Shown: piece after piece, positions 1 through 64,000 of the stretch
Layout: every line of letters starts with the position of its first letter
How positions within the stretch are numbered: the first letter of the stretch is position 1
Source of the DNA: Algibacter marinivivus
GTDB taxonomy: Bacteria > Bacteroidota > Bacteroidia > Flavobacteriales > Flavobacteriaceae
Reading direction: 5' to 3'
DNA: 64,000 nucleotides
Assembly (NCBI RefSeq): GCF_003143755.1
Contig: NZ_QFRI01000005.1
Location: 1 to 64,000, forward strand
Position numbers and translations under genes: made by a program
The notes under the pieces: model-generated
What the model saw: the letters and a program-made list of their open reading frames with translations, nothing else
Told to the model about the DNA's origin: nothing
The model's database searches: none

Positions 1-1
1 T

Positions 2-610
2 ATTTGTTCTGGGGAAACTTATGTGTGGGCTGCTAACGGTGCTAGTTATACAACTAATCAATCTGCACTTACTATCACTAATGATGGTTGTACTGCTGAT
101 GATGTACTGAACTTAACTGTAACACCACAATCTACATGGTATTTAGATGCAGATAATGATAATTATGCTGACTCAACTACAATGTCTTGTGATTCACCTG
201 GAGTAGGTTATACAACAACTGTGTTACCTGTTACTGATTGTGATGATAGTGATGATACTATTTACCCTGGAGCACCAGAAGTAATTAATGATGGTATTGA
301 TCAAGATTGTGATGGTTCAGATCAAACAACTTTAGATACTGAAGAATCAAGTTTTGAGAGAATATCAGTTATTCCTAACCCGTTCAAGGATAGTATTACA
401 ATTCAACTTCCTTTGAGTTTAGCTAATAGTGAGTTTAATATCAAAGTCTTTGATTTAAACGGTAGACTTGTTATTGATAGAAAATACTCAAGTATCAATA
501 GTAAAATAACTGTTGAGGATTTAGATAAATTAGAGCAAGCGCCTTATTTATTCAAAATCATTAATTCAAAATCAGGAAATGCTACTTACAAACGATTGAT
601 TAAAAATTAA
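2..610 (+). CDS. Secreted MopE-like metal-binding protein with T9SS type A sorting domain (C-terminal part)
   Basis: The open frame is already open at base 2, so the gene begins before the window and only about 202 C-terminal residues are seen. They contain one MopE-type putative metal-binding repeat: a WYLDADNDNYAD lead-in, then DCDDSDDTIYPGAPE and DGIDQDCDG. This acidic pattern is known from the copper-binding MopE family and from thrombospondin-3-like calcium repeats. About 80 residues of a type A T9SS sorting domain follow, starting near ERISVIPNPFKDS and ending in YLFKIINSKSGNATYKRLIKN. The protein is therefore probably exported to the periplasm, moved through the outer membrane by the type IX system and attached to or released from the surface. 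The metal ligand is inferred, not shown. An intrinsic terminator follows directly, so it is transcribed separately from the next gene. Confidence 0.85.
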   Translation: MCSGETYVWAANGASYTTNQSALTITNDGCTADDVLNLTVTPQSTWYLDADNDNYADSTTMSCDSPGVGYTTTVLPVTDCDDSDDTIYPGAPEVINDGIDQDCDGSDQTTLDTEESSFERISVIPNPFKDSITIQLPLSLANSEFNIKVFDLNGRLVIDRKYSSINSKITVEDLDKLEQAPYLFKIINSKSGNATYKRLIKN

Positions 611-628
611 TCAAACCAAAAAATAATT

Positions 629-661
629 AAAAAGGGTTGAATCTATTTTCAACCCTTTTTC
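629..661 (+). terminator. Intrinsic terminator of the first gene
   Basis: GGGTTGA (634-640) pairs with TCAACCC (649-655) across a 8-base loop and is followed by a run of T. Flanking A and T tracts extend the stem. It lies 24 bases after the stop codon. Confidence 0.85.
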
Positions 662-744
662 TATTAAATATAGAAAAAATACTACAAAAATTTAAATATT
701 TAATATTCTAAATATCAAATAGTTACATATTAAATATGCATTTC

Positions 745-779
745 ATCGATTATTTTTGTATTTCATGGAGTTATATTTT
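745..779 (+). promoter_or_regulatory. Candidate promoter of the giant secreted protein (shared ATCGAT box)
   Basis: An ATCGAT hexamer in a CATTTNATCGAT context lies at 745-750 and a TATATTTT box at 772-779. The same ATCGAT hexamer followed by a TATATT box occurs before the next two paralogous genes (8714-8745 and 12087-12117). A second possible -7 box of the usual Bacteroidota form, TATTTTTG, is at 751-758. Which one is used cannot be settled here. Confidence 0.45.
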
Positions 780-798
780 ACATTTGAGGCTTAAATAA

Positions 799-813
799 TT
801 AGTCCCAAACTAA
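799..813 (+). promoter_or_regulatory. 5'-UTR mini-hairpin shared by three paralogues, copy 1
   Basis: TTAGT-CCCAA-ACTAA forms a five-pair stem 13 bases before the start codon at 827. Equivalent hairpins with a CCCCAAA loop precede the genes at 8804 and 12164, which suggests a conserved leader signal acting on translation or RNA stability. Confidence 0.5.
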
Positions 814-826
814 AATTTAACCTCTT

Positions 827-3800
827 ATGAAAAAAATTACTTTTTTATTAAGGTCTAGTATACTTGTAGTAGGTATTCTATTTTCCTCTCATGCGTTTTC
901 GCAATCAACAATTTATTCTGAAAGCTTTACTTCTGGCACAGGTGGATGGACAGTAAGTTCAACTGGTTCAGGTACTGGTGCTTGGATTAATGGTACAAAT
1001 GCTGCACATTCCGGTGGAGCAACTGGAAACTACTTCTATTCAAATAGGTACACCACTAATTATAATAGTAATACTTATATCATTGTTACAAGTCCAACAA
1101 TTAGTACTGTAGGCTATACCAATATTACTTTTGATTTTGATGCATGGTATAATACAGAAGCTAACTGGGATGGCATGCAAGTTGAATATTCCCTAAATAA
1201 TGGAGCCACATGGGCAGATTTAGGTGTTGTTGGAGGTAACTGGTATAATGACAACGATGTTGACGGAATTAATAACAACGCTGATGGCTGGTCTGGTGAT
1301 AGTTTTGGATGGATTAATAGAAATATGGATTTAAGTGCTTTTAACGCTGGTTTTAACGGAAACGCTCAAGTACGATTTAGGTTTATATTTGGGTCTGATG
1401 GATCTGTAACAGATATTGGTGTCGCATTTGATGAAATACTAATTCAAGGTATTTCTCCGCAACCAGAAATAAACATACAAGGTAATGCAACAAACATCGT
1501 AGATGGCGATACTACTCCATCTGGAATAGACGATACAGATTTTGGAAATGTAGATGTTACAGCTGGAACTAATGCCAATACATTCACAATACAAAATACT
1601 GGAGGCGCCAATTTAAATCTAACAGGAGGTTCCCCTTATGTAAGTATAACTGGGGCACATGCAGGGGATTTCACATTAACTGCTAACCCATCTACACCAA
1701 TTACAGCAAGTGGAAGTACAACATTTACAATTACATTCAATCCTAGCGCAGCGGGTTTAAGAACTGCTACTGTTAGTATTGCCAATGATGATAGCGATGA
1801 AAACCCTTATAACTTTGACATCCAAGGTTCTGGTATTTCTGCTATATATTTTGAAGATTTCACTTCTGGTCCTGGAGGCTGGACTCCTACATCAACAGGT
1901 GCTGGAACTGGTGCTTGGGTTAATGGAACAAATGCTGCACATACAGCTGGAGCAACTGGCAACTATTTTTACACACAAGTATATACCACTAATTACAATA
2001 ACAATACATTTATTACTGTAACTAGTCCAACAATTAGTACTGTAGGATATACTAATATTACTTTTGATTTTAGTGCTTGGTACAATACTGAAGCTGCTTG
2101 GGATGGCATGCAAGTTGAATATTCTCTAAATAATGGAACAACTTGGGCAGACTTAGGCGTAGTTGGAGGTAATTGGTATAATGATGCTGATGTTGATGGA
2201 ATTAACAATAATGCTGTTGGTTGGTCTGGTGATAGTTCTGGCTGGATTAATAGAAATATGGATTTAAGTGCTTTTAATGCTGGTTTTGATGGAAACGCAC
2301 AAGTACAATTTAGATTTATATTCGGTTCGGATGGATCTGCAACTGATGTTGGAGCTGCATTTGATGAAATTTTAATTCAAGGAATTGCATCTGTTCCTTT
2401 TCCAGAAATAAACATTACTGGTAATGGTAATAACATTATAGATGGAGACACAACACCTGCAGTTGCTGATGATACAGACTTTGGAAATGCAGACATTGCT
2501 GTCGGTACAGTTGTAAATACTTTTACAATTGAAAACACTGGTACTGGTACTTTAAGTTTAACTGGGGCATCACCTTACGTAGTTGTTTCAGGAACACATG
2601 CCGCTGATTTTACTGTAACCGCTAATCCTTCAAATTCTATTGCTGCTAGTGGATCTACAACTTTTGATATTACATTTAATCCAAGTGCAGTAGGCTTAAG
2701 AACCGCTACTTTAACTATAGCTAATGATGATAGTGATGAGGATCCTTATAACTTTAATATTCAAGGTACAGGAACAACTCATGAAATCAACATACTTGGT
2801 AATGCAACTACTATAGTTGATGGTGACGTTACTCCTGCTGCTGCAGATGACACAGACTTTGGTAGTGTATTAGTTGCAGGAAATGTTATAAATACATTTA
2901 CTATTGAAAATACAGGTACTGGTACTCTTAACTTAACTGGAGCATCTCCTTATGTAACTATTACCGGAACTCATGCAGCAGATTTTTCTGTAACTGCCAT
3001 TCCAGGTAATTCTATTACTGGTGGAGGTAATACAACTTTCGATATAACTTTTACTCCTAGTGCTATTGGTTTAAGAACAGCTACTTTAACTATTGCTAAC
3101 AATGATAGTGATGAAAACCCGTATAACTTTAACATACAAGGATCTGGAGCTACTCCAGAGATAAATATTCAAGGCAACTCAACTACAATTTTAAATGGAG
3201 ATATTACTCCATCAACAGCTGATGATACTGACTTTGGTAGTACGGATATTGCAGCAGGAACAATTGTAAATACATTTACCGTTCAAAATGTTGGTGCAGG
3301 TACAATAAATTTAACCGGAGCATCTCCTTATGTAACTATATCTGGAGCTCATGCAGCAGATTTCTCTGTAACAGCTATTCCTGGTAATTCTATTGCTGGA
3401 GGTGGTAGCACAACTTTCAATATTACTTTTAACCCAAGTGCGCTTGGATTAAGAACTGCTAGTTTATCTATAGCTAATGATGATAGTGATGAGAACCCAT
3501 ATACCTTTAATATACAAGGTACAGGTATTGTTGGTAGTCCTGAAATAGATATTGAGGGTAACGCCACTATTATTGCTGATGGAGACACAACACCAGCTAC
3601 AACTGATGACACCGATTTTGGTAATGTAAATACACTAGCATCTGCTACAAATACTTTTACAATAAATAATACAGGAATAACAACCTTAAATTTAATTGGT
3701 GTTTCTCCTTATGTCATTATTTCTGGAACACATGCAGCAGATTTCTCTGTAACTGCTATTCCTTCTAATACAATTACTGCAGGTAGTAGCACAACATTTA

Positions 3801-6800
3801 ATATTACATTTAATCCTAGTGCAGCTGGATTAAGAACTGCAACTATTAGCATTGCAAATGATGATAGTGATGAAAATCCATACAATTTTGATATTCAAGG
3901 TACCGGTGTTGTAGCCGCATTACCTTTACCAGAACACACTATTTACTACGAAAACTTTGATGAAAATAATGGTGGATGGACAGCTTCTACAGGGTCTTCA
4001 ACTAATTGGGCCTATGGAACTGGATTAACTACAGTATCAGAAATAGGAGAAGGAAGCTACTGGTATACAAATAGCTATAATGATTATTCAAATAACGCAT
4101 ATACTACAATTGAAAGCCCTATTATTTCTACTTCAGGATACTACAACATGTTATTTAGTGCCGATGTACGCTTTAATATGGAAGCAGATGACGATGATGG
4201 TATGATTGTAGAATACAGAAAAAGAACATTAGGAATTTGGTCTTCATGGACAATTCTTGGTGCATCAGGTAGTGGTACATATTGGTATGATGGTGCTGGT
4301 ATTGTTGATGCAATATCTGCAGGTTCTGATGGATGGACTGGAGATACCACAACGACACAGGCTATAGCTAACTATTTTCAAACTGCAAGTATAACTTTAC
4401 CTGCTACTCTGGATGATTCAGCTGAAATACAAGTACGATTTGTTTTTGCATCAGATGGAGATGGAACTAATGATGATGGTGCAGCAGTAGATAACATTTT
4501 AATCTACGCCGACCCTATAGTAGCATTTTCTGATCCAATTGTAGGACCTGGGTCTATGAATTCAGATTTAAAACTATGGCTAAAGGCTACTTCTCAATGG
4601 GGTACATCAACTGACGGGGCTGATATCAATACTTGGTCAGACAGTGCTTTAGATAATGATGCTGATGGATTAACTGCCAATAGTCCTTCATTTAGAGATA
4701 ATTCTACCGACAATATAAATTATAACCCTGTTATTGAATTTGACAGGTCGAACACCGAATACATGAGAGGTAAAGGTGGTTATAATGCTCAAGATTACTT
4801 TGTTGTTATAAAGTCTAATAATACTATTGATTATTTAGGTACAAATAGACAAGTTCCTTTAGCTGGTAGAGTTTCAGAAGAGTCTGCACAAGTAGATGGA
4901 ACAGGTTTAGGCTTATGTAACATTTCTGCAAGATTTGCAAATGAAGTTGTTGCACACATGTCTAGTTCAGTACCAACAAATACACCTACTGTAAAAGGAT
5001 GGGGAAGAGCATTTACAAGTACAACAGAAAGTTATACTGATGAAGTTATTATTTATAATGTAAAATCGAACGCTACTCATACTGGTACCGAAATTTATAA
5101 AAACGGTAAAAGAATAGATAATACAACAGCACAAACACAAGGAACTCCTGTAGATTTAAATTTCTACGAGTTTTTAAATCAACAATATTATTTAGGAGTA
5201 GGAAGGTTTTCATTAAACGGAAATGTTGATGCTTATGTTGATGGAAAAATTACTGAGGTTATTAGTTATAAATCAGACAATTCAACCTTAGGGCAACAAA
5301 AAATTCAATCTTATTTAGCTTTAAAAAATGGTGTTACGTTACACGCAAGTGGTAGTGCAACAACAGATAGATTAAATGATGTAGATTATATAGATACTCA
5401 AGGTAATGTAATATGGGATACATCTGCTAATAGCGGGTATAATTATGATATAGCAGGTATTGGTAGAGATGATGATACAGAATTATTACAAACACAATCG
5501 GCTAGTGAAAATAAATTTAGTGATGGATCTGGACCAACTAGTGGATTTCTTACAATAGGTCTTACTGATATTTATGACACTAATAAAGCTAATATAGATG
5601 GAAACGCAACAACATTTAATGATAGAGAATATTTAGTGTGGGGTAATAATGGTATTGACATAAACCTTGCAGCAACTACTATAAGTGTTGATATGAGTTC
5701 TGGAATTTCTGGCTTAACTACACCTGTTACATTTACAGCAATGCAACGTATATGGAAAGTAGTTGAAACTGGAGGTGATATTCCTTCTTGTAAAGTTAGA
5801 ATACCTCAAAGTGCTATTAGAAATATTACACCTCCTGGTAATTACTACATGTTTATATCTGATAATGGTATTTTTGATCCTACAGCAGACTATAGAGTAA
5901 TGACTCCAGATGGAAGTGGAAACTTAGAAACAGATTATAACTTCAATAGTACAAAATACATAACATTTGGTTATGCGCCACAAATTATTAGAGAACGCTC
6001 TGTTTATTTTGATGGAACTGTTGACTATATTGATATAGAAAACAACCTAGATTTAAACACAAGTGCTTTTACTATTTCTGCTTGGGTTAAAAGAGACGCA
6101 GGTACCACAAATGCTTCTATATTTTCAAAAAGAGATGCTGCATTTACCGAGGGTTATGATTTCAGAATAAACGGTTCTGGAAGATTAGAAATGTCTTGGA
6201 ATGGTGGTGCAGTAACTCTAACATCTTCAGTAGCTATACCTGAAAATGAATGGCATCAAACTGCCGTTATATATTCTGGTGGTACAGCAACTTTATATAT
6301 TGATGGTGTAGCAGATACTTCTGCATCTTCATTGGCTGCACCAGTAGCAACATCAAGAAAAGCATTAATTGCAGCTGCGGATGGTTACGACCCTAATACT
6401 ACTGCTTATTTTGCTGGAAATATTGATGAAGTAAGGGTATGGAATATTGCCCTAACTCCATCTCAATTAAGGTATATTATGAATCAAGAATTATCTGAAA
6501 TTACACATTTCCCAGATCCAGATAATAATATTATAGCACAAATACGAGGAAGTGTTATACCAACAACCATAACTAATAATGAAATAAGTGCCATTCCATG
6601 GAGTAATTTAGAAGCCTATTATCCAATGTCTGTTTACACTTATACTAACACAGATGATATGTCTGGAAATGGTAATCAAGGTGCTTTAAGAAATTTAAAT
6701 ACAGTAGATTATCAAACAGCTCCTCTGCCTTACCAAACTCAAGGTGCAGGTTCGTGGGATGCTGATGCTACTTGGTTAAATAATACAGTACAAACCTTAC

Positions 6801-8620
6801 CAAACTCATTATCAATAATTGATGGTACAACACCCATTGATTGGAACATTGTTGAAATAAATCATGATACTTATTTAGGTGCTTCATCTACAGCTGTTAG
6901 AACTAGAGACTCTTCTGTTCAAGGATTAATTATTAATAGTGGTGATTTACAAGTTAATGGTAGTACTGCATTAAATACAGGTATTGGTTTAACGGTTACG
7001 CATTATTTAAAAATTGATGGCACTCTTGATTTAGAAGGAGAATCGCAATTAGTACAAACAAACCAAAGTGATTTTGACACTAGTAGTTCTGGAACTTTAG
7101 AAAGAGACCAACAAGGATACTCAAACACTTACTTATACAATTATTGGTGTTCTCCTGTTGCTCCTACTAGTAATGCTAACCATACAGTTGCTAATGTAAT
7201 AAGCAATGTTGGTTTCCTAACATCTGGTTATGACGGAACAGCTTCACCAGTTCAAAATGCTGATTATTGGATATGGAAATATTCTGATAGAGCTAATGAT
7301 CAATATTCGCAATGGCAACATGTTAGAAGCACAGGATCTTTATCTGTTGGAGAAGGATTTACAATGAAAGGACCTGGTACTTTAACATCAAATCAAAATT
7401 ATATCATGCAAGGGCAACCAAATAATGGAGACTTTAGTCTATCAATTACTGTAGATAATGAGTATTTAGTTGGTAACCCATACCCTTCAGCTTTAGATGC
7501 AAATCAATTTATCTTAGATAATATAAGTGCTGCAGATGGAGGAAATAATGCTAATAATGTAATTAATGGGGCATTATATTTCTGGGATCACTTCTCAATA
7601 AATAGTCATGTATTAAGTGATTATCAAGGTGGTTATGCTGTATATACACTATTAGGTGGAACAGTAGCAATTTCTACTGATGCAAGGATTAATGCAACTT
7701 ACATATCTGGTACTAAACAACCAGAAAGATATATAGCTGTTGGACAAGGATTCTTTGTCTCTGCAGTTGATGATGGTGGTGTAGCTGGTTTAGCTCAACC
7801 AATTATTGGAGGAAATATTTTATTTAGAAATAGTCAAAGAGCTTTTCAAAAGGAAATAGTTACGGGTAGTAATACAGGTTCTGTTTTCCATAAATCTGGT
7901 AAAAAACAGAATACTGTAGCTTCAAGAAATGATGCTGATACTAGAGAAAAAATAAGATTAATGTTTGATTCTCCAGATGGGTACCATCGTCAATTATTAG
8001 TAGGTGTGGATGAAAACGCATCTGATGATTTTGATTTAGGTTATGAAGCAACACTCATTGAAAGTAATAAAGAGGATATGTATTGGAATTTGCAAGATGC
8101 GAAACTAATCATTCAAGCTTTTGAGGATTTTAATGCAGATAGAAAAATTCCTTTTAGTATGAAAATTGCAAAAGAAGGATTAGCTTTAGTAGGCATTGAT
8201 AATTTAGAAAACATTGATGCAAACAAAAATATTTATTTGCATGATAACGAGCTTAACATATATCATAACTTGAGAGACAGTAAATATAGTGTAGTATTGA
8301 CTCCTGGAGAGTATACTGACCGATTTGAAATTACTTTTTCAAACAATGCTTCTTTAAGCACTGAAAATCAAGAGGATTTAGATTTACAAGTTTACTTTTC
8401 AAATGAAAAAGAAAGCATTATTGTAAACAATCCTAAATTGATAAATATACAGACTATAGAACTACATAATATTTTAAGCCAATCGGTTTTCAATTTAAAT
8501 GATGGTATCAATAACGAAAGTTACCTTGAATTTAAAACGAATAAAATGAATTCAGGTGTATACATAATTACACTAAAAACTGAAAATAGTACTATTTCGA
8601 AAAAAGTACTAATAGATTAA
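827..8620 (+). CDS. Giant (2597 aa) secreted multidomain protein, T9SS type A cargo
   Basis: A Sec signal peptide ([11 protein letters not shown]... to AFSQ, residues 1-26) is followed by a repetitive exoprotein. Residues about 29-210 and 339-522 are two very similar jelly-roll (MAM/choice-of-anchor-like) domains, and a third, diverged copy is at about 1039-1228. Five immunoglobulin-like choice-of-anchor D/HYDIN-type repeats of about 122 residues (each beginning PEINIQGN-like and containing DDTDFG, TFTIxNTG and TFxITFNPSA) lie at about 213-337 and 525-1027. A LWLKA...TWSD domain of the kind common in Bacteroidota exoproteins (DUF8202-like) covers about 1245-1722, and a LamG domain about 1725-1882. 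A module shared with the next two genes ([33 protein letters not shown] motifs) is at about 2099-2342. The last 80 residues are a T9SS type A tail ending KKVLID. Expected location is the cell surface or medium; adhesion or glycan binding is an inference from LamG and jelly-roll content. No catalytic motif was seen. Confidence 0.9.
911..1455 (+). repeat. Jelly-roll domain coding repeat, copy 1
   Basis: This codes for the first of two closely similar domains (copy 2 at 1841-2390). Both contain [11 protein letters not shown]-like, [16 protein letters not shown] and WYNTEA...[13 protein letters not shown] segments. The near identity at protein level points to an intragenic duplication. Confidence 0.8.
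1841..2390 (+). repeat. Jelly-roll domain coding repeat, copy 2
   Basis: Second copy of the domain at 911-1455, with the same [15 protein letters not shown] and [15 protein letters not shown] segments. A more diverged third copy lies at about 3941-4510. Confidence 0.8.
2401..3906 (+). repeat. Array of four choice-of-anchor D repeats (a fifth copy at 1462-1836)
   Basis: Four tandem units of roughly 370 bases each begin near 2401, 2782, 3157 and 3538. Each encodes PEIxIxGN, DGDxTPA, DDTDFG, NTFTIx[11 protein letters not shown], HAADFxVTA, TFxITFNPSA, [16 protein letters not shown] and PYNFxIQGTG. The stand-alone copy at 1462-1836 separates the first two jelly-roll domains. Such arrays usually act as rigid spacers on the surface. 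Confidence 0.85.
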
Positions 8621-8635
8621 TAAAAAAGCTTACAG

Positions 8636-8683
8636 TTTTCATACAAAAGCCCTAAACAAATGTTTAGGGCTTTTGTATGAAAA
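8636..8683 (+). terminator. Very long perfect-stem terminator
   Basis: A 23-base arm at 8636-8658 is the exact reverse complement of 8661-8683, leaving only AA between the arms. The core is AAGCCCTAAACA / TGTTTAGGGCTT with flanking A and T tracts. It lies 16 bases after the stop codon of the giant gene, and T-rich tracts on both strands would allow bidirectional termination. Confidence 0.85.
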
Positions 8684-8713
8684 TAACACTTAATCTGGTT
8701 TTTTAAACATTTT

Positions 8714-8745
8714 ATCGATGTTTTTAATAAAAAACACTATATTAG
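8714..8745 (+). promoter_or_regulatory. Candidate promoter, shared ATCGAT box, copy 2
   Basis: ATCGAT at 8714-8719 is followed after 18 bases by TATATTAG at 8738-8745. The paralogue at 12164 has ATCGAT, 17 bases, then TATATTAG. The usual TTG/TTTG -33 box is missing at the expected spacing and ATCGAT lies there instead, so an alternative sigma factor or an activator is possible. Confidence 0.5.
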
Positions 8746-8778
8746 CTATCTAAATATAAATATTTCATAAATCAGATA

Positions 8779-8795
8779 TTTAGCCCCAAACTAAA
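8779..8795 (+). promoter_or_regulatory. 5'-UTR mini-hairpin shared by three paralogues, copy 2
   Basis: TTTAG-CCCCAAA-CTAAA, a five-pair stem ending 8 bases before the start codon at 8804. The loop is the same as in copy 3 at 12135-12153. Confidence 0.5.
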
Positions 8796-8803
8796 CACCA
8801 CTT

Positions 8804-11800
8804 ATGAAGAATTTTGCTATTACTATAATTATAGTATGCTCTCTCTGTTTTAGTAGCCTAAAAACCTACGCTCAACTGCACACTACTCCAGTATGCGGAC
8901 AAAATTTTGATTTAAATTGGACTACAAGTAGAGTTAGTGAGGATCAATACTGGCAACCAGGAACACTCTCAAACACCTATATGAATGTCGATAATTCAGG
9001 AATTGATATTACTATTGAATTTACAGGCGAAACAAGTAGCCTTGGTTATTGGTCTGGACAAACACCAAAAGTAGGAACACAATCTAGTTACTTATACAAA
9101 GGCATTGATTTATTAACTAATGGTTTTTCAGAAGAAGGCATTACTTGTACTATTACTTTTAGTAAACCCATTTATGCATTATCATTTGATATTCATCATG
9201 TAAATGTAACCAACTCCAAAGGAGATAAATATACATTTACAGGTAAAGACAAAAATGGAAACACCATTTATCCAGAATTTACAAATTCAACTTCTCCTAC
9301 TTATACTTCAAATAATAATACAGGAATTGTTAATGCCGTGGCTAATTTAACCTCTGGCACAAACTCAATAGTTGGTGTAAATTATGTTGATGACAATCAT
9401 ATAAAAAGTATTTCCTTTTTATGGGGAAATTGTGATACATGTACAGCTAACGAACTTCATGCTACAGGTATTGGTAATATCAGTTTTTGTACACCACAAA
9501 CTTTAGATTTTGATGGTGTTGACGATTTTATAAGTCGAGATACTTTCCTTGGTGGTAAAACTGAAGTAACAATGATGTCTTGGGTTAAACTAGATGAAAA
9601 TTTTGATGGTGGCGATATTATTGGACAACGCAATTTTAGAATGTATGTAGATTCATATAAACGCTTATATGCATTTTTAAAAACTAACAATGGTACTGAG
9701 ATTAACTCTCCTGATTTGTCAGATATAATTTTAAAAGATAACCTTTGGTATCACTTAGCTCTTAGCTTTGATAGTAATACAGGAACTTTAAATCTATATT
9801 CAAACGGAAATAGTATTTGGAATTATTCTGATAATGCATTGATTGGTTCCTCTATTATTGATACTGACGAATGGAATTCAAATTATGATTTTGAAATTGG
9901 TAGAAACACAGAATTTAAAAACAATTATTTTGAAGGTTCGATTTATGAATGCAAAGTATTTAATAAAGCTTTAAGTTTAAATCAATTACACCAGCAAATA
10001 AACCAAGAAATTGAAAATTATAATGGTAAAGTAAAAGGAACAATAGTACCAAAAGACATTGAGGACCTGTTATGGAGTGATTTAATTCTATATTACAAAA
10101 TGAAAAATGTTGATACTGGTTTTGTTCCAGACTTATCTGATGCTAATGCACATGGTAAGTTGCATAATATGTCCATATTCCAAGAAAATCAAGATTTTAC
10201 TGCACCTCTACCCTATGTATCTACCACTACATGTAATGGAAGTATAACCAATTCTGATAATTGGCTTTATGGTAATGTTTGGGATATTAGTAGTAAAATT
10301 CCAGATTACTCAATTATACAGGTAAAAGGTAACCTAGAAGTCTCTGATGATTTAAATATTTCTGGTCTTATAATAGATAATGGTGCTACGCTTAAAGTAA
10401 ATCAAAATTCTGCATTATATAATTCATGGTACTTAAAACTAGATGGTACATTAGATTTAGATGATGACTCACAATTAATTCAAACAGAAAAAAGCACATT
10501 AGATGATAACAGTTCTGGAATTTTAGAAAAAGATTTAAAAGGAACAGCTGATAAATTCACCTATAATTATTGGTCATCTCCAGTCAGTAAAATAAGTAAT
10601 TCAACTTCCAATAACAACTATACAGTAAAAGATATATTTACTAACGTAAATTTTTTACCAACCGGTCATGATGGTGTTTCAGTTCCTTTATCAATTGCTG
10701 ATTATTGGATATGGAAATTCACTAATAACTTAAGTGATGATTATTCATCATGGCAACATGTTAGAAGTTCAGGAGAAATTATAGTTGGTGAAGGTTTTAC
10801 AATGAAAGGTCCTGGAACTGGTACTATTCATGATGAACAAAATTACACACTTCAAGGAAAACCAAATAATGGTGATATTAATTTAAGAGTATTTGCTGGT
10901 AATGACTACTTAATAGGTAATCCATACCCTTCTGCAATTGATGCCATTAAATTTATTGAAGATAATAAATCGACAAATTCTGAAACAGGAGGAGCCACAA
11001 ATGGTACACTTTACTTCTGGAAACATTGGGGTGGTGGCTCTCATATAGCCAGTGAATACCAAGGAGGTTATGCCACTTATTCACTGTCTGGCGGAGTTCC
11101 TGCTGCATCAAATAGTTTAAGTAATGATGCTATGTCTACTGGAGGAACTGCTGATGATGTCCCAAGTAGATATATTCCAACTGGGCAAGGGTTTTATACT
11201 ACTGCAGAAACCAACGGAATTATTAATTTTAACAATGCACAACGCGTATTCCATATTGAAGAGAATACAGATACAGCTTATCTTAAAGGAGACAAAACAA
11301 ACAACAACGCATCCAAAGGTAATGACCCTAGAATGAAATTAAGAATAGGATTTAATTCTGTGAATACATTACAGAGACAACTACTAATTACTGTAGATGA
11401 AAATGCATCACTAGGTTATGATTGGGGATACGACTCAAAATATATAGATACTCAAATTGATGATATGTATTGGCTAATTAATAATCAAAAATTTATCATT
11501 CAAGGTATTAATAAAATTGACGAAGAAACTGTTATACCTCTTGGAATACATACAAAAACTGATGGTTTTAATAGTATAAAAATTGACGAATTAGAAAATA
11601 CACCAGATGGTTTTAACATCTATCTACATGATAAAGAGTTAAACATATATAAAAACTTAACTCAAGATAAATACGAAGTATATCTTGTTGCTGGTCATTA
11701 TATAGATCGTTTTGAAATTGTTTTTTCCAACAGCAATATGACTTTGGATACAGAGGAAAATGAAAACAAACAAATTGAAGTTTATTTTTCTAATGAAAAG

Positions 11801-12013
11801 AATAGCATTGTAATAAACAATCCTGCCTCAAAATTAATTGAATCCGTAGAAATGTTTAATATTTTAGGGCAAACGCTTTTTAAATTTCAAACCAACACCA
11901 ATGATAATCATATTGAATATAATGCTAACCAAATAAAGGCTGGTAATTACATACTAAAAATTGAAACAGAGTTTGGAAATATTTCAAAGAAAGTATTAAT
12001 AAAATCAAAATAA
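8804..12013 (+). CDS. Secreted LamG-domain protein, T9SS type A cargo (1069 aa)
   Basis: A signal peptide (residues 1-23, ending TYAQ) leads an N-terminal domain of about 200 residues that I do not recognise. It has conserved FTGET.SLG.W.GQTPKVGT and GITCTITFS.PIYALSFDI segments and is shared only with the next gene here. A LamG/concanavalin-like domain starts at QTLDFDGVDDF (about 232) and ends near residue 400. The YNYWSSPV...[10 protein letters not shown]...GNPYPSA module shared with the giant protein covers about 586-811. The last 80 residues are a T9SS type A sorting domain. It probably works at the cell surface, perhaps in carbohydrate binding or adhesion (inference from LamG). It is about 60-70% like the following gene by eye, so the pair arose by tandem duplication. 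It has its own upstream box and hairpin and so its own transcript. Confidence 0.9.
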   Translation: MKNFAITIIIVCSLCFSSLKTYAQLHTTPVCGQNFDLNWTTSRVSEDQYWQPGTLSNTYMNVDNSGIDITIEFTGETSSLGYWSGQTPKVGTQSSYLYKGIDLLTNGFSEEGITCTITFSKPIYALSFDIHHVNVTNSKGDKYTFTGKDKNGNTIYPEFTNSTSPTYTSNNNTGIVNAVANLTSGTNSIVGVNYVDDNHIKSISFLWGNCDTCTANELHATGIGNISFCTPQTLDFDGVDDFISRDTFLGGKTEVTMMSWVKLDENFDGGDIIGQRNFRMYVDSYKRLYAFLKTNNGTEINSPDLSDIILKDNLWYHLALSFDSNTGTLNLYSNGNSIWNYSDNALIGSSIIDTDEWNSNYDFEIGRNTEFKNNYFEGSIYECKVFNKALSLNQLHQQINQEIENYNGKVKGTIVPKDIEDLLWSDLILYYKMKNVDTGFVPDLSDANAHGKLHNMSIFQENQDFTAPLPYVSTTTCNGSITNSDNWLYGNVWDISSKIPDYSIIQVKGNLEVSDDLNISGLIIDNGATLKVNQNSALYNSWYLKLDGTLDLDDDSQLIQTEKSTLDDNSSGILEKDLKGTADKFTYNYWSSPVSKISNSTSNNNYTVKDIFTNVNFLPTGHDGVSVPLSIADYWIWKFTNNLSDDYSSWQHVRSSGEIIVGEGFTMKGPGTGTIHDEQNYTLQGKPNNGDINLRVFAGNDYLIGNPYPSAIDAIKFIEDNKSTNSETGGATNGTLYFWKHWGGGSHIASEYQGGYATYSLSGGVPAASNSLSNDAMSTGGTADDVPSRYIPTGQGFYTTAETNGIINFNNAQRVFHIEENTDTAYLKGDKTNNNASKGNDPRMKLRIGFNSVNTLQRQLLITVDENASLGYDWGYDSKYIDTQIDDMYWLINNQKFIIQGINKIDEETVIPLGIHTKTDGFNSIKIDELENTPDGFNIYLHDKELNIYKNLTQDKYEVYLVAGHYIDRFEIVFSNSNMTLDTEENENKQIEVYFSNEKNSIVINNPASKLIESVEMFNILGQTLFKFQTNTNDNHIEYNANQIKAGNYILKIETEFGNISKKVLIKSK

Positions 12014-12086
12014 AATACAGTTAAAACTATCTTAGGGATAAAAAATTAAATAAAAATAGTATTTCAACTGATTTTTTAATCATTTA

Positions 12087-12117
12087 ATCGATGATTTTAA
12101 AAAATTATGTATATTAG
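12087..12117 (+). promoter_or_regulatory. Candidate promoter, shared ATCGAT box, copy 3
   Basis: ATCGAT at 12087-12092 is followed after 17 bases by TATATTAG at 12110-12117. The order and spacing match copy 2 (8714-8745). The flanking bases (CATTTAATCGATGATTTT) also resemble those of copies 1 and 2. Confidence 0.5.
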
Positions 12118-12134
12118 CCAAGAAATAAAAAACA

Positions 12135-12153
12135 TTTAGTCCCCAAAACTAAA
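12135..12153 (+). promoter_or_regulatory. 5'-UTR mini-hairpin shared by three paralogues, copy 3
   Basis: TTTAGT-CCCCAAA-ACTAAA, a six-pair stem and the strongest of the three. It ends 10 bases before the start codon at 12164. Confidence 0.5.
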
Positions 12154-12163
12154 TAACCTATTT

Positions 12164-15100
12164 ATGAAAAATACTACTATAACAAGTTTTATGGTATTGT
12201 GTTCTATACTTTTTACATTAAAAAGTGCTGCACAATTACATAGTCCTCCTAGTTGTGGAGAGAACTTTACTTTAGATTGGTCTACTAGTCCTAGTATGTC
12301 AAATGAGTTTGATTGGTTAGCTGCAGGAGCTTTAACTAATACTTTTACTGATGTAGATGGATCTGGAATAGATTTTACAGTAACTTTTACTGGTGAAACA
12401 GCTTCTTTAGGTAATTGGGGCGGACAAACACCAAAAGTAGGTACATCCGCAAGCGGATCAACAACTGAATATCTAGATCTTTATACAAGTGGGTTTTCAT
12501 CCACGGGAATCACATGTACAATTACATTTAGCTCGCCTATTTACGCACTTTCATTTGATTTATTGCACGTAAATGCAGGAGGAGGACATGGAGACATGTA
12601 TACTATTAGTGCAACAACTACTTCAGGTGGTACTATTTATCCAACATTTACAAATTCTGCTACCCCATCTTACACTTCAAATAATGCAACAGGTGTTGTG
12701 GATGCTAATGGTGCATCAGTAGCTGGTACAGATGCTATGGTTGGTATTAATTTTTTAGACCCAGACTATATAACAAGTGTTACCTTTTTATGGCAAAATT
12801 GTTCAACCTGTACAGACTACTTTGTTCATGGTTCTGGATTAGGTAACTTTAGTTTTTGTATTCCTCAAACTTTAGATTTTGATGGCGTTAACGATTATGT
12901 GGATAGACCTGCTTTTTTAGGAGGAAAATCAGAAATAACTATGATGTCTTGGATAAAACTAGACAGCGGAACTGATGGCGGAGAGATAATGGGACAGCGA
13001 AATTTCAGACTTTTTGTTGATTCTAATAAATACCTAAGAGCTTTCGTAAGAACAGATAATGATTTAAGCATATACACTTCAGCACTTCCTGCAACATTAT
13101 TAAGTGAAAATATATGGTACCATGCAACTGCTAAATACGATGGTAATTCTGGTACTTTAAACCTTTATTTAAACGGTAAAAATGTTTATAGCTATTCTAA
13201 TGCATCAATAGTAGGTACTACGCTTAATAATTTAGCAACTTGGAACTCTGATCATGATTTTGAAATAGGTAGAAATACCCAATTAGATAATAATTATTTT
13301 GAAGGCGATATTTATGAATGTCGCGTTTACAATAAAGCACTTACTACAAATCAATTACACAGACAGGTAAATCAAGAAATTGAAAATAATTCAGGAAATG
13401 TAAGAGGAACTATTATTCCAAAAGACATTGAAGGTTTAGCATGGAGCGATTTAGAGCTTTACTATAAAATGGGAATTATAGATACTGGATATACGCCAGA
13501 CGAATCTAACAATAATATTGATGGACATCTTAATAACATGAGAACCTATCAAGAATATACAGCACCTCTTCCGTACGTTACAACAGAATCATGTAGCGGA
13601 GATTGGGACAATTCAAGCAATTGGGTTCATGGAGATGTATGGGATATTCACAGTACCCCACCAGAATGTGCCATTATCCAAATTAAAGGAAATATGGAAA
13701 TTGATTCTGATAGAAAAACAGTTGGATTAATTATAGATAGCGGAAGTAAATTAGAAGTGAATGGAGATTCTGGACTATTTAATTCTTGGTATATAAAACT
13801 TGATGGTGAAATTGATTTAGAAGGAGAATCACAACTTATACAAGAAGAAGAAAGTACTTTAGACGCAACTAGTGCTGGAGTTCTTGAAAGAGACCAACAA
13901 GGTACTGCTGATACTTACACATATAACTACTGGTCATCACCTGTTGGAGCATCAAATAACTCTACAAATAACAATAGTTACAAAATACCTAATATAATAA
14001 CTAACGTTGGTTTTTTAAGCTCAGGTTATGATGGAACTCATACACCTGTAGCAGTATCTGATTATTGGATATGGAAATATAGTAATAGAATAAGTGATAG
14101 TTATGCTTCATGGCAACATGTTAGAAGTAACGGAACCATGCTCGTAGGAGAAGGTTTTACTATGAAAGGTCCTGGAAACGGGAACATTTCAGACACTCAA
14201 AACTATATTTTTAATGGAAAACCTAACAACGGAGATATTAATTTAACTATTAGTTCTGGTAATGATTATTTAGTAGGAAACCCTTATCCTTCAGCTATTG
14301 ATGCCGTTCAATTTATTTTAGACAATGGTGCAACAATTGATGGTCCAGGTTCTACAAATGGAACATTATACTTCTGGGAACACTGGGGTGGAGGTTCTCA
14401 TGTTTTAACTGAATATCAAGGTGGTTATGCTACTTATTCTTTGGCTGGCGGAGTGCCTGTAGCATCAAAAGGATCTACAGATCCAGATGTAGCAACTGGT
14501 GGTACGCCAACAAAAACACCAGGGCGTTATATACCAGTATCTCAAGGTTTTTTCGTTACAGCTGAAACTGGTGGTACAATAAAATTTAATAATGCACAGC
14601 GTGTATTTCAAAAAGAAGATGGTAGTAATTCTGTGTTCACTAGGTCTTCAAACACTAAAAAAACTAAAGCTAGTAAAACTACTACAAGTAATGATACTAG
14701 AATGAAATTAAGAATAGGATTTAACTCCGTAAATACACTTCACAGACAAATTTTAATTACGGTAGATGAAAACGCTACTATGAATTATGATTGGGGGTAC
14801 GATGCCAAATATATTGATACCCAAGTAGATGATATGTATTGGATGATTAATAATGAAAAATTCACTATTCAAGGTACAAATGAAATTAATGATCAAACCA
14901 TTATTCCATTAGGAATACATACCAAAACGGATGGATTAAATAGTATTGTAATTGATAAATTAGAAAACACGCCTAATGATTTAGAGATCTATTTACATGA
15001 TAAAGATTTAAATATCTATCATGATTTAAGAGGAGGCAAATACGAAACCTATCTTACGTCTGGACAATATTTAAATCGTTTTGAGTTAACTTTTTCAAAA

Positions 15101-15376
15101 AACCAAACATCATTAAGCACTGAAGAAAATGAAGATAAACAAATAGAAGTTTATTTTTCAAATGAAAAAAATAGTATAGTAATAAACAATCCTGCTTCAA
15201 AATTAATAGAATCAGTAGAAATGTTTAATATACTAGGTCAAACCTTATTCAAGTTTCAAACTAACACGAATAATAATCATATAGAATACAAGGCTAACCA
15301 AATTAAAACTGGTAATTATATTCTTAAAATAGAAACTGAATTTGGAATGATTTCAAAAAAGGTATTAATAAAATAA
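12164..15376 (+). CDS. Secreted LamG-domain protein, T9SS type A cargo (1070 aa), paralogue of the preceding gene
   Basis: It has the same layout as the gene at 8804: signal peptide (residues 1-23, ending SAAQ), unrecognised N-terminal domain with FTGETASLGNWGGQTPKVGT, LamG from QTLDFDGVNDYV (about 235), the shared [15 protein letters not shown] module at about 586-816, and a T9SS type A tail from about 990. The last 85 residues are almost identical to the neighbour's in protein but differ at many synonymous positions. That argues for old duplication plus purifying selection rather than recent copying. The Ala/Thr/Lys-rich linker before the tail (SNTKKTKASKTTTSN) is a typical pre-CTD spacer. 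Function at the surface is inferred only. Confidence 0.9.
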   Translation: MKNTTITSFMVLCSILFTLKSAAQLHSPPSCGENFTLDWSTSPSMSNEFDWLAAGALTNTFTDVDGSGIDFTVTFTGETASLGNWGGQTPKVGTSASGSTTEYLDLYTSGFSSTGITCTITFSSPIYALSFDLLHVNAGGGHGDMYTISATTTSGGTIYPTFTNSATPSYTSNNATGVVDANGASVAGTDAMVGINFLDPDYITSVTFLWQNCSTCTDYFVHGSGLGNFSFCIPQTLDFDGVNDYVDRPAFLGGKSEITMMSWIKLDSGTDGGEIMGQRNFRLFVDSNKYLRAFVRTDNDLSIYTSALPATLLSENIWYHATAKYDGNSGTLNLYLNGKNVYSYSNASIVGTTLNNLATWNSDHDFEIGRNTQLDNNYFEGDIYECRVYNKALTTNQLHRQVNQEIENNSGNVRGTIIPKDIEGLAWSDLELYYKMGIIDTGYTPDESNNNIDGHLNNMRTYQEYTAPLPYVTTESCSGDWDNSSNWVHGDVWDIHSTPPECAIIQIKGNMEIDSDRKTVGLIIDSGSKLEVNGDSGLFNSWYIKLDGEIDLEGESQLIQEEESTLDATSAGVLERDQQGTADTYTYNYWSSPVGASNNSTNNNSYKIPNIITNVGFLSSGYDGTHTPVAVSDYWIWKYSNRISDSYASWQHVRSNGTMLVGEGFTMKGPGNGNISDTQNYIFNGKPNNGDINLTISSGNDYLVGNPYPSAIDAVQFILDNGATIDGPGSTNGTLYFWEHWGGGSHVLTEYQGGYATYSLAGGVPVASKGSTDPDVATGGTPTKTPGRYIPVSQGFFVTAETGGTIKFNNAQRVFQKEDGSNSVFTRSSNTKKTKASKTTTSNDTRMKLRIGFNSVNTLHRQILITVDENATMNYDWGYDAKYIDTQVDDMYWMINNEKFTIQGTNEINDQTIIPLGIHTKTDGLNSIVIDKLENTPNDLEIYLHDKDLNIYHDLRGGKYETYLTSGQYLNRFELTFSKNQTSLSTEENEDKQIEVYFSNEKNSIVINNPASKLIESVEMFNILGQTLFKFQTNTNNNHIEYKANQIKTGNYILKIETEFGMISKKVLIK

Positions 15377-15452
15377 ATAAGTTAATCTATTAATTGAATT
15401 ATTTGAAGTTAGTCACAACAACCAAAACCTTTCTTTATAATTAACTTATTTC

Positions 15453-15478
15453 AAGTCCTGAACTGACCTTCAGGACTT
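15453..15478. terminator. Bidirectional hairpin overlapping the hisS stop codon
   Basis: AAGTCCTGAA (15453-15462) pairs perfectly with TTCAGGACTT (15469-15478) across six bases. The hisS stop codon (minus strand TGA, 15470-15472) lies in the stem. The + strand has a modest T-rich tail, so it may mainly end the + strand transcript of the preceding secreted protein. Confidence 0.6.
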
Positions 15479-17122
15479 CTTTATTTTAGACATTAGTGTT
15501 TCTAGCGAAACTTTATCTTGTTCACCAGAAATCATATTTTTCAGAGTATACGTATTCGATTCTATTTCTTGGTCTCCAACTAAAACTACAAATGGAATTT
15601 GACGCTTGTTAGCATGATTCATTTGTTTTTTCATTTTTGCAGTATCAGGATACAATTCGGCATTAATACCTTGTAAACGCAATTGCTTAATGGCTTTTAA
15701 ACTAAATAAAGCTTCATTATCTCCAAAGTTTATAAAAAGAACTTCAACATTTTTGGTAACTGTTTCTGGAAATAAACCTAATTCTTCAAGCACTAAGTAA
15801 ATACGATCCAAACCAAAGCTAATCCCAACGCCACTTACATTTTTCATTCCGAAAATACCAGTTAAGTCATCATAACGACCACCGCCACCAATAGAACCCA
15901 TTTTTACAGTTTCTGGAGCAGATACTTCAAAAATAGCACCTGTGTAATAATTTAGTCCGCGCGCCAACGTAACGTCCAACTGCAATGTAGATGTTGATAA
16001 GCCTAATGCAGAAATAGCATTGTTTATAAAACTTAACTCTTCTATACCTTTTAGACCTTCTTGCGAAGAGGATAAAATTCCTTTTAAACTTTCAATTTGA
16101 GATTCAAAAGCCCCGGACAATGTAAATAAAGGCTGTAGTTTAGAAATTCCATCTTCAGAAATTCCTTTAGAAAGCATTTCTTCTTTTACCTTCTCCTCTC
16201 CTATTTTATCAAGTTTATCTAAGGCAACCGTAAAATCAATTAATTTATCAGAAGCACCAATAACTTCAGCAATACCAGAAAGTATTTTTCTATTATTTAT
16301 TTTAATAGTAACACCGTCTAGTTTTAAAGCTGAAAAAACAGTATCATATAATTGAATAAACTCCACCTCTTGCCAAAGCGATTTGCTTCCAACTACATCC
16401 GCATCACATTGAAAAAACTCTCTAAAACGGCCCTTTTGTGGTCTATCAGCTCTCCAAACTGGTTGTATTTGGTAGCGTTTAAACGGAAATTCAATTTCGT
16501 TTTGGTGTTGTACTACGTAACGAGCAAAAGGCACGGTTAAATCGTAACGAAGGGCTTTTTCTGAAATTGACGGCGTTATGCTATTCGATTTAATATTTAA
16601 GAAAGTATTAGCATATATATCTGCGAATACTTTTTGACGTTCATCATCACTTGGTGAAGACTCTAGATTTCTATAATTACCATGGATTGTAGAAATAATG
16701 TAATCCAATACATCATCAGGAGGTAGATTTTTTATACTATTCTTTCCTCCATGTTTACTAACCTTTAAAAAATTTTGAACAATCTGATTTCTAGATTCTC
16801 TACGAAGCCAATCAATACTATTAATTTCGTCTTTAGAAAGTTCCAGATAAAACATCTCTCCTATTCTAATTGCAGATAAAATTCCATTTTTAATCTTGTC
16901 GAAATAATCTCCAGAATTCAAAATCTTAAAAATCAGTCTATCCCCTTCATCACCATATTTCCCCATCAACGTATCCGAGTTTTCAAAACTAGGTGTTTCA
17001 ATAGGTTGAAATCCAAAAGTTTCAAAAGCACCACGAATGGTATTAAAAATATAGTTTCGTTTTGCGACTTGTTCAGGATTAAAATCTCTGGTTCCTTTTG
17101 GTATTGATGGTTTTTGAGCCAT
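15470..17122 (-). CDS. hisS: Histidyl-tRNA synthetase with an unusual internal insertion
   Basis: A class II aminoacyl-tRNA synthetase that charges tRNA-His with histidine in the cytosol. Core signatures are present: the N-terminal PKGTRDF, the [14 protein letters not shown] segment (about 190-203), motif 2 [15 protein letters not shown], the HisA-type [25 protein letters not shown] and motif 3 [17 protein letters not shown], and the C-terminal anticodon domain (residues about 455-545). The protein has 550 residues, whereas flavobacterial HisRS as I know it is about 455-465. The excess lies between residues about 77 and 183, where only a linker of some 20 residues is expected after [11 protein letters not shown]. 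The inserted part is in frame, hydrophilic to amphipathic, and has no intein splice residues. The start at [14 protein letters not shown] is the usual one for the family. Confidence 0.93.
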
Positions 17123-17146
17123 GTAATATTTTTAGTTTATAAGCAC

Positions 17147-17230
17147 TTCGACTTTAGTTTATCTTGAGCGCAGTCGAAAGACTCTGTGCGACATCGTAAT
17201 TAAAAGTGGATTCCGCATCAAGTGCGGAAT
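17147..17230. repeat. Intergenic dispersed-repeat remnant with two palindromes
   Basis: TTCGACT (17147-17153) and AGTCGAA (17172-17178) are inverted, in the common flavobacterial string CTTGAGCGCAGTCGAAAG. A second hairpin, ATTCCGCA-TCAAG-TGCGGAAT, is at 17210-17230. Such strings are scattered between genes in many Flavobacteriaceae. Their role is unknown. Confidence 0.6.
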
Positions 17231-17320
17231 GACAAAAATAAAAGTTTATATTAATAATATAGTACAATGTACTACTTAATATAAGCCAAAATTACTCTAA
17301 AACATTTTCTGAATGACAAA

Positions 17321-17791
17321 TTAATTTATCAACTTATAAAAATACTGATACAATTCACCTTTAGTAATAACGGCGCCTTGTTCTATCATTTTAAATTTAT
17401 CAAGGTTTTTATCTTCACTATAGTCTTTATCAGCTTGCAAAAACTCAACATTGTCATCCATCAAATTTTCGCGCAACCAATTATAGCCTTCCTGTGTTGT
17501 TATATCAATGTCTTCATTCTTAACATTAACCACTATAGCATGCATATTTGCTTCATCTAAATGAAACAAATACATATGCTGTGGCGCAAAATGCTCTATA
17601 TATTCAGCTTTGTTAAGTGCTCCTTCCCAAATTAAGTCACTAAATACATCCAACTCGGTTTCAGCCAATTCAGGCTTATTAACTTTAAGGTTTGTCCACT
17701 CATCATGAGTAATAGATTGAGTTGCTAAAAAATTAATGAACTCTTGGTGTAGCTCTTCAAACTGTTCTTTTGTAAGTCTAGAATACTTCAT
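17321..17791 (-). CDS. DUF6495 family protein
   Basis: A soluble protein of 156 residues, rich in Glu, Asp and aromatic residues. No signal peptide or membrane segment is visible. The N-terminus MKYSRLTKEQFEELHQEFINFLA and the motif ELDVFSDLIWEG match, from memory, a conserved Bacteroidota family of unknown function (DUF6495). It lies directly downstream of rplI on the same strand, 74 bases away, but the rplI terminator separates them. No catalytic residues can be named and no function is proposed. Confidence 0.75.
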   Translation of the reverse strand: MKYSRLTKEQFEELHQEFINFLATQSITHDEWTNLKVNKPELAETELDVFSDLIWEGALNKAEYIEHFAPQHMYLFHLDEANMHAIVVNVKNEDIDITTQEGYNWLRENLMDDNVEFLQADKDYSEDKNLDKFKMIEQGAVITKGELYQYFYKLIN

Positions 17792-17812
17792 AAACTAAAA
17801 TCTTATAATTTT

Positions 17813-17841
17813 ACAAAAAAAGCCCCAACTAGGTTGAGGCT
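17813..17841 (-). terminator. Intrinsic terminator of the rpsF-rpsR-rplI operon
   Basis: On the minus strand AGCCTCAAC (17841-17833) pairs with GTTGGGGCT (17829-17821), with one G-T pair, followed by seven T. It lies 24 bases after the rplI stop. Confidence 0.85.
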
Positions 17842-17864
17842 TCTAAAATATTTTATTTTAAAGT

Positions 17865-18311
17865 TTATTTTGCTTGAGCAATAACTTCAAAATCTAAATC
17901 AACTGATACTTCTCTGTGTAAACGTACTACAGCAGTATATTTACCTAAACGCTTTACAGTTGTAACTGTAATGAATTTTTTATCAATTGCTTGTCCTTCT
18001 TTTTCTAAAGCAGCTGCAACATCAATATTGTTTACTGATCCAAATAATTTGTCTCCCGTACCAACTTTTGCAGGTATTTTAATTTCTAATGCTTTAATTG
18101 CTTCAGCAACTTTGTTAGCATCATCAACTACTTTCTTTTCTTTAAAAGCACGTTGCTTTAAGTTTTCTGCTAATACTTTTTTAGCAGAAGGAGTAGCTAA
18201 CATTGCTTGTCCTTGAGGAATTAAAAAGTTTCTACCATAACCGTTCTTAACTGTTACAACATCGTCTTTAAATCCTAAATTTTCAACGTCTTGTTTTAAT
18301 ATAAGTTCCAT
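17865..18311 (-). CDS. rplI: 50S ribosomal protein L9
   Basis: A large-subunit protein of 148 residues, the normal length, that binds domain V of 23S rRNA through its N-terminal domain. The L9 signature is visible at the N-terminus: MELILKQDVENLG, then VKNGYGRNFLIPQG and A. A long connecting helix with KEKKVVDDANKVAEAIKAL and a C-terminal domain (LFGSVNNIDVAAAL onwards) follow. It is the last gene of the rpsF-rpsR-rplI operon, 13 bases after rpsR, and is followed by a clear terminator. Confidence 0.98.
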   Translation of the reverse strand: MELILKQDVENLGFKDDVVTVKNGYGRNFLIPQGQAMLATPSAKKVLAENLKQRAFKEKKVVDDANKVAEAIKALEIKIPAKVGTGDKLFGSVNNIDVAAALEKEGQAIDKKFITVTTVKRLGKYTAVVRLHREVSVDLDFEVIAQAK

Positions 18312-18324
18312 TGTTATGTGTATT

Positions 18325-18621
18325 TTATTTTAATAAATCTCCTACGTAAGGCATTAAAGCTAAGTGGCGTGCTCTTTTTACAGCTACAGCTACTTTTCTT
18401 TGATACTTTAATGATGTTCCTGTTAAACGTCTTGGTAAGATTTTACCTTGCTCGTTTATAAATCGCATTAAAAAATCTGGATCTTTGTAATCTACATACT
18501 TGATTCCAGTTTTTTGAAACATACAATACTTCTTAGCCTTGTTTGTATCAATATTAAGCGGTGTTAAATATCTAATCTCACCGTCTTTTTTTCCTTTTGA
18601 TTGTTGTTCTATTGATGACAT
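18325..18621 (-). CDS. rpsR: 30S ribosomal protein S18
   Basis: A small-subunit platform protein of 98 residues that contacts S6 and 16S rRNA. The conserved core [46 protein letters not shown] and [14 protein letters not shown] is complete. The N-terminal extension ([16 protein letters not shown]) is normal for Bacteroidota. It starts 2 bases after the rpsF stop, consistent with translational coupling. The Cys near residue 33 may bind zinc in some S18 proteins, but a full zinc site is not seen here. Confidence 0.98.
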
Positions 18622-18623
18622 AA

Positions 18624-18962
18624 TTAAGCTTTTTGTTTAAGTTTCTCTCTTCTTCTCTCTGCCCAAGAAATAGCGTGTTTATCTAACGCAACCGTTAAAT
18701 AACGCATAAAACGCTCATCACGTTTAAACTCAACTTCTAAAGGGTTAATTACTTCTCCAGGTACAGTGTACTCAAATAAATGATAAAAGCCACTTTTCTT
18801 GTTTTGAATTGGATAAGCTAATTTTTTAAGCCCCCAATCTTCTTTTGATACCATCTTAGCGCCGTTCGAAACAAGAAAATCTTCGTATTTCTTTACTGTT
18901 TCCTTTATCTGATCTTCAGATAAAACGGGATTTAAGATGAAAACAGTTTCATAATGATTCAT
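18624..18962 (-). CDS. rpsF: 30S ribosomal protein S6
   Basis: A small-subunit protein of 112 residues and the partner of S18. It opens [21 protein letters not shown], and has [16 protein letters not shown] and [19 protein letters not shown], all family signatures. It is the first gene of the rpsF-rpsR-rplI operon. A good Bacteroidota-type promoter lies upstream (18994-19024). The basic C-terminal tail (RREKLKQKA) is usual. Confidence 0.98.
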
Positions 18963-18993
18963 AAAAATCGTTTTTATTGTTAAAAATTGGGTG

Positions 18994-19024
18994 CAAAAAT
19001 AATTATAATTTATATTTCTGGCAA
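18994..19024 (-). promoter_or_regulatory. Promoter of the rpsF operon
   Basis: On the minus strand TTG (19024-19022), then 20 bases, then TATTTTTG (19001-18994). This matches the Bacteroidota consensus TTTG-N19-21-TAnnTTTG and predicts a start about 30 bases before rpsF. Confidence 0.7.
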
Positions 19025-19161
19025 CGTTTTTTTATACTAATATTTAGACAATTTAAAATGTTAATAAAATGTTAAAATAAGCATTTTAACGATGAAATTT
19101 GGTTTTTGACCGAATTATTCGTACTATTGTCGATATCTTAACCGAAATAATATAAAATGTT

Positions 19162-19857
19162 ATGACTTTAAACTGTGTAGTAGTAGACGATTCAGCAATA
19201 CAACGTCTCTCTATTGTTAAGTTAGTCGAGAATCACCCATCTCTAAACTTAATAGCAGAGTACAGTAGTGCTTTAGAAACTAAAAATGGTTTAAATACGC
19301 ATCAAGTTGATTTAATTTTCCTCGATATTGAAATGCCAGTATTGAATGGATTTGAACTTTTAGACGTATTAAACAACAAACCCCAAATTATCTTTGTAAC
19401 CGGTAAAACCGAATATGCTTTTAAAGCATTTAATTATGATGCTACCGATTACTTACACAAACCCATTACAAGAGAGCGTTTTAACACTTCTGTAGATAAA
19501 GCTTTAGAGCAACATAGATTGACTTTAGACTTTAATGAAGAAGAAGGCGAACATATATTTGTAAAAAGTAACCTTAAAAAACGTAAAGTTTATATTAAGG
19601 ACATCAAATGGATTGAAGCTCTTGGTGATTATGTAAAACTTGTAACTGAGGAAAACAGCTTAGTTGTACTTTCTACAATGAAGTCTTTTGAAGCTGAATT
19701 ACCAGAAGGGAAATTTTTAAGAATTCATAAATCTTATATCGTGAATCTTGATAAGATTGACAGATTTAACAGTAAAAATGTTGAAGTTGGCGCTTATGAA
19801 ATTCCTTTAAGTAGAAACAAAAAGACTCAATTAGTTGATGCTCTAAATAATATTTAG
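19162..19857 (+). CDS. LytTR-family response regulator
   Basis: A two-component regulator of 231 residues. The N-terminal receiver domain (about 1-120) has the acidic pair VVDDS, the phospho-acceptor Asp in FLDIEMPVLNGFELL (about residue 55), FVTGKTEYA and the conserved Lys in DYLHKPI. The C-terminal LytTR DNA-binding domain (about 130-230) has FVKSNLKKRKVYIKDIKWIEALGDYVKLVT and FLRIHKSYIVNLDKI. No histidine kinase lies beside it, so the partner sensor must be elsewhere. It is divergent from rpsF and convergent with priA. The start at 19162 places the first strand MTLNCVVVDD normally. Target genes cannot be told. Confidence 0.93.
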   Translation: MTLNCVVVDDSAIQRLSIVKLVENHPSLNLIAEYSSALETKNGLNTHQVDLIFLDIEMPVLNGFELLDVLNNKPQIIFVTGKTEYAFKAFNYDATDYLHKPITRERFNTSVDKALEQHRLTLDFNEEEGEHIFVKSNLKKRKVYIKDIKWIEALGDYVKLVTEENSLVVLSTMKSFEAELPEGKFLRIHKSYIVNLDKIDRFNSKNVEVGAYEIPLSRNKKTQLVDALNNI

Positions 19858-19879
19858 AAACACAACAAAAATATTAAAC

Positions 19880-22333
19880 TTAAAAGTTATCGACATTTAG
19901 TATTACTCTAACCGACCGAAAATCTTTTATACTCAAGAAGCTATTATTTATTTTAATAATAGCTTCTTTCGTTTTTGCTAACGATTGCTGCTTTGGAATC
20001 TTTACTAGAATGTTTTTATGAAATTGATTTCTAATCCTAGCTATTGGTGGAGATTCTGGCCCTAAAACATGTTCTTTAAAAACTTGTCTTAAAGATTTGC
20101 TGTACCAAATTGAAGCCGTTTCTACTCTATTATAATCCTTATGCTTTAAAGTGATTTTTATTTGCTTATAAACGGGTGGATATTTAAAATTATATCTGTC
20201 GTTCATTTGCTCATTAAACATATCAATATAATTATTGGTAGATACTTGTTGTAATATATTATGATGTGGATTATAGGTTTGAATCAACACTTTACCTCGC
20301 TCTTGAGTACGTCCTGCCCTACCCGATACCTGTAACATCAGTTGAAAACTACGCTCGTGTGCTCTAAAGTCTGGAAAATTTAGCATGTTATCAGCATTCA
20401 TAATACCAACTAACTTTACATTCCTAAAATCCAAGCCTTTGGTTAGCATTTGTGTACCAACCAAAATATCAATCTCTTGTTGTTCTAATGCAGTAATTAT
20501 TTTTTCGTAGCCATATTTACCTCTTGTGGTATCCAAATCCATACGAGCTACTTTATGCTCAGGAAACAACAATTTTACTTCCTCTTCTATTTGCTCTGTA
20601 CCAAAACCCTTGTTGTCTAAATCTTGACTTCCACAAGCTTCACAATCTTGCATCATAGCAGCATTATATCCACAATAATGACAACGCAATTGATTACGGT
20701 ATTGATGATACGTTAAACTTACATCACAATTCGGACACTGTGGAGAATGTCCACAGGTTTTACACTCTACAATTGGCGAAAATCCACGTCGGTTTTGAAA
20801 CAGAATAATTTGATTGCCATCTTGTAATGTTTCAGTCATTTCTTCAATAAGTCTATCGCTAAAATGCCCTTTCATGCGTTTCTTCTTCAGCTTATCCTTA
20901 ATATCCACCAACTCTACATCTGGCATCAACACATCATTATATCGCTTTGTAATTTCAACAAAGCCATACTTATTTTGTTTCGCATTAAAATAACTTTCCA
21001 AACTGGGTGTAGCAGATCCTAAAAGCGTTTTTGCATGATGCATATGAGCTAAAACAACTGCAGTATCTCGGGCATGATAACGTGGAGCAGGATCAAACTG
21101 CTTGAAAGACTGTTCGTGCTCTTCATCAACAATTATTAACCCTAAATTATTAAAAGGTAAAAATATAGATGAGCGCGCGCCTAACATTATTTTCGCTTTC
21201 GCGGAATTATGTAAAACGTTGTTCCAGACCTCAACGCGCTCATGAACTGAATATTTTGAATGAAAAACAGCCACTTGTTCTCCAAAATAATTTTGAAGCC
21301 TTGTAATTAATTGAGTAGTTAATGCTATTTCTGGAAGTAAATACAATACCTGTTTCCCTTCATTTAATACATCTTCAATTAACTTAACATACACTTCAGT
21401 TTTACCTGAGGACGTTACACCGTGTAGTAAAGTAACTTGGTGCTTTTCAAAAGATGCTTTTATTTCACTTAAAGCTGTTTTTTGATACTCATTAAGTCGT
21501 TTTGATGCTTCAGTATCTTCACCGGAATATTCAACTCTATCCGTTTGAATATGATATTCTTCTAAAACACCTTTATCAACTAAAGCTTTTATTATGGATG
21601 TAGAGACATCACTTTCTTCTGATAAATCTTTTACTTTTACTGGTTTCTTTGTTTTAGCGGAAATTGAAAACAACGTCATCACAACATCTCGCTGCTTTGG
21701 CGCTCTACTTAATTCGTCTAACAAATTGTGAAGTGCTTTATCTGAAGTAAAATTGGAATGTAATTTAACATAGCGTACCAATTTAGGCTTATACTTTTCA
21801 TAAACTTCTTCCTCAACAGAAATGGCTTCTTTTTCAATTAATCTTTTAATTACAGGAAGCACATTTTTTTTATCCAAAATGTTAGAAATATCATGAATTT
21901 TAAGAGTTGATTGATGGTGTAAAGCTTCAAAAACTAGAAACTCATCATCTTTTAAAATAGATTCATCAAAATTCTCAACTATGTTTTTAGTAATTACTGT
22001 TTCGCTTTCTAAAATAAAAGCACTTGGTAATGCTGCTCGCATAACATCACCTAACGTACACATATAGTAACTTGAAATCCATTCCCAAAGTTTCAATTGC
22101 GTTTTGTTTACAATGGGAGTTTCATCTAATATCTGTTGAATATCTTTAGCTTCATAAGCAGTAGGCCCATTGCTATGAACATTATATACAATTCCCGTAT
22201 AAATTTTAGATTTTCCAAATGGCACTGCAACACGTACCCCAGGTTTTATAAAATCAGCTTCAGAAGTTGTAATCCTATACGTAAATAATTTTTGGAGAGG
22301 GATTGGAATAATAACATCAATAAAGAAAGACAT
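19880..22333 (-). CDS. priA: Primosomal protein N' (replication restart helicase PriA)
   Basis: A superfamily 2 3'-5' helicase of 817 residues that reloads the replicative helicase at stalled forks. The N-terminal DNA-binding region (FFIDVIIPIPLQKLFTY, GVRVAVPFGKSKIYTG) is followed by Walker A HGVTSSGKTEVY (about 303-314), the DEEH box IIVDEEHEQSFKQ (about 400), and GSATPSLESY. The zinc-binding insertion has eight cysteines at about 521-564 (CKTCGHSPQCPNC, CHYCG, CEACG). Helicase motifs V-VI (ILVGTQMLTKGLDF, QVSGRAGR) complete it. Length is slightly above the E. coli protein (about 730) and normal for Bacteroidota. The 23-base gap to the upstream YihY gene suggests co-transcription. Confidence 0.97.
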   Translation of the reverse strand: MSFFIDVIIPIPLQKLFTYRITTSEADFIKPGVRVAVPFGKSKIYTGIVYNVHSNGPTAYEAKDIQQILDETPIVNKTQLKLWEWISSYYMCTLGDVMRAALPSAFILESETVITKNIVENFDESILKDDEFLVFEALHHQSTLKIHDISNILDKKNVLPVIKRLIEKEAISVEEEVYEKYKPKLVRYVKLHSNFTSDKALHNLLDELSRAPKQRDVVMTLFSISAKTKKPVKVKDLSEESDVSTSIIKALVDKGVLEEYHIQTDRVEYSGEDTEASKRLNEYQKTALSEIKASFEKHQVTLLHGVTSSGKTEVYVKLIEDVLNEGKQVLYLLPEIALTTQLITRLQNYFGEQVAVFHSKYSVHERVEVWNNVLHNSAKAKIMLGARSSIFLPFNNLGLIIVDEEHEQSFKQFDPAPRYHARDTAVVLAHMHHAKTLLGSATPSLESYFNAKQNKYGFVEITKRYNDVLMPDVELVDIKDKLKKKRMKGHFSDRLIEEMTETLQDGNQIILFQNRRGFSPIVECKTCGHSPQCPNCDVSLTYHQYRNQLRCHYCGYNAAMMQDCEACGSQDLDNKGFGTEQIEEEVKLLFPEHKVARMDLDTTRGKYGYEKIITALEQQEIDILVGTQMLTKGLDFRNVKLVGIMNADNMLNFPDFRAHERSFQLMLQVSGRAGRTQERGKVLIQTYNPHHNILQQVSTNNYIDMFNEQMNDRYNFKYPPVYKQIKITLKHKDYNRVETASIWYSKSLRQVFKEHVLGPESPPIARIRNQFHKNILVKIPKQQSLAKTKEAIIKINNSFLSIKDFRSVRVILNVDNF

Positions 22334-22356
22334 AAGCTAAAAGTAATATTTTAAAA

Positions 22357-23310
22357 TTATTCTTCCTTTTTTGGATACTTTCGTAAAAACTGAAGTGATG
22401 CATTAAGTTCGTAACCTAATAACAAAATATTAGCATTAAGCCATAAGTAAAACAACAAAATTAATAAAGCTCCAATGGAACCATAAAGCTTGTTATATTG
22501 ACCAAAGTTCTCAATATAAATACCAAACAAATACGATGTTAACATAATTAACAACGTGGTAAAAATAGCACCAATGGAAAAGAACTTAGATGCCTTACCC
22601 TCTCTTGTCCCAAAGTAATATAAAGTTGCTGTGGCTATATATACCATAACTACAAAAAACAAATACTTTACAACGTTGGTCCAAAACACACCACTTGAAT
22701 CAACTTCATAACCTCTGTTTTCAAGAGCATTAAGTAATTCTTGAACAACATATATTTGAATGTACCCTAATACTATAATAGTAATAATAAGTAAGAAAGC
22801 CAATATTAATGCTATACTTAAAGCATACATGTATTGTTTAAAAACATTCCTTGTTAATTGTTCATGATAAGAATTTTCAAAACCAGAAAACACAGCGTTT
22901 ACTCCATTTGCCATTAGCAGTATTGATAATATAAAAACAGATGACAACAACCCACCACGTTCTGACTGGTCTATATTTTCAAAAATGTTTTGAAAGAAAA
23001 AATCAGATGTACTTGGTGGTAAAAAAGATTCCAAGAACTGCAAAAATTCAATTTTAAAATCATCAATAGGTACGTAAGGAATAATGATTAAAACAAATAA
23101 TAAAAACGGAAAAATTGCTGTAAAAAAACTAAAAGCAATAGCACTTGCTCTTGTTGTTAATGCACCTTTAACTATACCTGTAATATAAAGTTCAATTAAA
23201 TCATAAAATGATAATCCTTCTAAGCCTGGTAATTTTAATTGCTTAAAAAATCGCACCAATATATTTATCACTGGAATTTTATCAAGCTTTTCTTCAAAGG
23301 ATTTTGGCAT
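22357..23310 (-). CDS. YihY/BrkB-family inner membrane protein
   Basis: A membrane protein of 317 residues with about six hydrophobic segments, among them AIAFSFFTAIFPFLLFVLII, LSSVFILSILLMANGVNAVF, ALSIALILAFLLIITIIVLGY, YLFFVVMVYIATATLYYFG and GALLILLFYLWLNANILLLGYEL. The family landmarks ASAIAFSFFTAIFPF, ANGVNAVFSGFENSY, YGSIGALLILLFYLW and GYELNASL are all present. The family was once called RNase BN by mistake; its biochemical role is not settled. The C-terminus is a short charged tail (FLRKYPKKEE). The gene lies upstream of priA on the same strand. Confidence 0.93.
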   Translation of the reverse strand: MPKSFEEKLDKIPVINILVRFFKQLKLPGLEGLSFYDLIELYITGIVKGALTTRASAIAFSFFTAIFPFLLFVLIIIPYVPIDDFKIEFLQFLESFLPPSTSDFFFQNIFENIDQSERGGLLSSVFILSILLMANGVNAVFSGFENSYHEQLTRNVFKQYMYALSIALILAFLLIITIIVLGYIQIYVVQELLNALENRGYEVDSSGVFWTNVVKYLFFVVMVYIATATLYYFGTREGKASKFFSIGAIFTTLLIMLTSYLFGIYIENFGQYNKLYGSIGALLILLFYLWLNANILLLGYELNASLQFLRKYPKKEE

Positions 23311-23394
23311 TAATAATTTGCGTTTTAACTATTAGCAAAGTTATTAAAATAAAGATGGTCTATTAAATATAAAAAGTATTAAGATGGAATAAAA

Positions 23395-24255
23395 TTACTT
23401 TACAGCTTTTAAACTTAAATCCATGTTATGAACTGAATGCGTTAAGGCGCCACAAGAAATGTAATTCACACCACATTCTGCATAATGCCTAATAGTGGTT
23501 TCGTTTATATTACCTGAAGATTCTGTTAAGCATTTATCACCAATTAACTTAACCGCTTTTCTGGTGTCTTCGTAATCAAAATTATCCAACAAGATTCTGT
23601 AAACACCATCGTTATTTAATATTTCTTGAACTTCAAATAAATCTCTAGCTTCAACCATAATTTGTAAGTTTTTACCAGTTTCATTCAAATATTGCTTTGA
23701 TGTTTCAATAGCTTTTGTAATACCTCCAGCGAAATCAATATGATTATCTTTAAGCATAATCATATCATATAATGCGAATCTATGATTTTCACCTCCACCT
23801 ATTTTAACTGCCCATTTTTCTAAAACACGAATTCCTGGAGTTGTTTTTCTAGTATCTAAAATTCTAGTTTTTGTACCGTCAATTAAATTAACAAACGTTC
23901 TGGTTTTTGTTGCAATAGCACTCATACGTTGCATAGCGTTTAATACTGTACGTTCTGCCTTTAAAATAGATTGAGAAGGTCCTTCAACATACATCACTAT
24001 ATCTCCAAAAGTGACTTCAGAGCCATCTTGAATTCGTACATCTAATTTTAAACTCTTATCAACATATGCAAATACTTTTTTAGCAAAATTCACACCGCCA
24101 ATAACACCTTTATCCTTAACTAAAAGTTTAGCCTTACCTCTTGCATTTGCTGGAATACAAGCTAATGAACTATGATCGCCATCTCCTACATCTTCTCTTA
24201 TAGCGTTTTCAATAATCATCTTCACTTCTGTGTCAAACTGCTCTTGTGTAATCAT
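23395..24255 (-). CDS. nadC: Nicotinate-nucleotide diphosphorylase (carboxylating)
   Basis: Converts quinolinate and PRPP to nicotinate mononucleotide, CO2 and pyrophosphate in de novo NAD synthesis. The 286-residue protein has the family motifs EDVGDGDHSSL (N-terminal), ERTVLNAMQRMSAIATKT, the substrate-binding LDTRKTTPGIRVLEKWAV, GGGENHRFALYDMIMLKDNHI, EARDLFEVQEIL, ILLDNF and the C-terminal ESSGNINETTIRHYAECGVNYIS. All expected basic substrate-binding residues (R and K in TRKTTPG and the H in GGENHR) are visible. No nadA or nadB is adjacent. It is divergent from rlmH. Confidence 0.97.
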   Translation of the reverse strand: MITQEQFDTEVKMIIENAIREDVGDGDHSSLACIPANARGKAKLLVKDKGVIGGVNFAKKVFAYVDKSLKLDVRIQDGSEVTFGDIVMYVEGPSQSILKAERTVLNAMQRMSAIATKTRTFVNLIDGTKTRILDTRKTTPGIRVLEKWAVKIGGGENHRFALYDMIMLKDNHIDFAGGITKAIETSKQYLNETGKNLQIMVEARDLFEVQEILNNDGVYRILLDNFDYEDTRKAVKLIGDKCLTESSGNINETTIRHYAECGVNYISCGALTHSVHNMDLSLKAVK

Positions 24256-24373
24256 AATATATTGTTAGTTAATCCGAACAAAAATAAGAAATAGATTCAC
24301 TAAATTAAATTTTACATTTACGAATTTTTTAATTTTTCTTTATTTAAATGCATTATTCATAAATACAGAATAG

Positions 24374-24381
24374 TAATTTTG
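24374..24381 (+). promoter_or_regulatory. -7 box five bases before the rlmH start codon
   Basis: TAATTTTG fits TAnnTTTG exactly and is followed by CTTTT and the ATG at 24387. If transcription begins the usual 5-7 bases downstream, the rlmH mRNA has no leader. No good -33 box was found. Confidence 0.5.
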
Positions 24382-24386
24382 CTTTT

Positions 24387-24860
24387 ATGAATATAAAACT
24401 TATTGCAATTGGTAAGACTGATAATAAACAACTTATGTTGTTAATTGATGATTATATGAAACGTTTAGGTTTCTATATAAAATTCTCTTTAGATATTATT
24501 CCAGATATAAAAAACTCAAAAAAATTAAGTAAAGTACAGCAAAAAAAGAAAGAGGGCGATCTTATTTTAAGTAAAGTTAATTCTAGCGATACAATAATAC
24601 TACTTGATGAAGGTGGAAAACAGTTTGATTCAATAGCATTTTCAAGCTATTTACAAAAACATATGAATTCTGGTATAAAGCAATTGGTTTTTGTAATTGG
24701 TGGACCATATGGCTTTTCTGAAGATGTTTATAAAAAAGCAAATGGGAAATTATCATTATCAAAAATGACATTTTCCCATCAAATGATTCGCTTATTTTTT
24801 ATTGAGCAATTATATAGAGGCTTCACTATTTTAAGGAACGAGCCCTATCATCATCGTTAA
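24387..24860 (+). CDS. rlmH: 23S rRNA (pseudouridine1915-N3)-methyltransferase
   Basis: A SPOUT-class methyltransferase of 157 residues, normal length, that methylates pseudouridine 1915 in helix 69 of 23S rRNA on assembled 70S ribosomes using S-adenosylmethionine. The knot region is clear: ILLDEGGKQFDSIAFS, LVFVIGGPYGFSEDVY, LSLSKMTFSHQMIRLFFIEQLYRGF and the C-terminal NEPYHHR, which closes the active site in the dimer. Its last four bases overlap the end of the convergent hibernation-factor gene. A -7 box lies almost against the start codon. Confidence 0.97.
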   Translation: MNIKLIAIGKTDNKQLMLLIDDYMKRLGFYIKFSLDIIPDIKNSKKLSKVQQKKKEGDLILSKVNSSDTIILLDEGGKQFDSIAFSSYLQKHMNSGIKQLVFVIGGPYGFSEDVYKKANGKLSLSKMTFSHQMIRLFFIEQLYRGFTILRNEPYHHR

Positions 24861-25162
24861 TGTGTTTTATAAACTTGCTTGCGCTTTTTTATTTGTCTAT
24901 CTAAATCACTTATCGTTTCTCTAACTGATACTTCAAAATTATGTTCATTTGAGGTTGCAAAAATTCGAGGTCCAGGTAAACTTAATTCTATATTACAAAT
25001 TTTACCTTTATTATGATCTTTTTCATCTTGCTTAAAGTGTACAGAAGCACTTATCAAAAATTCATATTTATTAAATAATTTTTCTAATTTTTCTTTTGTG
25101 AAAACTGAAAGTGTTTCACTTACATCTACTCCTACATACTGAATATTTACTGTCATAATCAT
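24857..25162 (-). CDS. hpf: Ribosome hibernation-promoting factor, short HPF/RaiA type
   Basis: A protein of 101 residues of the sigma-54 modulation/RaiA fold (beta-alpha-beta-beta-beta-alpha), with VNIQYVGVDVSETLSVFTKEKLEKLFNKY at the N-terminus, then a basic strand around KGKICNIELSLPGPRIFATSN and a C-terminal helix SVRETISDLDRQIKKRKQVYK. This size lacks the C-terminal dimerisation domain of long HPF. Family members bind the 30S A and P sites in slow growth. It may start at residue 3 (MTVNIQY). It faces rlmH and the two coding ends overlap by 4 bases, so both act on mature ribosomes and share a convergent 3' end. Confidence 0.88.
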   Translation of the reverse strand: MIMTVNIQYVGVDVSETLSVFTKEKLEKLFNKYEFLISASVHFKQDEKDHNKGKICNIELSLPGPRIFATSNEHNFEVSVRETISDLDRQIKKRKQVYKTH

Positions 25163-25289
25163 TCTCGTTTTTAATGTTTAAATTCAATTCTAAGATACAG
25201 ATTTTTTGATTAATTTAATCTAACAAAAATCATAAAAAGATGATAAATTTTTCATCTTATAATACTCTATATGTTTTTTAATTAAATAG

Positions 25290-25297
25290 TATTTTTG
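25290..25297 (+). promoter_or_regulatory. -7 box upstream of rdgB
   Basis: TATTTTTG, an exact TAnnTTTG match, lies 21 bases before the start codon at 25319. It predicts a leader of about 15 bases. A matching -33 box is not obvious. Confidence 0.45.
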
Positions 25298-25318
25298 AAA
25301 GTATAAATTTTATGATAC

Positions 25319-25906
25319 ATGCAACTCGTTTTCGCCACTAACAACCTAAATAAACTCAAAGAAGTTCAAACATTAATACCATCAAACATTAAACTTTTAA
25401 GTTTAAAAGATATTGGTTGTTTTGAAGATATTCCTGAAACACAAAACACAATTGAAGGTAATGCTATTCAAAAAGCTGAGTATGTAAAAGTCCATTATGG
25501 CTTTGATTGTTTTGCTGATGATACTGGCTTAGAGGTTGATGAGTTAAATGGTGCACCAGGTGTTTATTCAGCAAGATATGCTGGAAATCAAAGAGATTCA
25601 AACGATAATATGAATAAACTTTTAAGTGATTTATCTGATAAAAAAAATAGAAATGCGCAATTCAAAACAGTTATTGCGCTTCATTTAAACAATAATCTGC
25701 AATCATTCACTGGTATTTGTAAAGGAAAAATCACAGAAATAAAACATGGACAAAAAGGTTTTGGCTACGACCCCATTTTTAAACCAGATACTTTTAATAT
25801 GACTTTTGCAGAAATGAGTTTAAGTTTGAAAAATGAAATAGGACACAGAGGAAAAGCCATCAAAAAACTTGTTGAATTTCTAAATTCTCTGGAGCCAAAA
25901 ATTTAG
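25319..25906 (+). CDS. rdgB: XTP/dITP diphosphatase (RdgB/HAM1 family)
   Basis: Hydrolyses non-canonical purine nucleoside triphosphates (dITP, XTP, ITP) to the monophosphate and pyrophosphate, keeping them out of DNA and RNA. The 195-residue protein has every family motif: LVFATNNLNKLKEVQ, IEGNAIQKAEYV, FADDTGLEVDELNGAPGVYSARYAG, GKITEIKHGQKGFGYDPIF, TFAEMSLSLKNEIGHRGKAI. The catalytic Asp is in FADDTGL and the metal-binding Glu is probably in IEGNA. It is followed 57 bases later by the (p)ppGpp enzyme on the same strand. Confidence 0.96.
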   Translation: MQLVFATNNLNKLKEVQTLIPSNIKLLSLKDIGCFEDIPETQNTIEGNAIQKAEYVKVHYGFDCFADDTGLEVDELNGAPGVYSARYAGNQRDSNDNMNKLLSDLSDKKNRNAQFKTVIALHLNNNLQSFTGICKGKITEIKHGQKGFGYDPIFKPDTFNMTFAEMSLSLKNEIGHRGKAIKKLVEFLNSLEPKI

Positions 25907-25928
25907 CAATAAAAAATTAAATTTCATG

Positions 25929-25959
25929 TTGGCTGTTAACATTCTTTATGTTACTTTTA
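25929..25959 (+). promoter_or_regulatory. Possible promoter of the (p)ppGpp enzyme gene
   Basis: TTGG (25929-25932), 19 bases, TACTTTTA (25952-25959), one mismatch from TAnnTTTG. It ends 4 bases before the start codon, so a leaderless mRNA would result. Weak support. Confidence 0.35.
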
Positions 25960-25963
25960 ATCT

Positions 25964-28189
25964 ATGATTGAGGAAGCTATAGAAAAAGAAAATGCAGCTA
26001 TTGCTAAAGCCTACAAAGAGTTACTTAAAGTAAGTTATACCACACTTTCTAAAGAAGATAAAAAACTTATAAGAAGCGCTTTTGAGATTGCTTTAGATGG
26101 GCATAAAGACCAAAGGAGAAAATCTGGTGAAGCCTATATTTTTCATCCATTAGCTGTGGCTAAAATTGTAGCTCAAGAAATTGGTTTAGATGCCACCTCA
26201 ATCGCTTCTGCACTTCTTCATGATGTAGTTGAAGATAGTCCCGATTACGAAATAAAAGACATAGAAAAAAAGTTTGGTAAAACCATAGCTACTATTGTTG
26301 ATGGGCTCACAAAAATTTCTTCTTTAAGTAAAGAAAAAGATATGGATGTGTCTTTGCAAGCAGAGAACTTCCGTAAAATGCTCTTAACACTTAATGATGA
26401 TGTTAGGGTTATTATTATAAAAATTGCTGATAGGTTACATAACATGCAAACTATGGACTCTATGCGTCCTGATAAGCAAGTAAAAATAGCATCTGAAACA
26501 CTTTATATATATGCACCTTTAGCACATAGAATAGGACTATATAACATAAAAACTGAACTTGAAGATTTAGGCTTAAAATATACTGAACCTGATGTTTACA
26601 ATGATATTCTTGGGAAAATAAAAGAAAGCAAAGAAGAACAGGACAAATATATTGCTCAATTTAGTGGCGTTATAGAAAACTCTTTAGAAAAAGAGAATCT
26701 TCGTTACCAAATAAAAGGAAGACCAAAATCTATTTTTTCTATCAGAAAAAAAATGATTGCTCAAGGTGTTTCCTTTGATGAAGTTTATGACAAATTTGCC
26801 ATAAGAATTATTTACAAATGTGATTCTGACCCTCAAAATGAAAAATTTATTGCTTGGAAAATTTATTCTATTGTAACGGACCATTTTAGACCAAACCCAA
26901 TTCGTCTACGAGACTGGATTTCCTCTCCAAAATCAACAGGATACGAAGCTTTACATATTACTGTAATGGGACCAAGAGGAAGATGGGTTGAAGTTCAAAT
27001 TCGAAGTGAGCGCATGCATGAAATTGCAGAAAAAGGTTATGCAGCACATTACAAATACAAACAAGGGAGCGACAAGGAAGATAATTTAGAAAGTTGGATA
27101 AACAGATTACAAGAAGCGCTAGAAAATCCAGACATGAATGCTGTTGATTTTGTTGAACAATTTAAGCTAAACTTATATTCCAAAGAAATTTTTGTTTTCA
27201 CACCGGCTGGTGATTTAAAATCGCTTCCAAAAGGTGCAACTGCCCTTGATTTTGCATTTAGTATTCATACAGAAGTTGGAATGAAAACTCGAGGAGCAAA
27301 AGTTAATGGAAAACTTGAACCTTTGAGCCATGAATTAAATAGTGGAGATCAAGTTGATATTTTAACAGGACAGAATATAAAACCAAATCCAAACTGGTTA
27401 GATTATACTACAACTGCGCGTGCAAGAAGTAAAATAAAATCTGCGTTAAAAGAAAATAAAAAACAAATAGGTGAAGATGGTAAAGAAATTCTTCGTCGTA
27501 AATTAAAACAACTTAAAATTACACTTGATGAAAGCTCCATTAATGAAATGGTTAACTATTTCAAGCTTAAAACAAGTTTAGATCTTTTTTACAGAATTGG
27601 AATTGGTACTATTGATAATACCATGCTAAAAAGCTATGCCTCTTCTAGAAGCAATGCTTTAATGAGTTTTATTAAAAGTAAAATTTCTAGAAAGCAAACA
27701 GTTAGTAAGGAAGAAATAGAAAAACAAGAAGTTACTGTAAAATATGATTCTCTTGTTTTTGGTAAAGAAGAAGAAAAACTAGATTACAAACTATCAAATT
27801 GTTGTAATCCAATACCAGGAGATAGTGTTTTTGGGTTTTTAACTGTAAATGAAGGTATTAAAGTGCATAAGAAAAATTGCCCAAACGCTGTTAGTCTGCA
27901 ATCTAATTATGCCTACAGAATCATGCCTGCAAAATGGATTGATTCAACGCAACAGGAGTTTTTAGTAAAAATTGAGTTAACCGGAATTGATCATATTGGT
28001 CTCGTAAATGATATTACAAGTATAGTTTCAGAAAATATGCATGTGGATATGAAAAGTATTAGTTTTGAAAGTAATGATGGTCTTTTTTCTGGAAAAATTA
28101 ATGTACTTGTTAAAAATAATACTATTATAAGAAAGCTTTTAGAAAAACTTAAAAAAATTAATGGTATAGATAAGGTAAGAAGAGTATAA
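25964..28189 (+). CDS. Bifunctional (p)ppGpp synthetase/hydrolase (RelA/SpoT homologue)
   Basis: A long RSH enzyme of 741 residues that makes and degrades the stringent-response alarmone. Domains in order: HD hydrolase (about 45-200) with the metal-binding His in FHPLAVA and LLHDVVED, then ADRLHNMQT; synthetase (about 245-375) with [29 protein letters not shown] and [28 protein letters not shown] (about 403-465) with [23 protein letters not shown]; a zinc-finger-like [16 protein letters not shown]; and a C-terminal ACT domain (about 665-741). The intact HD motif argues for a functional hydrolase, so it is probably the single Rel-type enzyme of this cell. The Fur-family gene follows 26 bases later. 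Confidence 0.96.
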
Positions 28190-28196
28190 AAAAGTG

Positions 28197-28204
28197 TAAA
28201 TTTG
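28197..28204 (+). promoter_or_regulatory. -7 box upstream of the Fur-family gene
   Basis: TAAATTTG followed by CG, 11 bases before the start codon at 28216. It predicts a leader of about 5 bases. It lies just after the stop of the (p)ppGpp enzyme gene, so read-through is also possible. Confidence 0.45.
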
Positions 28205-28215
28205 CGACGAAAATT

Positions 28216-28674
28216 ATGGACGAAAAGGCAGATTCGAAAAATCAAGAGATAGTTAAAAGCGTATTTACTAGCTTTTTAGAAACTAACGGGCACCGAAAAA
28301 CTCCCGAACGTTATGCTATACTTCAAGAAATCTATAATAACAATGAGCATTTTGATATAGAGTCTTTATATCTTAATATGAAAAATAAAAAGTATCGTGT
28401 TTCTCGTGCTACTTTATACAATACCATAGAATTACTTTTAGAATGTGGCTTGGTTAGGAAACACCAATTTGGTCAAAATCAAGCGCATTATGAAAAATCG
28501 TATTTCGATAGACAACATGATCATGTTATTCTAACAGATACTGGTGAAGTTATCGAATTTTGCGATCCAAGAATTCAATCTATAAAAAAAACTATCGAAG
28601 AAGTTTTCGATATCGAAATTAATAACCACTCGCTTTATTTCTACGGAAATAGAAAATCAACAACCAATAACTAA
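28216..28674 (+). CDS. Fur-family transcriptional regulator
   Basis: A metal-responsive repressor of 152 residues. An N-terminal winged helix (about 10-90: [52 protein letters not shown]) precedes the dimerisation and metal-sensing domain ([22 protein letters not shown]). The His in HFD and the HDH motif are likely regulatory metal ligands. The two CxxC pairs that hold structural zinc in many Fur proteins are absent. Iron, zinc or peroxide sensing (Fur, Zur, PerR) cannot be distinguished from sequence. It sits 8 bases before purA, an arrangement that suggests co-transcription. Confidence 0.93.
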
Positions 28675-28682
28675 TTTTTACA

Positions 28683-29957
28683 ATGGCAGTAGATTTACTA
28701 CTAGGACTACAATGGGGTGACGAAGGCAAAGGAAAAATTGTTGACGTACTTACCTCAAACTACAATATTATTGCACGTTTTCAAGGAGGACCAAATGCAG
28801 GACATACTTTAGTTTTTAACGGAAGAAAACATGTGCTTCATACCATTCCTTCAGGAATATTTCATGATGAAGCTACTAACCTAGTTGGAAATGGTGTAGT
28901 TATAGATCCTGTAATTTTTAAAGGAGAACTAGACAAATTAGAAGAACAAGATGTTGATTACAGAAAATCTTTATTAATTTCTAGAAAAGCACATATCATT
29001 TTACCAACTCATCGTTTACTAGATGCTGCTAGTGAAGCTTCAAAAGGAAAAGCTAAAATTGGTTCTACCCTAAAAGGTATTGGTCCAACTTATATGGATA
29101 AAACGGGCAGAAATGGTATCCGTGTTGGAGATTTAGAACTAAGTGATTGGAAAGAGCGTTATAGAGCTTTAGCAGATAAGCATGAGTCTATGATTGCTTA
29201 TTATAATGTTGAAATTGAATATGATTTAAAAGAACTAGAAGAAGAGTTTTTTAAAGCTGTAAATATTCTAAAATCCTTAAAATTCATTGATTCTGAGGAA
29301 TATATATACCAAGCACAAAAATCTGGACAAAGTATTTTAGCTGAAGGTGCTCAAGGATCTTTATTAGATATAGACTTTGGTACTTATCCTTTTGTAACTT
29401 CAAGTAACACAACAGCAGCAGGTGCTTGTACTGGTCTAGGTGTTGCACCAAATAAAATTGGTGAAGTATTTGGAATTTTCAAAGCGTATACGACGCGAGT
29501 GGGCTCTGGTCCCTTCCCTACTGAGCTATTTGATGAAGATGGAGCAACTATGGCTAAAGTTGGTAATGAGTTTGGTGCAACTACTGGTAGACCAAGACGT
29601 TGCGGTTGGCTAGATTTAGTAGCATTAAAATATGCATGTCAAGTAAATGGTGTTACTCAACTTATGATGATGAAAGGCGATGTCCTTTCTGGTTTTAAAA
29701 CGCTTAAAGTTTGTACAGCATATAAATATAAAGGTGATGTAATTGAACACTTACCATATAATATAGAGCCAGAAAATGTAGAGCCTATTTATACAGACTT
29801 TAGCGGTTGGAATGAGGATTTAACAGAAATGTCTGAAGCATCGCAAATGCCAAAAGCATTAAACGATTATATAGCGTTTTTAGAGAAAGAACTTGAAATT
29901 CCTATTACAATTGTTTCTGTTGGTCCTGATAGAAAACAGACTATTTTTAGGAAATAA
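28683..29957 (+). CDS. purA: Adenylosuccinate synthase
   Basis: Joins IMP and aspartate using GTP to form adenylosuccinate, the first committed step to AMP. The 424-residue length is normal. Motifs: the P-loop-like LLGLQWGDEGKGKIVD with catalytic Asp, RFQGGPNAGHTLV with catalytic His, HTIPSGIFH, GIGPTYMDKTGRNGIRVGDL, EGAQGSLLDIDFGTYPFVTSSNT, TRVGSGPFPTEL, GATTGRPRRCGWLDLVAL and the GTP-binding VGPDRKQTI at the end. It follows the Fur-family gene by 8 bases and ends at a strong terminator. Confidence 0.98.
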   Translation: MAVDLLLGLQWGDEGKGKIVDVLTSNYNIIARFQGGPNAGHTLVFNGRKHVLHTIPSGIFHDEATNLVGNGVVIDPVIFKGELDKLEEQDVDYRKSLLISRKAHIILPTHRLLDAASEASKGKAKIGSTLKGIGPTYMDKTGRNGIRVGDLELSDWKERYRALADKHESMIAYYNVEIEYDLKELEEEFFKAVNILKSLKFIDSEEYIYQAQKSGQSILAEGAQGSLLDIDFGTYPFVTSSNTTAAGACTGLGVAPNKIGEVFGIFKAYTTRVGSGPFPTELFDEDGATMAKVGNEFGATTGRPRRCGWLDLVALKYACQVNGVTQLMMMKGDVLSGFKTLKVCTAYKYKGDVIEHLPYNIEPENVEPIYTDFSGWNEDLTEMSEASQMPKALNDYIAFLEKELEIPITIVSVGPDRKQTIFRK

Positions 29958-29980
29958 TATTTTCAAAATTTCTAAATATA

Positions 29981-30013
29981 AAAACGCTCCAAAACATTTT
30001 GGAGCGTTTTTTG
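29981..30013 (+). terminator. Intrinsic terminator after purA
   Basis: AAAACGCTCCAAAA (29981-29994) pairs perfectly with TTTTGGAGCGTTTT (29997-30010), leaving a CA loop, followed by TTT. Confidence 0.9.
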
Positions 30014-30044
30014 TTTCAAAATACTTAAACATGATATTAATCGT

Positions 30045-30052
30045 TATTTTTG
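30045..30052 (+). promoter_or_regulatory. -7 box upstream of the OstA-like gene
   Basis: TATTTTTG followed by CG, 18 bases before the TTG at 30071. An alternative TTG at 30050 lies inside this box, which argues that 30071 is the true start. Confidence 0.5.
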
Positions 30053-30070
30053 CGACAAACATTTTTCATT

Positions 30071-31906
30071 TTGAATAAAATACAAACTATACTATTTATT
30101 CTGTTAGTTGGATTTGCATCGACAATTTCTTTACAAGCACAATCTGGCAAGAAAATTCAAATTAAGTATGCTGGTAAATTAACCATTGATGAAGAAAATT
30201 ATCCTGGAGCAAAAATTTTAACTCGAGATGATGCAGAACAAGTTCATATTGAACATTCTGGTAGTAATTTATGGTGTGACAAAGCAATTCATTACAGTAA
30301 AGAAAATTTTATTGAAGCTTACGGAAATGTTATCCTTAAACAAGGCGACACAATCAATATGACTTCAAAATATATTGAATATAGTGGTATTACAGAATTT
30401 GCTTTTGCAAGTGGAGATGTTATTTTAAAAGACCCTAATTCTACAATTTCTTCTGATACGTTATATTTTGATAGAGCTAAAGAGCAAGCTTTTTACAAAA
30501 GCGGAGGTACCGTAGTAAAAGATTCTTCAGGAACTATTACGAGTAGAATAGGAAGATATTACATGAATCAAAAAAAATATCAATTTGTTGAAGATGTGGT
30601 TTTAGTAAATGAAGAATCCACCATCAATTCTGATTATTTTGATTTTTATTCAGATACTGGATTTGCTTACCTTTTTGGACCTTCAACAATAACCACAGAA
30701 ACTAGCAAAACGTATTGTGAAAAGGGATTTTACGATACCCAGAACAAAGTAGGTTATGCCATTAAAAAAGCTAGAATTGACTATGATAATAGAATTATAG
30801 AGGGCGATAGTTTATATTTTGATAATAATACAAGTTTTGCTTCTGCAACTAACAATATTAAAGTTACAGATACCATTAACAATAGTATTGTAAAAGGCCA
30901 TTATGCTGAAGTTTTTAAAGGTGAAGAAAAAGATTCCTTATTCATCACAAAACGTGCTTTAGCAATTACAGTGCAAGAGCAAGATTCCGTATATATTCAC
31001 GCAGATAAAATTATGGTTACTGGCAAACCAGAAAATAGAATCATTAGAGCATATTATAATGCTAAAATTTTTAAAACAGATTTAAGCGGAAAATCTGATT
31101 CTATACATTCAGATCAAAAAACTGGAGTTACAAAATTATTAAATATTCCAACTTTAACTTCTGGTGATAAATTCTCAGTTAAACGCAAACCTATACTTTG
31201 GAATTTAGAAAGTCAAATGACCGGAGACACTATCCATCTTCTTTCAAATAATGAAACAGAAAAAATAGATTCACTTCTTGTTTTTGAAAATGCTTTTATT
31301 ATAAGTAGAGATACTATAAGTAAAGATGGATACAATCAAATTTCTGGAAAACGCTTGGTTGGTCTTTTTAATGATGAAAATCAAATGAGACAAGTTGATG
31401 TTACTAAAAATGCGCAATCCATTTTTTATGCTAGAAATGATAAACAAGAACTTATAGGAATAGACAAGTCTAAATCTGGAAGTATTACTATTTTATTCGA
31501 AAATGGTGATATTGATGAATATACACGCTTTAATCAAGTAGATGGAAATTTATACCCTGAATCTCAATTTCCCGAAAAGGAAAGAATATTAAAAGGTTTT
31601 GATTGGAGAGAAGAAGAACGCCCAAGGAGTGTTGAAGACTTATTTAAAGATGACCCACCTTTGGAGCTTAAAAAAATAAAAGGTTTGGATGATTATGTGC
31701 CTCAAGGGGATTTTGTAGATAAAGATATGCTGGATAGAATAAAAAAAGCTGATAGCAATTCTAATAAGAATTTGCCATCTAAAGCTTCAAGAAATCTGCC
31801 AAAAACAACTTCTAATAACAAAGGAAAAGGGTTGCTAAAAAATAAAATAATTAGTCCACACGACCAAAGTAAACTTCCTAAACCAAAACCAGTTATAGAG
31901 GAATAG
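30071..31906 (+). CDS. OstA-like LPS-transport protein (LptA/LptD N-domain type)
   Basis: Probably a periplasmic protein of LPS transport to the outer membrane. The preferred start is TTG at 30071 (MNKIQTILFILLVGFASTISLQAQ, a clean signal peptide), giving 611 residues. A TTG seven codons earlier is in frame but lies in the -7 box. Residues about 30-480 are beta-rich OstA repeats (LWCDKAIHYSKENFIEAYGNVILKQGDTI, SGDVILKDPNSTISSDTLYFD, RIIEGDSLYFDNN) like the beta-jellyroll of LptA and the LptD N-terminus. There is no C-terminal beta-barrel, so it is not full LptD. The last 120 residues are charged and Lys/Pro/Ser-rich, probably disordered. The aminotransferase gene begins 5 bases after its stop. 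Confidence 0.88.
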   Translation: MNKIQTILFILLVGFASTISLQAQSGKKIQIKYAGKLTIDEENYPGAKILTRDDAEQVHIEHSGSNLWCDKAIHYSKENFIEAYGNVILKQGDTINMTSKYIEYSGITEFAFASGDVILKDPNSTISSDTLYFDRAKEQAFYKSGGTVVKDSSGTITSRIGRYYMNQKKYQFVEDVVLVNEESTINSDYFDFYSDTGFAYLFGPSTITTETSKTYCEKGFYDTQNKVGYAIKKARIDYDNRIIEGDSLYFDNNTSFASATNNIKVTDTINNSIVKGHYAEVFKGEEKDSLFITKRALAITVQEQDSVYIHADKIMVTGKPENRIIRAYYNAKIFKTDLSGKSDSIHSDQKTGVTKLLNIPTLTSGDKFSVKRKPILWNLESQMTGDTIHLLSNNETEKIDSLLVFENAFIISRDTISKDGYNQISGKRLVGLFNDENQMRQVDVTKNAQSIFYARNDKQELIGIDKSKSGSITILFENGDIDEYTRFNQVDGNLYPESQFPEKERILKGFDWREEERPRSVEDLFKDDPPLELKKIKGLDDYVPQGDFVDKDMLDRIKKADSNSNKNLPSKASRNLPKTTSNNKGKGLLKNKIISPHDQSKLPKPKPVIEE

Positions 31907-31911
31907 TTATA

Positions 31912-33096
31912 ATGGAAGCTGATTTTCTAAAATACCAAGCTCAAACTACGCCACATCCTTTGGCTATGGAAATCTCACACGCTAAAGGTTCATATATTTA
32001 TGATACTAACAAAAAAGCGTATTTAGATTTTGTAGCTGGTGTTTCAGCTTGTCCTTTAGGACACAATCATCCTAAAGTAGTTAATGCAATAAAAGAACAA
32101 TTAGATAAGTATATGCATGTTATGGTTTATGGAGAATACATCCAAAAACCAGCTGTAGAACTCACAAAGCTGCTAGCAAAACATTTGCCAAAGTCTTTAG
32201 AGAAAACATATCTAACAAATTCTGGAACCGAAGCTATTGAAGGTGCGTTAAAATTAGCAAAAAGAGTAACAGGAAGAAGTGAAATTATAGCTGCAAACAA
32301 AGCATATCATGGTAACACCATGGGAGCAATGAGTGTTATGGGGTATGAAGAGCGCAAACAAGCTTTCAGGCCACTTTTACCTAATGTGAAATTTATTGAG
32401 TTTAACAATGAAGCCCATTTAAACCAAATAACTAGCAAAACAGCTTGTATTATTTTAGAAACCATTCAAGGTGGTGCTGGGTTTATCGTTCCTTCAAATA
32501 ATTACCTACAAAAAGTACAAAAGCGTTGTAACGAAGTTGATGCTTTATTAATTTTAGATGAAATCCAACCAGGTATAGGAAGAACAGGAACGCTTTTTGG
32601 TTTTGAAAATTATAACTGTATTCCTGATATTCTAGTTACAGGGAAAGGATTAGGTGGTGGTATGCCTATTGGAGCCTTTACAGCTTCTAGCAAATTAATG
32701 GATTTATTACAAGACAACCCTAAATTAGGACACATTACAACTTTTGGAGGGCATCCCGTTATTGCAGCATCTGCCTTAGCTACACTACAAGAAATTACTA
32801 AAAGTAATTTAATGAAAGATGCTCTTGAAAAAGAGCAACTGCTCAGAAAATTACTAAAGCACTCTTTAATCAAGGAAATAAGAGGAAAAGGACTAATGTT
32901 AGCACTCATAATGCCTTCTGCAGAAATTACAAATACTCTAATTTTAAAATCTCAAGAGGAAGGTTTAATACTTTTTTGGCTTCTTTTTGAACCTAAAGCA
33001 GTTAGAATAACACCTCCCCTAACCATATCAAAAGAGGAAATAACTAAAGGTTGTGAAATAATTTTGAGAATTTTAGATACAATACAACCTCACTAA
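31912..33096 (+). CDS. Class III (acetylornithine/GABA-type) aminotransferase family protein
   Basis: A PLP-dependent fold-type I enzyme of 394 residues. Signatures: YLDFVAGVSACPLGHNHPKV, LTNSGTEAIEGALKLAKR, AYHGNTMGAMSVMG, ILETIQGGAGF, ALLILDEIQPGIGRTG with the PLP-binding Asp, and VTGKGLGGGMPIGAF with the PLP lysine at about residue 245. The closest named families are acetylornithine/succinylornithine and related omega-aminotransferases, but the substrate cannot be fixed and no arginine or lysine biosynthesis genes are nearby. The start is 5 bases after the OstA-like gene, a conserved pairing in flavobacteria that suggests co-transcription. Confidence 0.9.
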   Translation: MEADFLKYQAQTTPHPLAMEISHAKGSYIYDTNKKAYLDFVAGVSACPLGHNHPKVVNAIKEQLDKYMHVMVYGEYIQKPAVELTKLLAKHLPKSLEKTYLTNSGTEAIEGALKLAKRVTGRSEIIAANKAYHGNTMGAMSVMGYEERKQAFRPLLPNVKFIEFNNEAHLNQITSKTACIILETIQGGAGFIVPSNNYLQKVQKRCNEVDALLILDEIQPGIGRTGTLFGFENYNCIPDILVTGKGLGGGMPIGAFTASSKLMDLLQDNPKLGHITTFGGHPVIAASALATLQEITKSNLMKDALEKEQLLRKLLKHSLIKEIRGKGLMLALIMPSAEITNTLILKSQEEGLILFWLLFEPKAVRITPPLTISKEEITKGCEIILRILDTIQPH

Positions 33097-33253
33097 ACTC
33101 TACTCAAAATACTGATAATCAAAATAGAAGCAATCAAATCCTTCTTAAAAGCCACAAATGTTGATTACTTTGTTAAAAACATTTGTTTAATCTCCAACAC
33201 AAAAGCAAATAGAAGCTTAAATTTATTCGAGTAGAAAACTTACAAATGTGCTT

Positions 33254-34645
33254 ATGGAGTTTGGTCATAATGACAACAACAATTTGCCTCTTACCAAGTT
33301 TGAATCGATGTTAAAAACAAATCATGTTTTGTTCTTTGATTCTGAAGAATTTGAAAACATCATTCACTATTACCTTAATCAAGGTAAAATAGCCTTAGCT
33401 AAAAAAGCGATTAAATTAGGTTTAGATCAACACCCAACATCTATCAACTTAAGACTTTTCAAAGTAGAGATTTATGTCTTTGAAGATAAACTTTCTGAAG
33501 CTGATAAACTATTGGATACACTTCATAATATTGATTCTAGTAATGAAGAAATATATATTCAAAAAGCTAATATTTTTTCAAAAAAAGATAATCATGAACA
33601 AGCTATAGAGGTACTCAAGCAAGCATTGGAACTAACAACTGATATAGTTGATTTATATTCTTTAATTGGTATGGAATATTTATTTCTTGATAAGTACGAA
33701 GATGCTAAAACATATTTCATGAAATGTTTAGAATCTGATATAAACGACTATTCAGCACTCTATAATATCATTTATTGTTTCGAATTTTTAAATCAAAATG
33801 AAGAAGCCATTTCTTATTTAAATGTATTCTTAGATAAGAATCCTTATTGCGAAGTAGCATGGCATCAACTAGGAAAACAATATTTTACTTTAAAAGATTA
33901 CAATAAAGCACTAACATCGTATGACTTTGCAATAATATCTGATGATACTTTTGTTGGTGCATATCTTGAAAGAGGAAAAGTGCTTGAGCAGCTTAAACGA
34001 TATGAAGATGCTATAGAAAATTACACCATTACATTAACTTTAGACGAACCTACCTCTTTTGCTTTACTACGTATTGGTAGCTGCCATGAAAAACTTGATA
34101 ACCAAGATTTAGCGCTTCAATATTATGACAGAACGGTTCATGAAGATCCACTACTAGATAAAGGCTGGATTGCTATCACAAAGTTCTATAACAAAAAAGG
34201 AGACTATCAAAAAGCACTTTTCTTTATAAACAAAGCTATAAATATTGATTCTGAAAATGTTTCATATTGGAAATTATACGCCCAAATTAATCAACGACTA
34301 AAGTTTTATGAAGAAGCTGAGCGAGGGTATAAAAAAACTTTAGAGTTAGGTAATTATGAATTAAACACCTGGTTGTCTCGTGGCGATTTATTAATAAAGT
34401 TAGGAGAACCTGAAGCAGCTGTATCTAACTTTGATCAAGCTTTAGAATTTTATCCAGAAAATGCTGAATTAGAATATCGTTTAGCAGGGTTATTTTTTAC
34501 TTTAAAAGAAACTGATAAAGCTACCTTTCATTTAAAAAACGGCTTAAAGCATAACGAAGATTATGCTTTTATAATTGAAGAGCTTTTTCCTAAAGTTTCA
34601 CAAGAGTTGTTAGTTAAAAATATACTTAAAGAAATTAACAGGTAA
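33254..34645 (+). CDS. Tetratricopeptide repeat protein
   Basis: A cytosolic-looking protein of 463 residues made almost wholly of TPR units (for example AIEVLKQALELTTDIVDLYSL, YEDAKTYFMKCLESDINDYSA, YNKALTSYDFAIISDDTFVGAY, YEDAIENYTITLTLDEPTSFA, EAAVSNFDQALEFYPENAELE). It has no signal peptide or membrane segment. TPR proteins hold protein complexes together; the partner is unknown. A GTG at 33248 is in frame, but the ATG at 33254 (MEFGHNDNNNLPLTKFE) is preferred. It is a conserved flavobacterial gene located before the DUF368 pair. Confidence 0.85.
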   Translation: MEFGHNDNNNLPLTKFESMLKTNHVLFFDSEEFENIIHYYLNQGKIALAKKAIKLGLDQHPTSINLRLFKVEIYVFEDKLSEADKLLDTLHNIDSSNEEIYIQKANIFSKKDNHEQAIEVLKQALELTTDIVDLYSLIGMEYLFLDKYEDAKTYFMKCLESDINDYSALYNIIYCFEFLNQNEEAISYLNVFLDKNPYCEVAWHQLGKQYFTLKDYNKALTSYDFAIISDDTFVGAYLERGKVLEQLKRYEDAIENYTITLTLDEPTSFALLRIGSCHEKLDNQDLALQYYDRTVHEDPLLDKGWIAITKFYNKKGDYQKALFFINKAINIDSENVSYWKLYAQINQRLKFYEEAERGYKKTLELGNYELNTWLSRGDLLIKLGEPEAAVSNFDQALEFYPENAELEYRLAGLFFTLKETDKATFHLKNGLKHNEDYAFIIEELFPKVSQELLVKNILKEINR

Positions 34646-34719
34646 TCGTTTCTTCTTCTTAGATTAATTTTTTTTTAGTAGTCAAATGAATACCTTTGAC
34701 TTTCACATAATATTTTGAT

Positions 34720-35637
34720 ATGCAAAGAAGTCTAAGAGATTATTTAATTATTTCTTTTAAAGGATTAGCTATGGGGGCTGCTGATGCTGTACCTGGTGTT
34801 TCAGGAGGAACCATAGCTTTTATTTCTGGTATTTATGAAGAATTAATTACCACTATAAGTAATATAAATGGTTCGCTTTTCAAGACCTTGTTTAGCAAAG
34901 GTTTTAAAGCTTTTTGGCAACAAGCAAATGGCAACTTCTTATTAGCCCTTTTATCTGGAATTGTTATCAGTTTTGTATCTTTTATGAGGCTTGCAAAATA
35001 TTTGCTTGAGCATCACCCTATTCTAATTTGGTCATTCTTTTTTGGCCTTATCGTAGCTAGTATCTATTTTGTAGGTAAGCAAATTACAAAATGGAATCTC
35101 GTTACTATAATCGCTTTAATTATAGGAACTGGCATTGCGTTCTATATTAGCAAACTACCTTCTCTTGGAACTAATGATAATCCTTGGTTTTTATTTTTAG
35201 CTGGAGCAATAGCTATTTGTGCCATGATACTACCAGGAATATCAGGATCTTTTATTCTAATTATTCTTGGGGCATACAAAACGCTTAGTGATGCTATACA
35301 TGATATTGACATAAAAAAAATAATCATTTTTGTAACTGGCGCTCTAGTTGGTTTGCTCAGTTTTAGTCATGTTTTAAAATGGCTATTTAAGCATTATCAT
35401 AATGTAACGTTGGCTTTATTAACAGGATTTATTTTTGGGTCTTTAAATAAAGTATGGCCTTGGAAAAACACTCTAACATGGCATACAAATTCCAAAGGTA
35501 TAAAATCACCATTATTACAAGAAAGCATCTCACCGCTTAACTTTGCTGGAGAGAGCCAACTACTTTACGCTATAATTTTAATGCTCTTAGGTTTTTTAAC
35601 TATTTTTATTCTAGAAAGACTTGGCTCTAAAAAATAA
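34720..35637 (+). CDS. DUF368/PopT-family polyprenyl-phosphate transporter, copy 1
   Basis: A polytopic inner-membrane protein of 305 residues. The DUF368 landmarks are clear: FKGLAMGAADAVPGVSGGTIAFISGIYEELI at the N-terminus, a second inverted half with GAIAICAMILPGISGSFILIILGAY, LLSFSHVLKWLFKHYH and LTGFIFGSLNKVWPWK. Published work on DUF368 (named PopT) shows recycling of undecaprenyl phosphate, the lipid carrier of cell-wall and LPS synthesis, across the inner membrane. Here that role is inferred from family. A paralogue starts 2 bases after the stop, so the two are surely translated from one mRNA. Confidence 0.92.
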   Translation: MQRSLRDYLIISFKGLAMGAADAVPGVSGGTIAFISGIYEELITTISNINGSLFKTLFSKGFKAFWQQANGNFLLALLSGIVISFVSFMRLAKYLLEHHPILIWSFFFGLIVASIYFVGKQITKWNLVTIIALIIGTGIAFYISKLPSLGTNDNPWFLFLAGAIAICAMILPGISGSFILIILGAYKTLSDAIHDIDIKKIIIFVTGALVGLLSFSHVLKWLFKHYHNVTLALLTGFIFGSLNKVWPWKNTLTWHTNSKGIKSPLLQESISPLNFAGESQLLYAIILMLLGFLTIFILERLGSKK

Positions 35638-35639
35638 AA

Positions 35640-36656
35640 ATGGAAAGCACCAGAACTTTTACTGATAAACTTTTTCTAATCTTAAAAGGATTGGGTATGG
35701 GTGCAGCTAACAAAGTACCCGGTGTTTCTGGTGGTGTGGTTGCATTTGTTGCAGGTTTTTATGAAGAATTTATTTATTCGCTAAGGAAAGTGAATAGAAC
35801 TGCATTTAAATTACTTTTTAATGGGCGGTTTAAAAGTTTTTATAGGTATATAAATGGAAGGTTTTTAAGCTTGCTTTTCTTTGGAATGATAGTGAGCTAT
35901 TTTAGTGTTTCTAAAGTTTTAGACTATCTTATAAAACATTACGAACTATTTGTTTGGAGTGTATTCTTCGGAATGATTATTGGCTCAATCTATTACATCA
36001 ATAAGGATTTTAAAGATTGGAATTACAAAACATATATTTCTTTAGCCATTGGTATCGTGTTAGGTGTTGGTATTAGTTTTTTAAATCCTGCAAAAGAAAA
36101 CGATAACCTTTGGTTTGTATTTTTCTGTGGTATCATTAGTGTTTCGGGTATGACACTTCCAGGTTTTTCTGGTTCGTTTATTCTTATTCTTCTCGGAAAT
36201 TACGTGCTTCTTTTAGTTGATTCTGTAAATGCTTTGTACGATACATTTTCAGATATCTTAATTGGCAATTTTAGTTTTATTGAAAATAATGAACGTATGA
36301 GAATGTTAAAAGTTCTTGTAGTATTTACATTAGGTTCAGTTACTGGTTTAGTAACATTCTCTCATGCCCTAAGTTATATTTTAAAGCATTATAAAAGTAT
36401 TACTCTATCGGCAATTATTGGATTTATAATAGGATCTTTAGGAGTTGTATGGCCTTGGAAAAAAACAATTTATAAAATAAATGAAGATGGAAGTTATCTT
36501 CTTGATTCTACAGGCCAAAAAATTATAGAAAATTATCAACGTTACAAACCTGATTTAAATACTGAAACCTATTATGCAATTGGTTTTATTTTATTGGGAA
36601 TTTTGATAGTTTTGGCACTAGAATGGTACGGAAAAAAAACAAGAAAAATTACATGA
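35640..36656 (+). CDS. DUF368/PopT-family polyprenyl-phosphate transporter, copy 2
   Basis: A 338-residue paralogue of the preceding gene. It has GLGMGAANKVPGVSGGVVAFVAGFYEEFIY, GIISVSGMTLPGFSGSFILILLGNY, LVTFSHALSYILKHYKSIT and IIGFIIGSLGVVWPWKK. A 20-30 residue insertion around VNALYDTFSDILIGNFSFIENNERM enlarges one loop relative to copy 1. The N of ANKVPGVSGG replaces the D of ADAVPGVSGG in copy 1, a candidate difference in the conserved pore motif. Its stop overlaps the start of aroE (ATGA). Confidence 0.92.
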   Translation: MESTRTFTDKLFLILKGLGMGAANKVPGVSGGVVAFVAGFYEEFIYSLRKVNRTAFKLLFNGRFKSFYRYINGRFLSLLFFGMIVSYFSVSKVLDYLIKHYELFVWSVFFGMIIGSIYYINKDFKDWNYKTYISLAIGIVLGVGISFLNPAKENDNLWFVFFCGIISVSGMTLPGFSGSFILILLGNYVLLLVDSVNALYDTFSDILIGNFSFIENNERMRMLKVLVVFTLGSVTGLVTFSHALSYILKHYKSITLSAIIGFIIGSLGVVWPWKKTIYKINEDGSYLLDSTGQKIIENYQRYKPDLNTETYYAIGFILLGILIVLALEWYGKKTRKIT

Positions 36657-37393
36657 ATAAACTAGGTCTTCTAGGGAAAAACATATCTTATTCATTTTCA
36701 AGAGCTTATTTTAAAGAAAAGTTTGAAACTGAAAATATAAACCATACAACCTACGATAATTTTGATATTGAAAATATAGAATTATTCCCTTCAATAATAA
36801 AAAACACGAAAGGCTTAAAAGGACTAAACGTAACCATTCCATATAAAGAGCAAGTTATTCCTTATCTAGATAAAATCAATAAAAAAGCCAAAGCTATTGG
36901 TGCTGTTAACACGATTAAAATAACAAAAAAAGGCAATTTAGTAGGCTATAATACAGACTGTTATGGATTTAAAAAAACATTAAAACCATTTATAAAACCG
37001 CATCATAAAAAAGCATTAATTTTAGGAACAGGTGGTGCAAGTAAAGCTATTGCATATACTTTAAAAGAAATGGGAATAACTTATCAATACGTATCTAGAA
37101 CACTTTCTGAAGGTATTGGATTTTCATATAATACGCTAACTGAAACTGATGTTGCGAATCATCAAATTATCATCAATTGCACACCTCTTGGTACTTTTCC
37201 TGATATTGAAGAATGCCCTAACATTCCTTATGTAGGTATAAGTAAAAAACATATTCTTTTCGACTTAATATACAACCCAGAAGAAACAAAATTCTTAAAA
37301 CACGGAAAGGAAAATCAAGCTACAATAATAAACGGATTAGGAATGCTTGAGTTTCAAGCAGAAAAAGCATGGTCTATCTGGAATATTAAATAA
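36653..37393 (+). CDS. aroE: Shikimate dehydrogenase
   Basis: Reduces 3-dehydroshikimate to shikimate with NADPH in aromatic amino-acid synthesis. The 247-residue protein has the substrate site LLGKNISYSFSRAYF, GLNVTIPYKEQVIPYLD with the catalytic Lys, GAVNTIKITKKGNLVGYNTDCYGF, the NADPH loop LGTGGASKAIAYTL, INCTPLGTFPD and the C-terminal NGLGMLEFQAEKAWSIW. The start ATG at 36653 overlaps the stop of the preceding DUF368 gene. An upstream in-frame extension to 36623 would encode only a basic leader and is rejected. The family often has SXS; here it is SYSFS. Confidence 0.95.
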   Translation: MNKLGLLGKNISYSFSRAYFKEKFETENINHTTYDNFDIENIELFPSIIKNTKGLKGLNVTIPYKEQVIPYLDKINKKAKAIGAVNTIKITKKGNLVGYNTDCYGFKKTLKPFIKPHHKKALILGTGGASKAIAYTLKEMGITYQYVSRTLSEGIGFSYNTLTETDVANHQIIINCTPLGTFPDIEECPNIPYVGISKKHILFDLIYNPEETKFLKHGKENQATIINGLGMLEFQAEKAWSIWNIK

Positions 37394-37496
37394 AACTTTA
37401 TCATGGCAATTAAAACCTTATAGTACTTTGTAATTACTATACTTGTTAGTATCTTTAATGTCGAAAGTAATTTTGACGAACCTTAACATTTTTAAA

Positions 37497-39488
37497 ATGT
37501 CTGATATTAACAAATCTCAAGAAGTAGAAGAAACTGCAGAAAACAGTTCCAAAGAGAATTCCATAGAATTAAACGAAAATCAAAGTGTTGAAACTACATC
37601 AACTGATGAAGCTGAAACTCCTGATGAATCTACTGAACCAGATAATACTATCACTGACACACCTGTTGAGAGTTCTGAACCTGTTGAAGAACACGATGAA
37701 GTTATTAATGAAATTGAAGAGTCTAATGCTGAGGATGCAGAAGATGAGGGCAACAAAGACCGACATAAAATTGAAGTGAAAGAATACGACACCATGTCTT
37801 TAGAAGCGCTCGCGATTGAGTTAGAGAAGCTTGTTTCAAAAGAAAAAGTTCAAGCCATAAAAAAGCATGTTGATAATATTAACTCGGAATTCAAAACTAA
37901 ATTTCAATCCTTAATTGATGAAAAGAAAGAGGATTTTATAAATGACGGTGGTAACGAAATAGATTTTTACTACTCCTCTCCTGTTCAAAAAAGATTCAAA
38001 AATGCTTACAGAGAATATCGCAAAAAAGTTAATGAGCATTACAAAAGCTTAGAACAAAACTTAAAACAAAATCTAACGGATAAGCTTGAAATTATTGAAG
38101 AGCTTAAAGGTTTAATTAATGTTGAAGAAAATATAAATACCACTTATAAACACTTTAAAGAATTACAAGAACGCTGGAGAAATACAGGGCCAATTCCAAG
38201 AGATAAATACAACAATGCATGGAATAGCTACCACCATCATGTTGAACGTTTCTATGATTTTTTAAATATCAATAGAGAGTTACGCGACTTAGATTTTAAA
38301 CATAATTTAGAAAAGAAATTATTAATCATAGAACGAGCTGAAGAGTTAGCAAAAGATGATGATGCTATGCGTGCTTTTAGAGAGCTTCAAGAGCTCCATA
38401 AAATGTGGAAAGAAGAGCTTGGTCCAGTAGCAAGAGAGCATCGTGAAAATATTTGGGAGCGTTTTAAAGTAGCTACAAAAACAATTAACGATAAGCGTCA
38501 AGTCTACTACAAAGAAATAGATAAAATTTACGAGAAAAACCTTGAGAAAAAACAAGAGATTATTTCTCAGATTGAAGAAATATCGACTCAAGAAAACAAG
38601 TCTCATGGTGGCTTACAAAAGAAAATAAAAGAAGTAGAAGCTTTAAGAGAAGCCTTTTTTAATGCTGGTAAAGTGCCAATAAAAGTTAACGAAGCTACTT
38701 GGGCAAAATTTAAAGATGCTGTAAGATCGTTTAACAGAAAAAAGAATTCTTTTTATAAAGATCTTAAAAAAGATCAGTACAAAAATTTACAATTAAAATT
38801 AGATTTAATTAAAGTTGCTGAAGACAATAAGGATAGTGATGATTTTGAAACCATCACTCCTTTGATGAAAAAAATTCAAAGTGATTGGAAAAAAATTGGT
38901 CATGTTCCAAGAAAAGACAGCGATAAAATTTGGAAACGTTTTAAATCAGCCTGTAATGCTTATTTCGACAGAGTACACGCAAAGCGAAATACGGCTAGCG
39001 AAGAACAAGTTGAAGCCTATAACAAAAAGAATGAGTTTCTAAAAAGCTTAAAAGATTTAGAACTTCCAAAAGATAAGGATAAAGGTGTTGAAACCATAAA
39101 AGAACAAATCAAACAATGGCAAGCTTTAGGTAGAGTTCCTAACGACAAACGCTATATTGATGGTAAATTTCAAAAAACAATAGATAGTTTACTTAATGGA
39201 TTAAAGCTAGAAAAAACAGAAGCTGAAATGATTAAGTATGAAAACAAATTGGATAGTCTTCATAATCCAGAGGACAATAGAAATCTTGATAACGAGCGCA
39301 ATTTTATTCGTAAAAAAATTGATGAAGTAAAAGGACAAATCAATCAATTGGAAAACAACTTACAGTTTTTTACTAATGTTGATGAAGATAATCCATTAGT
39401 AAAAGAAGTACATACAAATATTAAGAAGCATAGAGAATCTTTGGAATTATGGAATGCAAAACTTCAAAAGATTAAAACGTTTTATTAA
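37497..39488 (+). CDS. DUF349 repeat protein
   Basis: A cytosolic protein of 663 residues. Residues 1-100 are acidic and Ser/Thr/Glu/Pro-rich (disordered). The rest is helical, with about five DUF349 units of about 75 residues that each show a pattern such as LQERWRNTGPIPRDKYNNAWNSYHHHVERFY, LHKMWKEELGPVAREHRENIWERFK, AGKVPIKVNEATWAKFKDAVRSF and IQSDWKKIGHVPRKDSDKIWKRFK. A coiled coil ends the protein. The family's function is unknown. The start at 37497 (MSDINKSQEVEE) is preferred because the upstream in-frame TTG and ATG (37443, 37458) lie in promoter-like TATCTTTA DNA and give an atypical N-terminus. A T9SS gene converges from the other strand. Confidence 0.88.
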   Translation: MSDINKSQEVEETAENSSKENSIELNENQSVETTSTDEAETPDESTEPDNTITDTPVESSEPVEEHDEVINEIEESNAEDAEDEGNKDRHKIEVKEYDTMSLEALAIELEKLVSKEKVQAIKKHVDNINSEFKTKFQSLIDEKKEDFINDGGNEIDFYYSSPVQKRFKNAYREYRKKVNEHYKSLEQNLKQNLTDKLEIIEELKGLINVEENINTTYKHFKELQERWRNTGPIPRDKYNNAWNSYHHHVERFYDFLNINRELRDLDFKHNLEKKLLIIERAEELAKDDDAMRAFRELQELHKMWKEELGPVAREHRENIWERFKVATKTINDKRQVYYKEIDKIYEKNLEKKQEIISQIEEISTQENKSHGGLQKKIKEVEALREAFFNAGKVPIKVNEATWAKFKDAVRSFNRKKNSFYKDLKKDQYKNLQLKLDLIKVAEDNKDSDDFETITPLMKKIQSDWKKIGHVPRKDSDKIWKRFKSACNAYFDRVHAKRNTASEEQVEAYNKKNEFLKSLKDLELPKDKDKGVETIKEQIKQWQALGRVPNDKRYIDGKFQKTIDSLLNGLKLEKTEAEMIKYENKLDSLHNPEDNRNLDNERNFIRKKIDEVKGQINQLENNLQFFTNVDEDNPLVKEVHTNIKKHRESLELWNAKLQKIKTFY

Positions 39489-39514
39489 TCTTTCATTAAA
39501 CTTAACTTATAAAA

Positions 39515-42500
39515 TTATCTAACTAAACTAAAATGCCCTCTGTACGTTAAGGTATTCCCTGAATTTTTAACTAATTCTGCAACAAACCAATAATCAGAAT
39601 CTGGTAATTGCTGACCATTAAAAGTACCATCCCAAGTGCCACTTTTTGCATTTAGTTGTTTAATTAGTTTTCCATAACGATTATACACGCTTATTTTTGA
39701 AGCATTTGTAAAATCAGTTCCTAAGCCTTCAATTTTCCATATATCATTCACTCCATCATTATTTGGTGTAAAAAACTTAGGAAACCCTAAAATGAAGATT
39801 TCTAATGATACTACACCACATCCATTTTTGTCTCTCACATATATAACATGAGATCCAGCAGCTATGTTATCAAAATAAGGTGCATTCTGATAAGGTCCAT
39901 TCATATCGTTAAGTGAAAACTCATAATCTCCAATACCTAAATTATTAGCTTCATTATTTATGGTAACACTATTATTATCTGAAAGCTCTACAATAGTAAC
40001 ATCATCTATATCTATTTCTGCAATTGCAGATTCAACAACAGAAAATGTAACTGGAAAGGATTCACAGCCAAAATCTGAAGTTGCAATAACAGTATAAGAG
40101 CCACCAGAAACAACTTCAGCAAAAGACATGTTACTAACTATATTTCCGTTACTATCACTCCATTCATAACTATAATTACCCTTAGGGTTGAAAGTTGTTA
40201 ATGTAATTGGATTATTATCTAGACAATAAATAGCAGAATTATCAACCTCAAATTCAGGTCTTGGGTGCACTATTAAAACCAAATGCGGTCCAATACCAAA
40301 ACATTCTCCATTATCATCACTTTCAACACGAACGTAGAGTGTTTGCGAAAAAGTTTGAGTATTGGAATAATTATTTTGATTTAAAATTTCATTTTGCTCT
40401 AACTGTGCATCATTTAAGTTTTCAAAATAATGTACACTCAAATTTTGACCTGTTGGAAATTGCGAAATAAATAATGGCGTTACTTGAGTTAAATCAAAAG
40501 TAGATATTCCATCTATACTATCATCACTATCACAGGATTCTAATTCTTCTAAATAGTTTGAAGGGAAAGAAGTGGTTGAAACCTCTAAATTTATTGTTCC
40601 GACTCTATGGCACCCGTCAGTATTTTCAATTCGAGAATATACTGTATTTGCTGTTTGATTATTAAATATGGAAGCTATAGGATTAGTTGCTGTATCTGCT
40701 TCATTAAACGATAAGTAATACGAAAAAGAAAGATTAGAACTGTTATTATTTGTAATAATAGCATTAGTTTCTTCTAAATTAAAATCAACAAACCCATCAG
40801 GTGTTCCATCTTCATCACAGTTTTTAAATATAATGGTATTTTGAATTATTGGTAATGCATTCACTTCAATATTAAAAGAGGTATCAGTAAAACACAAAGT
40901 GTTATTATTATTTACTATTCTAACATACACAGGTTGTCCGTTAACAATGGTATTTATAAAAGCATTTGACGGTGTTGAAATTGGTGTGGTATAAGCTGAA
41001 TCAACAAAATAATTAAATGTAAAATCTGAAGCCGACTTACCGTTTAGCAAAATGATTTCGTTTTCAGTTAAATCAAAAGTTGTAAAACCATTAGAATCAT
41101 CACCATCTAACATGGTATCACATGCATCTAAGTTGGGTATTGTTGACGGCAGCACAACTGTTTCGTTAATGGTAATATTAACAGCTAATCTATTTAAGCT
41201 TTCACATCCATTTATAGTTTGGCTTGCGTAATAAATACCAGTTGTCAATAATTCTGAACTGCTTATTGGAGTACCACCAGAATTTGCATCATACCATAAA
41301 ACATTATTTCCAGTTGCAACTATATTTGAAGTAGTAGCTTGTTCAATATCACAAAAAATTTGATTAGAATTGGTTGTAGTAGGTATTAGTGTTTGTTGCA
41401 CAGTTACAGTTATTGCTGTTCTTGAAGCTGTTGTACAACCATTTAATGTAGCATCAACATAATAAGTTGTATTCGTATTTAGATTTGGTGTTGTAAAGGA
41501 TGTTCCTGCATTTATTGGAATTCCTCCTGTAGGTGCATTGTACCAGTTAATTGTTCCTGCTGATGCTGTAGCAGTTAGCGTTCCAGAACCCGATTCACAA
41601 ATTAAATCATCATTTATAGAATTAATAGTTGGTATTGGATTAATTGTAGCAGTAACAGGAATGCGTTCGCCATTAACACATCCGTTTATTGAAGCTAAAG
41701 CATAATATGTAGTTGATGCACTCAAACTTGGTGTTGTAAAGACTGGTCCATTAAAAATTGGTGTACTACTAGTTGATGTCGCAAACCATAAAACATCGCC
41801 TTGAGAAGCTGTTGCCTCAAGATTTACTGTTCCGTTACCACATCTAGCAGCTGGTATAGTATTAACAATAGATGTAGTGAATATACTAGAACTCGCTGAA
41901 ATATTTAAAACTGGATCACCTGGCATGCCTCCATATTCTACTATATAACCTTTGGGTTGATATGCTCCTGATGAATTTCCAGCATTAGTTAAATCGTTCC
42001 AAGAACCCGGTATTCCAACACCAGGGGCAGTAACATGCGCATAATCTTCATCACCAGATTGATTAGGCTCTCCTGTATTCCAGAATGCATAATTAGGTGA
42101 ACTTCCATTAGATAAACCATTCCAAAAAATAGTACCCGTTTCTGGCCCAGTAACCCATCTCCATACACCTTCAGTAGCTGCATCACTTCCACCAATCCAA
42201 CCTGCGCCTGCAGCTTGCTCTCCAGATAATTGAGCTTCTTCAGCTGATGTAATGGTTGCTAAATAACCTTGTAAACCAAAATAAGTCCTATTTTCTGCAG
42301 CTGTTTTAGCAGATGTCCAAAGAATACCAATAGATGGTACATATTCGTAATAATGATCTGTAGATGGTAAATAATTAGCATCTCCAATGGTTATAGAAAA
42401 TGTTTTGTCAATTGGGTTGTTATTAGAACTTTGAAAAACAACAGATTCAGTAGCTGCTATTAAATCTACATAACTTACAAGTGCAGATCCAACACCAAAG

Positions 42501-42796
42501 AGTGTTAATTTTCCTTGAGTAGCATCCCAAGATGTTAATATGTTTGGATGGGTTCCTGTTAACGATAAATTATCTTCACCTTGAACATATCCTGTAGATA
42601 TTTGTATAAAAAGCGCCTCAATTTCTGTATCGTCCGGATCTACAATATCAAAATCGGTTACAATATTTATTTGGGTGTTAGGGCAGTATGGTTGATTTCC
42701 AGTAGCCGTTAATGTTGGTGCCACATTTTGAGACCAACATAAATTACATGCAAATAATAAAAACACAATAATTGTGTTATACTTTATAATAGACAT
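39515..42796 (-). CDS. Secreted C-type-lectin and Ig-like protein with T9SS type B sorting domain (1093 aa)
   Basis: A signal peptide (residues 1-22, ending CWSQ) is followed by a cadherin/SdrG-like strand-rich segment (about 25-140) and a C-type lectin-like domain (about 145-295) with YEYVPSIGILWTSAKTAAENRTYF, GWIGGSDAATEGVWRWVTGPETG, FWNTGEPNQSGDEDYAHV and GSWNDL. The EPN motif is the classical mannose-type calcium and sugar site. Three CHU-type Ig-like domains follow (GSGTLTATASAGTINWYNAPTGG and relatives), then repeats containing DGFTTFDLT-like elements (FTTFDLTENEIIL, STFDLTQVTPLF). The last 90 residues (FPKFFTPNNDGVNDIWKIEGL to YRGHFSLVR) are the CHU_C/T9SS type B sorting domain. Probably a surface adhesin; sugar binding is inferred from EPN. 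Confidence 0.92.
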   Translation of the reverse strand: MSIIKYNTIIVFLLFACNLCWSQNVAPTLTATGNQPYCPNTQINIVTDFDIVDPDDTEIEALFIQISTGYVQGEDNLSLTGTHPNILTSWDATQGKLTLFGVGSALVSYVDLIAATESVVFQSSNNNPIDKTFSITIGDANYLPSTDHYYEYVPSIGILWTSAKTAAENRTYFGLQGYLATITSAEEAQLSGEQAAGAGWIGGSDAATEGVWRWVTGPETGTIFWNGLSNGSSPNYAFWNTGEPNQSGDEDYAHVTAPGVGIPGSWNDLTNAGNSSGAYQPKGYIVEYGGMPGDPVLNISASSSIFTTSIVNTIPAARCGNGTVNLEATASQGDVLWFATSTSSTPIFNGPVFTTPSLSASTTYYALASINGCVNGERIPVTATINPIPTINSINDDLICESGSGTLTATASAGTINWYNAPTGGIPINAGTSFTTPNLNTNTTYYVDATLNGCTTASRTAITVTVQQTLIPTTTNSNQIFCDIEQATTSNIVATGNNVLWYDANSGGTPISSSELLTTGIYYASQTINGCESLNRLAVNITINETVVLPSTIPNLDACDTMLDGDDSNGFTTFDLTENEIILLNGKSASDFTFNYFVDSAYTTPISTPSNAFINTIVNGQPVYVRIVNNNNTLCFTDTSFNIEVNALPIIQNTIIFKNCDEDGTPDGFVDFNLEETNAIITNNNSSNLSFSYYLSFNEADTATNPIASIFNNQTANTVYSRIENTDGCHRVGTINLEVSTTSFPSNYLEELESCDSDDSIDGISTFDLTQVTPLFISQFPTGQNLSVHYFENLNDAQLEQNEILNQNNYSNTQTFSQTLYVRVESDDNGECFGIGPHLVLIVHPRPEFEVDNSAIYCLDNNPITLTTFNPKGNYSYEWSDSNGNIVSNMSFAEVVSGGSYTVIATSDFGCESFPVTFSVVESAIAEIDIDDVTIVELSDNNSVTINNEANNLGIGDYEFSLNDMNGPYQNAPYFDNIAAGSHVIYVRDKNGCGVVSLEIFILGFPKFFTPNNDGVNDIWKIEGLGTDFTNASKISVYNRYGKLIKQLNAKSGTWDGTFNGQQLPDSDYWFVAELVKNSGNTLTYRGHFSLVR

Positions 42797-43037
42797 CAGG
42801 AAATATTATAGCGATTATTTTTTTACTAAAGATACTCCAAAACTAGCGTTAAAGGCAAATCTTTAAGTCGAAAAACAGGATAATAAGATTAAAGACGCTT
42901 TGGTTAATACCAATTTTTAATATTTTAAAACCAATAATTTGGGCTTTTATTATTCAGATAGAAATTTGATGATGATGTGTATTGTTTTTGAGATTTCTCA
43001 TCACTCTTACCTCACGCTATCGGAATAACAAACAAGA
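42797..43037. other. Intergenic region with a dispersed-repeat remnant
   Basis: No gene is seen. At about 42989-43030 the string GAGATTTCTCATCACTC...CGGAATAACA resembles the intergenic repeats of flavobacteria that usually read GAGATTTCTC...GGAATGACA. Nothing else was recognised. Confidence 0.4.
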
Positions 43038-43811
43038 CTATAACTTTTTAGCTTCCTCCCAAAATACATCCATTTCAGCTAGGGTCATATCTTTAAGTGG
43101 TTTGTTTAAAGCTTTGGCTTTACTTTCTAGATATTGGAAACGCTTTGAGAATTTTTTATTAGTACGTTCTAGTGCATTTTCTGGATTGATGTTTAAAAAA
43201 CGTGCGTAGTTTACCATTGAAAACATCACATCTCCAAATTCACTTTCCATTCTATCTTGGTTACCAGATTGTACTTCGGTTTTAAATTCGTTGAGCTCCT
43301 CCTCCACTTTTTCCCAAACTTGATTGGGTTCTTCCCAATCAAAACCAACGCCAGCCACTTTTTCTTGAATGCGGTTGGCTTTTACTAAAGCTGGTAAACT
43401 TTTTGGAACGCCTTCTAAAACACTGGTTTTGCCTTCTTTAAGTTTTAGGCTTTCCCAATTGCGTTTTACATCGTCTTCGTTTTCTACTTTTACATCGCTG
43501 TAAATATGTGGGTGTCTGTTTATTAGTTTTTCGCAAATGCTATTACACACATCAGCAATATCAAAATGATTGGTTTCGCTACCTATTCTAGCGTAAAACA
43601 CAATGTGCAATAACACATCGCCTAACTCTTTTTTAACTTCTTCTAAATCTTTATCTAGAATAGCGTCTCCAAGTTCGTAAGTTTCTTCTATAGTGAGGTG
43701 GCGTAAGGTTTCCATAGTTTGCTTTTTATCCCACGGACATTGCTCTCTCAACTCGTCCATAATGGTTAATAATCTATCAAAAGCTTTTAACTGATTTTGT
43801 CTGGAGTTCAT
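43038..43811 (-). CDS. mazG: Nucleoside triphosphate pyrophosphohydrolase MazG
   Basis: A housecleaning enzyme of 257 residues, the length of the two-domain MazG, that hydrolyses NTPs or dNTPs to the monophosphate and pyrophosphate. The N-terminal MazG domain shows LREQCPWDKKQTMETLRHLTIEETYELGDAI with the metal-binding EExxE-type motif, and then DLEEVKKELGDVLLHIVFYA. The second domain repeats this as EEELNEFKTEV...ESEFGDVMFSMVNYARF. GFDWEEPNQVWEKVEEEL and the ending LAEMDVFWEEAKK are usual. It stands alone, next to a dispersed-repeat remnant. Confidence 0.95.
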   Translation of the reverse strand: MNSRQNQLKAFDRLLTIMDELREQCPWDKKQTMETLRHLTIEETYELGDAILDKDLEEVKKELGDVLLHIVFYARIGSETNHFDIADVCNSICEKLINRHPHIYSDVKVENEDDVKRNWESLKLKEGKTSVLEGVPKSLPALVKANRIQEKVAGVGFDWEEPNQVWEKVEEELNEFKTEVQSGNQDRMESEFGDVMFSMVNYARFLNINPENALERTNKKFSKRFQYLESKAKALNKPLKDMTLAEMDVFWEEAKKL

Positions 43812-43931
43812 TTTTGGAATTTTTTCAAAAATACGATTTTGATGTTTTGGATGAGGAGTAATTTGTTTAAAAATTGGCTCTTGCCAATATAATCTATAAC
43901 TTGATTTTGTCAGAAAAAAATGATAACTTCG

Positions 43932-43989
43932 TTTAACGTCGGATATAAGTCATTAAAACGACGCATATCCGTAAAAACATTGTGCACAA
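43932..43989 (+). repeat. 5' structured flank of a cassette-like unit
   Basis: It begins TTTAACGTC (43932-43940), whose reverse complement GACGTTAAA closes the unit at 44943-44951. Inside are the inverted pair CGGATAT (43940-43946) and ATATCCG (43965-43971), and the perfect ten-base palindrome TTGTGCACAA (43980-43989), which ends one base before the start codon at 43991. Confidence 0.55.
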
Positions 43990-43990
43990 T

Positions 43991-44578
43991 ATGAATCGAC
44001 TACTCTTAATCATATTAATTTCATTTTCTTACACTTCTATTTCTTCACAAAGCCTAATAGAAGCAGCTATAACTGGAAAATCAAAGATTGTCTATGAAAA
44101 GCCTTTTAAATTCAATATTAAGAATGGGAAATGGGATTTAAAATATAGAATGGAATCATTAAACGAGCAAAAATCGAACCCCAATAAATCGAATATCCTG
44201 ACCGACTCTTTAATTGTAAAAGAATTGTGCAAAAAAGCAGAAAACCAAAAATTAAAGAATTGGTCTGAAGAAGAATTAGATAATATTTATTTAGCTAAAA
44301 ACACTGAATATCTTAATATTAAAACAATAAAAAACACTCTCAATCTGACTCAAAAATCCGAAATCAAAATATTAAAAAAACAAATAAGGCAATACAATAG
44401 TTACAAAAATAAATGGAGAAGTTTTCCTTTATCGTTGTCTCGACCTGTTTATTCTGAAAACAAAGAATATGCTTTAATTGCCTTTAATTATGGTAATAAT
44501 GGAGGAGAAATTGTGATTTATCAAAAAATTAAAGAAAATTGGATAAACGTTGGTGTAATTGAAGGTTGGGCATATTAA
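43991..44578 (+). CDS. Small secreted protein of unknown function
   Basis: I do not recognise this 195-residue protein. A signal peptide (MNRLLLIILISFSYTSISSQ, residues 1-20) is clear. The mature part is basic (many Lys and Asn), with YEKPFKFNIKNGKWDLKY, a central helical stretch LNLTQKSEIKILKKQIRQYNSYKNKW, and a C-terminal beta-rich part, RPVYSENKEYALIAFNYGNNGGEIVIYQK...WINVGVIEGW, that looks like a small all-beta periplasmic domain. A GTG at 43982 is in frame but lies in a palindrome, so ATG 43991 is chosen. The gene sits alone between two palindrome-rich flanks that carry matching inverted ends. This suggests transfer as a unit. Confidence 0.7.
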   Translation: MNRLLLIILISFSYTSISSQSLIEAAITGKSKIVYEKPFKFNIKNGKWDLKYRMESLNEQKSNPNKSNILTDSLIVKELCKKAENQKLKNWSEEELDNIYLAKNTEYLNIKTIKNTLNLTQKSEIKILKKQIRQYNSYKNKWRSFPLSLSRPVYSENKEYALIAFNYGNNGGEIVIYQKIKENWINVGVIEGWAY

Positions 44579-44584
44579 AAAAAA

Positions 44585-44951
44585 CACTGTGTACAACACC
44601 GTATATAAAAAATTGCTAGTTTTACCCTAAACCAATGTTAGTTGCTTTGTTTGCTAGCTTCTGATTTTCCTTCGGAAAATCCTCGCACACAAACTCGCAA
44701 CTTTCCATATACAACAACGATGGTATGTAATTGCCTGCGGCACGTGGAATCGCGTTTTGCAAACGCTACCTTTCCACTAATTACATACCATCGTCCACTG
44801 TTAATTACGCCTCAACTTAATTATCGTATATTTATTCAATTCCACGAGAACTCCTCACGAAACTACACACATCAGCGTGTATAGCTAATGAGGCGCAATT
44901 ATGGCTACTCGTGAGGCGCGCCTCACTACGCCATACACAGTGGACGTTAAA
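44585..44951. repeat. Palindrome-rich structured element with inverted ends
   Basis: The ends CACTGTGTA (44585-44593) and TACACAGTG (44934-44942) are exact inverted repeats, followed by GACGTTAAA (44943-44951). Nested stems lie between. AGTTGC/GCAACT (44640-44645, 44697-44702) enclose GTTTG/CAAAC and GATTTTCC/GGAAAATC. ACGATGGTATGTAATT/AATTACATACCATCGT (44717-44732, 44779-44794; 16 pairs) enclose GTGGAA/TTCCAC and GCGTTT/AAACGC. AATTACGCCTCA/TGAGGCGCAATT (44803-44814, 44889-44900; one mismatch) form a third stem. The 16-base palindrome GTGAGGCGCGCCTCAC is at 44911-44926. No convincing gene lies inside. Confidence 0.65.
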
Positions 44952-44999
44952 GGAACTTTTTCAAAAAAAACGACTTTTATTTTAAAAACAAAGCTAGTA

Positions 45000-45094
45000 T
45001 ATACCTGCGTTAGGGATTGCAGTGGAAAGCCCACAGGGAGGCACGACCGAGGACTTGTAACGGAAAGCCCGACCCTTTAGGGTAACGCCCAAAA
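45000..45094 (-). repeat. Dispersed intergenic repeat, copy A
   Basis: Read on the minus strand it starts GGGCGTTACCCTAAAGGGTC and runs to CCCTAACGCAGGTATA. It is closely similar, in opposite orientation, to copy B at 59268-59369. Both contain TTGGGCGTTACC-like, CCGTTACAAGTCCTCG and GTGGGC.(T/A)TCCACTGC segments. Confidence 0.8.
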
Positions 45095-45112
45095 CATTAT
45101 TATTATAAACTA

Positions 45113-45142
45113 AAAAATCCAGCCTTTACAGACTGGATTTTT
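45113..45142 (-). terminator. Intrinsic terminator after aconitase
   Basis: On the minus strand AAAAATCCAG pairs with CTGGATTTTT (45133-45142 with 45113-45122 on the + strand), ten pairs around a 10-base loop, with a T tract. It lies 20 bases after the stop. Confidence 0.8.
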
Positions 45143-45162
45143 AAAATATATGTGCTTGAAAT

Positions 45163-47430
45163 TTAAGCGTTTTGCTTCTTAATTAAATTAAGTGCTGAAC
45201 CTTCTTGGTACCACTCGATTTGCGAATCGTTGTAAGTATGATTCAATTTGATAAGATCTTTTGATCCATCTTCATGAATTGCTTCTAGCGTTAATTGTTT
45301 TCCTGGAGCGAATTCATTTAAATCTATAAAGTTAAATGTATCGTTCTCTTGGATTAAATCGTAATCGCTTTCGTTAGCAAAGGTTAAACCTAACATACCT
45401 TGTTTCTTCAAGTTTGTTTCGTGGATACGTGCAAACGACTTTACGATTACCGCAGCAACTCCTAAATGACGCGGTTGCATTGCAGCATGCTCTCTGGAAG
45501 ATCCTTCTCCGTAGTTATGATCTCCAACTACAATTGACTTAACACCAGCAGCTTTATAAGCTCTTGCCGTATCTGGAACTCCGCCATACTCTCCAGTTAA
45601 TTGGTTTTTAACGAAGTTGGTTTTTTGTCCAAAGGCATTTACTGCTCCAATTAAAGTATTGTTTGCAATATTATCTAGATGCCCTCTGAAACGTAACCAT
45701 GGTCCTGCCATAGAAATATGGTCGGTTGTACATTTACCGAAAGCTTTAATTAATAATTTTGCTCCATTTATTTCTCCGCCTATGGGTTGGAATGGTGTTA
45801 ATAATTGTAAACGTTCTGAATCATCTTTTACCGAAACTTGTACATGACTTCCATCTGCTTCTGGTGCTAAATATCCATTATCATCTACTGCGAAACCTTT
45901 TGGAGGTAATTCCCATCCTGTTGGCTCATCGAACATCACTTCTTGCCCGTCTTCATTAATTAACTTATCAGTTAATGGATTGAAGTCTAAACGACCAGCA
46001 ACTGCAATAGCTGCTGTTAATTCTGGTGATGCTACAAAGGCATGTGTATTTGGATTTCCATCAGCACGCTTAGCAAAGTTTCTGTTAAAAGAATGTACAA
46101 TACTATTTTTTGGTGCATTTTTTGGGTCTGAATATCTTGCCCATTGCCCGATACATGGTCCGCATGCATTGGTGAATATTTTAGCATCTAGGTTTTCGAA
46201 AATCCCAAGAATACCATCACGCTCTGCTGTGAAACGTACTTGCTCTGAACCTGGATTGATTCCTAATTCAGCCTTCATTTTTAATCCTTTATCTAAAGCT
46301 TGTTGAGCAATAGACGATGCTCTTGATAAATCCTCATAAGATGAGTTTGTACAAGAACCTATTAAACCCCACTCTACTTTTAAAGGCCACTCGTTAGACT
46401 TTGCTTTTTCAGTCATTGCAGAACCTACTTCTGTAGATAAATCTGGAGTGAAAGGTCCGTTTAGTAATGGTCCTAATTCTGATAAATTAATTTCTATAAC
46501 TTGATCGAAATATTGCTCTGGATTAGCATACACTTCAGCATCAGCTGTTAAGTGTTGTTTTACTGCATTAGCAGCATCAGCAACATCTGCTCTATCTGTA
46601 GCACGTAAGTAACGCTCCATAGACTCATCATACCCAAAAGTAGATGTTGTTGCACCTATTTCTGCTCCCATGTTACAAATGGTTCCTTTTCCTGTACAAG
46701 ACATTGATGTTGCTCCAGGTCCGAAATATTCAACAATAGCACCTGTTCCTCCTTTAACAGTAAGGATTTCTGCTACTTTAAGAATGACATCTTTTGGTGC
46801 AGTCCATCCAGAAAGCTTTCCTGTTAACTTCACACCTATTAGTTTTGGGAATTTAAGCTCCCAAGCCATACCTGCCATAACATCTACCGCATCAGCTCCA
46901 CCTACACCAATAGCAACCATACCTAAACCACCTGCATTTACAGTGTGTGAATCGGTACCAATCATCATCCCACCTGGGAATGCATAATTTTCTAATACTA
47001 CTTGGTGAATAATACCTGCTCCTGGTTTCCAGAAACCAATACCATATTTATTAGATACTGATTCTAAGAAATTAAAAACCTCACTACTTACATTATTAGC
47101 ATGTTTTAAATCTGTTGCAGCGCCTTCTTTAGCTTGGATTAAGTGATCACAATGCACTGTTGTTGGTACAGCAACCTTACTTTTTCCTGCTTGCATAAAT
47201 TGCAATAATGCCATTTGTGCTGTTGCATCTTGACATGCAATTCTGTCTGGTGCGAAATCTACATAGTCCTTTCCTCTTGTAAATGCCTCTGTAGGTGTAC
47301 CATCCCAAAGGTGAGAATATAATATCTTTTCAGATAGAGTTAATGGTTTCCCAACAATCTCACGTGCTTTGTCTACGCGATCTGCCATTTTGGTGTACAC
47401 ACCTTTGATCATATCAATGTCAAATGCCAT
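45163..47430 (-). CDS. acn: Aconitate hydratase (mitochondrial-type, 755 aa)
   Basis: The citric acid cycle enzyme that interconverts citrate and isocitrate. The 755 residues match the mitochondrial and Bacteroidota type rather than AcnA or AcnB (about 865-890). Substrate and iron-sulfur motifs: [43 protein letters not shown] with the first cluster cysteine, [12 protein letters not shown] with the other two, [34 protein letters not shown] and the swivel domain [17 protein letters not shown]. All three cluster cysteines and the catalytic Ser in GSSREHAA are present. Upstream are a -7 box (47471-47478) and a LacI-like palindrome (47517-47530). It is a single-gene unit with its own terminator. 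Confidence 0.97.
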
Positions 47431-47470
47431 ATATATTATTTTAAGATTTTTAATTCTTTTAAAAGTGTAG

Positions 47471-47478
47471 CAAATCTA
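47471..47478 (-). promoter_or_regulatory. -7 box upstream of aconitase
   Basis: On the minus strand TAGATTTG followed by C, 40 bases before the start codon. An exact TAnnTTTG match. No TTG lies at the ideal -33 spacing, which fits a promoter that needs an activator. Confidence 0.45.
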
Positions 47479-47516
47479 CAAAAATCAAGAGATATTAAAA
47501 AATATGAAGTTAATTA

Positions 47517-47530
47517 CGAAAACGTTTTCG
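47517..47530. promoter_or_regulatory. Palindromic operator CGAAAACGTTTTCG
   Basis: A perfect 14-base palindrome with a central CG. The form AAAACGTTTT is typical of LacI/GalR-family operators. It lies upstream of the aconitase -7 box by about 38 bases, a place more fitting for activation than for repression. No LacI-type regulator gene is in the window. Confidence 0.5.
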
Positions 47531-47842
47531 AATAATTTAATATCTGAGAATATTAAGGTTGTTTTTTTATCAAAATGATAATTTAATAATTAAAAATATA
47601 CTAAATTGATAAGTCTAAAGAATAAAGAGAGCCAAAAAGCTTTTAAATACTCGCATCTTAATTAATTATTTAATAATAGACAAATATTATTTAATCAACT
47701 AAATCGAAATCAAAATGAATTTACAGATGAATTTAATAATTTTGGATATGGATAAGGTGATTATTATTTATATAAACTCTTTTTAACCTAATCTTTATTA
47801 ACAGCTTCTGTTTCTATCTTATAATTAATGATGATTTTTAAG
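47531..47842. other. Intergenic region, no gene seen
   Basis: AT-rich DNA between the aconitase control region and the 3' end of the small GldL-like gene. No open frame, RNA gene, clear hairpin terminator or repeat was recognised. Confidence 0.5.
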
Positions 47843-48046
47843 CTATTCCCTAAAATAAAATACAACCAATATAATTATAGTGTAAACTACAGCAATAACT
47901 TTTAAAAAAGTTGCAATAGTTATCAATATGTTGCCTGTTAAGAAACCAATTTCAAAATGAATAATTTTTAGAAGAGCACCAATATAAGTTGCAGCTAAAC
48001 CAATAAGAAATATAACTATAGGAACAACAAATTGTTTGAATTTCAT
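47843..48046 (-). CDS. Small two-helix membrane protein resembling the GldL N-terminus
   Basis: A protein of 67 residues with two hydrophobic helices: FVVPIVIFLIGLAATYIGALLKI (about 6-28) and ILITIATFLKVIAVVYTIIILVVFYF (about 40-65). The GALLKIIHFEIGFLTGN joint recalls the GALFKIMHW element of the GldL membrane domain in the T9SS motor, but the long cytoplasmic part of GldL is missing. It is not the real GldL. Its start codon shares one base with the stop of the MoxR gene, so it is translationally coupled. Its role is unknown; it may be a membrane accessory of the MoxR ATPase. Confidence 0.75.
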   Translation of the reverse strand: MKFKQFVVPIVIFLIGLAATYIGALLKIIHFEIGFLTGNILITIATFLKVIAVVYTIIILVVFYFRE

Positions 48047-48999
48047 TAAAATAGACTCTTTATAATCTGCTCTTCTGAAATACCTTCTGCTTCTGCTTTG
48101 TAGTTTTTAATAATTCTGTGGCGCAAGATGCTTTGAGCAACCGCTTGCACATTCTCAATATCTGGAGAAAATTTACCATTTATAGCAGCATGCGTTTTTG
48201 CCGCCAAAATTAAATTTTGCGAAGCTCTAGGGCCAGCACCCCAATCTAAATAGCTTTGTACGAGTTCTGCAGCTGCATCAGAATTTGGTCTGGTTTTCCC
48301 AACCATAGCTACTGCATACTCTATAACATTATCTGCAACAGGAATACGACGAATTAGGTGCTGAAAATCTACTATTTGATTTGCAGAAAATAATGCGTTT
48401 ACTTTTGGTTTATTATCACTTGTGGTTGCTTTTACAACATCAACTTCTTCTTGATAAGTTGGGTAATCCAAATTAATAGCAAACATAAAACGGTCTAACT
48501 GTGCTTCTGGTAAAGGGTATGTTCCTTCTTGCTCAATTGGATTTTGAGTTGCTAAAACAAAATATGGTAAATCTAATTTGTAATGATGACCAGCCACAGT
48601 TACAGCTCGTTCTTGCATAGCTTCTAATAAGGCAGCTTGCGTTTTAGGTGGTGTTCTGTTAATCTCATCTGCTAAAATAATATTAGCAAAAATTGGACCT
48701 TTTATAAATTTAAAGTGACGGTCTTCATCAAGAATCTCGCTTCCTAAAATATCACTAGGCATTAAATCTGGTGTAAACTGAATACGTTTAAAGTCTAACC
48801 CTAAAGCTTGAGCAATAGTATTAACCATTAATGTTTTTGCTAAACCTGGAACACCAATTAATAAAGAGTGTCCGCCAGAAAATATTGATATTAAAATTTG
48901 GGTTACAACCTCATCTTGCCCAATAATAACCTTGGCAATTTCGGTTTTTAAACCCTTAAATTTTTTTACAAATTCTTCAATGGCAGTAACATCAGACAT
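48046..48999 (-). CDS. MoxR-family AAA+ ATPase
   Basis: A chaperone-like AAA ATPase of 317 residues. The Walker A variant GVPGLAKTLMVN, LDFKRIQFTPDLMPSDILG, the Walker B ANIILADEINRTPPKTQAALLEAMQE, sensor 1 VLATQNPIEQEGTYPLPEAQLDRF and the C-terminal lid with GAGPRASQNLILAAKTHA are all diagnostic. MoxR proteins usually act with VWA-domain partners to activate metalloenzymes or membrane complexes. No DUF58, VWA or BatA gene follows here, which differs from the common Bacteroidota layout. It begins 6 bases after the last SurA-like gene, so it belongs to the same transcript. Confidence 0.95.
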   Translation of the reverse strand: MSDVTAIEEFVKKFKGLKTEIAKVIIGQDEVVTQILISIFSGGHSLLIGVPGLAKTLMVNTIAQALGLDFKRIQFTPDLMPSDILGSEILDEDRHFKFIKGPIFANIILADEINRTPPKTQAALLEAMQERAVTVAGHHYKLDLPYFVLATQNPIEQEGTYPLPEAQLDRFMFAINLDYPTYQEEVDVVKATTSDNKPKVNALFSANQIVDFQHLIRRIPVADNVIEYAVAMVGKTRPNSDAAAELVQSYLDWGAGPRASQNLILAAKTHAAINGKFSPDIENVQAVAQSILRHRIIKNYKAEAEGISEEQIIKSLF

Positions 49000-49005
49000 A
49001 GAGCA

Positions 49006-50427
49006 CTATTTTTTTAACCAATTACCAGAAAAATCACAAGTTCTATGCTCTTTACTTATCTTTACATAAGTATCAAGTATTTTTTCATCTTGCCATTTTT
49101 CTATAGCTTTAATTTTCTTTTCCTCTAAAGCTAAATCCTTAATTTTTAAATAGTCACGTGCATAGTCGGCTTTATGCTCGTCAATTCTATCAGTGACCAT
49201 TAATATTTTGAATTTCACTTTTCCCGTTCTGTCTTCTTCTCTTAACACTAAACTCACTTCTTCATCTTTTAAGTTCTGAATTTGAGCATAAAGCTCAGGA
49301 TCCATTCTAGTTAACTCAAAATTATAATCTTGCGTTGTTGGGTTAATTAATTGCCCGCCATCATTCTTTGTTTCTTTTTCATCACTCACTTCTTTTGCAG
49401 CATCAGCAAAAGAAATATCGCCAGCAACTATACGGTTTCTAACATTTTCTAAACGTTCTTTAGCTTCAACTACAGCTTCACTAGAAACTTTAGGTGTTAA
49501 CAATATATGCGCTACATCATATTCTTGACCTCTTATTTTTTCTAAAGTGATAATATGGTAACCAAAATCAGTCTTGAAAGGTTCTGATACTTCACCTTCT
49601 TGCAATGCGAAAGCAACTTGCCTAAACTCCTTAACCATTCTTGGTTGCTTTCTGTTTAGCGTATACTTTCCACCTTTGCTTGCTGACCCTGGATCTTGTG
49701 AATATAAAACTGCCTTAGAACGAAAACTTGCACCCTTCTCAACAATATCTGCTTTAAATTGTTTTAATCGATCAATGATTTTTTGATTTTCTTCATCCGA
49801 AATTTTAGGTTCTGCAACTATTTGAGCAACTTTAAGTTCTGTGCCAAAAGTTGGTCTTTCATCTTCAGGTATTTTGTTAAAAAATGCTCTTACTTCTTCT
49901 GGAGTAATTTCAATTTCTTCAATAATCTTAGCTTGCATACGTTGTGCTAACAAGTTAGACTTGTTTATTTCAAACATTTCGTCTCTAAAACTTTGCTCAT
50001 CATCTTTATTGTAGATTTCCAAAAGACGCTTCATAGATCCATTTGTTTGCTGAAGGAATTGTTGGATTTGATAATCTACATTTTTTCGAATCTCAGAATC
50101 AGAAACTGGAATACTATCTTGAATAGCGTGATGCGCATATAGTTTTCTTTCTAGCATCAAACCAAATAATTGGCAATCTTCTATACCTTCAATTGAACCT
50201 CCGGATGCTTTTATTTGTTCTTTTTCTTTTTGAATATCAGATTCAAGAACTATAAAATCACCTACTACGGCTGCAACTCCATCTACTTTTATCGCTTTTG
50301 AGGTATCAACTGAGTCTATTTTTTTGGTAACTTCTTTAACTTCATCCTCAATAATTTCTTGACCAGAAGCTATCCCTACAGTTGCAAAGGCAATACATAA
50401 AGCAAGAATTTGCTTTAGGCTAATCAT
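49006..50427 (-). CDS. SurA-like periplasmic peptidyl-prolyl isomerase (473 aa)
   Basis: A periplasmic chaperone for outer-membrane proteins. The preferred start gives the signal peptide MISLKQILALCIAFATVGIASGQ and overlaps the preceding gene by 8 bases; the longer in-frame start at 50457 lacks a clean signal. The N-terminal SurA domain (VDGVAAVVGDFIVLESDI, about 45-180) is followed by two parvulin domains: the first about 195-290 (LKVAQIVAEPKI, DPGSASKGGKYTL, FGYHIITLEKI), the second about 300-400 (YDVAHILLTPKVS, KNDGGQLINP). A short C-terminal tail ends in CDFSGNWLKK. This is the third of three consecutive folding-factor genes. Confidence 0.93.
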   Translation of the reverse strand: MISLKQILALCIAFATVGIASGQEIIEDEVKEVTKKIDSVDTSKAIKVDGVAAVVGDFIVLESDIQKEKEQIKASGGSIEGIEDCQLFGLMLERKLYAHHAIQDSIPVSDSEIRKNVDYQIQQFLQQTNGSMKRLLEIYNKDDEQSFRDEMFEINKSNLLAQRMQAKIIEEIEITPEEVRAFFNKIPEDERPTFGTELKVAQIVAEPKISDEENQKIIDRLKQFKADIVEKGASFRSKAVLYSQDPGSASKGGKYTLNRKQPRMVKEFRQVAFALQEGEVSEPFKTDFGYHIITLEKIRGQEYDVAHILLTPKVSSEAVVEAKERLENVRNRIVAGDISFADAAKEVSDEKETKNDGGQLINPTTQDYNFELTRMDPELYAQIQNLKDEEVSLVLREEDRTGKVKFKILMVTDRIDEHKADYARDYLKIKDLALEEKKIKAIEKWQDEKILDTYVKISKEHRTCDFSGNWLKK

Positions 50428-51271
50428 ATATTTCAAATTGTTTGTTTTTAATGGCATCTTTTGTAATCTCTTTTTCTAATTCTTTAATTAGTTCTAGTTT
50501 TCGCCTATTAGTGACTATATGGTCGATTGTTGGCTTTACATACTCTAGTGGTGCAGTATCATTTCTAACCAAAACATCATTAATTTGCATCAAATATACT
50601 CCTAATGAATCTTTGAGTTGTATAAAATTAGATTTTTTTAACAGTTCATTTTTATTTTCAGATGTAACAGCTGGAATTTTTTTAATGACTTGACTTAATT
50701 TTATCCAAATGGAATCGTTATATGAATAAGATTTAAACTGAATAGAAATAGAATCTAGAATTTTTCTATCATCTTCATTGTAACGCTTGAAACGCTCTTT
50801 TATATCACCAAAGTTGATTATATTTTCGTCTACATGAACATAACGAAATTTTAAAAGTTCTTCATTTAACTTAAAAACTTCTTTATTATTGGTATAATAA
50901 GCCTCGGCTTCATTTAAAGAAACAACAGTGTCTATATTTCGTTTTACTAATGCTTCAATATAAGCTTTGGTATATAGATCATTTTTGTATTGAACAACCA
51001 ATCTATCAAAAGCTTCTTGTTTTCCCTCACTTAAATTTAACTTGGCACCATCCATAAAAAGTTGTTGGGTTGCCCATTTTTTTATAAAGTTTTGAATTAA
51101 AAGCGTGCTGTCTTCTTTTGAAGTGCCATCTGCAACTAAGCCATTTAAATCCTCTTCATAAAGATAGTTCTCATTAACTCTAGCTATAGGTGTTCCCTCA
51201 TCAGATTTCTTAATGAAATCACATGAATAGATTAAAACAAATGCTAATATTAACAATACCTTTATGCGCAC
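50420..51271 (-). CDS. Lipoprotein with SurA/PpiC-type N-domain, no catalytic parvulin domain recognised
   Basis: A protein of 283 residues. It starts MRIKVLLILAFVLIYSCDF, with a lipobox IYSC making Cys17 the likely lipidated residue. Residues 30-150 resemble the chaperone part of SurA and PpiC (ARVNENYLYEEDLNGLVADG, IQNFIKKWATQQLFMDGAK). The part where a parvulin domain would lie (about 150-250) lacks the GG and HI motifs. It is probably an inner- or outer-membrane-anchored holdase, with isomerase activity lost or never present. It lies 3 bases after the upstream parvulin gene and overlaps the next gene, so it is in the middle of an operon. Confidence 0.85.
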   Translation of the reverse strand: MRIKVLLILAFVLIYSCDFIKKSDEGTPIARVNENYLYEEDLNGLVADGTSKEDSTLLIQNFIKKWATQQLFMDGAKLNLSEGKQEAFDRLVVQYKNDLYTKAYIEALVKRNIDTVVSLNEAEAYYTNNKEVFKLNEELLKFRYVHVDENIINFGDIKERFKRYNEDDRKILDSISIQFKSYSYNDSIWIKLSQVIKKIPAVTSENKNELLKKSNFIQLKDSLGVYLMQINDVLVRNDTAPLEYVKPTIDHIVTNRRKLELIKELEKEITKDAIKNKQFEIYD

Positions 51272-51274
51272 ACT

Positions 51275-53227
51275 TTATTTTTTTAGTTGAGTTTTTATTT
51301 TCGCAAGAACTTCCTTTTTAACTTCTACAGGATACTTTGCTCTTAAATCATTAAGCCAATTATTTTCTTTATGATTTTGATAATCGCTAATAACCATCCC
51401 CTTAGATTCTTCAAATGTTTTTTGCTCTTGAGGCAATACACTTTTTACATTGATTATTACAAAAGCATCATTATGCTTTTGTATTTTAGAAAGTCCTGTT
51501 CTAAAATTAAAATCTTTAGGAAGCGCTTGATGTTCTGCATCCATAATACCAGATGTAAAAATTACATTGATTTTATCCTTACTGTTTACAAGCGTTTTTA
51601 TTTTGTCTAAAGGCATATTTTTACTCAATAACTTAGATACCTTTTTTAGCGTTTTTTGCTTAGCAGAAGATGCTACAACAGCATCTATTCGCTTTGGTTT
51701 AACATAATTAGCTTTGTTAGCTTCGTAAAATTGTTTTATGGCTGTTGAATCTGTTTTTGCAGTATTCCATATAGTATTTTCCATTAAATCAAAAAGTAAT
51801 AACCCATCTCTATATTCTGCTACAATATGTGCATAATCTTCATTTTCTAATTCTAAATTATCTTCTTGATATTTTATAAGATTATCATTTAAAAATGCAT
51901 CATACTTTTTAGAAAGTAATGATTCTAAAGATTCCTTTTTAGGGGTATTACGTTGTGTATTTACTAAATAAACACCAAAATCATTATAAGAGAATTGTTT
52001 ACTACCTATTTTTACTAAAGGCTGCTTTCCTTTAAAATCTGCTGGTAGTTTCCATGTTCTCTTAAAATAATCCTCATTCAGTATCGAAGTGAAATAATCT
52101 AAATTTGGTTCTTCATCACTTATATTATACTTACTCTTTAATTTATTTACCAGAGCTTCATCTATCAATTTAGACCTACTATCACGTTTAACTTTTTCTA
52201 CTAGTTCTGGCTTCATAGCTTCAAAAGAGGCTACAGATTTTTTATTATTCAATTTAACAATGTGCCATCCAAAATCTGTTTTAAATGGTTCAGAAACTTC
52301 ACCTTCACTTTCTAAATTAAAAGCTACATCTTCAAATTCTTTTGCCCTAAGTTGACCACTAGCAAAAGGTTTTAATTTACCGCCTTTAGGTGCAGAGTTT
52401 TTATCATCTGAAAACTGTTTAGCTAAAGACTCAAAAGCTTCACCTTGATTTAACTTTTTATAAATTTCGCGAATTCTAACTTCAGGTTTTTCGGCTAAAG
52501 AATCTCTTTTGTTTTCAATAACCATAATATGAGAAACCGTTCGTTCTCCTCTAGACTTACGCTTATCTATAACATTTACTATATGATATCCAAAACGGGT
52601 TCTGAAAGGTTTAGAAATCTCACCTACTTCTGTATTAAAAGCAACACTTTCAAACTTATAAACCATTTTAAAACCTCCAAAATACCCTAACTTTTCGCCA
52701 TATACTGTTTGTCCATTATGCACTTCTGCTCTAACCTTCTCAAAACCTTCTTTTAAAACTCTGTCTCTTAATTTTAATATTTTATTATAAGCTGCTAACG
52801 TATCATTAGGTTTTGCATTATCATTTACTTTAACCAAAATATGATTTGCATTAACCTCATAAGACATACGCTCATAAGCCTCTTCAACTAAATCATCTGT
52901 AACCTTAGAATCAGTAATATAATTTTTTGCTAATTGTTTTTTGTAATTAGATAATTCTCTAACATATGACGATTTTTCATGTAACTTTAAACTTTTAGCT
53001 TCTTTTAATTTTAGCTTGTAGTTTGTAAAAAGTTTTAAATATTCATCAACATCTTTTTGAGATTCATCTTGTACTAAATCTAGATTTTTATTGTAAACTC
53101 TTAAAAATTCTGAAGCATAAACTGGTTCATCAGCAACTGTGAAAAGAACATCTTTATCAACTGATTGCCCGTTCATGCTTAACATAGAACATGTTAAAAA
53201 TAAAGTAACTAAATATCTTAATTTCAT
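51275..53227 (-). CDS. Periplasmic peptidyl-prolyl isomerase with two parvulin domains (650 aa)
   Basis: The first gene of a folding-factor operon. The start at 53227 (MKLRYLVTLFLTCSMLSMNGQ) gives a good signal peptide; an in-frame upstream codon at 53257 would add ten odd residues. A SurA/PrsA-like N-domain (DEPVYASEFLRVYNKNLDLV) precedes two parvulin domains: about 125-235 (VNANHILVKVNDNAKPNDT, GEKLGYFGGFKMVYKFESVAF, FGYHIVNVID) and about 240-350 (ERTVSHIMVIENKRD, SAPKGGKLKPFASGQL, FGWHIVKLNNKK). The C-terminal 290 residues hold another PpiC-like helical chaperone segment (FSYNDFGVYLVNTQRN). It is likely to assist outer-membrane and T9SS proteins. Confidence 0.93.
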   Translation of the reverse strand: MKLRYLVTLFLTCSMLSMNGQSVDKDVLFTVADEPVYASEFLRVYNKNLDLVQDESQKDVDEYLKLFTNYKLKLKEAKSLKLHEKSSYVRELSNYKKQLAKNYITDSKVTDDLVEEAYERMSYEVNANHILVKVNDNAKPNDTLAAYNKILKLRDRVLKEGFEKVRAEVHNGQTVYGEKLGYFGGFKMVYKFESVAFNTEVGEISKPFRTRFGYHIVNVIDKRKSRGERTVSHIMVIENKRDSLAEKPEVRIREIYKKLNQGEAFESLAKQFSDDKNSAPKGGKLKPFASGQLRAKEFEDVAFNLESEGEVSEPFKTDFGWHIVKLNNKKSVASFEAMKPELVEKVKRDSRSKLIDEALVNKLKSKYNISDEEPNLDYFTSILNEDYFKRTWKLPADFKGKQPLVKIGSKQFSYNDFGVYLVNTQRNTPKKESLESLLSKKYDAFLNDNLIKYQEDNLELENEDYAHIVAEYRDGLLLFDLMENTIWNTAKTDSTAIKQFYEANKANYVKPKRIDAVVASSAKQKTLKKVSKLLSKNMPLDKIKTLVNSKDKINVIFTSGIMDAEHQALPKDFNFRTGLSKIQKHNDAFVIINVKSVLPQEQKTFEESKGMVISDYQNHKENNWLNDLRAKYPVEVKKEVLAKIKTQLKK

Positions 53228-53478
53228 TTGGTAAAATTTATTGCTTACTCTAATCAAATATAATTACGCTAAAAACATTTTTAGTTAGTATTAACTTAAG
53301 TAGTAATAGCTTATTTGTAGGAGTAATTTTTTTTCAACGGTTACAAAAATACTAATATAAACCTATAATACAAGTTGTTTTGCTAACGATTAAAAAAAGT
53401 AATTATTACATGATTTGAATTATATTTGAGTGTTTTTATTCGTAATTATTTCGACTAAAAAAATAATACTAAAAATAC
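53228..53478. promoter_or_regulatory. Divergent intergenic region with a -7 box for the + strand genes
   Basis: On the + strand TATATTTG (53421-53428) fits TAnnTTTG and lies 50 bases before the start at 53479. No exact minus-strand promoter for the parvulin operon was picked out. No gene is seen. Confidence 0.35.
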
Positions 53479-53715
53479 ATGCGCAAACTAAAACTAATTT
53501 GGGATTTTCATGGACCAAATGCTAATAAAATAGCAGAACATCACGAGATTCATTTAAAAGAGTATATTGAATTAGAGAAGTTAAACATAAAAATTACTGG
53601 TTTTGAATATTTAAATGAGCTCCATTCAATAGCTTTTCTTGTGGTTTCTGAAGATAAAATGAAATCTATAAGAGATGCTTTGAAACCTCATAGAGGCCAA
53701 ATATATACTGGTTAA
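53479..53715 (+). CDS. Small conserved-looking protein of unknown function (78 aa)
   Basis: I do not recognise a named family. It is a soluble protein with an alpha/beta pattern: strand KLIWDFHGPNANKIAEHHEIHLKEYI (helix and His-rich), strand ITGFEYLNELHSIAFLVVSE, helix DKMKSIRDALKPHRG. The GPNA and three closely spaced His residues (HHEIH) could bind metal, which is speculation. It is followed by the methyltransferase gene after 3 bases on the same strand, so the two are very probably one transcript. Confidence 0.7.
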   Translation: MRKLKLIWDFHGPNANKIAEHHEIHLKEYIELEKLNIKITGFEYLNELHSIAFLVVSEDKMKSIRDALKPHRGQIYTG

Positions 53716-53718
53716 CAT

Positions 53719-54501
53719 ATGAAAGCCAAATACGATACTATTGGAATAAATTATAATGAAACGCGTTCTGCGGATCCTTATATAACGGAACAGCTTTTAA
53801 AAAAACTAAAGCCAAAAGCGTTTGGATTGTATTTAGACATTGGCTGTGGCACTGGTAATTACACCAATGAATTTAACAAACATGGATACAGATTTATTGG
53901 TATTGACCCTTCTGATGAAATGCTCAAAAAAGCAAAACAGAAAAATAAAAATATTGATTGGAAACTTGGAAAGGCAGAAAATATAACATTAAAGACTGAA
54001 ACCTTAGATGGGATTATTGGCAGTTTAACAATTCATCACTGGACAGATTTAGGAAAAAGTTTTACTGAATTATATCGTGTTTTAAAACCTAAAACTAATA
54101 TTGTGATTTTCACCTCTACTCCAAAACAAATGAAAGGCTATTGGTTAAACCATTATTTCCCTAAAATGCTTGAGGACTCTATGCAGCAAATGCCTTCTCT
54201 CGATACTATTGAAAAAACGATGACTCTTGCTGGTTTTTCAGAAATCAAAACTGAACCATACTTTATTAAACCTGATTTAAAAGATTTATTTTTATACTGT
54301 GGAAAACAAAATCCATCACTTTACTTGGATGCTGCCATAAGACACGGGATTTCTTCTTTTTCATCACTTGCAAATAAAGATGAAGTAGAAAACGGATTAG
54401 AAAAACTAAAAAAAGATATAGAGAATAATGAAATTAATAACATTATTCAATCTTATGAAAATAATTTAGGTGATTATCTTTTTATTAGTGGAAAAAAATA
54501 A
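53719..54501 (+). CDS. Class I SAM-dependent methyltransferase
   Basis: A protein of 260 residues. The SAM-binding motif I LYLDIGCGTGNYTNEF (about 36-51), the acidic loop FIGIDPSDEMLKKAKQK, motif II-like ETLDGIIGSLTIHHWTD and the following helix FTELYRVLKPKTNIVIF define a Methyltransf_11/UbiE-like fold. The N-terminus (YDTIGINYNETRSADPYITEQLL) is the form seen in uncharacterised small-molecule methyltransferases. The substrate is unknown. It is co-transcribed with the 78-residue gene upstream and converges on the regulator gene. Confidence 0.9.
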   Translation: MKAKYDTIGINYNETRSADPYITEQLLKKLKPKAFGLYLDIGCGTGNYTNEFNKHGYRFIGIDPSDEMLKKAKQKNKNIDWKLGKAENITLKTETLDGIIGSLTIHHWTDLGKSFTELYRVLKPKTNIVIFTSTPKQMKGYWLNHYFPKMLEDSMQQMPSLDTIEKTMTLAGFSEIKTEPYFIKPDLKDLFLYCGKQNPSLYLDAAIRHGISSFSSLANKDEVENGLEKLKKDIENNEINNIIQSYENNLGDYLFISGKK

Positions 54502-54513
54502 ACCAAAAAAACA

Positions 54514-55416
54514 CTAAGCATCCATTATAAGTTTATAACCTACACCACGTACATTCACAATTTTAACCTTGGAATCAAACTCTAACTTCTTTCTTAATTT
54601 AGATATAAAAACATCCACAGTTCTCCCAATATAATCTCCTTCATCTCCCCAAACCATATTCAAAATCACATCACGTTCTACAGTAGTGTTAGCTGAATTA
54701 TATAACAAAAGAAGCAAATCTGCTTCTTTACTAGTTAGTTCTATTGTTTGATGATCAATTATAAGTTCTGTATTATGTTTATCAAATTGGTATGCTCCTA
54801 AAGCTATTACATTAGGGTTTACAATGTCTTCATTAGATTTTTTTCGCATAAAAAAATACCCTGAAAGCATTATTAGCAATAGAGCAAAAGCACCAATATA
54901 TAATCCGAAACTAGATTCTGCATTTGATTGTTTTTCATTATCATCAAAAGTTCCAATTAAATCATTATTCAAAATACCTCCTTCTACAATTGTAAATAAA
55001 ACATTATAACATGATTTTGGTTGAATTCTACCGCTACATGGGATAATATCGGATTTTGCCAAATAGTTCATCTCAAAACTATATACAATCTCTGCTGTTT
55101 TGCACGCTTCAACCTCAACAATATAATTACTTGCAATACCCGTTTTTTCAACTATACCATTAACCATTGAAACCAAATTATCAGAACTAAAAACAAATTC
55201 AGATTCAAACTGAATTCTATATTGGTTATTTTCTTTTGTTATAGGCAAAACTCTCGAAGTGCTATCTCCAGCACGAAGTAAAATTTCATGCCCAAGCATA
55301 CGTAAAGCTACTTCTGTATGTTTATCATTTGAGGTATTTTGAGCATTAGCTATCCCAACACACAAAAAGAAGCATATAAAAAAACATGGCAATATGTTAA
55401 ACAACCTGGAGCTCAT
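54514..55416 (-). CDS. Membrane-anchored transcription regulator: periplasmic N-domain, one TM helix, C-terminal OmpR-type winged helix
   Basis: A protein of 300 residues with an unusual order. A signal sequence (about 1-25, LPCFFICFFLCVGIANAQ) is followed by a periplasmic domain (about 26-165) that has Cys pairs (VEACKTAEIVYSF, IPCSGRIQPKSCYN). Then come one TM helix GLYIGAFALLLIMLSGYFFM (about 172-191) and a cytosolic OmpR/PhoB-type DNA-binding domain (about 209-300) with IELTSKEADLLLLLYNSAN, VWGDEGDYIGRTVDVFISKLRKKL and VRGVGYKLI. It has no receiver domain, so it is a one-component membrane regulator. ToxR has the same parts in reverse order. It is divergent from the TonB-C-like gene at 55549, its likely target or signal partner. 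Confidence 0.88.
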   Translation of the reverse strand: MSSRLFNILPCFFICFFLCVGIANAQNTSNDKHTEVALRMLGHEILLRAGDSTSRVLPITKENNQYRIQFESEFVFSSDNLVSMVNGIVEKTGIASNYIVEVEACKTAEIVYSFEMNYLAKSDIIPCSGRIQPKSCYNVLFTIVEGGILNNDLIGTFDDNEKQSNAESSFGLYIGAFALLLIMLSGYFFMRKKSNEDIVNPNVIALGAYQFDKHNTELIIDHQTIELTSKEADLLLLLYNSANTTVERDVILNMVWGDEGDYIGRTVDVFISKLRKKLEFDSKVKIVNVRGVGYKLIMDA

Positions 55417-55548
55417 ATTACAAAACTATTCTATTAAATGACAATTTATAATGTTTTACACAAAATTTACATTAATTTACATTCTATTACGCTGCCAAAA
55501 CATCAATTCATATAAATTTGGAAGAAATTAATCATTACATCTAAAGTT

Positions 55549-56343
55549 ATGAAAAAAACAATTCTAATATCACTTGCTATTATTACAACATTAAGTCTAG
55601 TTGCATTTACTTTTATTAATGAAAAAGATAAAACAATAGACAATCCAGAAACTGCAAGTATTGAAGTTTCTACTGAAAAGAAGTTAGAAAAAATAGAAGG
55701 CAAAACTACACGTTTTGATGATTTCATCTATGAAATAAGTCCAAGATTTAGCCCTATAAAAAAAGCAGATTTAATTAATGCTACATCAATCAATAGTATT
55801 TTTAATGAAAACAAAATAAACGATATAGAATCTATCAATTCTATAAAGTTTATTAAAGTTGAAAATGATAAACGAACAGATAAAAGTGAAATCGGAAATG
55901 GTGCCTCATTTACTGATAATCAAATTAACTTTCTAAAATCTCTTGATTACTCAACTAGCTTTGTTATGGAAATGGATTATCGTTTAAAATCTGATTTAAT
56001 AGAAAGAATTTCAACACCACACTATACTATTATACCTGAAACACAAGCTCAGTATATTTATGGTAAAGATGCTCTTATTAAGTATTTTAAAGAACATACT
56101 AAATATGCAACAGCTAACATACCAGAAGACAAGTTAAAACCAGCAAAATTATATTTTAATGTCACAAAAGATGGAGCTGTTAATAATGTTAGACTAGATA
56201 GATCTTCAGGTTATCCAAATATTGATGAATTAATGATAGGGTTGATTACTAAAACTCCTGGAGGTTGGATACCTGCTTTAAATTCTGAAGGTGAGACAGT
56301 AGATCAAGAATTAGTAGTCTCGTTTGGTTTAATGGGTTGTTAG
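55549..56343 (+). CDS. Exported protein with a TonB C-terminal-like domain
   Basis: A protein of 264 residues. MKKTILISLAIITTLSLVAFTFI is a signal or anchor sequence. The middle (residues 45-190) is not recognised. Residues about 196-264 (LKPAKLYFNVTKDGAVNNVRLDRSSGYPNIDELMIGLITKTPGGWIPALNSEGETVDQELVVSFG) have the TonB C-terminal pattern: a strand, the kdGxVxxv turn, a helix with the ideal spacing, then WxPA and a final strand. No proline-rich spacer is present, so it is not a standard energy transducer. It is divergent from the membrane regulator, with 132 bases between, and may be its regulated gene. Confidence 0.78.
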   Translation: MKKTILISLAIITTLSLVAFTFINEKDKTIDNPETASIEVSTEKKLEKIEGKTTRFDDFIYEISPRFSPIKKADLINATSINSIFNENKINDIESINSIKFIKVENDKRTDKSEIGNGASFTDNQINFLKSLDYSTSFVMEMDYRLKSDLIERISTPHYTIIPETQAQYIYGKDALIKYFKEHTKYATANIPEDKLKPAKLYFNVTKDGAVNNVRLDRSSGYPNIDELMIGLITKTPGGWIPALNSEGETVDQELVVSFGLMGC

Positions 56344-56351
56344 TTAAAAAC

Positions 56352-56387
56352 AAAAAGCCTTTATATTTAAATTATGAAGGCTTTTTA
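56352..56387. terminator. Bidirectional intrinsic terminator
   Basis: AAAAAGCCTT (56352-56361) pairs with AAGGCTTTTT (56377-56386). A and T tracts on both sides let it serve the + strand TonB-C-like gene and the minus strand DUF3820 gene. Confidence 0.8.
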
Positions 56388-56391
56388 TTTG

Positions 56392-56622
56392 TTATCTTTT
56401 TGGATATTGTTTCTTAATATTTCTGATTAAATCCTCCAAACCATTCAATTTCAATTCATAAACCTGCTCTAACATGGTTCCGAGCTTTCCTTTAGGAAAC
56501 CCTTTGTTATGATACCACACTACGTAATATTCAGGTAAATCAATTAAGTAACGGTCTTTATATTTTCCGTATGGCATTTTTGTATGTGCCAAGTCTATTA
56601 AAAATTGTTTATCAGGAAGCAT
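56392..56622 (-). CDS. DUF3820 family protein
   Basis: A protein of 76 residues, the full length of this family. The core TKMPYGKYKDRYLIDLPEYYVVWYHNKGFPKGKLG is the DUF3820 signature (putative quorum-sensing-regulated in older annotation, without firm evidence). It has no signal peptide or membrane segment. Its start lies 3 bases after the stop of the DUF922 gene, so the two are co-transcribed. Confidence 0.85.
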   Translation of the reverse strand: MLPDKQFLIDLAHTKMPYGKYKDRYLIDLPEYYVVWYHNKGFPKGKLGTMLEQVYELKLNGLEDLIRNIKKQYPKR

Positions 56623-56625
56623 AAA

Positions 56626-57168
56626 TCAATTTAATGATTTAAATTTTGAAAACTTTTCAAGCTGTGCTTCTATAAAAATTCTCCATTTAGCCTGAGATTC
56701 ATAATTTCTAGAATAATCGGTTTCATCATCATATTTGTTTTGTAATTGAGACAATTCTTTATTTATATCATTATGAATCTTTTTTAACTGTTTTCTAATA
56801 CTATTAGAAACATTTAATTGACTAATGCGATAACGAAATTTTCTAGCATATAATTCAGTAATATCGAAATGCAATTGCTCATGACCTAGAATATGATCAT
56901 CTGCAACTTCAATTTTATACCATGATTGTTCTGGATAAAAATGCGCATGAACATCTGAAGTAAAGCTAACTACTTGGTTTTTGTCAGTTTGCCTAATTGA
57001 AAACCCAAATGTAATACCAGATGCTGTTACAGCAGCAGCATTATCACTAACTGGCGGTTCAGCTTTAAAATCAGACCATGATAATTTATATGATGCATCC
57101 CAAGAAAGAACAGGTTCATCATTTTGAACAAAAACTAAAAAACATAATAATAGAAGAATTCTAACCAC
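56626..57168 (-). CDS. DUF922-family exported protein, putative zinc-dependent protease
   Basis: A protein of 180 residues. The first 17 form a short hydrophobic signal (MVRILLLLCFLVFVQND). LSWSDFKAEPP, SGITFGFSI and especially ILGHEQLHFDITELYAR (HEQLH, an HExxH-like motif with E at the catalytic place, followed by a downstream Glu) are hallmarks of DUF922. The HExxH motif is typical of zinc metalloproteases, but protease activity has not been shown for this protein. It sits between the LysM gene and the DUF3820 gene on the minus strand. Confidence 0.85.
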   Translation of the reverse strand: MVRILLLLCFLVFVQNDEPVLSWDASYKLSWSDFKAEPPVSDNAAAVTASGITFGFSIRQTDKNQVVSFTSDVHAHFYPEQSWYKIEVADDHILGHEQLHFDITELYARKFRYRISQLNVSNSIRKQLKKIHNDINKELSQLQNKYDDETDYSRNYESQAKWRIFIEAQLEKFSKFKSLN

Positions 57169-57209
57169 AGATTAAAAGCTATAACATGTAAAACGGAAAG
57201 CCTTAAACC

Positions 57210-59144
57210 TTATTGTTTTACTTCAACAATAGTTAAATCTTGAAATCTCACTAGATAAACTGAATCGTTATAATAACCGCCAAACATTTTCTTTTTGTAA
57301 GCAAACTTATTCTCAACATATTCAGTTAATGGTGCACTTATTACCGAAGCGTATAAATCTTCAGAAGACACCAACCTTAAAACCACATCCATAGTTAAAT
57401 CAAAACCTTTTACAGCCCTTTTATTCGGGGTTATATTATAAAGTTTATCATATTTTTTAACAAAAGCATTATTATCATTTTCACTATACTCTCTTGCAGC
57501 AGTAGCAAAATGAAATTGTAAGTTTGATAAATGCGTATTATTTACTTGATCGCCTTCAAAAGCAGAATTTTTGTTAGTAGTAACCAAAATAATTTCTGGC
57601 GCTTTCTCATTAGATTCTGGATCAATCTTATTATTTAAAGATGCTAAAACGCTTGTTACATTTGATGCGTAACCTTCATTTTTGGTTTCTAAAAAAACCA
57701 TGTTTTTTCCTGGTTTTAATGCACCCTCAATATCTTCTTTTGTAACAAAGAATTCATCCTTTCCATCTTTGTTTTTTCTTGAAAGCACTAATTTTGCTGA
57801 ATTAAAATCACGTTTAAGCGAATTAGCAATAGTGGCCGTTTTGGTGTCAGCTATAATTATAACGTTTTCAACTAAAGAATCAGATTTTACAAAATTAACA
57901 ACTCTATCCTTCAATAAATCACTAGATGGCCTCGACTGGAAAACATTGTCATGCAATTTCAATTTGGTACCAATAGGAGAAATTACTGGAACATTATATT
58001 TTCTTAACTCTGTAGCAACTTTATTAAAACTCGCTGGTGTTAAAGGTCCAATAACTGCATCAACATTTTCAAAATCATTCTCTCTTAAAATTCTAGAAAC
58101 CTCACTAACTTCATAGCGCGTATCATAAACATCAACTTTTAAAGAGACACCTAAAGATTTCAAAGAGTCTAAAGCCATTAAAACACCCGAATGAAAATCC
58201 AAAGAAACATTTAAATAAGGGTCTTTCTTTAAACTCTTTTTTGCATCACTAATAGAATCAAAATCAACACGATGCATTCTAAAAGGTAACATTACCACAA
58301 TATGTTTAGTATCGTAATCTGCTATTTTACTTGTTAAGTTTATTGCTTCAAACTCATCATCAATCAAACCTTCAATAGGATTAGAAAGCGGTATTTTTAA
58401 AATCATACCTGACTTTAAACCTGTTTCTTTTAAACCTGGATTCAAAGCTTCTAATGCTTCTTGCTCTAACCCCAGTTTTAGTTTCAAACGGTAAAAACCT
58501 TCTTTAGGTAAAACCTCATAATAACTATATTGTTCGTCAAATTCTTTTTGTGCTTCATCTTCTAAATTCGGTACATTAACAACGTCTCCTTCCTTCAAAA
58601 TGGCAGCCATATCCGGATTTAAAACCTCAAGCTCCTCAACAGTAATACCAAATTTATAAGCAATACGCCACTTCCCTTCTTTAGGCAAAACCGTGTAGGT
58701 TTTAGTTGTAGCAACTTCCTCAATAATTTCAGTAATTTTATATTTTGGGATTTGAAGTTTATCACCTTTTCTTAACGGATTTGCATACAAAAACTTGTTA
58801 TATTTTTTTATATCATCCTCTGTAACTTTATACTTTTTTGCTAAGCTATAAAGAGTCTCTTTACGCTTAGTTTTGTGCTCTTTAAAACCTTGAAGCTCTT
58901 TATTTACCGTGACTTTTGGCTTTTTTGATTTAGAAATTGGAATAATCAAAACCGTATTTGGTTTTAACTCTTTTTTAGCATCAGGATTCAACTTATAAAT
59001 ATCAAAAGGTGTAACAAAATAACGCTTTGCAATACCTTCAATAGTTTCTCCTTGTTTAACTTGGTGTGTGCTAAAATTTTGGGCATTAACCTGAGTAAAA
59101 CCAAAAAATAAAGTTAAAACAAGTACTAATAAAAATTTCTTCAT
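57210..59144 (-). CDS. LysM-repeat protein with a periplasmic-binding-protein-like domain
   Basis: A protein of 644 residues. A signal peptide (1-21, FFGFTQVNAQ) is followed by four LysM units: about 23-70 (HQVKQGETIEGIAKRYFVTPFDIYKLNP), about 84-130 (HKTKRKETLYSLAKKYKV), about 150-200 (YTVLPKEGKWRIAYKFGI) and about 208-255 (YEVLPKEGFYRLKLKLGL). They bind peptidoglycan or chitin-like glycans. Residues about 285-620 resemble a type I periplasmic binding fold (HIVVMLPFRMHRVDFDS, VDAVIGPLTPASFNKVATELRKYNVPVISPIG, NVIIIADTKTATI), as in LpoA. LpoA activates peptidoglycan synthases, so a role in wall synthesis is a reasonable but unproven inference. Guanine nucleotide synthase guaA lies upstream. 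Confidence 0.88.
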   Translation of the reverse strand: MKKFLLVLVLTLFFGFTQVNAQNFSTHQVKQGETIEGIAKRYFVTPFDIYKLNPDAKKELKPNTVLIIPISKSKKPKVTVNKELQGFKEHKTKRKETLYSLAKKYKVTEDDIKKYNKFLYANPLRKGDKLQIPKYKITEIIEEVATTKTYTVLPKEGKWRIAYKFGITVEELEVLNPDMAAILKEGDVVNVPNLEDEAQKEFDEQYSYYEVLPKEGFYRLKLKLGLEQEALEALNPGLKETGLKSGMILKIPLSNPIEGLIDDEFEAINLTSKIADYDTKHIVVMLPFRMHRVDFDSISDAKKSLKKDPYLNVSLDFHSGVLMALDSLKSLGVSLKVDVYDTRYEVSEVSRILRENDFENVDAVIGPLTPASFNKVATELRKYNVPVISPIGTKLKLHDNVFQSRPSSDLLKDRVVNFVKSDSLVENVIIIADTKTATIANSLKRDFNSAKLVLSRKNKDGKDEFFVTKEDIEGALKPGKNMVFLETKNEGYASNVTSVLASLNNKIDPESNEKAPEIILVTTNKNSAFEGDQVNNTHLSNLQFHFATAAREYSENDNNAFVKKYDKLYNITPNKRAVKGFDLTMDVVLRLVSSEDLYASVISAPLTEYVENKFAYKKKMFGGYYNDSVYLVRFQDLTIVEVKQ

Positions 59145-59267
59145 GTTGTTGTAATCTGCTGTATAAATATAATAAAACCTACTTACTAAATCATATACGT
59201 TCTATTCTTCATTAAAAGACTAAAACGAAATCATTTTTCTAAACATAAGCACATAACATGCCAAAAA

Positions 59268-59369
59268 TTTGGGCGTTACCCTAAAGGGTCGGGCTATCCG
59301 TTACAAGTCCTCGCACCTCCTTCGTCGGGCTGTGGGCTATCCACTGCTATCCCTAACGCGGGCATATCC
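59268..59369 (+). repeat. Dispersed intergenic repeat, copy B
   Basis: The + strand reads TTTGGGCGTTACCCTAAAGGGTCGGGC and then CCGTTACAAGTCCTCG, GTGGGCTATCCACTGC and CCCTAACGCGGGCATA. It is closely similar to the reverse complement of copy A (45000-45094). Its middle differs: CACCTCCTTCGTCGGGC against GTCGTGCCTCCC. It sits in the 278-base gap between guaA and the LysM gene. Confidence 0.8.
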
Positions 59370-59422
59370 GCTAAATTAGTTTTTAGTCACAATCTAAATA
59401 TCCGCTTATAAATTTCAAGCTT

Positions 59423-60958
59423 CTATTCCCATTCTATGGTGGCAGGTGGCTTAGAACTAATGTCATATACTACTCTATTAACGCCTTTCACCTTGTTTAT
59501 TATATCGTTAGATGTCTTTTGTAAAAACTCATAAGGTAAGTTTACCCAATCAGCAGTCATACCATCAGTACTTTCAACAGCTCTTAACGCAACACATTTC
59601 TCATAGGTACGCTCATCTCCCATTACCCCTACACTGTTTACAGGTAATAACATAGCACCTGCTTGCCAAACCTTATCGTATAATCCCCAGTCTTTTAACC
59701 CTTTAATAAAAATATAATCAACCTCTTGGAGCATACGCACTTTTTCAGCTGTAATATCTCCTAAAATACGAATTCCTAATCCAGGACCAGGAAATGGATG
59801 ACGACCAAGCAATTCTGGATCAATACCCAAAGTAGCACCAACGCGTCTTACTTCATCTTTAAAAATAGCACGTAGTGGTTCTACAATTTTAAGTTTCATA
59901 AAGTCAGGTAATCCACCCACATTATGATGACTCTTAATAGTTGCTGACGGACCACCAGTTGCCGAAACACTCTCAATAACATCAGGGTAAATAGTACCCT
60001 GTGCTAACCATTTTACATCTTCTAATTTGTGCGCTTCATCATCAAAAACTTCAATAAAAGCGTTTCCAATAGCTTTACGTTTTTTCTCAGGATCTTCAAC
60101 ACCTTTTAACGCATCTAAAAATCTATCTGAAGCATCAACCCCTTTTACATTAAGCCCCATACCTTCGTATTGATTCAGTACGCTTTCAAATTCATTCTTA
60201 CGTAACAAACCATTATTTACAAAAATGCAGTATAAGTTTTTCCCAATAGCCTTGTTAAGCAACACCGCCGCAACTGTAGAATCTACGCCTCCAGAAAGCC
60301 CTAAAACAACCTTATCGTTTCCAACTTTATTTTGAATGGCTTCAACCGTTTCTTCAACAAAAGAATCTGGTGTCCAGTCTTGATGTATTCCAGCAATACT
60401 TACTAAAAAGTTTTCTAGTAATTGTTTCCCGTCAGTAGAATGATAAACTTCTGGGTGAAATTGTATTGCATAAGTAGTTTCTCCTTGTATTTTGTAAGCA
60501 GCATTTTCAACGTCGTTTGTACTAGCTAATAAAGTGGCTTGCGATGGCAGTGCTTTTATAGTATCACTATGACTCATCCAAACTTGGCTACCTTCAGAAA
60601 TACTTGCAAAAAACGGTTCTCCTTTTTGAATAAAAGACAAATTAGCACGCCCATACTCTCTAGTATTTGATGGTGCAACCTCGCCTCCCGAAAAATGAGC
60701 CAAATACTGTGCACCGTAACAGACGGCAAGCATTGGTTTTTTTCCTCTAATCTCTGATAAGTCTGGATGCAAAGCATCTTCTCCTCTTACAGAGTTTGGG
60801 CTACCAGAAAGAATTACTGCCTTGTATTCTTCTATGTTTTTTGGGATTTTATTAAATGGATGTATTTCGGAGTAAATGTTGAGTTCTCTAACTCTACGGG
60901 CAATAAGCTGTGTATATTGCGATCCGAAGTCTAAAATTAATACCTTGTCATGTTGCAT
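59423..60958 (-). CDS. guaA: GMP synthase (glutamine-hydrolysing)
   Basis: Amidates XMP to GMP using glutamine and ATP. The 511-residue protein has a class I glutamine amidotransferase domain (about 6-195) with ILSGSPNSV, the nucleophile in [11 protein letters not shown] (Cys80) and the HPEVYHS motif; the ATP-pyrophosphatase domain with the P-loop [14 protein letters not shown]; and the C-terminal dimerisation domain ([42 protein letters not shown]). The start at 60958 ([15 protein letters not shown]) is preferred over a TTG two codons upstream, which lies in the -7 box TATTTTTG. Its transcript may therefore be leaderless. Confidence 0.97.
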
Positions 60959-60961
60959 GCG

Positions 60962-60969
60962 CAAAAATA
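60962..60969 (-). promoter_or_regulatory. -7 box directly before the guaA start codon
   Basis: On the minus strand TATTTTTG, then CGC, then the ATG at 60958. This TAnnTTTG box leaves only 3 bases before the start codon. Confidence 0.5.
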
Positions 60970-61251
60970 GGAATTGATTTTATAATGAGGAATTAGGAAC
61001 CATTCTTTTTTAGCTTAATTTTAAACATATTTTTGTGAATAACTTCAAACCAAAAACTCTCATTACCTCTCCCAACTACTTCATTATTTCTTACAGTTAC
61101 ATGGGTAACTAAAAATCATAAAGAAAACCAATAAATAACTCGTTAACTAAATTTGATAATCATGACACACATAATATTTTCTAACATAGAGTTATATATT
61201 ATTATCCAAAATAAATGAAATAATAATTATCATAATTTTATTTTCATGTAC
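60970..61251. other. Intergenic control region, no gene seen
   Basis: Between divergent guaA and the TPR-LuxR gene. The inverted pair AGTTAC-ATGG-GTAACT lies at about 61096-61111. AT-rich inverted strings surround 61210-61245 (AATAAATGAAATAATAATTATCATAATTTTATTTTCATG). No gene is seen. Confidence 0.4.
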
Positions 61252-61282
61252 TTGATTTCGAAATAATAATTGGTTATTTTTA
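61252..61282 (+). promoter_or_regulatory. Promoter of the TPR-LuxR regulator
   Basis: TTG (61252-61254), 20 bases, TATTTTTA (61275-61282), one mismatch from TAnnTTTG. The spacing is exactly that of the rpsF promoter. Confidence 0.6.
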
Positions 61283-61305
61283 ACATCAACCAACTAAAAT
61301 CAAAT

Positions 61306-63153
61306 ATGAAAAAGCTCATATTATCTTTACTCATTTTTCCTTGCATTTTATACTCTCAAACTGAAGAAAATATAGATAGCCTAATTAATGTTTTTAAAAT
61401 TCAGAAAAATAGTATTGATAAAGTAAAAACTGCTCATAATTTGTTCTTCTATTACAAAGATACTGATCCAAAAAAAACACTTTATTATTTACATCAAGGG
61501 CTAACTATTTCTAAGCTGATAAACTCAAAAAAGGATGCAGCAAATTTTTTGAAAAATATAGGCTATTACTATTCTTTAAATAGAAATATTGATTCAGTTA
61601 AATTTTACTACGATAAATCAGAGAGAGTTTATACAGAGTTAAAAGATAATGAAGGGGTTTTTAGTGTTTTATATAGATGGCAAAAAGCTGAGAATTTAGA
61701 AGGCAATTTTGATAAAGCTCTAGAGCTTTCAAATCAATCAATTGAAATTGCAAAAGAGTTAAAAAGCGGACTAAGAATTAGTGATGTACATCAATTACAA
61801 TCAACTATACACTTGGATAAGGGGGATTATAAAAATGCTACAATACAATTATTTAATGCATTAAGAGCTTTAGATACTCTAGAAAATAAAAACATTCAAA
61901 AAAGAGCTATAATAAATATTGGAATTGGTAGGACAGAAACTTTAAGAAACAATTATAAAGAAGCTATTCCTTATCTAGAGAAAGGAATTGAAATGTTTAA
62001 AGAGGTAAATAACCCAAGATGGCTGTCTATTTCATACATGGAAATAGGAAATACATACTATGATTTAGAGGATTATGAAAAGGCATTATTCTATTATAAA
62101 GAAGGTTTAAACATTAGCGAAAATGAAGGAATGGAAAGAGTTAATGGGCTTTTTTTAGAAAACATAGGAGCACTTTATTTGGAAAAAAAAGACTATGATA
62201 AAGCTTTGGAGTATTTTTTTGAATCAAATAAATTTTATCCTAAATATGGTTCTATAAATAATCATATAGTTTATTTAAACGATGTAGGATCAGCTTATTA
62301 TGGTAAAAAAGATTACAAAAAAGCATTAGACTACTACACGCAAACAATCAATTTAGCAGATTCTATAAAGTCTATTGATAATTTATCTGATGGCTATTAT
62401 GAACGTTCTCTGACTTATGAAAAACTAAATAAATATAAACTATCTCTTAACGATTATAAAAAATACAAGAAACTTAAAGACTCAGTATTTAATGATACAA
62501 AATCAAAGCAAATTGAAGAATTAAGAGCTGTTTATGAAACAGAAAAAAAAGAACAACAAATTTTGCTTCAAGAAAATGAAATTGATCTTTTAAAACAAAA
62601 AGGAGAAATAGACACCTTATACAAGGTACTTCTTGGAATAGGCTTTTTATTAACTCTTATTGGTCTATACGCACTAAGACAAAAACTAAAGCGGAGTAAA
62701 ATAGAAAAAGAAAAGCTAGACTTAGAGCTAGATTTTAAAAAGAAAGAACTAACAACACATGCCTTACATCTTGCTAAAAAGAATGAAGTTTTAGAAGATT
62801 TAAAACAAAAAGCTAAAGCATTTAAAACATCAGATAATTCACAAAAAGGTTTTAATCAACTTATAAGAACAATTAATTTTGACTTAAAAGATGATAATAA
62901 CTGGGAGAACTTCAGCAAATATTTTGAACAAGTTCATAAAGATTTTAATAGCAATGTAAAGCACAAATTTCCTGATGTAACCTCAAATGAACTTAGATTA
63001 ATGGCATTGTTGAAAATGAATTTATCTTCTAAAGAAATAGCTAATATTCTAAATATCTCGCCAGAAGGCATAAAAAAGGCTCGCTACAGACTAAGGAAAA
63101 AACTCGGAATTTCTACTGAAGACTCTTTACAAGATTTAGTTTTAAATCTCTAA
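61306..63153 (+). CDS. Membrane TPR sensor with C-terminal LuxR-type helix-turn-helix (615 aa)
   Basis: A signal peptide (MKKLILSLLIFPCILYSQ) is followed by about eight tetratricopeptide units (residues about 40-370, for example YKEAIPYLEKGIEMFKEVNNPRW, YEKALFYYKEGLNISENEG, YDKALEYFFESNKFYPKYGS). A coiled coil (IEELRAVYETEKKEQQILLQENEIDLL) leads into one TM helix (TLYKVLLGIGFLLTLIGLYAL, about 437-458), a second coiled coil, and a LuxR/FixJ-like HTH at about 555-613 (VTSNELRLMALLKMNLSSKEIANILNISPEGIKKARYRLRKKLGI). The first ATG of the frame is 12 codons upstream (61270), but the signal peptide fixes 61306. It is an orphan one-component regulator; its target is unknown. Confidence 0.9.
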   Translation: MKKLILSLLIFPCILYSQTEENIDSLINVFKIQKNSIDKVKTAHNLFFYYKDTDPKKTLYYLHQGLTISKLINSKKDAANFLKNIGYYYSLNRNIDSVKFYYDKSERVYTELKDNEGVFSVLYRWQKAENLEGNFDKALELSNQSIEIAKELKSGLRISDVHQLQSTIHLDKGDYKNATIQLFNALRALDTLENKNIQKRAIINIGIGRTETLRNNYKEAIPYLEKGIEMFKEVNNPRWLSISYMEIGNTYYDLEDYEKALFYYKEGLNISENEGMERVNGLFLENIGALYLEKKDYDKALEYFFESNKFYPKYGSINNHIVYLNDVGSAYYGKKDYKKALDYYTQTINLADSIKSIDNLSDGYYERSLTYEKLNKYKLSLNDYKKYKKLKDSVFNDTKSKQIEELRAVYETEKKEQQILLQENEIDLLKQKGEIDTLYKVLLGIGFLLTLIGLYALRQKLKRSKIEKEKLDLELDFKKKELTTHALHLAKKNEVLEDLKQKAKAFKTSDNSQKGFNQLIRTINFDLKDDNNWENFSKYFEQVHKDFNSNVKHKFPDVTSNELRLMALLKMNLSSKEIANILNISPEGIKKARYRLRKKLGISTEDSLQDLVLNL

Positions 63154-63161
63154 TTTAATAT

Positions 63162-64000
63162 TTAACAAGTTAAAATTAAGAATTCTGAATTTAGAGGTTC
63201 TAAACTTTCAATAAGGTTTTCAATAAGGCTATCTCCATATTCTAAATATAGTTCTGAAAAATTTATATTTCTTTCCTGGAGGCTACCATTAGGAAACAAT
63301 TCATCCTTAATCTTTGTCATTCTTTCAACCTCATCACGAAGTTTCCTTTTTTGTGCTTTTAATAATCGCTTTTCAAGATTAGCTAAACCTTTTAGTTGTT
63401 TAACTTCTTGAGCTTTTACAGCTCCTAAAAAAGATTTATCTGTTTGTTCTGATAATTTATGTAAATCTTCAAATTGTTGTGTCAAATACTTCTTTTGTTT
63501 AGAAAAATCTATATCAATATTTGAAATTTCTCTAACCTTCTTGTTAATAAAAGCATCTCTTTTCAAAAAAATATCATTATCAGAAATATTTAATTTTTTA
63601 AGTTTTTTTGATTGATTTTCACTTTTAATCAAAACTGAATTCCTTAATAATAACATTGGAAATACAATTTTAACTTTATCAAAATAATCTTTTAATTGCA
63701 TCCAATAAGCTAATTCTCCTCCGCCTCCTATATAGCATAAATTGGGCAAAATTACTTCTTGATACAAAGGACGCATAATCACATTTGGCGAGAACCTTTC
63801 TGGGTGCTCAGACAGTTCTTGCTTTATTTCATTTTTACTCCAAGAAATATTGGTATTTAATACTTTAAAAGTGTCTGTTTCAAAAACAATGCGTTCTCGT
63901 AAACCTTCATTTAAATAAAAAAGATTAATTTCTCTGGGGTTAACTTGAATCTTATAATCTTCAGAAATACTAGCTAATTTCTCGTTTGCTTCTGAAACTG
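63162..64000 (-). CDS. bshC: Bacillithiol biosynthesis cysteine-adding enzyme BshC (C-terminal part)
   Basis: The frame runs past the window end, so about 279 C-terminal residues are seen. The gene ends at 63162. Signatures of BshC are ELSEHPERFSPNVIMRPLYQEVILPNLCYIGGGGELAYW, then LKDYFDKVKIVFPMLLLRNSVL and the C-terminal coiled coil (VKQLKGLANLEKRLLKAQKRKLRDEVERM). BshC joins cysteine to glucosamine-malate in bacillithiol synthesis, the low-molecular-weight thiol of Bacillota and Bacteroidota. The methionine at 63782 is internal, not a start. It is convergent with the TPR-LuxR gene, 8 bases apart. Confidence 0.93.
   Translation of the reverse strand, partial: VSEANEKLASISEDYKIQVNPREINLFYLNEGLRERIVFETDTFKVLNTNISWSKNEIKQELSEHPERFSPNVIMRPLYQEVILPNLCYIGGGGELAYWMQLKDYFDKVKIVFPMLLLRNSVLIKSENQSKKLKKLNISDNDIFLKRDAFINKKVREISNIDIDFSKQKKYLTQQFEDLHKLSEQTDKSFLGAVKAQEVKQLKGLANLEKRLLKAQKRKLRDEVERMTKIKDELFPNGSLQERNINFSELYLEYGDSLIENLIESLEPLNSEFLILTC

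What the first reader, a model, noticed from the sequence alone, without database searches (positions are those of the whole stretch)
16574..16894. About 80-100 residue in-frame insertion in histidyl-tRNA synthetase beside the active site
Between [11 protein letters not shown] and [16 protein letters not shown] the family normally has a linker of about 20 residues. Here about 107 residues (77-183) intervene, while everything else in the enzyme looks normal. The insert is in frame, soluble, with helical patches ([36 protein letters not shown]) and without a family I recognise. Its place is next to the LRYD loop that holds ATP and histidine. It could be a regulatory or tRNA-contacting domain, or a relic of a selfish insertion that lost its ends.
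Basis: partly seen in the sequence, partly recalled or inferred. Interest (0 to 1): 0.8.

Follow-up and report, generated by a model that had tools for sequence, protein, structure and literature searches.

The report
Swappable domain inside a tRNA synthetase
Some flavobacteria carry an extra helical domain of about 90 residues inside an essential protein-making enzyme (histidyl-tRNA synthetase), and close relatives carry unrelated versions or none, which suggests that this part of the enzyme is being swapped around, perhaps to escape something that attacks it.

Summary
The insertion is real: hisS (15470-17122, minus strand, 550 aa) has 115 residues where close relatives have 23. It is neither a one-strain accident nor ordinary family variation. 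Long forms are patchy in Flavobacteriales (3 of 10 genomes of the genus; at least 21 of 387 matched genomes of the family; 58 named stretches), always at the same site. The inserts are hypervariable: 65 distinct ones form 20 sequence clusters, and HisRS proteins 91% identical elsewhere have inserts at 18% identity (noise level). Insert type is almost independent of descent: the nearest core relative shares the insert cluster in 11 of 60 cases (shuffled mean 9.9), whereas the core follows the neighbouring gene closely (rho 0.87). Inserts are low in GC and under purifying selection within clusters; one cluster is confidently predicted all-helical. I found no relative outside hisS. tRNA-His does not co-vary. 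I read it as an exchangeable allelic domain under diversifying selection, most likely driven by an antagonist (phage or toxin) that acts on HisRS. The hypervariability and decoupling are shown; recombination as the route and the antagonist are inferred.

The parts
15470..17122 (-). hisS, histidyl-tRNA synthetase, 550 aa, long form
   Evidence: ORF; TIGR00442, 396.8 bits against a cut-off of 286.75; PDB HisRS
16559..16903 (-). hypervariable loop, residues 74-188 (115 aa against 23 in the usual short form); cluster ins2
16904..17122 (-). conserved N-terminal flank (residues 1-73), ends [10 protein letters not shown]
15470..16558 (-). conserved C-terminal flank from residue 189 (KALRYDLT...) to the stop codon
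16535..16552 (-). LRYDLT, residues 191-196, counterpart (alignment recalled) of the LRPEGT loop; Glu90 and Thr92 of B. thailandensis HisRS are named as bonding the amino acid
16841..16909 (-). predicted helix, residues 72-94
16820..16834 (-). predicted short helix, residues 97-101
16751..16801 (-). predicted helix, residues 108-124
16673..16717 (-). predicted helix, residues 136-150
16595..16648 (-). predicted helix, residues 159-176
17321..17791 (-). neighbour gene (156 aa, unnamed), used as control of vertical descent
17865..18311 (-). rplI-like gene (name from recall), second control of vertical descent

Best explanation
The insert is a compact helical domain set into the loop just before the histidine-binding LRYDLT loop of HisRS. 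It is one allele out of a large pool of unrelated or hugely diverged domains that Flavobacteriales exchange at this one site, probably by homologous recombination through the very conserved flanks, while the rest of the enzyme is inherited vertically. Selection keeps each domain folded but favours carrying one that differs from the neighbours'. The likeliest cause is an antagonist that must dock on this face of HisRS to inhibit or modify it (a phage protein, an injected toxin or a mobile-element toxin): a bulky, ever-changing domain blocks or misleads the docking. Shown: site, patchiness, hypervariability, decoupling from descent, low GC, purifying selection within clusters, no tRNA-His co-variation. 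Inferred: homologous recombination as the route, nearness to the substrate entrance in three dimensions, diversifying selection, and the antagonist.
For: Same site and similar length in 75 of the 76 loci with a loop over 40 aa (106-125 aa; L041 has 53), but 65 distinct inserts in 20 clusters. Core 91%, insert 18% identical between the window protein and L002; after the insert L041 and L095 are 98.1% identical, with loops of 53 and 112 aa, and L008 and L002 97.2%, with 23 and 122 aa. Nearest core relative has the same insert cluster in 11 of 60, shuffled mean 9.9. Control: core against neighbour gene rho 0.874 (31 loci) and 0.698 (22 loci); core against insert 0.084 and -0.009 in the same loci. 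Insert GC below core GC in 69 of 69, fourfold-site GC lower in 61 of 69, beyond core-window controls. Within clusters insert dN/dS 0.12-0.63. One cluster folds confidently as a helical domain (pLDDT 91.3). tRNA-His identical across long and short forms. Precedent that toxins hit synthetases: HipA-type kinases and GluRS or TrpRS (title and start of abstract of PMC6581861, listing).
Against: No antagonist, partner gene or phage relative was found. No dN/dS above 1; dS is near saturation, so positive selection could not be tested well. Recombination breakpoints were not shown: the dip of third-position identity beside the insert does not exceed short-short controls. A slight trace of descent remains in insert type (Mantel rho 0.08, p 0.036; 0.30 within ins0; ins0 and ins1 slightly clustered on the tree). 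Most HisRS of the family are short, so the domain is not needed, and most strains do without the supposed protection. The model of the whole protein is poor in the catalytic core, so the three-dimensional position is untested.
Confidence: 0.45

Rival explanations
1. Tolerated domain turnover: the loop is a permissive site. Helical domains, once acquired, are exchanged along with hisS segments of other flavobacteria and drift, with no benefit beyond not harming the enzyme (a selfish cassette is a variant of this).
For: Hypervariability, weaker constraint than the core, low GC, frequent absence, no partner found. A permissive loop also appears as 23, 41 and 53 aa forms.
Against: Core and neighbour genes do not show such exchange, so the segment must be favoured or specially mobile. 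Nearly all inserts keep 106-138 aa and, in the two modelled, a helical fold. No border repeats and no second copy in the genome.
Confidence: 0.25
2. Infection sensor: the domain recognises an invader protein and shuts down or alters HisRS, stopping translation (an abortive defence embedded in the enzyme).
For: Hypervariable, patchy, exchanged, low-GC domains are typical of defence parts (recalled); place beside the active-site loop.
Against: No consistent defence-family match: PADLOC gives only scattered single-member partial hits, best E 4e-05 in one of 19 ins1 members and not in its close kin. No phage relative. Risky in an essential enzyme.
Confidence: 0.15
3. Regulatory or tRNA-contacting domain that tunes charging in particular species.
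For: Position just before the histidine-binding loop; purifying selection within clusters.
Against: tRNA-His is identical in genomes with ins2, ins0 or no insert; insert type ignores descent; sister species lack the domain.
Confidence: 0.08
4. DNA-level protection: any insert that breaks up this conserved stretch of hisS removes a target site for a nuclease (homing or CRISPR-like), so its protein sequence hardly matters.
For: Unrelated inserts at one site.
Against: No target, nuclease or spacer was looked for; purifying selection and fold go beyond what breaking a DNA site needs; plain synonymous change would do the same.
Confidence: 0.07

Closest known systems
Lineage-specific insertional domains of essential enzymes, e.g. 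BEAN and HABAS in bacterial RNA polymerase (PMC11515920, abstract read)
   Same: Extra folded domain set into a loop of a universal enzyme, in some lineages only
   Different: Those follow the Tree of Life according to that abstract; here insert type is nearly independent of descent and many unrelated inserts share one site
Exchangeable variable modules such as target-recognition domains of type I restriction specificity subunits, or antigen and polymorphic-toxin cassettes (recalled)
   Same: Conserved frame with a swapped, hypervariable domain; allele independent of the species tree
   Different: The frame here is an essential cytosolic tRNA synthetase; no antigen, DNA-recognition or toxin role is known
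Toxins that act on synthetases: HipA-type kinases on GluRS and TrpRS (title and start of abstract of PMC6581861, listing)
   Same: Show that synthetases are real targets of protein toxins
   Different: I know of none for HisRS, and no link to this locus was tested
HisRS with the short 23-aa loop of the same genus; PDB 6nhi_A as solved short-form relative
   Same: Same enzyme and flanks
   Different: Lacks the domain

Membership tests
Histidyl-tRNA synthetase (class II) | Scores above the curated cut-off of the hisS equivalog model | tested here: met
   TIGR00442 396.8 bits against 286.75
Histidyl-tRNA synthetase (class II) | Catalytic activity with the insert in place | not testable with these tools
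   Only one hisS match in the genome, so this copy is presumably the active one
Lineage-specific insertional domain | Distribution follows phylogeny | tested here: not met
   Nearest core relative shares the insert cluster in 11 of 60, shuffled mean 9.9; core-insert rho 0.08 against core-neighbour rho 0.87
Exchangeable variable module (allelic cassette) | Many alleles in one conserved frame, independent of descent | tested here: met
Exchangeable variable module (allelic cassette) | Exchange by homologous recombination in the flanks | tested here: inconclusive
   Flank identity dip not different from controls
Exchangeable variable module (allelic cassette) | Several alleles within one species | not testable with these tools
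   The genome collections used hold one genome per species
Intein or homing element | Splicing or homing-endonuclease domain | tested here: not met
   No Pfam match of the window insert; scattered weak hits only in ins0 and ins1; helical models
In-frame palindromic or transposable element | Border repeats or further copies in the genome | tested here: not met
   One copy; only short repeats of 11-16 nt, none pairing the two borders
Anti-phage defence domain | Match to a known defence family | tested here: not met
   PADLOC: the window insert 0 families at E <= 1; scattered single-member partial hits elsewhere, best E 4e-05 in 1 of 19

The most novel reading that the evidence does not exclude
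An essential cytosolic tRNA synthetase is the polymorphic face of an arms race: flavobacteria swap unrelated protein domains in and out of HisRS to escape (or to sense) a still unknown phage or toxin protein that acts on this enzyme. This would be a diversity locus inside the core translation machinery.
Probability: 0.5. Interest if true: 0.92.

Novelty: new variant of a known kind. Interest (0 to 1): 0.8.

Why it matters
Aminoacyl-tRNA synthetases are generally treated as slow housekeeping genes (recalled). Here one carries a segment whose type is nearly unrelated to descent while the rest of the same protein and its neighbour genes follow descent. If an antagonist drives this, the variable domain is a handle to find it: a hidden class of phage or competitor proteins aimed at translation. 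If it is neutral, it marks a site where an essential enzyme freely accepts foreign domains, which matters for protein engineering and for annotation.

Tried and rejected
Family searches: the window insert matches nothing in Pfam at E <= 5, one NCBIfam model at E 0.052 and one PHROG at E 0.058, taken as noise. Members of ins1 and ins0 (alignments A2, A3) give only single-member Pfam hits at E 0.0044 or worse. The close kin of L035 (L020, L025, L030, L096) do not match that model, so I take it as chance, though E 4e-05 is rather low for that.

Viral contigs with A1: 519 pattern stretches, none a relative. Phage records by tblastn with the window insert: no match. Fold search of the ins1 model: best E 1.6 in PDB and 2.7 in viral models. 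Copies outside hisS: A1 in 397 genomes hit hisS of G000 and G215 only; A3 in 397 hit hisS of six only (the tool scored at most 11 candidates a genome); A2 in 30 hit hisS in eight, plus one match over 56 profile positions at E 0.004 in another ORF of G237.

One common superfamily for all inserts: not shown. Profile comparison joined ins0 with ins4 (probability 92) but not ins0 with ins1 (1.8) nor ins1 with ins2 (7.3, E 0.0048 over 86 columns). HMM hits across clusters exist.

Partner gene beside hisS: none found that is common to long forms beyond ordinary neighbours. An ABC-transporter-like gene (name from recall) seen in 25 long and 0 short loci is not comparable, since the short loci have only about 1.5 kb of flank.

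Flank dip as a sign of breakpoints: it looked present by eye but the counted test shows no excess over short-short controls. Whole-protein model: core badly predicted (pTM 0.52), so no 3D claim rests on it. The first tree table counted the 41-aa loops as separate groups; recounted with loops up to 45 aa as short.

Full report
OBSERVATION. The hisS ORF at 15470-17122 on the minus strand encodes 550 aa and is a good HisRS apart from one stretch. Between [10 protein letters not shown] and KALRYDLT it has 115 residues (74-188, nt 16559-16903). The seven genus members without an insert have 23 there, and the ends of the two kinds look alike (DYL/F.K... and ...[12 protein letters not shown]), so the domain replaces the tip of a short loop. 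The next residues, LRYDLT, are the counterpart of LRPEGT (alignment recalled); a paper names Glu90 and Thr92 of B. thailandensis HisRS among the residues that bond the amino acid (passages of PMC5428304 seen). The insert gave one match in the genome at E <= 10, and only short repeats of 11-16 nt lie around it, none pairing the two borders.

DISTRIBUTION. In the genus, 3 of 10 genomes have a match running through the insert. In the family, 387 of 397 genomes match the protein. Among the rows the tool listed (the weaker ones are not shown), 19 genomes have one match through the whole length with an ORF of 545 aa or more. G232 (125-aa loop read in L210) and G041, which appears as two pieces 363 bases apart, add two, so 21 of 387 is a lower bound. 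In the order search (296 genomes, 278 with a match, list cut) further long forms are G608, G580 and G618 (genus g127), G593 (g131), G405 (family f3) and G439 and G594 (f5). In 395 genomes of the phylum the listed matches that run through the insert are all in this order, with the same cut list and undercount. A gapped DNA pattern for loops of about 115-135 aa counted from IFKI found 58 stretches in the species-representative collection, with record titles such as Algibacter, Yeosuana, Winogradskyella, Lacinutrix, Polaribacter, Tenacibaculum, Flavobacterium, Cellulophaga, Dokdonia, Leeuwenhoekiella, Chryseobacterium and Epilithonimonas. The pattern cannot see other lengths or diverged flanks: it caught 15 of 17 known long loci in a narrower form. 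L002, of the window's genus, has the same insert as Algibacter amylolyticus, so the window is probably from Algibacter or a close genus (inference).

HYPERVARIABILITY. Of 102 loci, 76 have a loop over 40 aa, with 65 distinct inserts. At BLAST E < 1e-3, ends trimmed, they form 20 clusters: ins0 (20 members), ins1 (17), ins2 (the window's: L001, L018, Winogradskyella L057, Hanstruepera marina L079), ins3 (4), four pairs and twelve singletons, one of which is L041 with a 53-aa loop. Cross-cluster HMM and profile hits exist, so several clusters are probably distant kin. Core identities among 16 long proteins are 72-91%, while inserts mostly align at 15-30%, which is noise level; exceptions are pairs inside clusters, up to 69%. 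The window protein and L002 are 91% identical outside and 18% inside the insert.

DECOUPLING FROM DESCENT. I used 60 of the 65 (five dropped: the 53-aa loop and four truncated proteins). Pairs share an insert cluster in 20 of 122 cases at core identity of 85% or more (16%), 62 of 268 at 80-85% (23%), 39 of 239 at 75-80% (16%), 153 of 885 at 70-75% (17%) and 18 of 256 below 70% (7%). The nearest core relative carries the same cluster in 11 of 60; shuffled mean 9.9, range 4-16. Over all pairs Mantel rho is 0.080 (p 0.036), so a trace of signal remains; within ins0 rho is 0.30 (p 0.005), within ins1 0.27 (p 0.078). The control is strong: in 31 loci the HisRS core and the upstream gene correlate at rho 0.874 (p 0.001), core and insert at 0.084 (p 0.15); for rplI in 22 loci the figures are 0.698 (p 0.001) and -0.009 (p 0.52). 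Closest cases, by identity after the insert: L041 and L095, 98.1%, loops of 53 and 112 aa; L008 and L002, 97.2%, 23 and 122 aa; L003 and L004, 93.9%, 120 and 23 aa. On a quick tree of 106 cores (40 of 102 inner branches under 80% support) short and long need at least 11 changes. ins0 needs 15 (shuffled mean 19.1, 8 of 500 as low) and ins1 12 (15.0, 10 of 500), so they are scattered with slight clustering.

COMPOSITION AND CONSTRAINT. Insert GC is below core GC in 69 of 69 proteins (means 0.252 and 0.369). Fourfold-site GC is 0.164 against 0.302, lower in 61 of 69. In 64 proteins the difference is -0.138 (lower in 56), against -0.045 to +0.026 for core windows of the same length; insert and core values correlate (rho 0.47), as expected if inserts adjust slowly to their host. 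Within clusters, for pairs with at least 38% insert identity, dN/dS (NG86) is 0.12-0.63 in the insert and 0.03-0.17 in the core where dS is finite; dS is mostly near saturation. So the domains are kept as proteins, under weaker constraint than the core. In ins0 and ins1 both ends are better conserved than the middle, though alignment to fixed flanks favours the ends.

STRUCTURE. An insert of ins1, folded with 19 sequences, is a confident helical domain (121 aa, mean pLDDT 91.3, pTM 0.86, five helices). In the model of the window protein the insert has five helices. Block means of pLDDT over residues 71-190 are 68, 88, 84, 86, 89, 62, 83, 88, 75, 87, 74 and 52, while much of the catalytic core is poorly predicted (alignment of 25 close relatives). 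The other clusters were not modelled. No solved or viral fold matches the ins1 model at E <= 0.001. Searches for relatives outside hisS gave nothing convincing.

tRNA TEST. The tRNA-His of the window's genome is identical over 75 bases in long-form G001, G015 and G215 and in short-form G002, G003, G004, G006, G008, G045, G069, G092, G228, G254, G342 and G399. All 40 genomes had some match, but G372 only weak ones, so its tRNA-His was not identified. I read 38 rows from 37 of the 40 genomes (not G146, G321, G372); the 5' GGT and the 3' ACCC are invariant in them. G(-1) and C73 are main histidine identity elements, and the motif 2 loop of HisRS covaries with C73 in alpha-proteobacteria (passages of PMC9976931 seen). 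The insert therefore does not track tRNA changes.

INTERPRETATION. A vertical core with a nearly randomised insert means that the segment alone is exchanged, or gained and lost, far faster than the gene. Conserved flanks would make homologous exchange easy, but breakpoints could not be shown. A pool of many unrelated alleles with none dominant, spread across genera, low in GC and kept folded, is what negative frequency-dependent selection gives at restriction-specificity or antigen loci (recalled comparison). The carrier is a cytosolic essential enzyme, so the agent would have to reach the cytosol: a phage protein, an injected toxin or a mobile-element toxin. Synthetases are known victims of HipA-type kinases (title and start of abstract of PMC6581861, listing). 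I give about 0.9 to the exchangeable hypervariable domain, and as driver 0.45 to an antagonist, 0.25 to tolerated turnover, 0.15 to an infection sensor, 0.08 to a tRNA or regulatory role and 0.07 to DNA-level protection.

LITERATURE. Searches of the held library (open-licence PMC only, no preprints) showed no description of this: HisRS with insertion domain and Flavobacter (none); synthetase, hypervariable and Bacteroidetes (11 listed, titles and abstract starts seen); insertion module (3 listed); phage, targets and HisRS (13 listed); conserved indel (1 listed); lineage-specific insertion (2 listed). The contrast case, insertional domains of RNA polymerase, follows the Tree of Life (abstract of PMC11515920). 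Subscription papers were not searched.

Noticed in passing
L188-L191 and L179-L182, L185: tRNA-His comes in distinct types within Flavobacteriaceae: one only 81% identical to the window's (G141, G167, G346, G381) and one at 93% that differs mainly in the 3' half (e.g. G007, G009, G217, G171). G141 (81%) and G329 (97%) are of the same genus code g133. Replacement at an integration site is one guess. The types show no obvious link with long or short HisRS.
   Followed up: partly
L150 1500-1574 (window's genome): By hand pairing, the acceptor stem of tRNA-His seems to hold two U-U mismatches (positions 5-68 and 6-67) that many relatives share. Not checked with a folding tool.
   Followed up: no
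L111-L116, L118-L121, L125, L127: Twelve Flavobacterium-like HisRS (genus code g127) have a second kind of short loop of 41 aa (NFF.NK.KIELP...), conserved among them, instead of 23 aa.
   Followed up: partly
L041 (G346), loop of 53 aa: An intermediate loop of unrelated sequence in a HisRS that is 98.1% identical after the insert to L095, whose insert has 112 aa: perhaps a trimmed or a third kind of insert.
   Followed up: no
window 12164-15376: A 1070-aa protein gene convergent with hisS, with a C-terminal sorting-like tail (recalled type). A BLAST-linked gene lies beside hisS in 41 of 96 loci examined (window counted twice).
   Followed up: no
L035 insert, residues 13-77 of the stretch given: A partial match to a type II restriction enzyme model (E 4e-05, 20.7 bits) in one of 19 ins1 members, not in its close kin. 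Probably chance, not resolved.
   Followed up: partly
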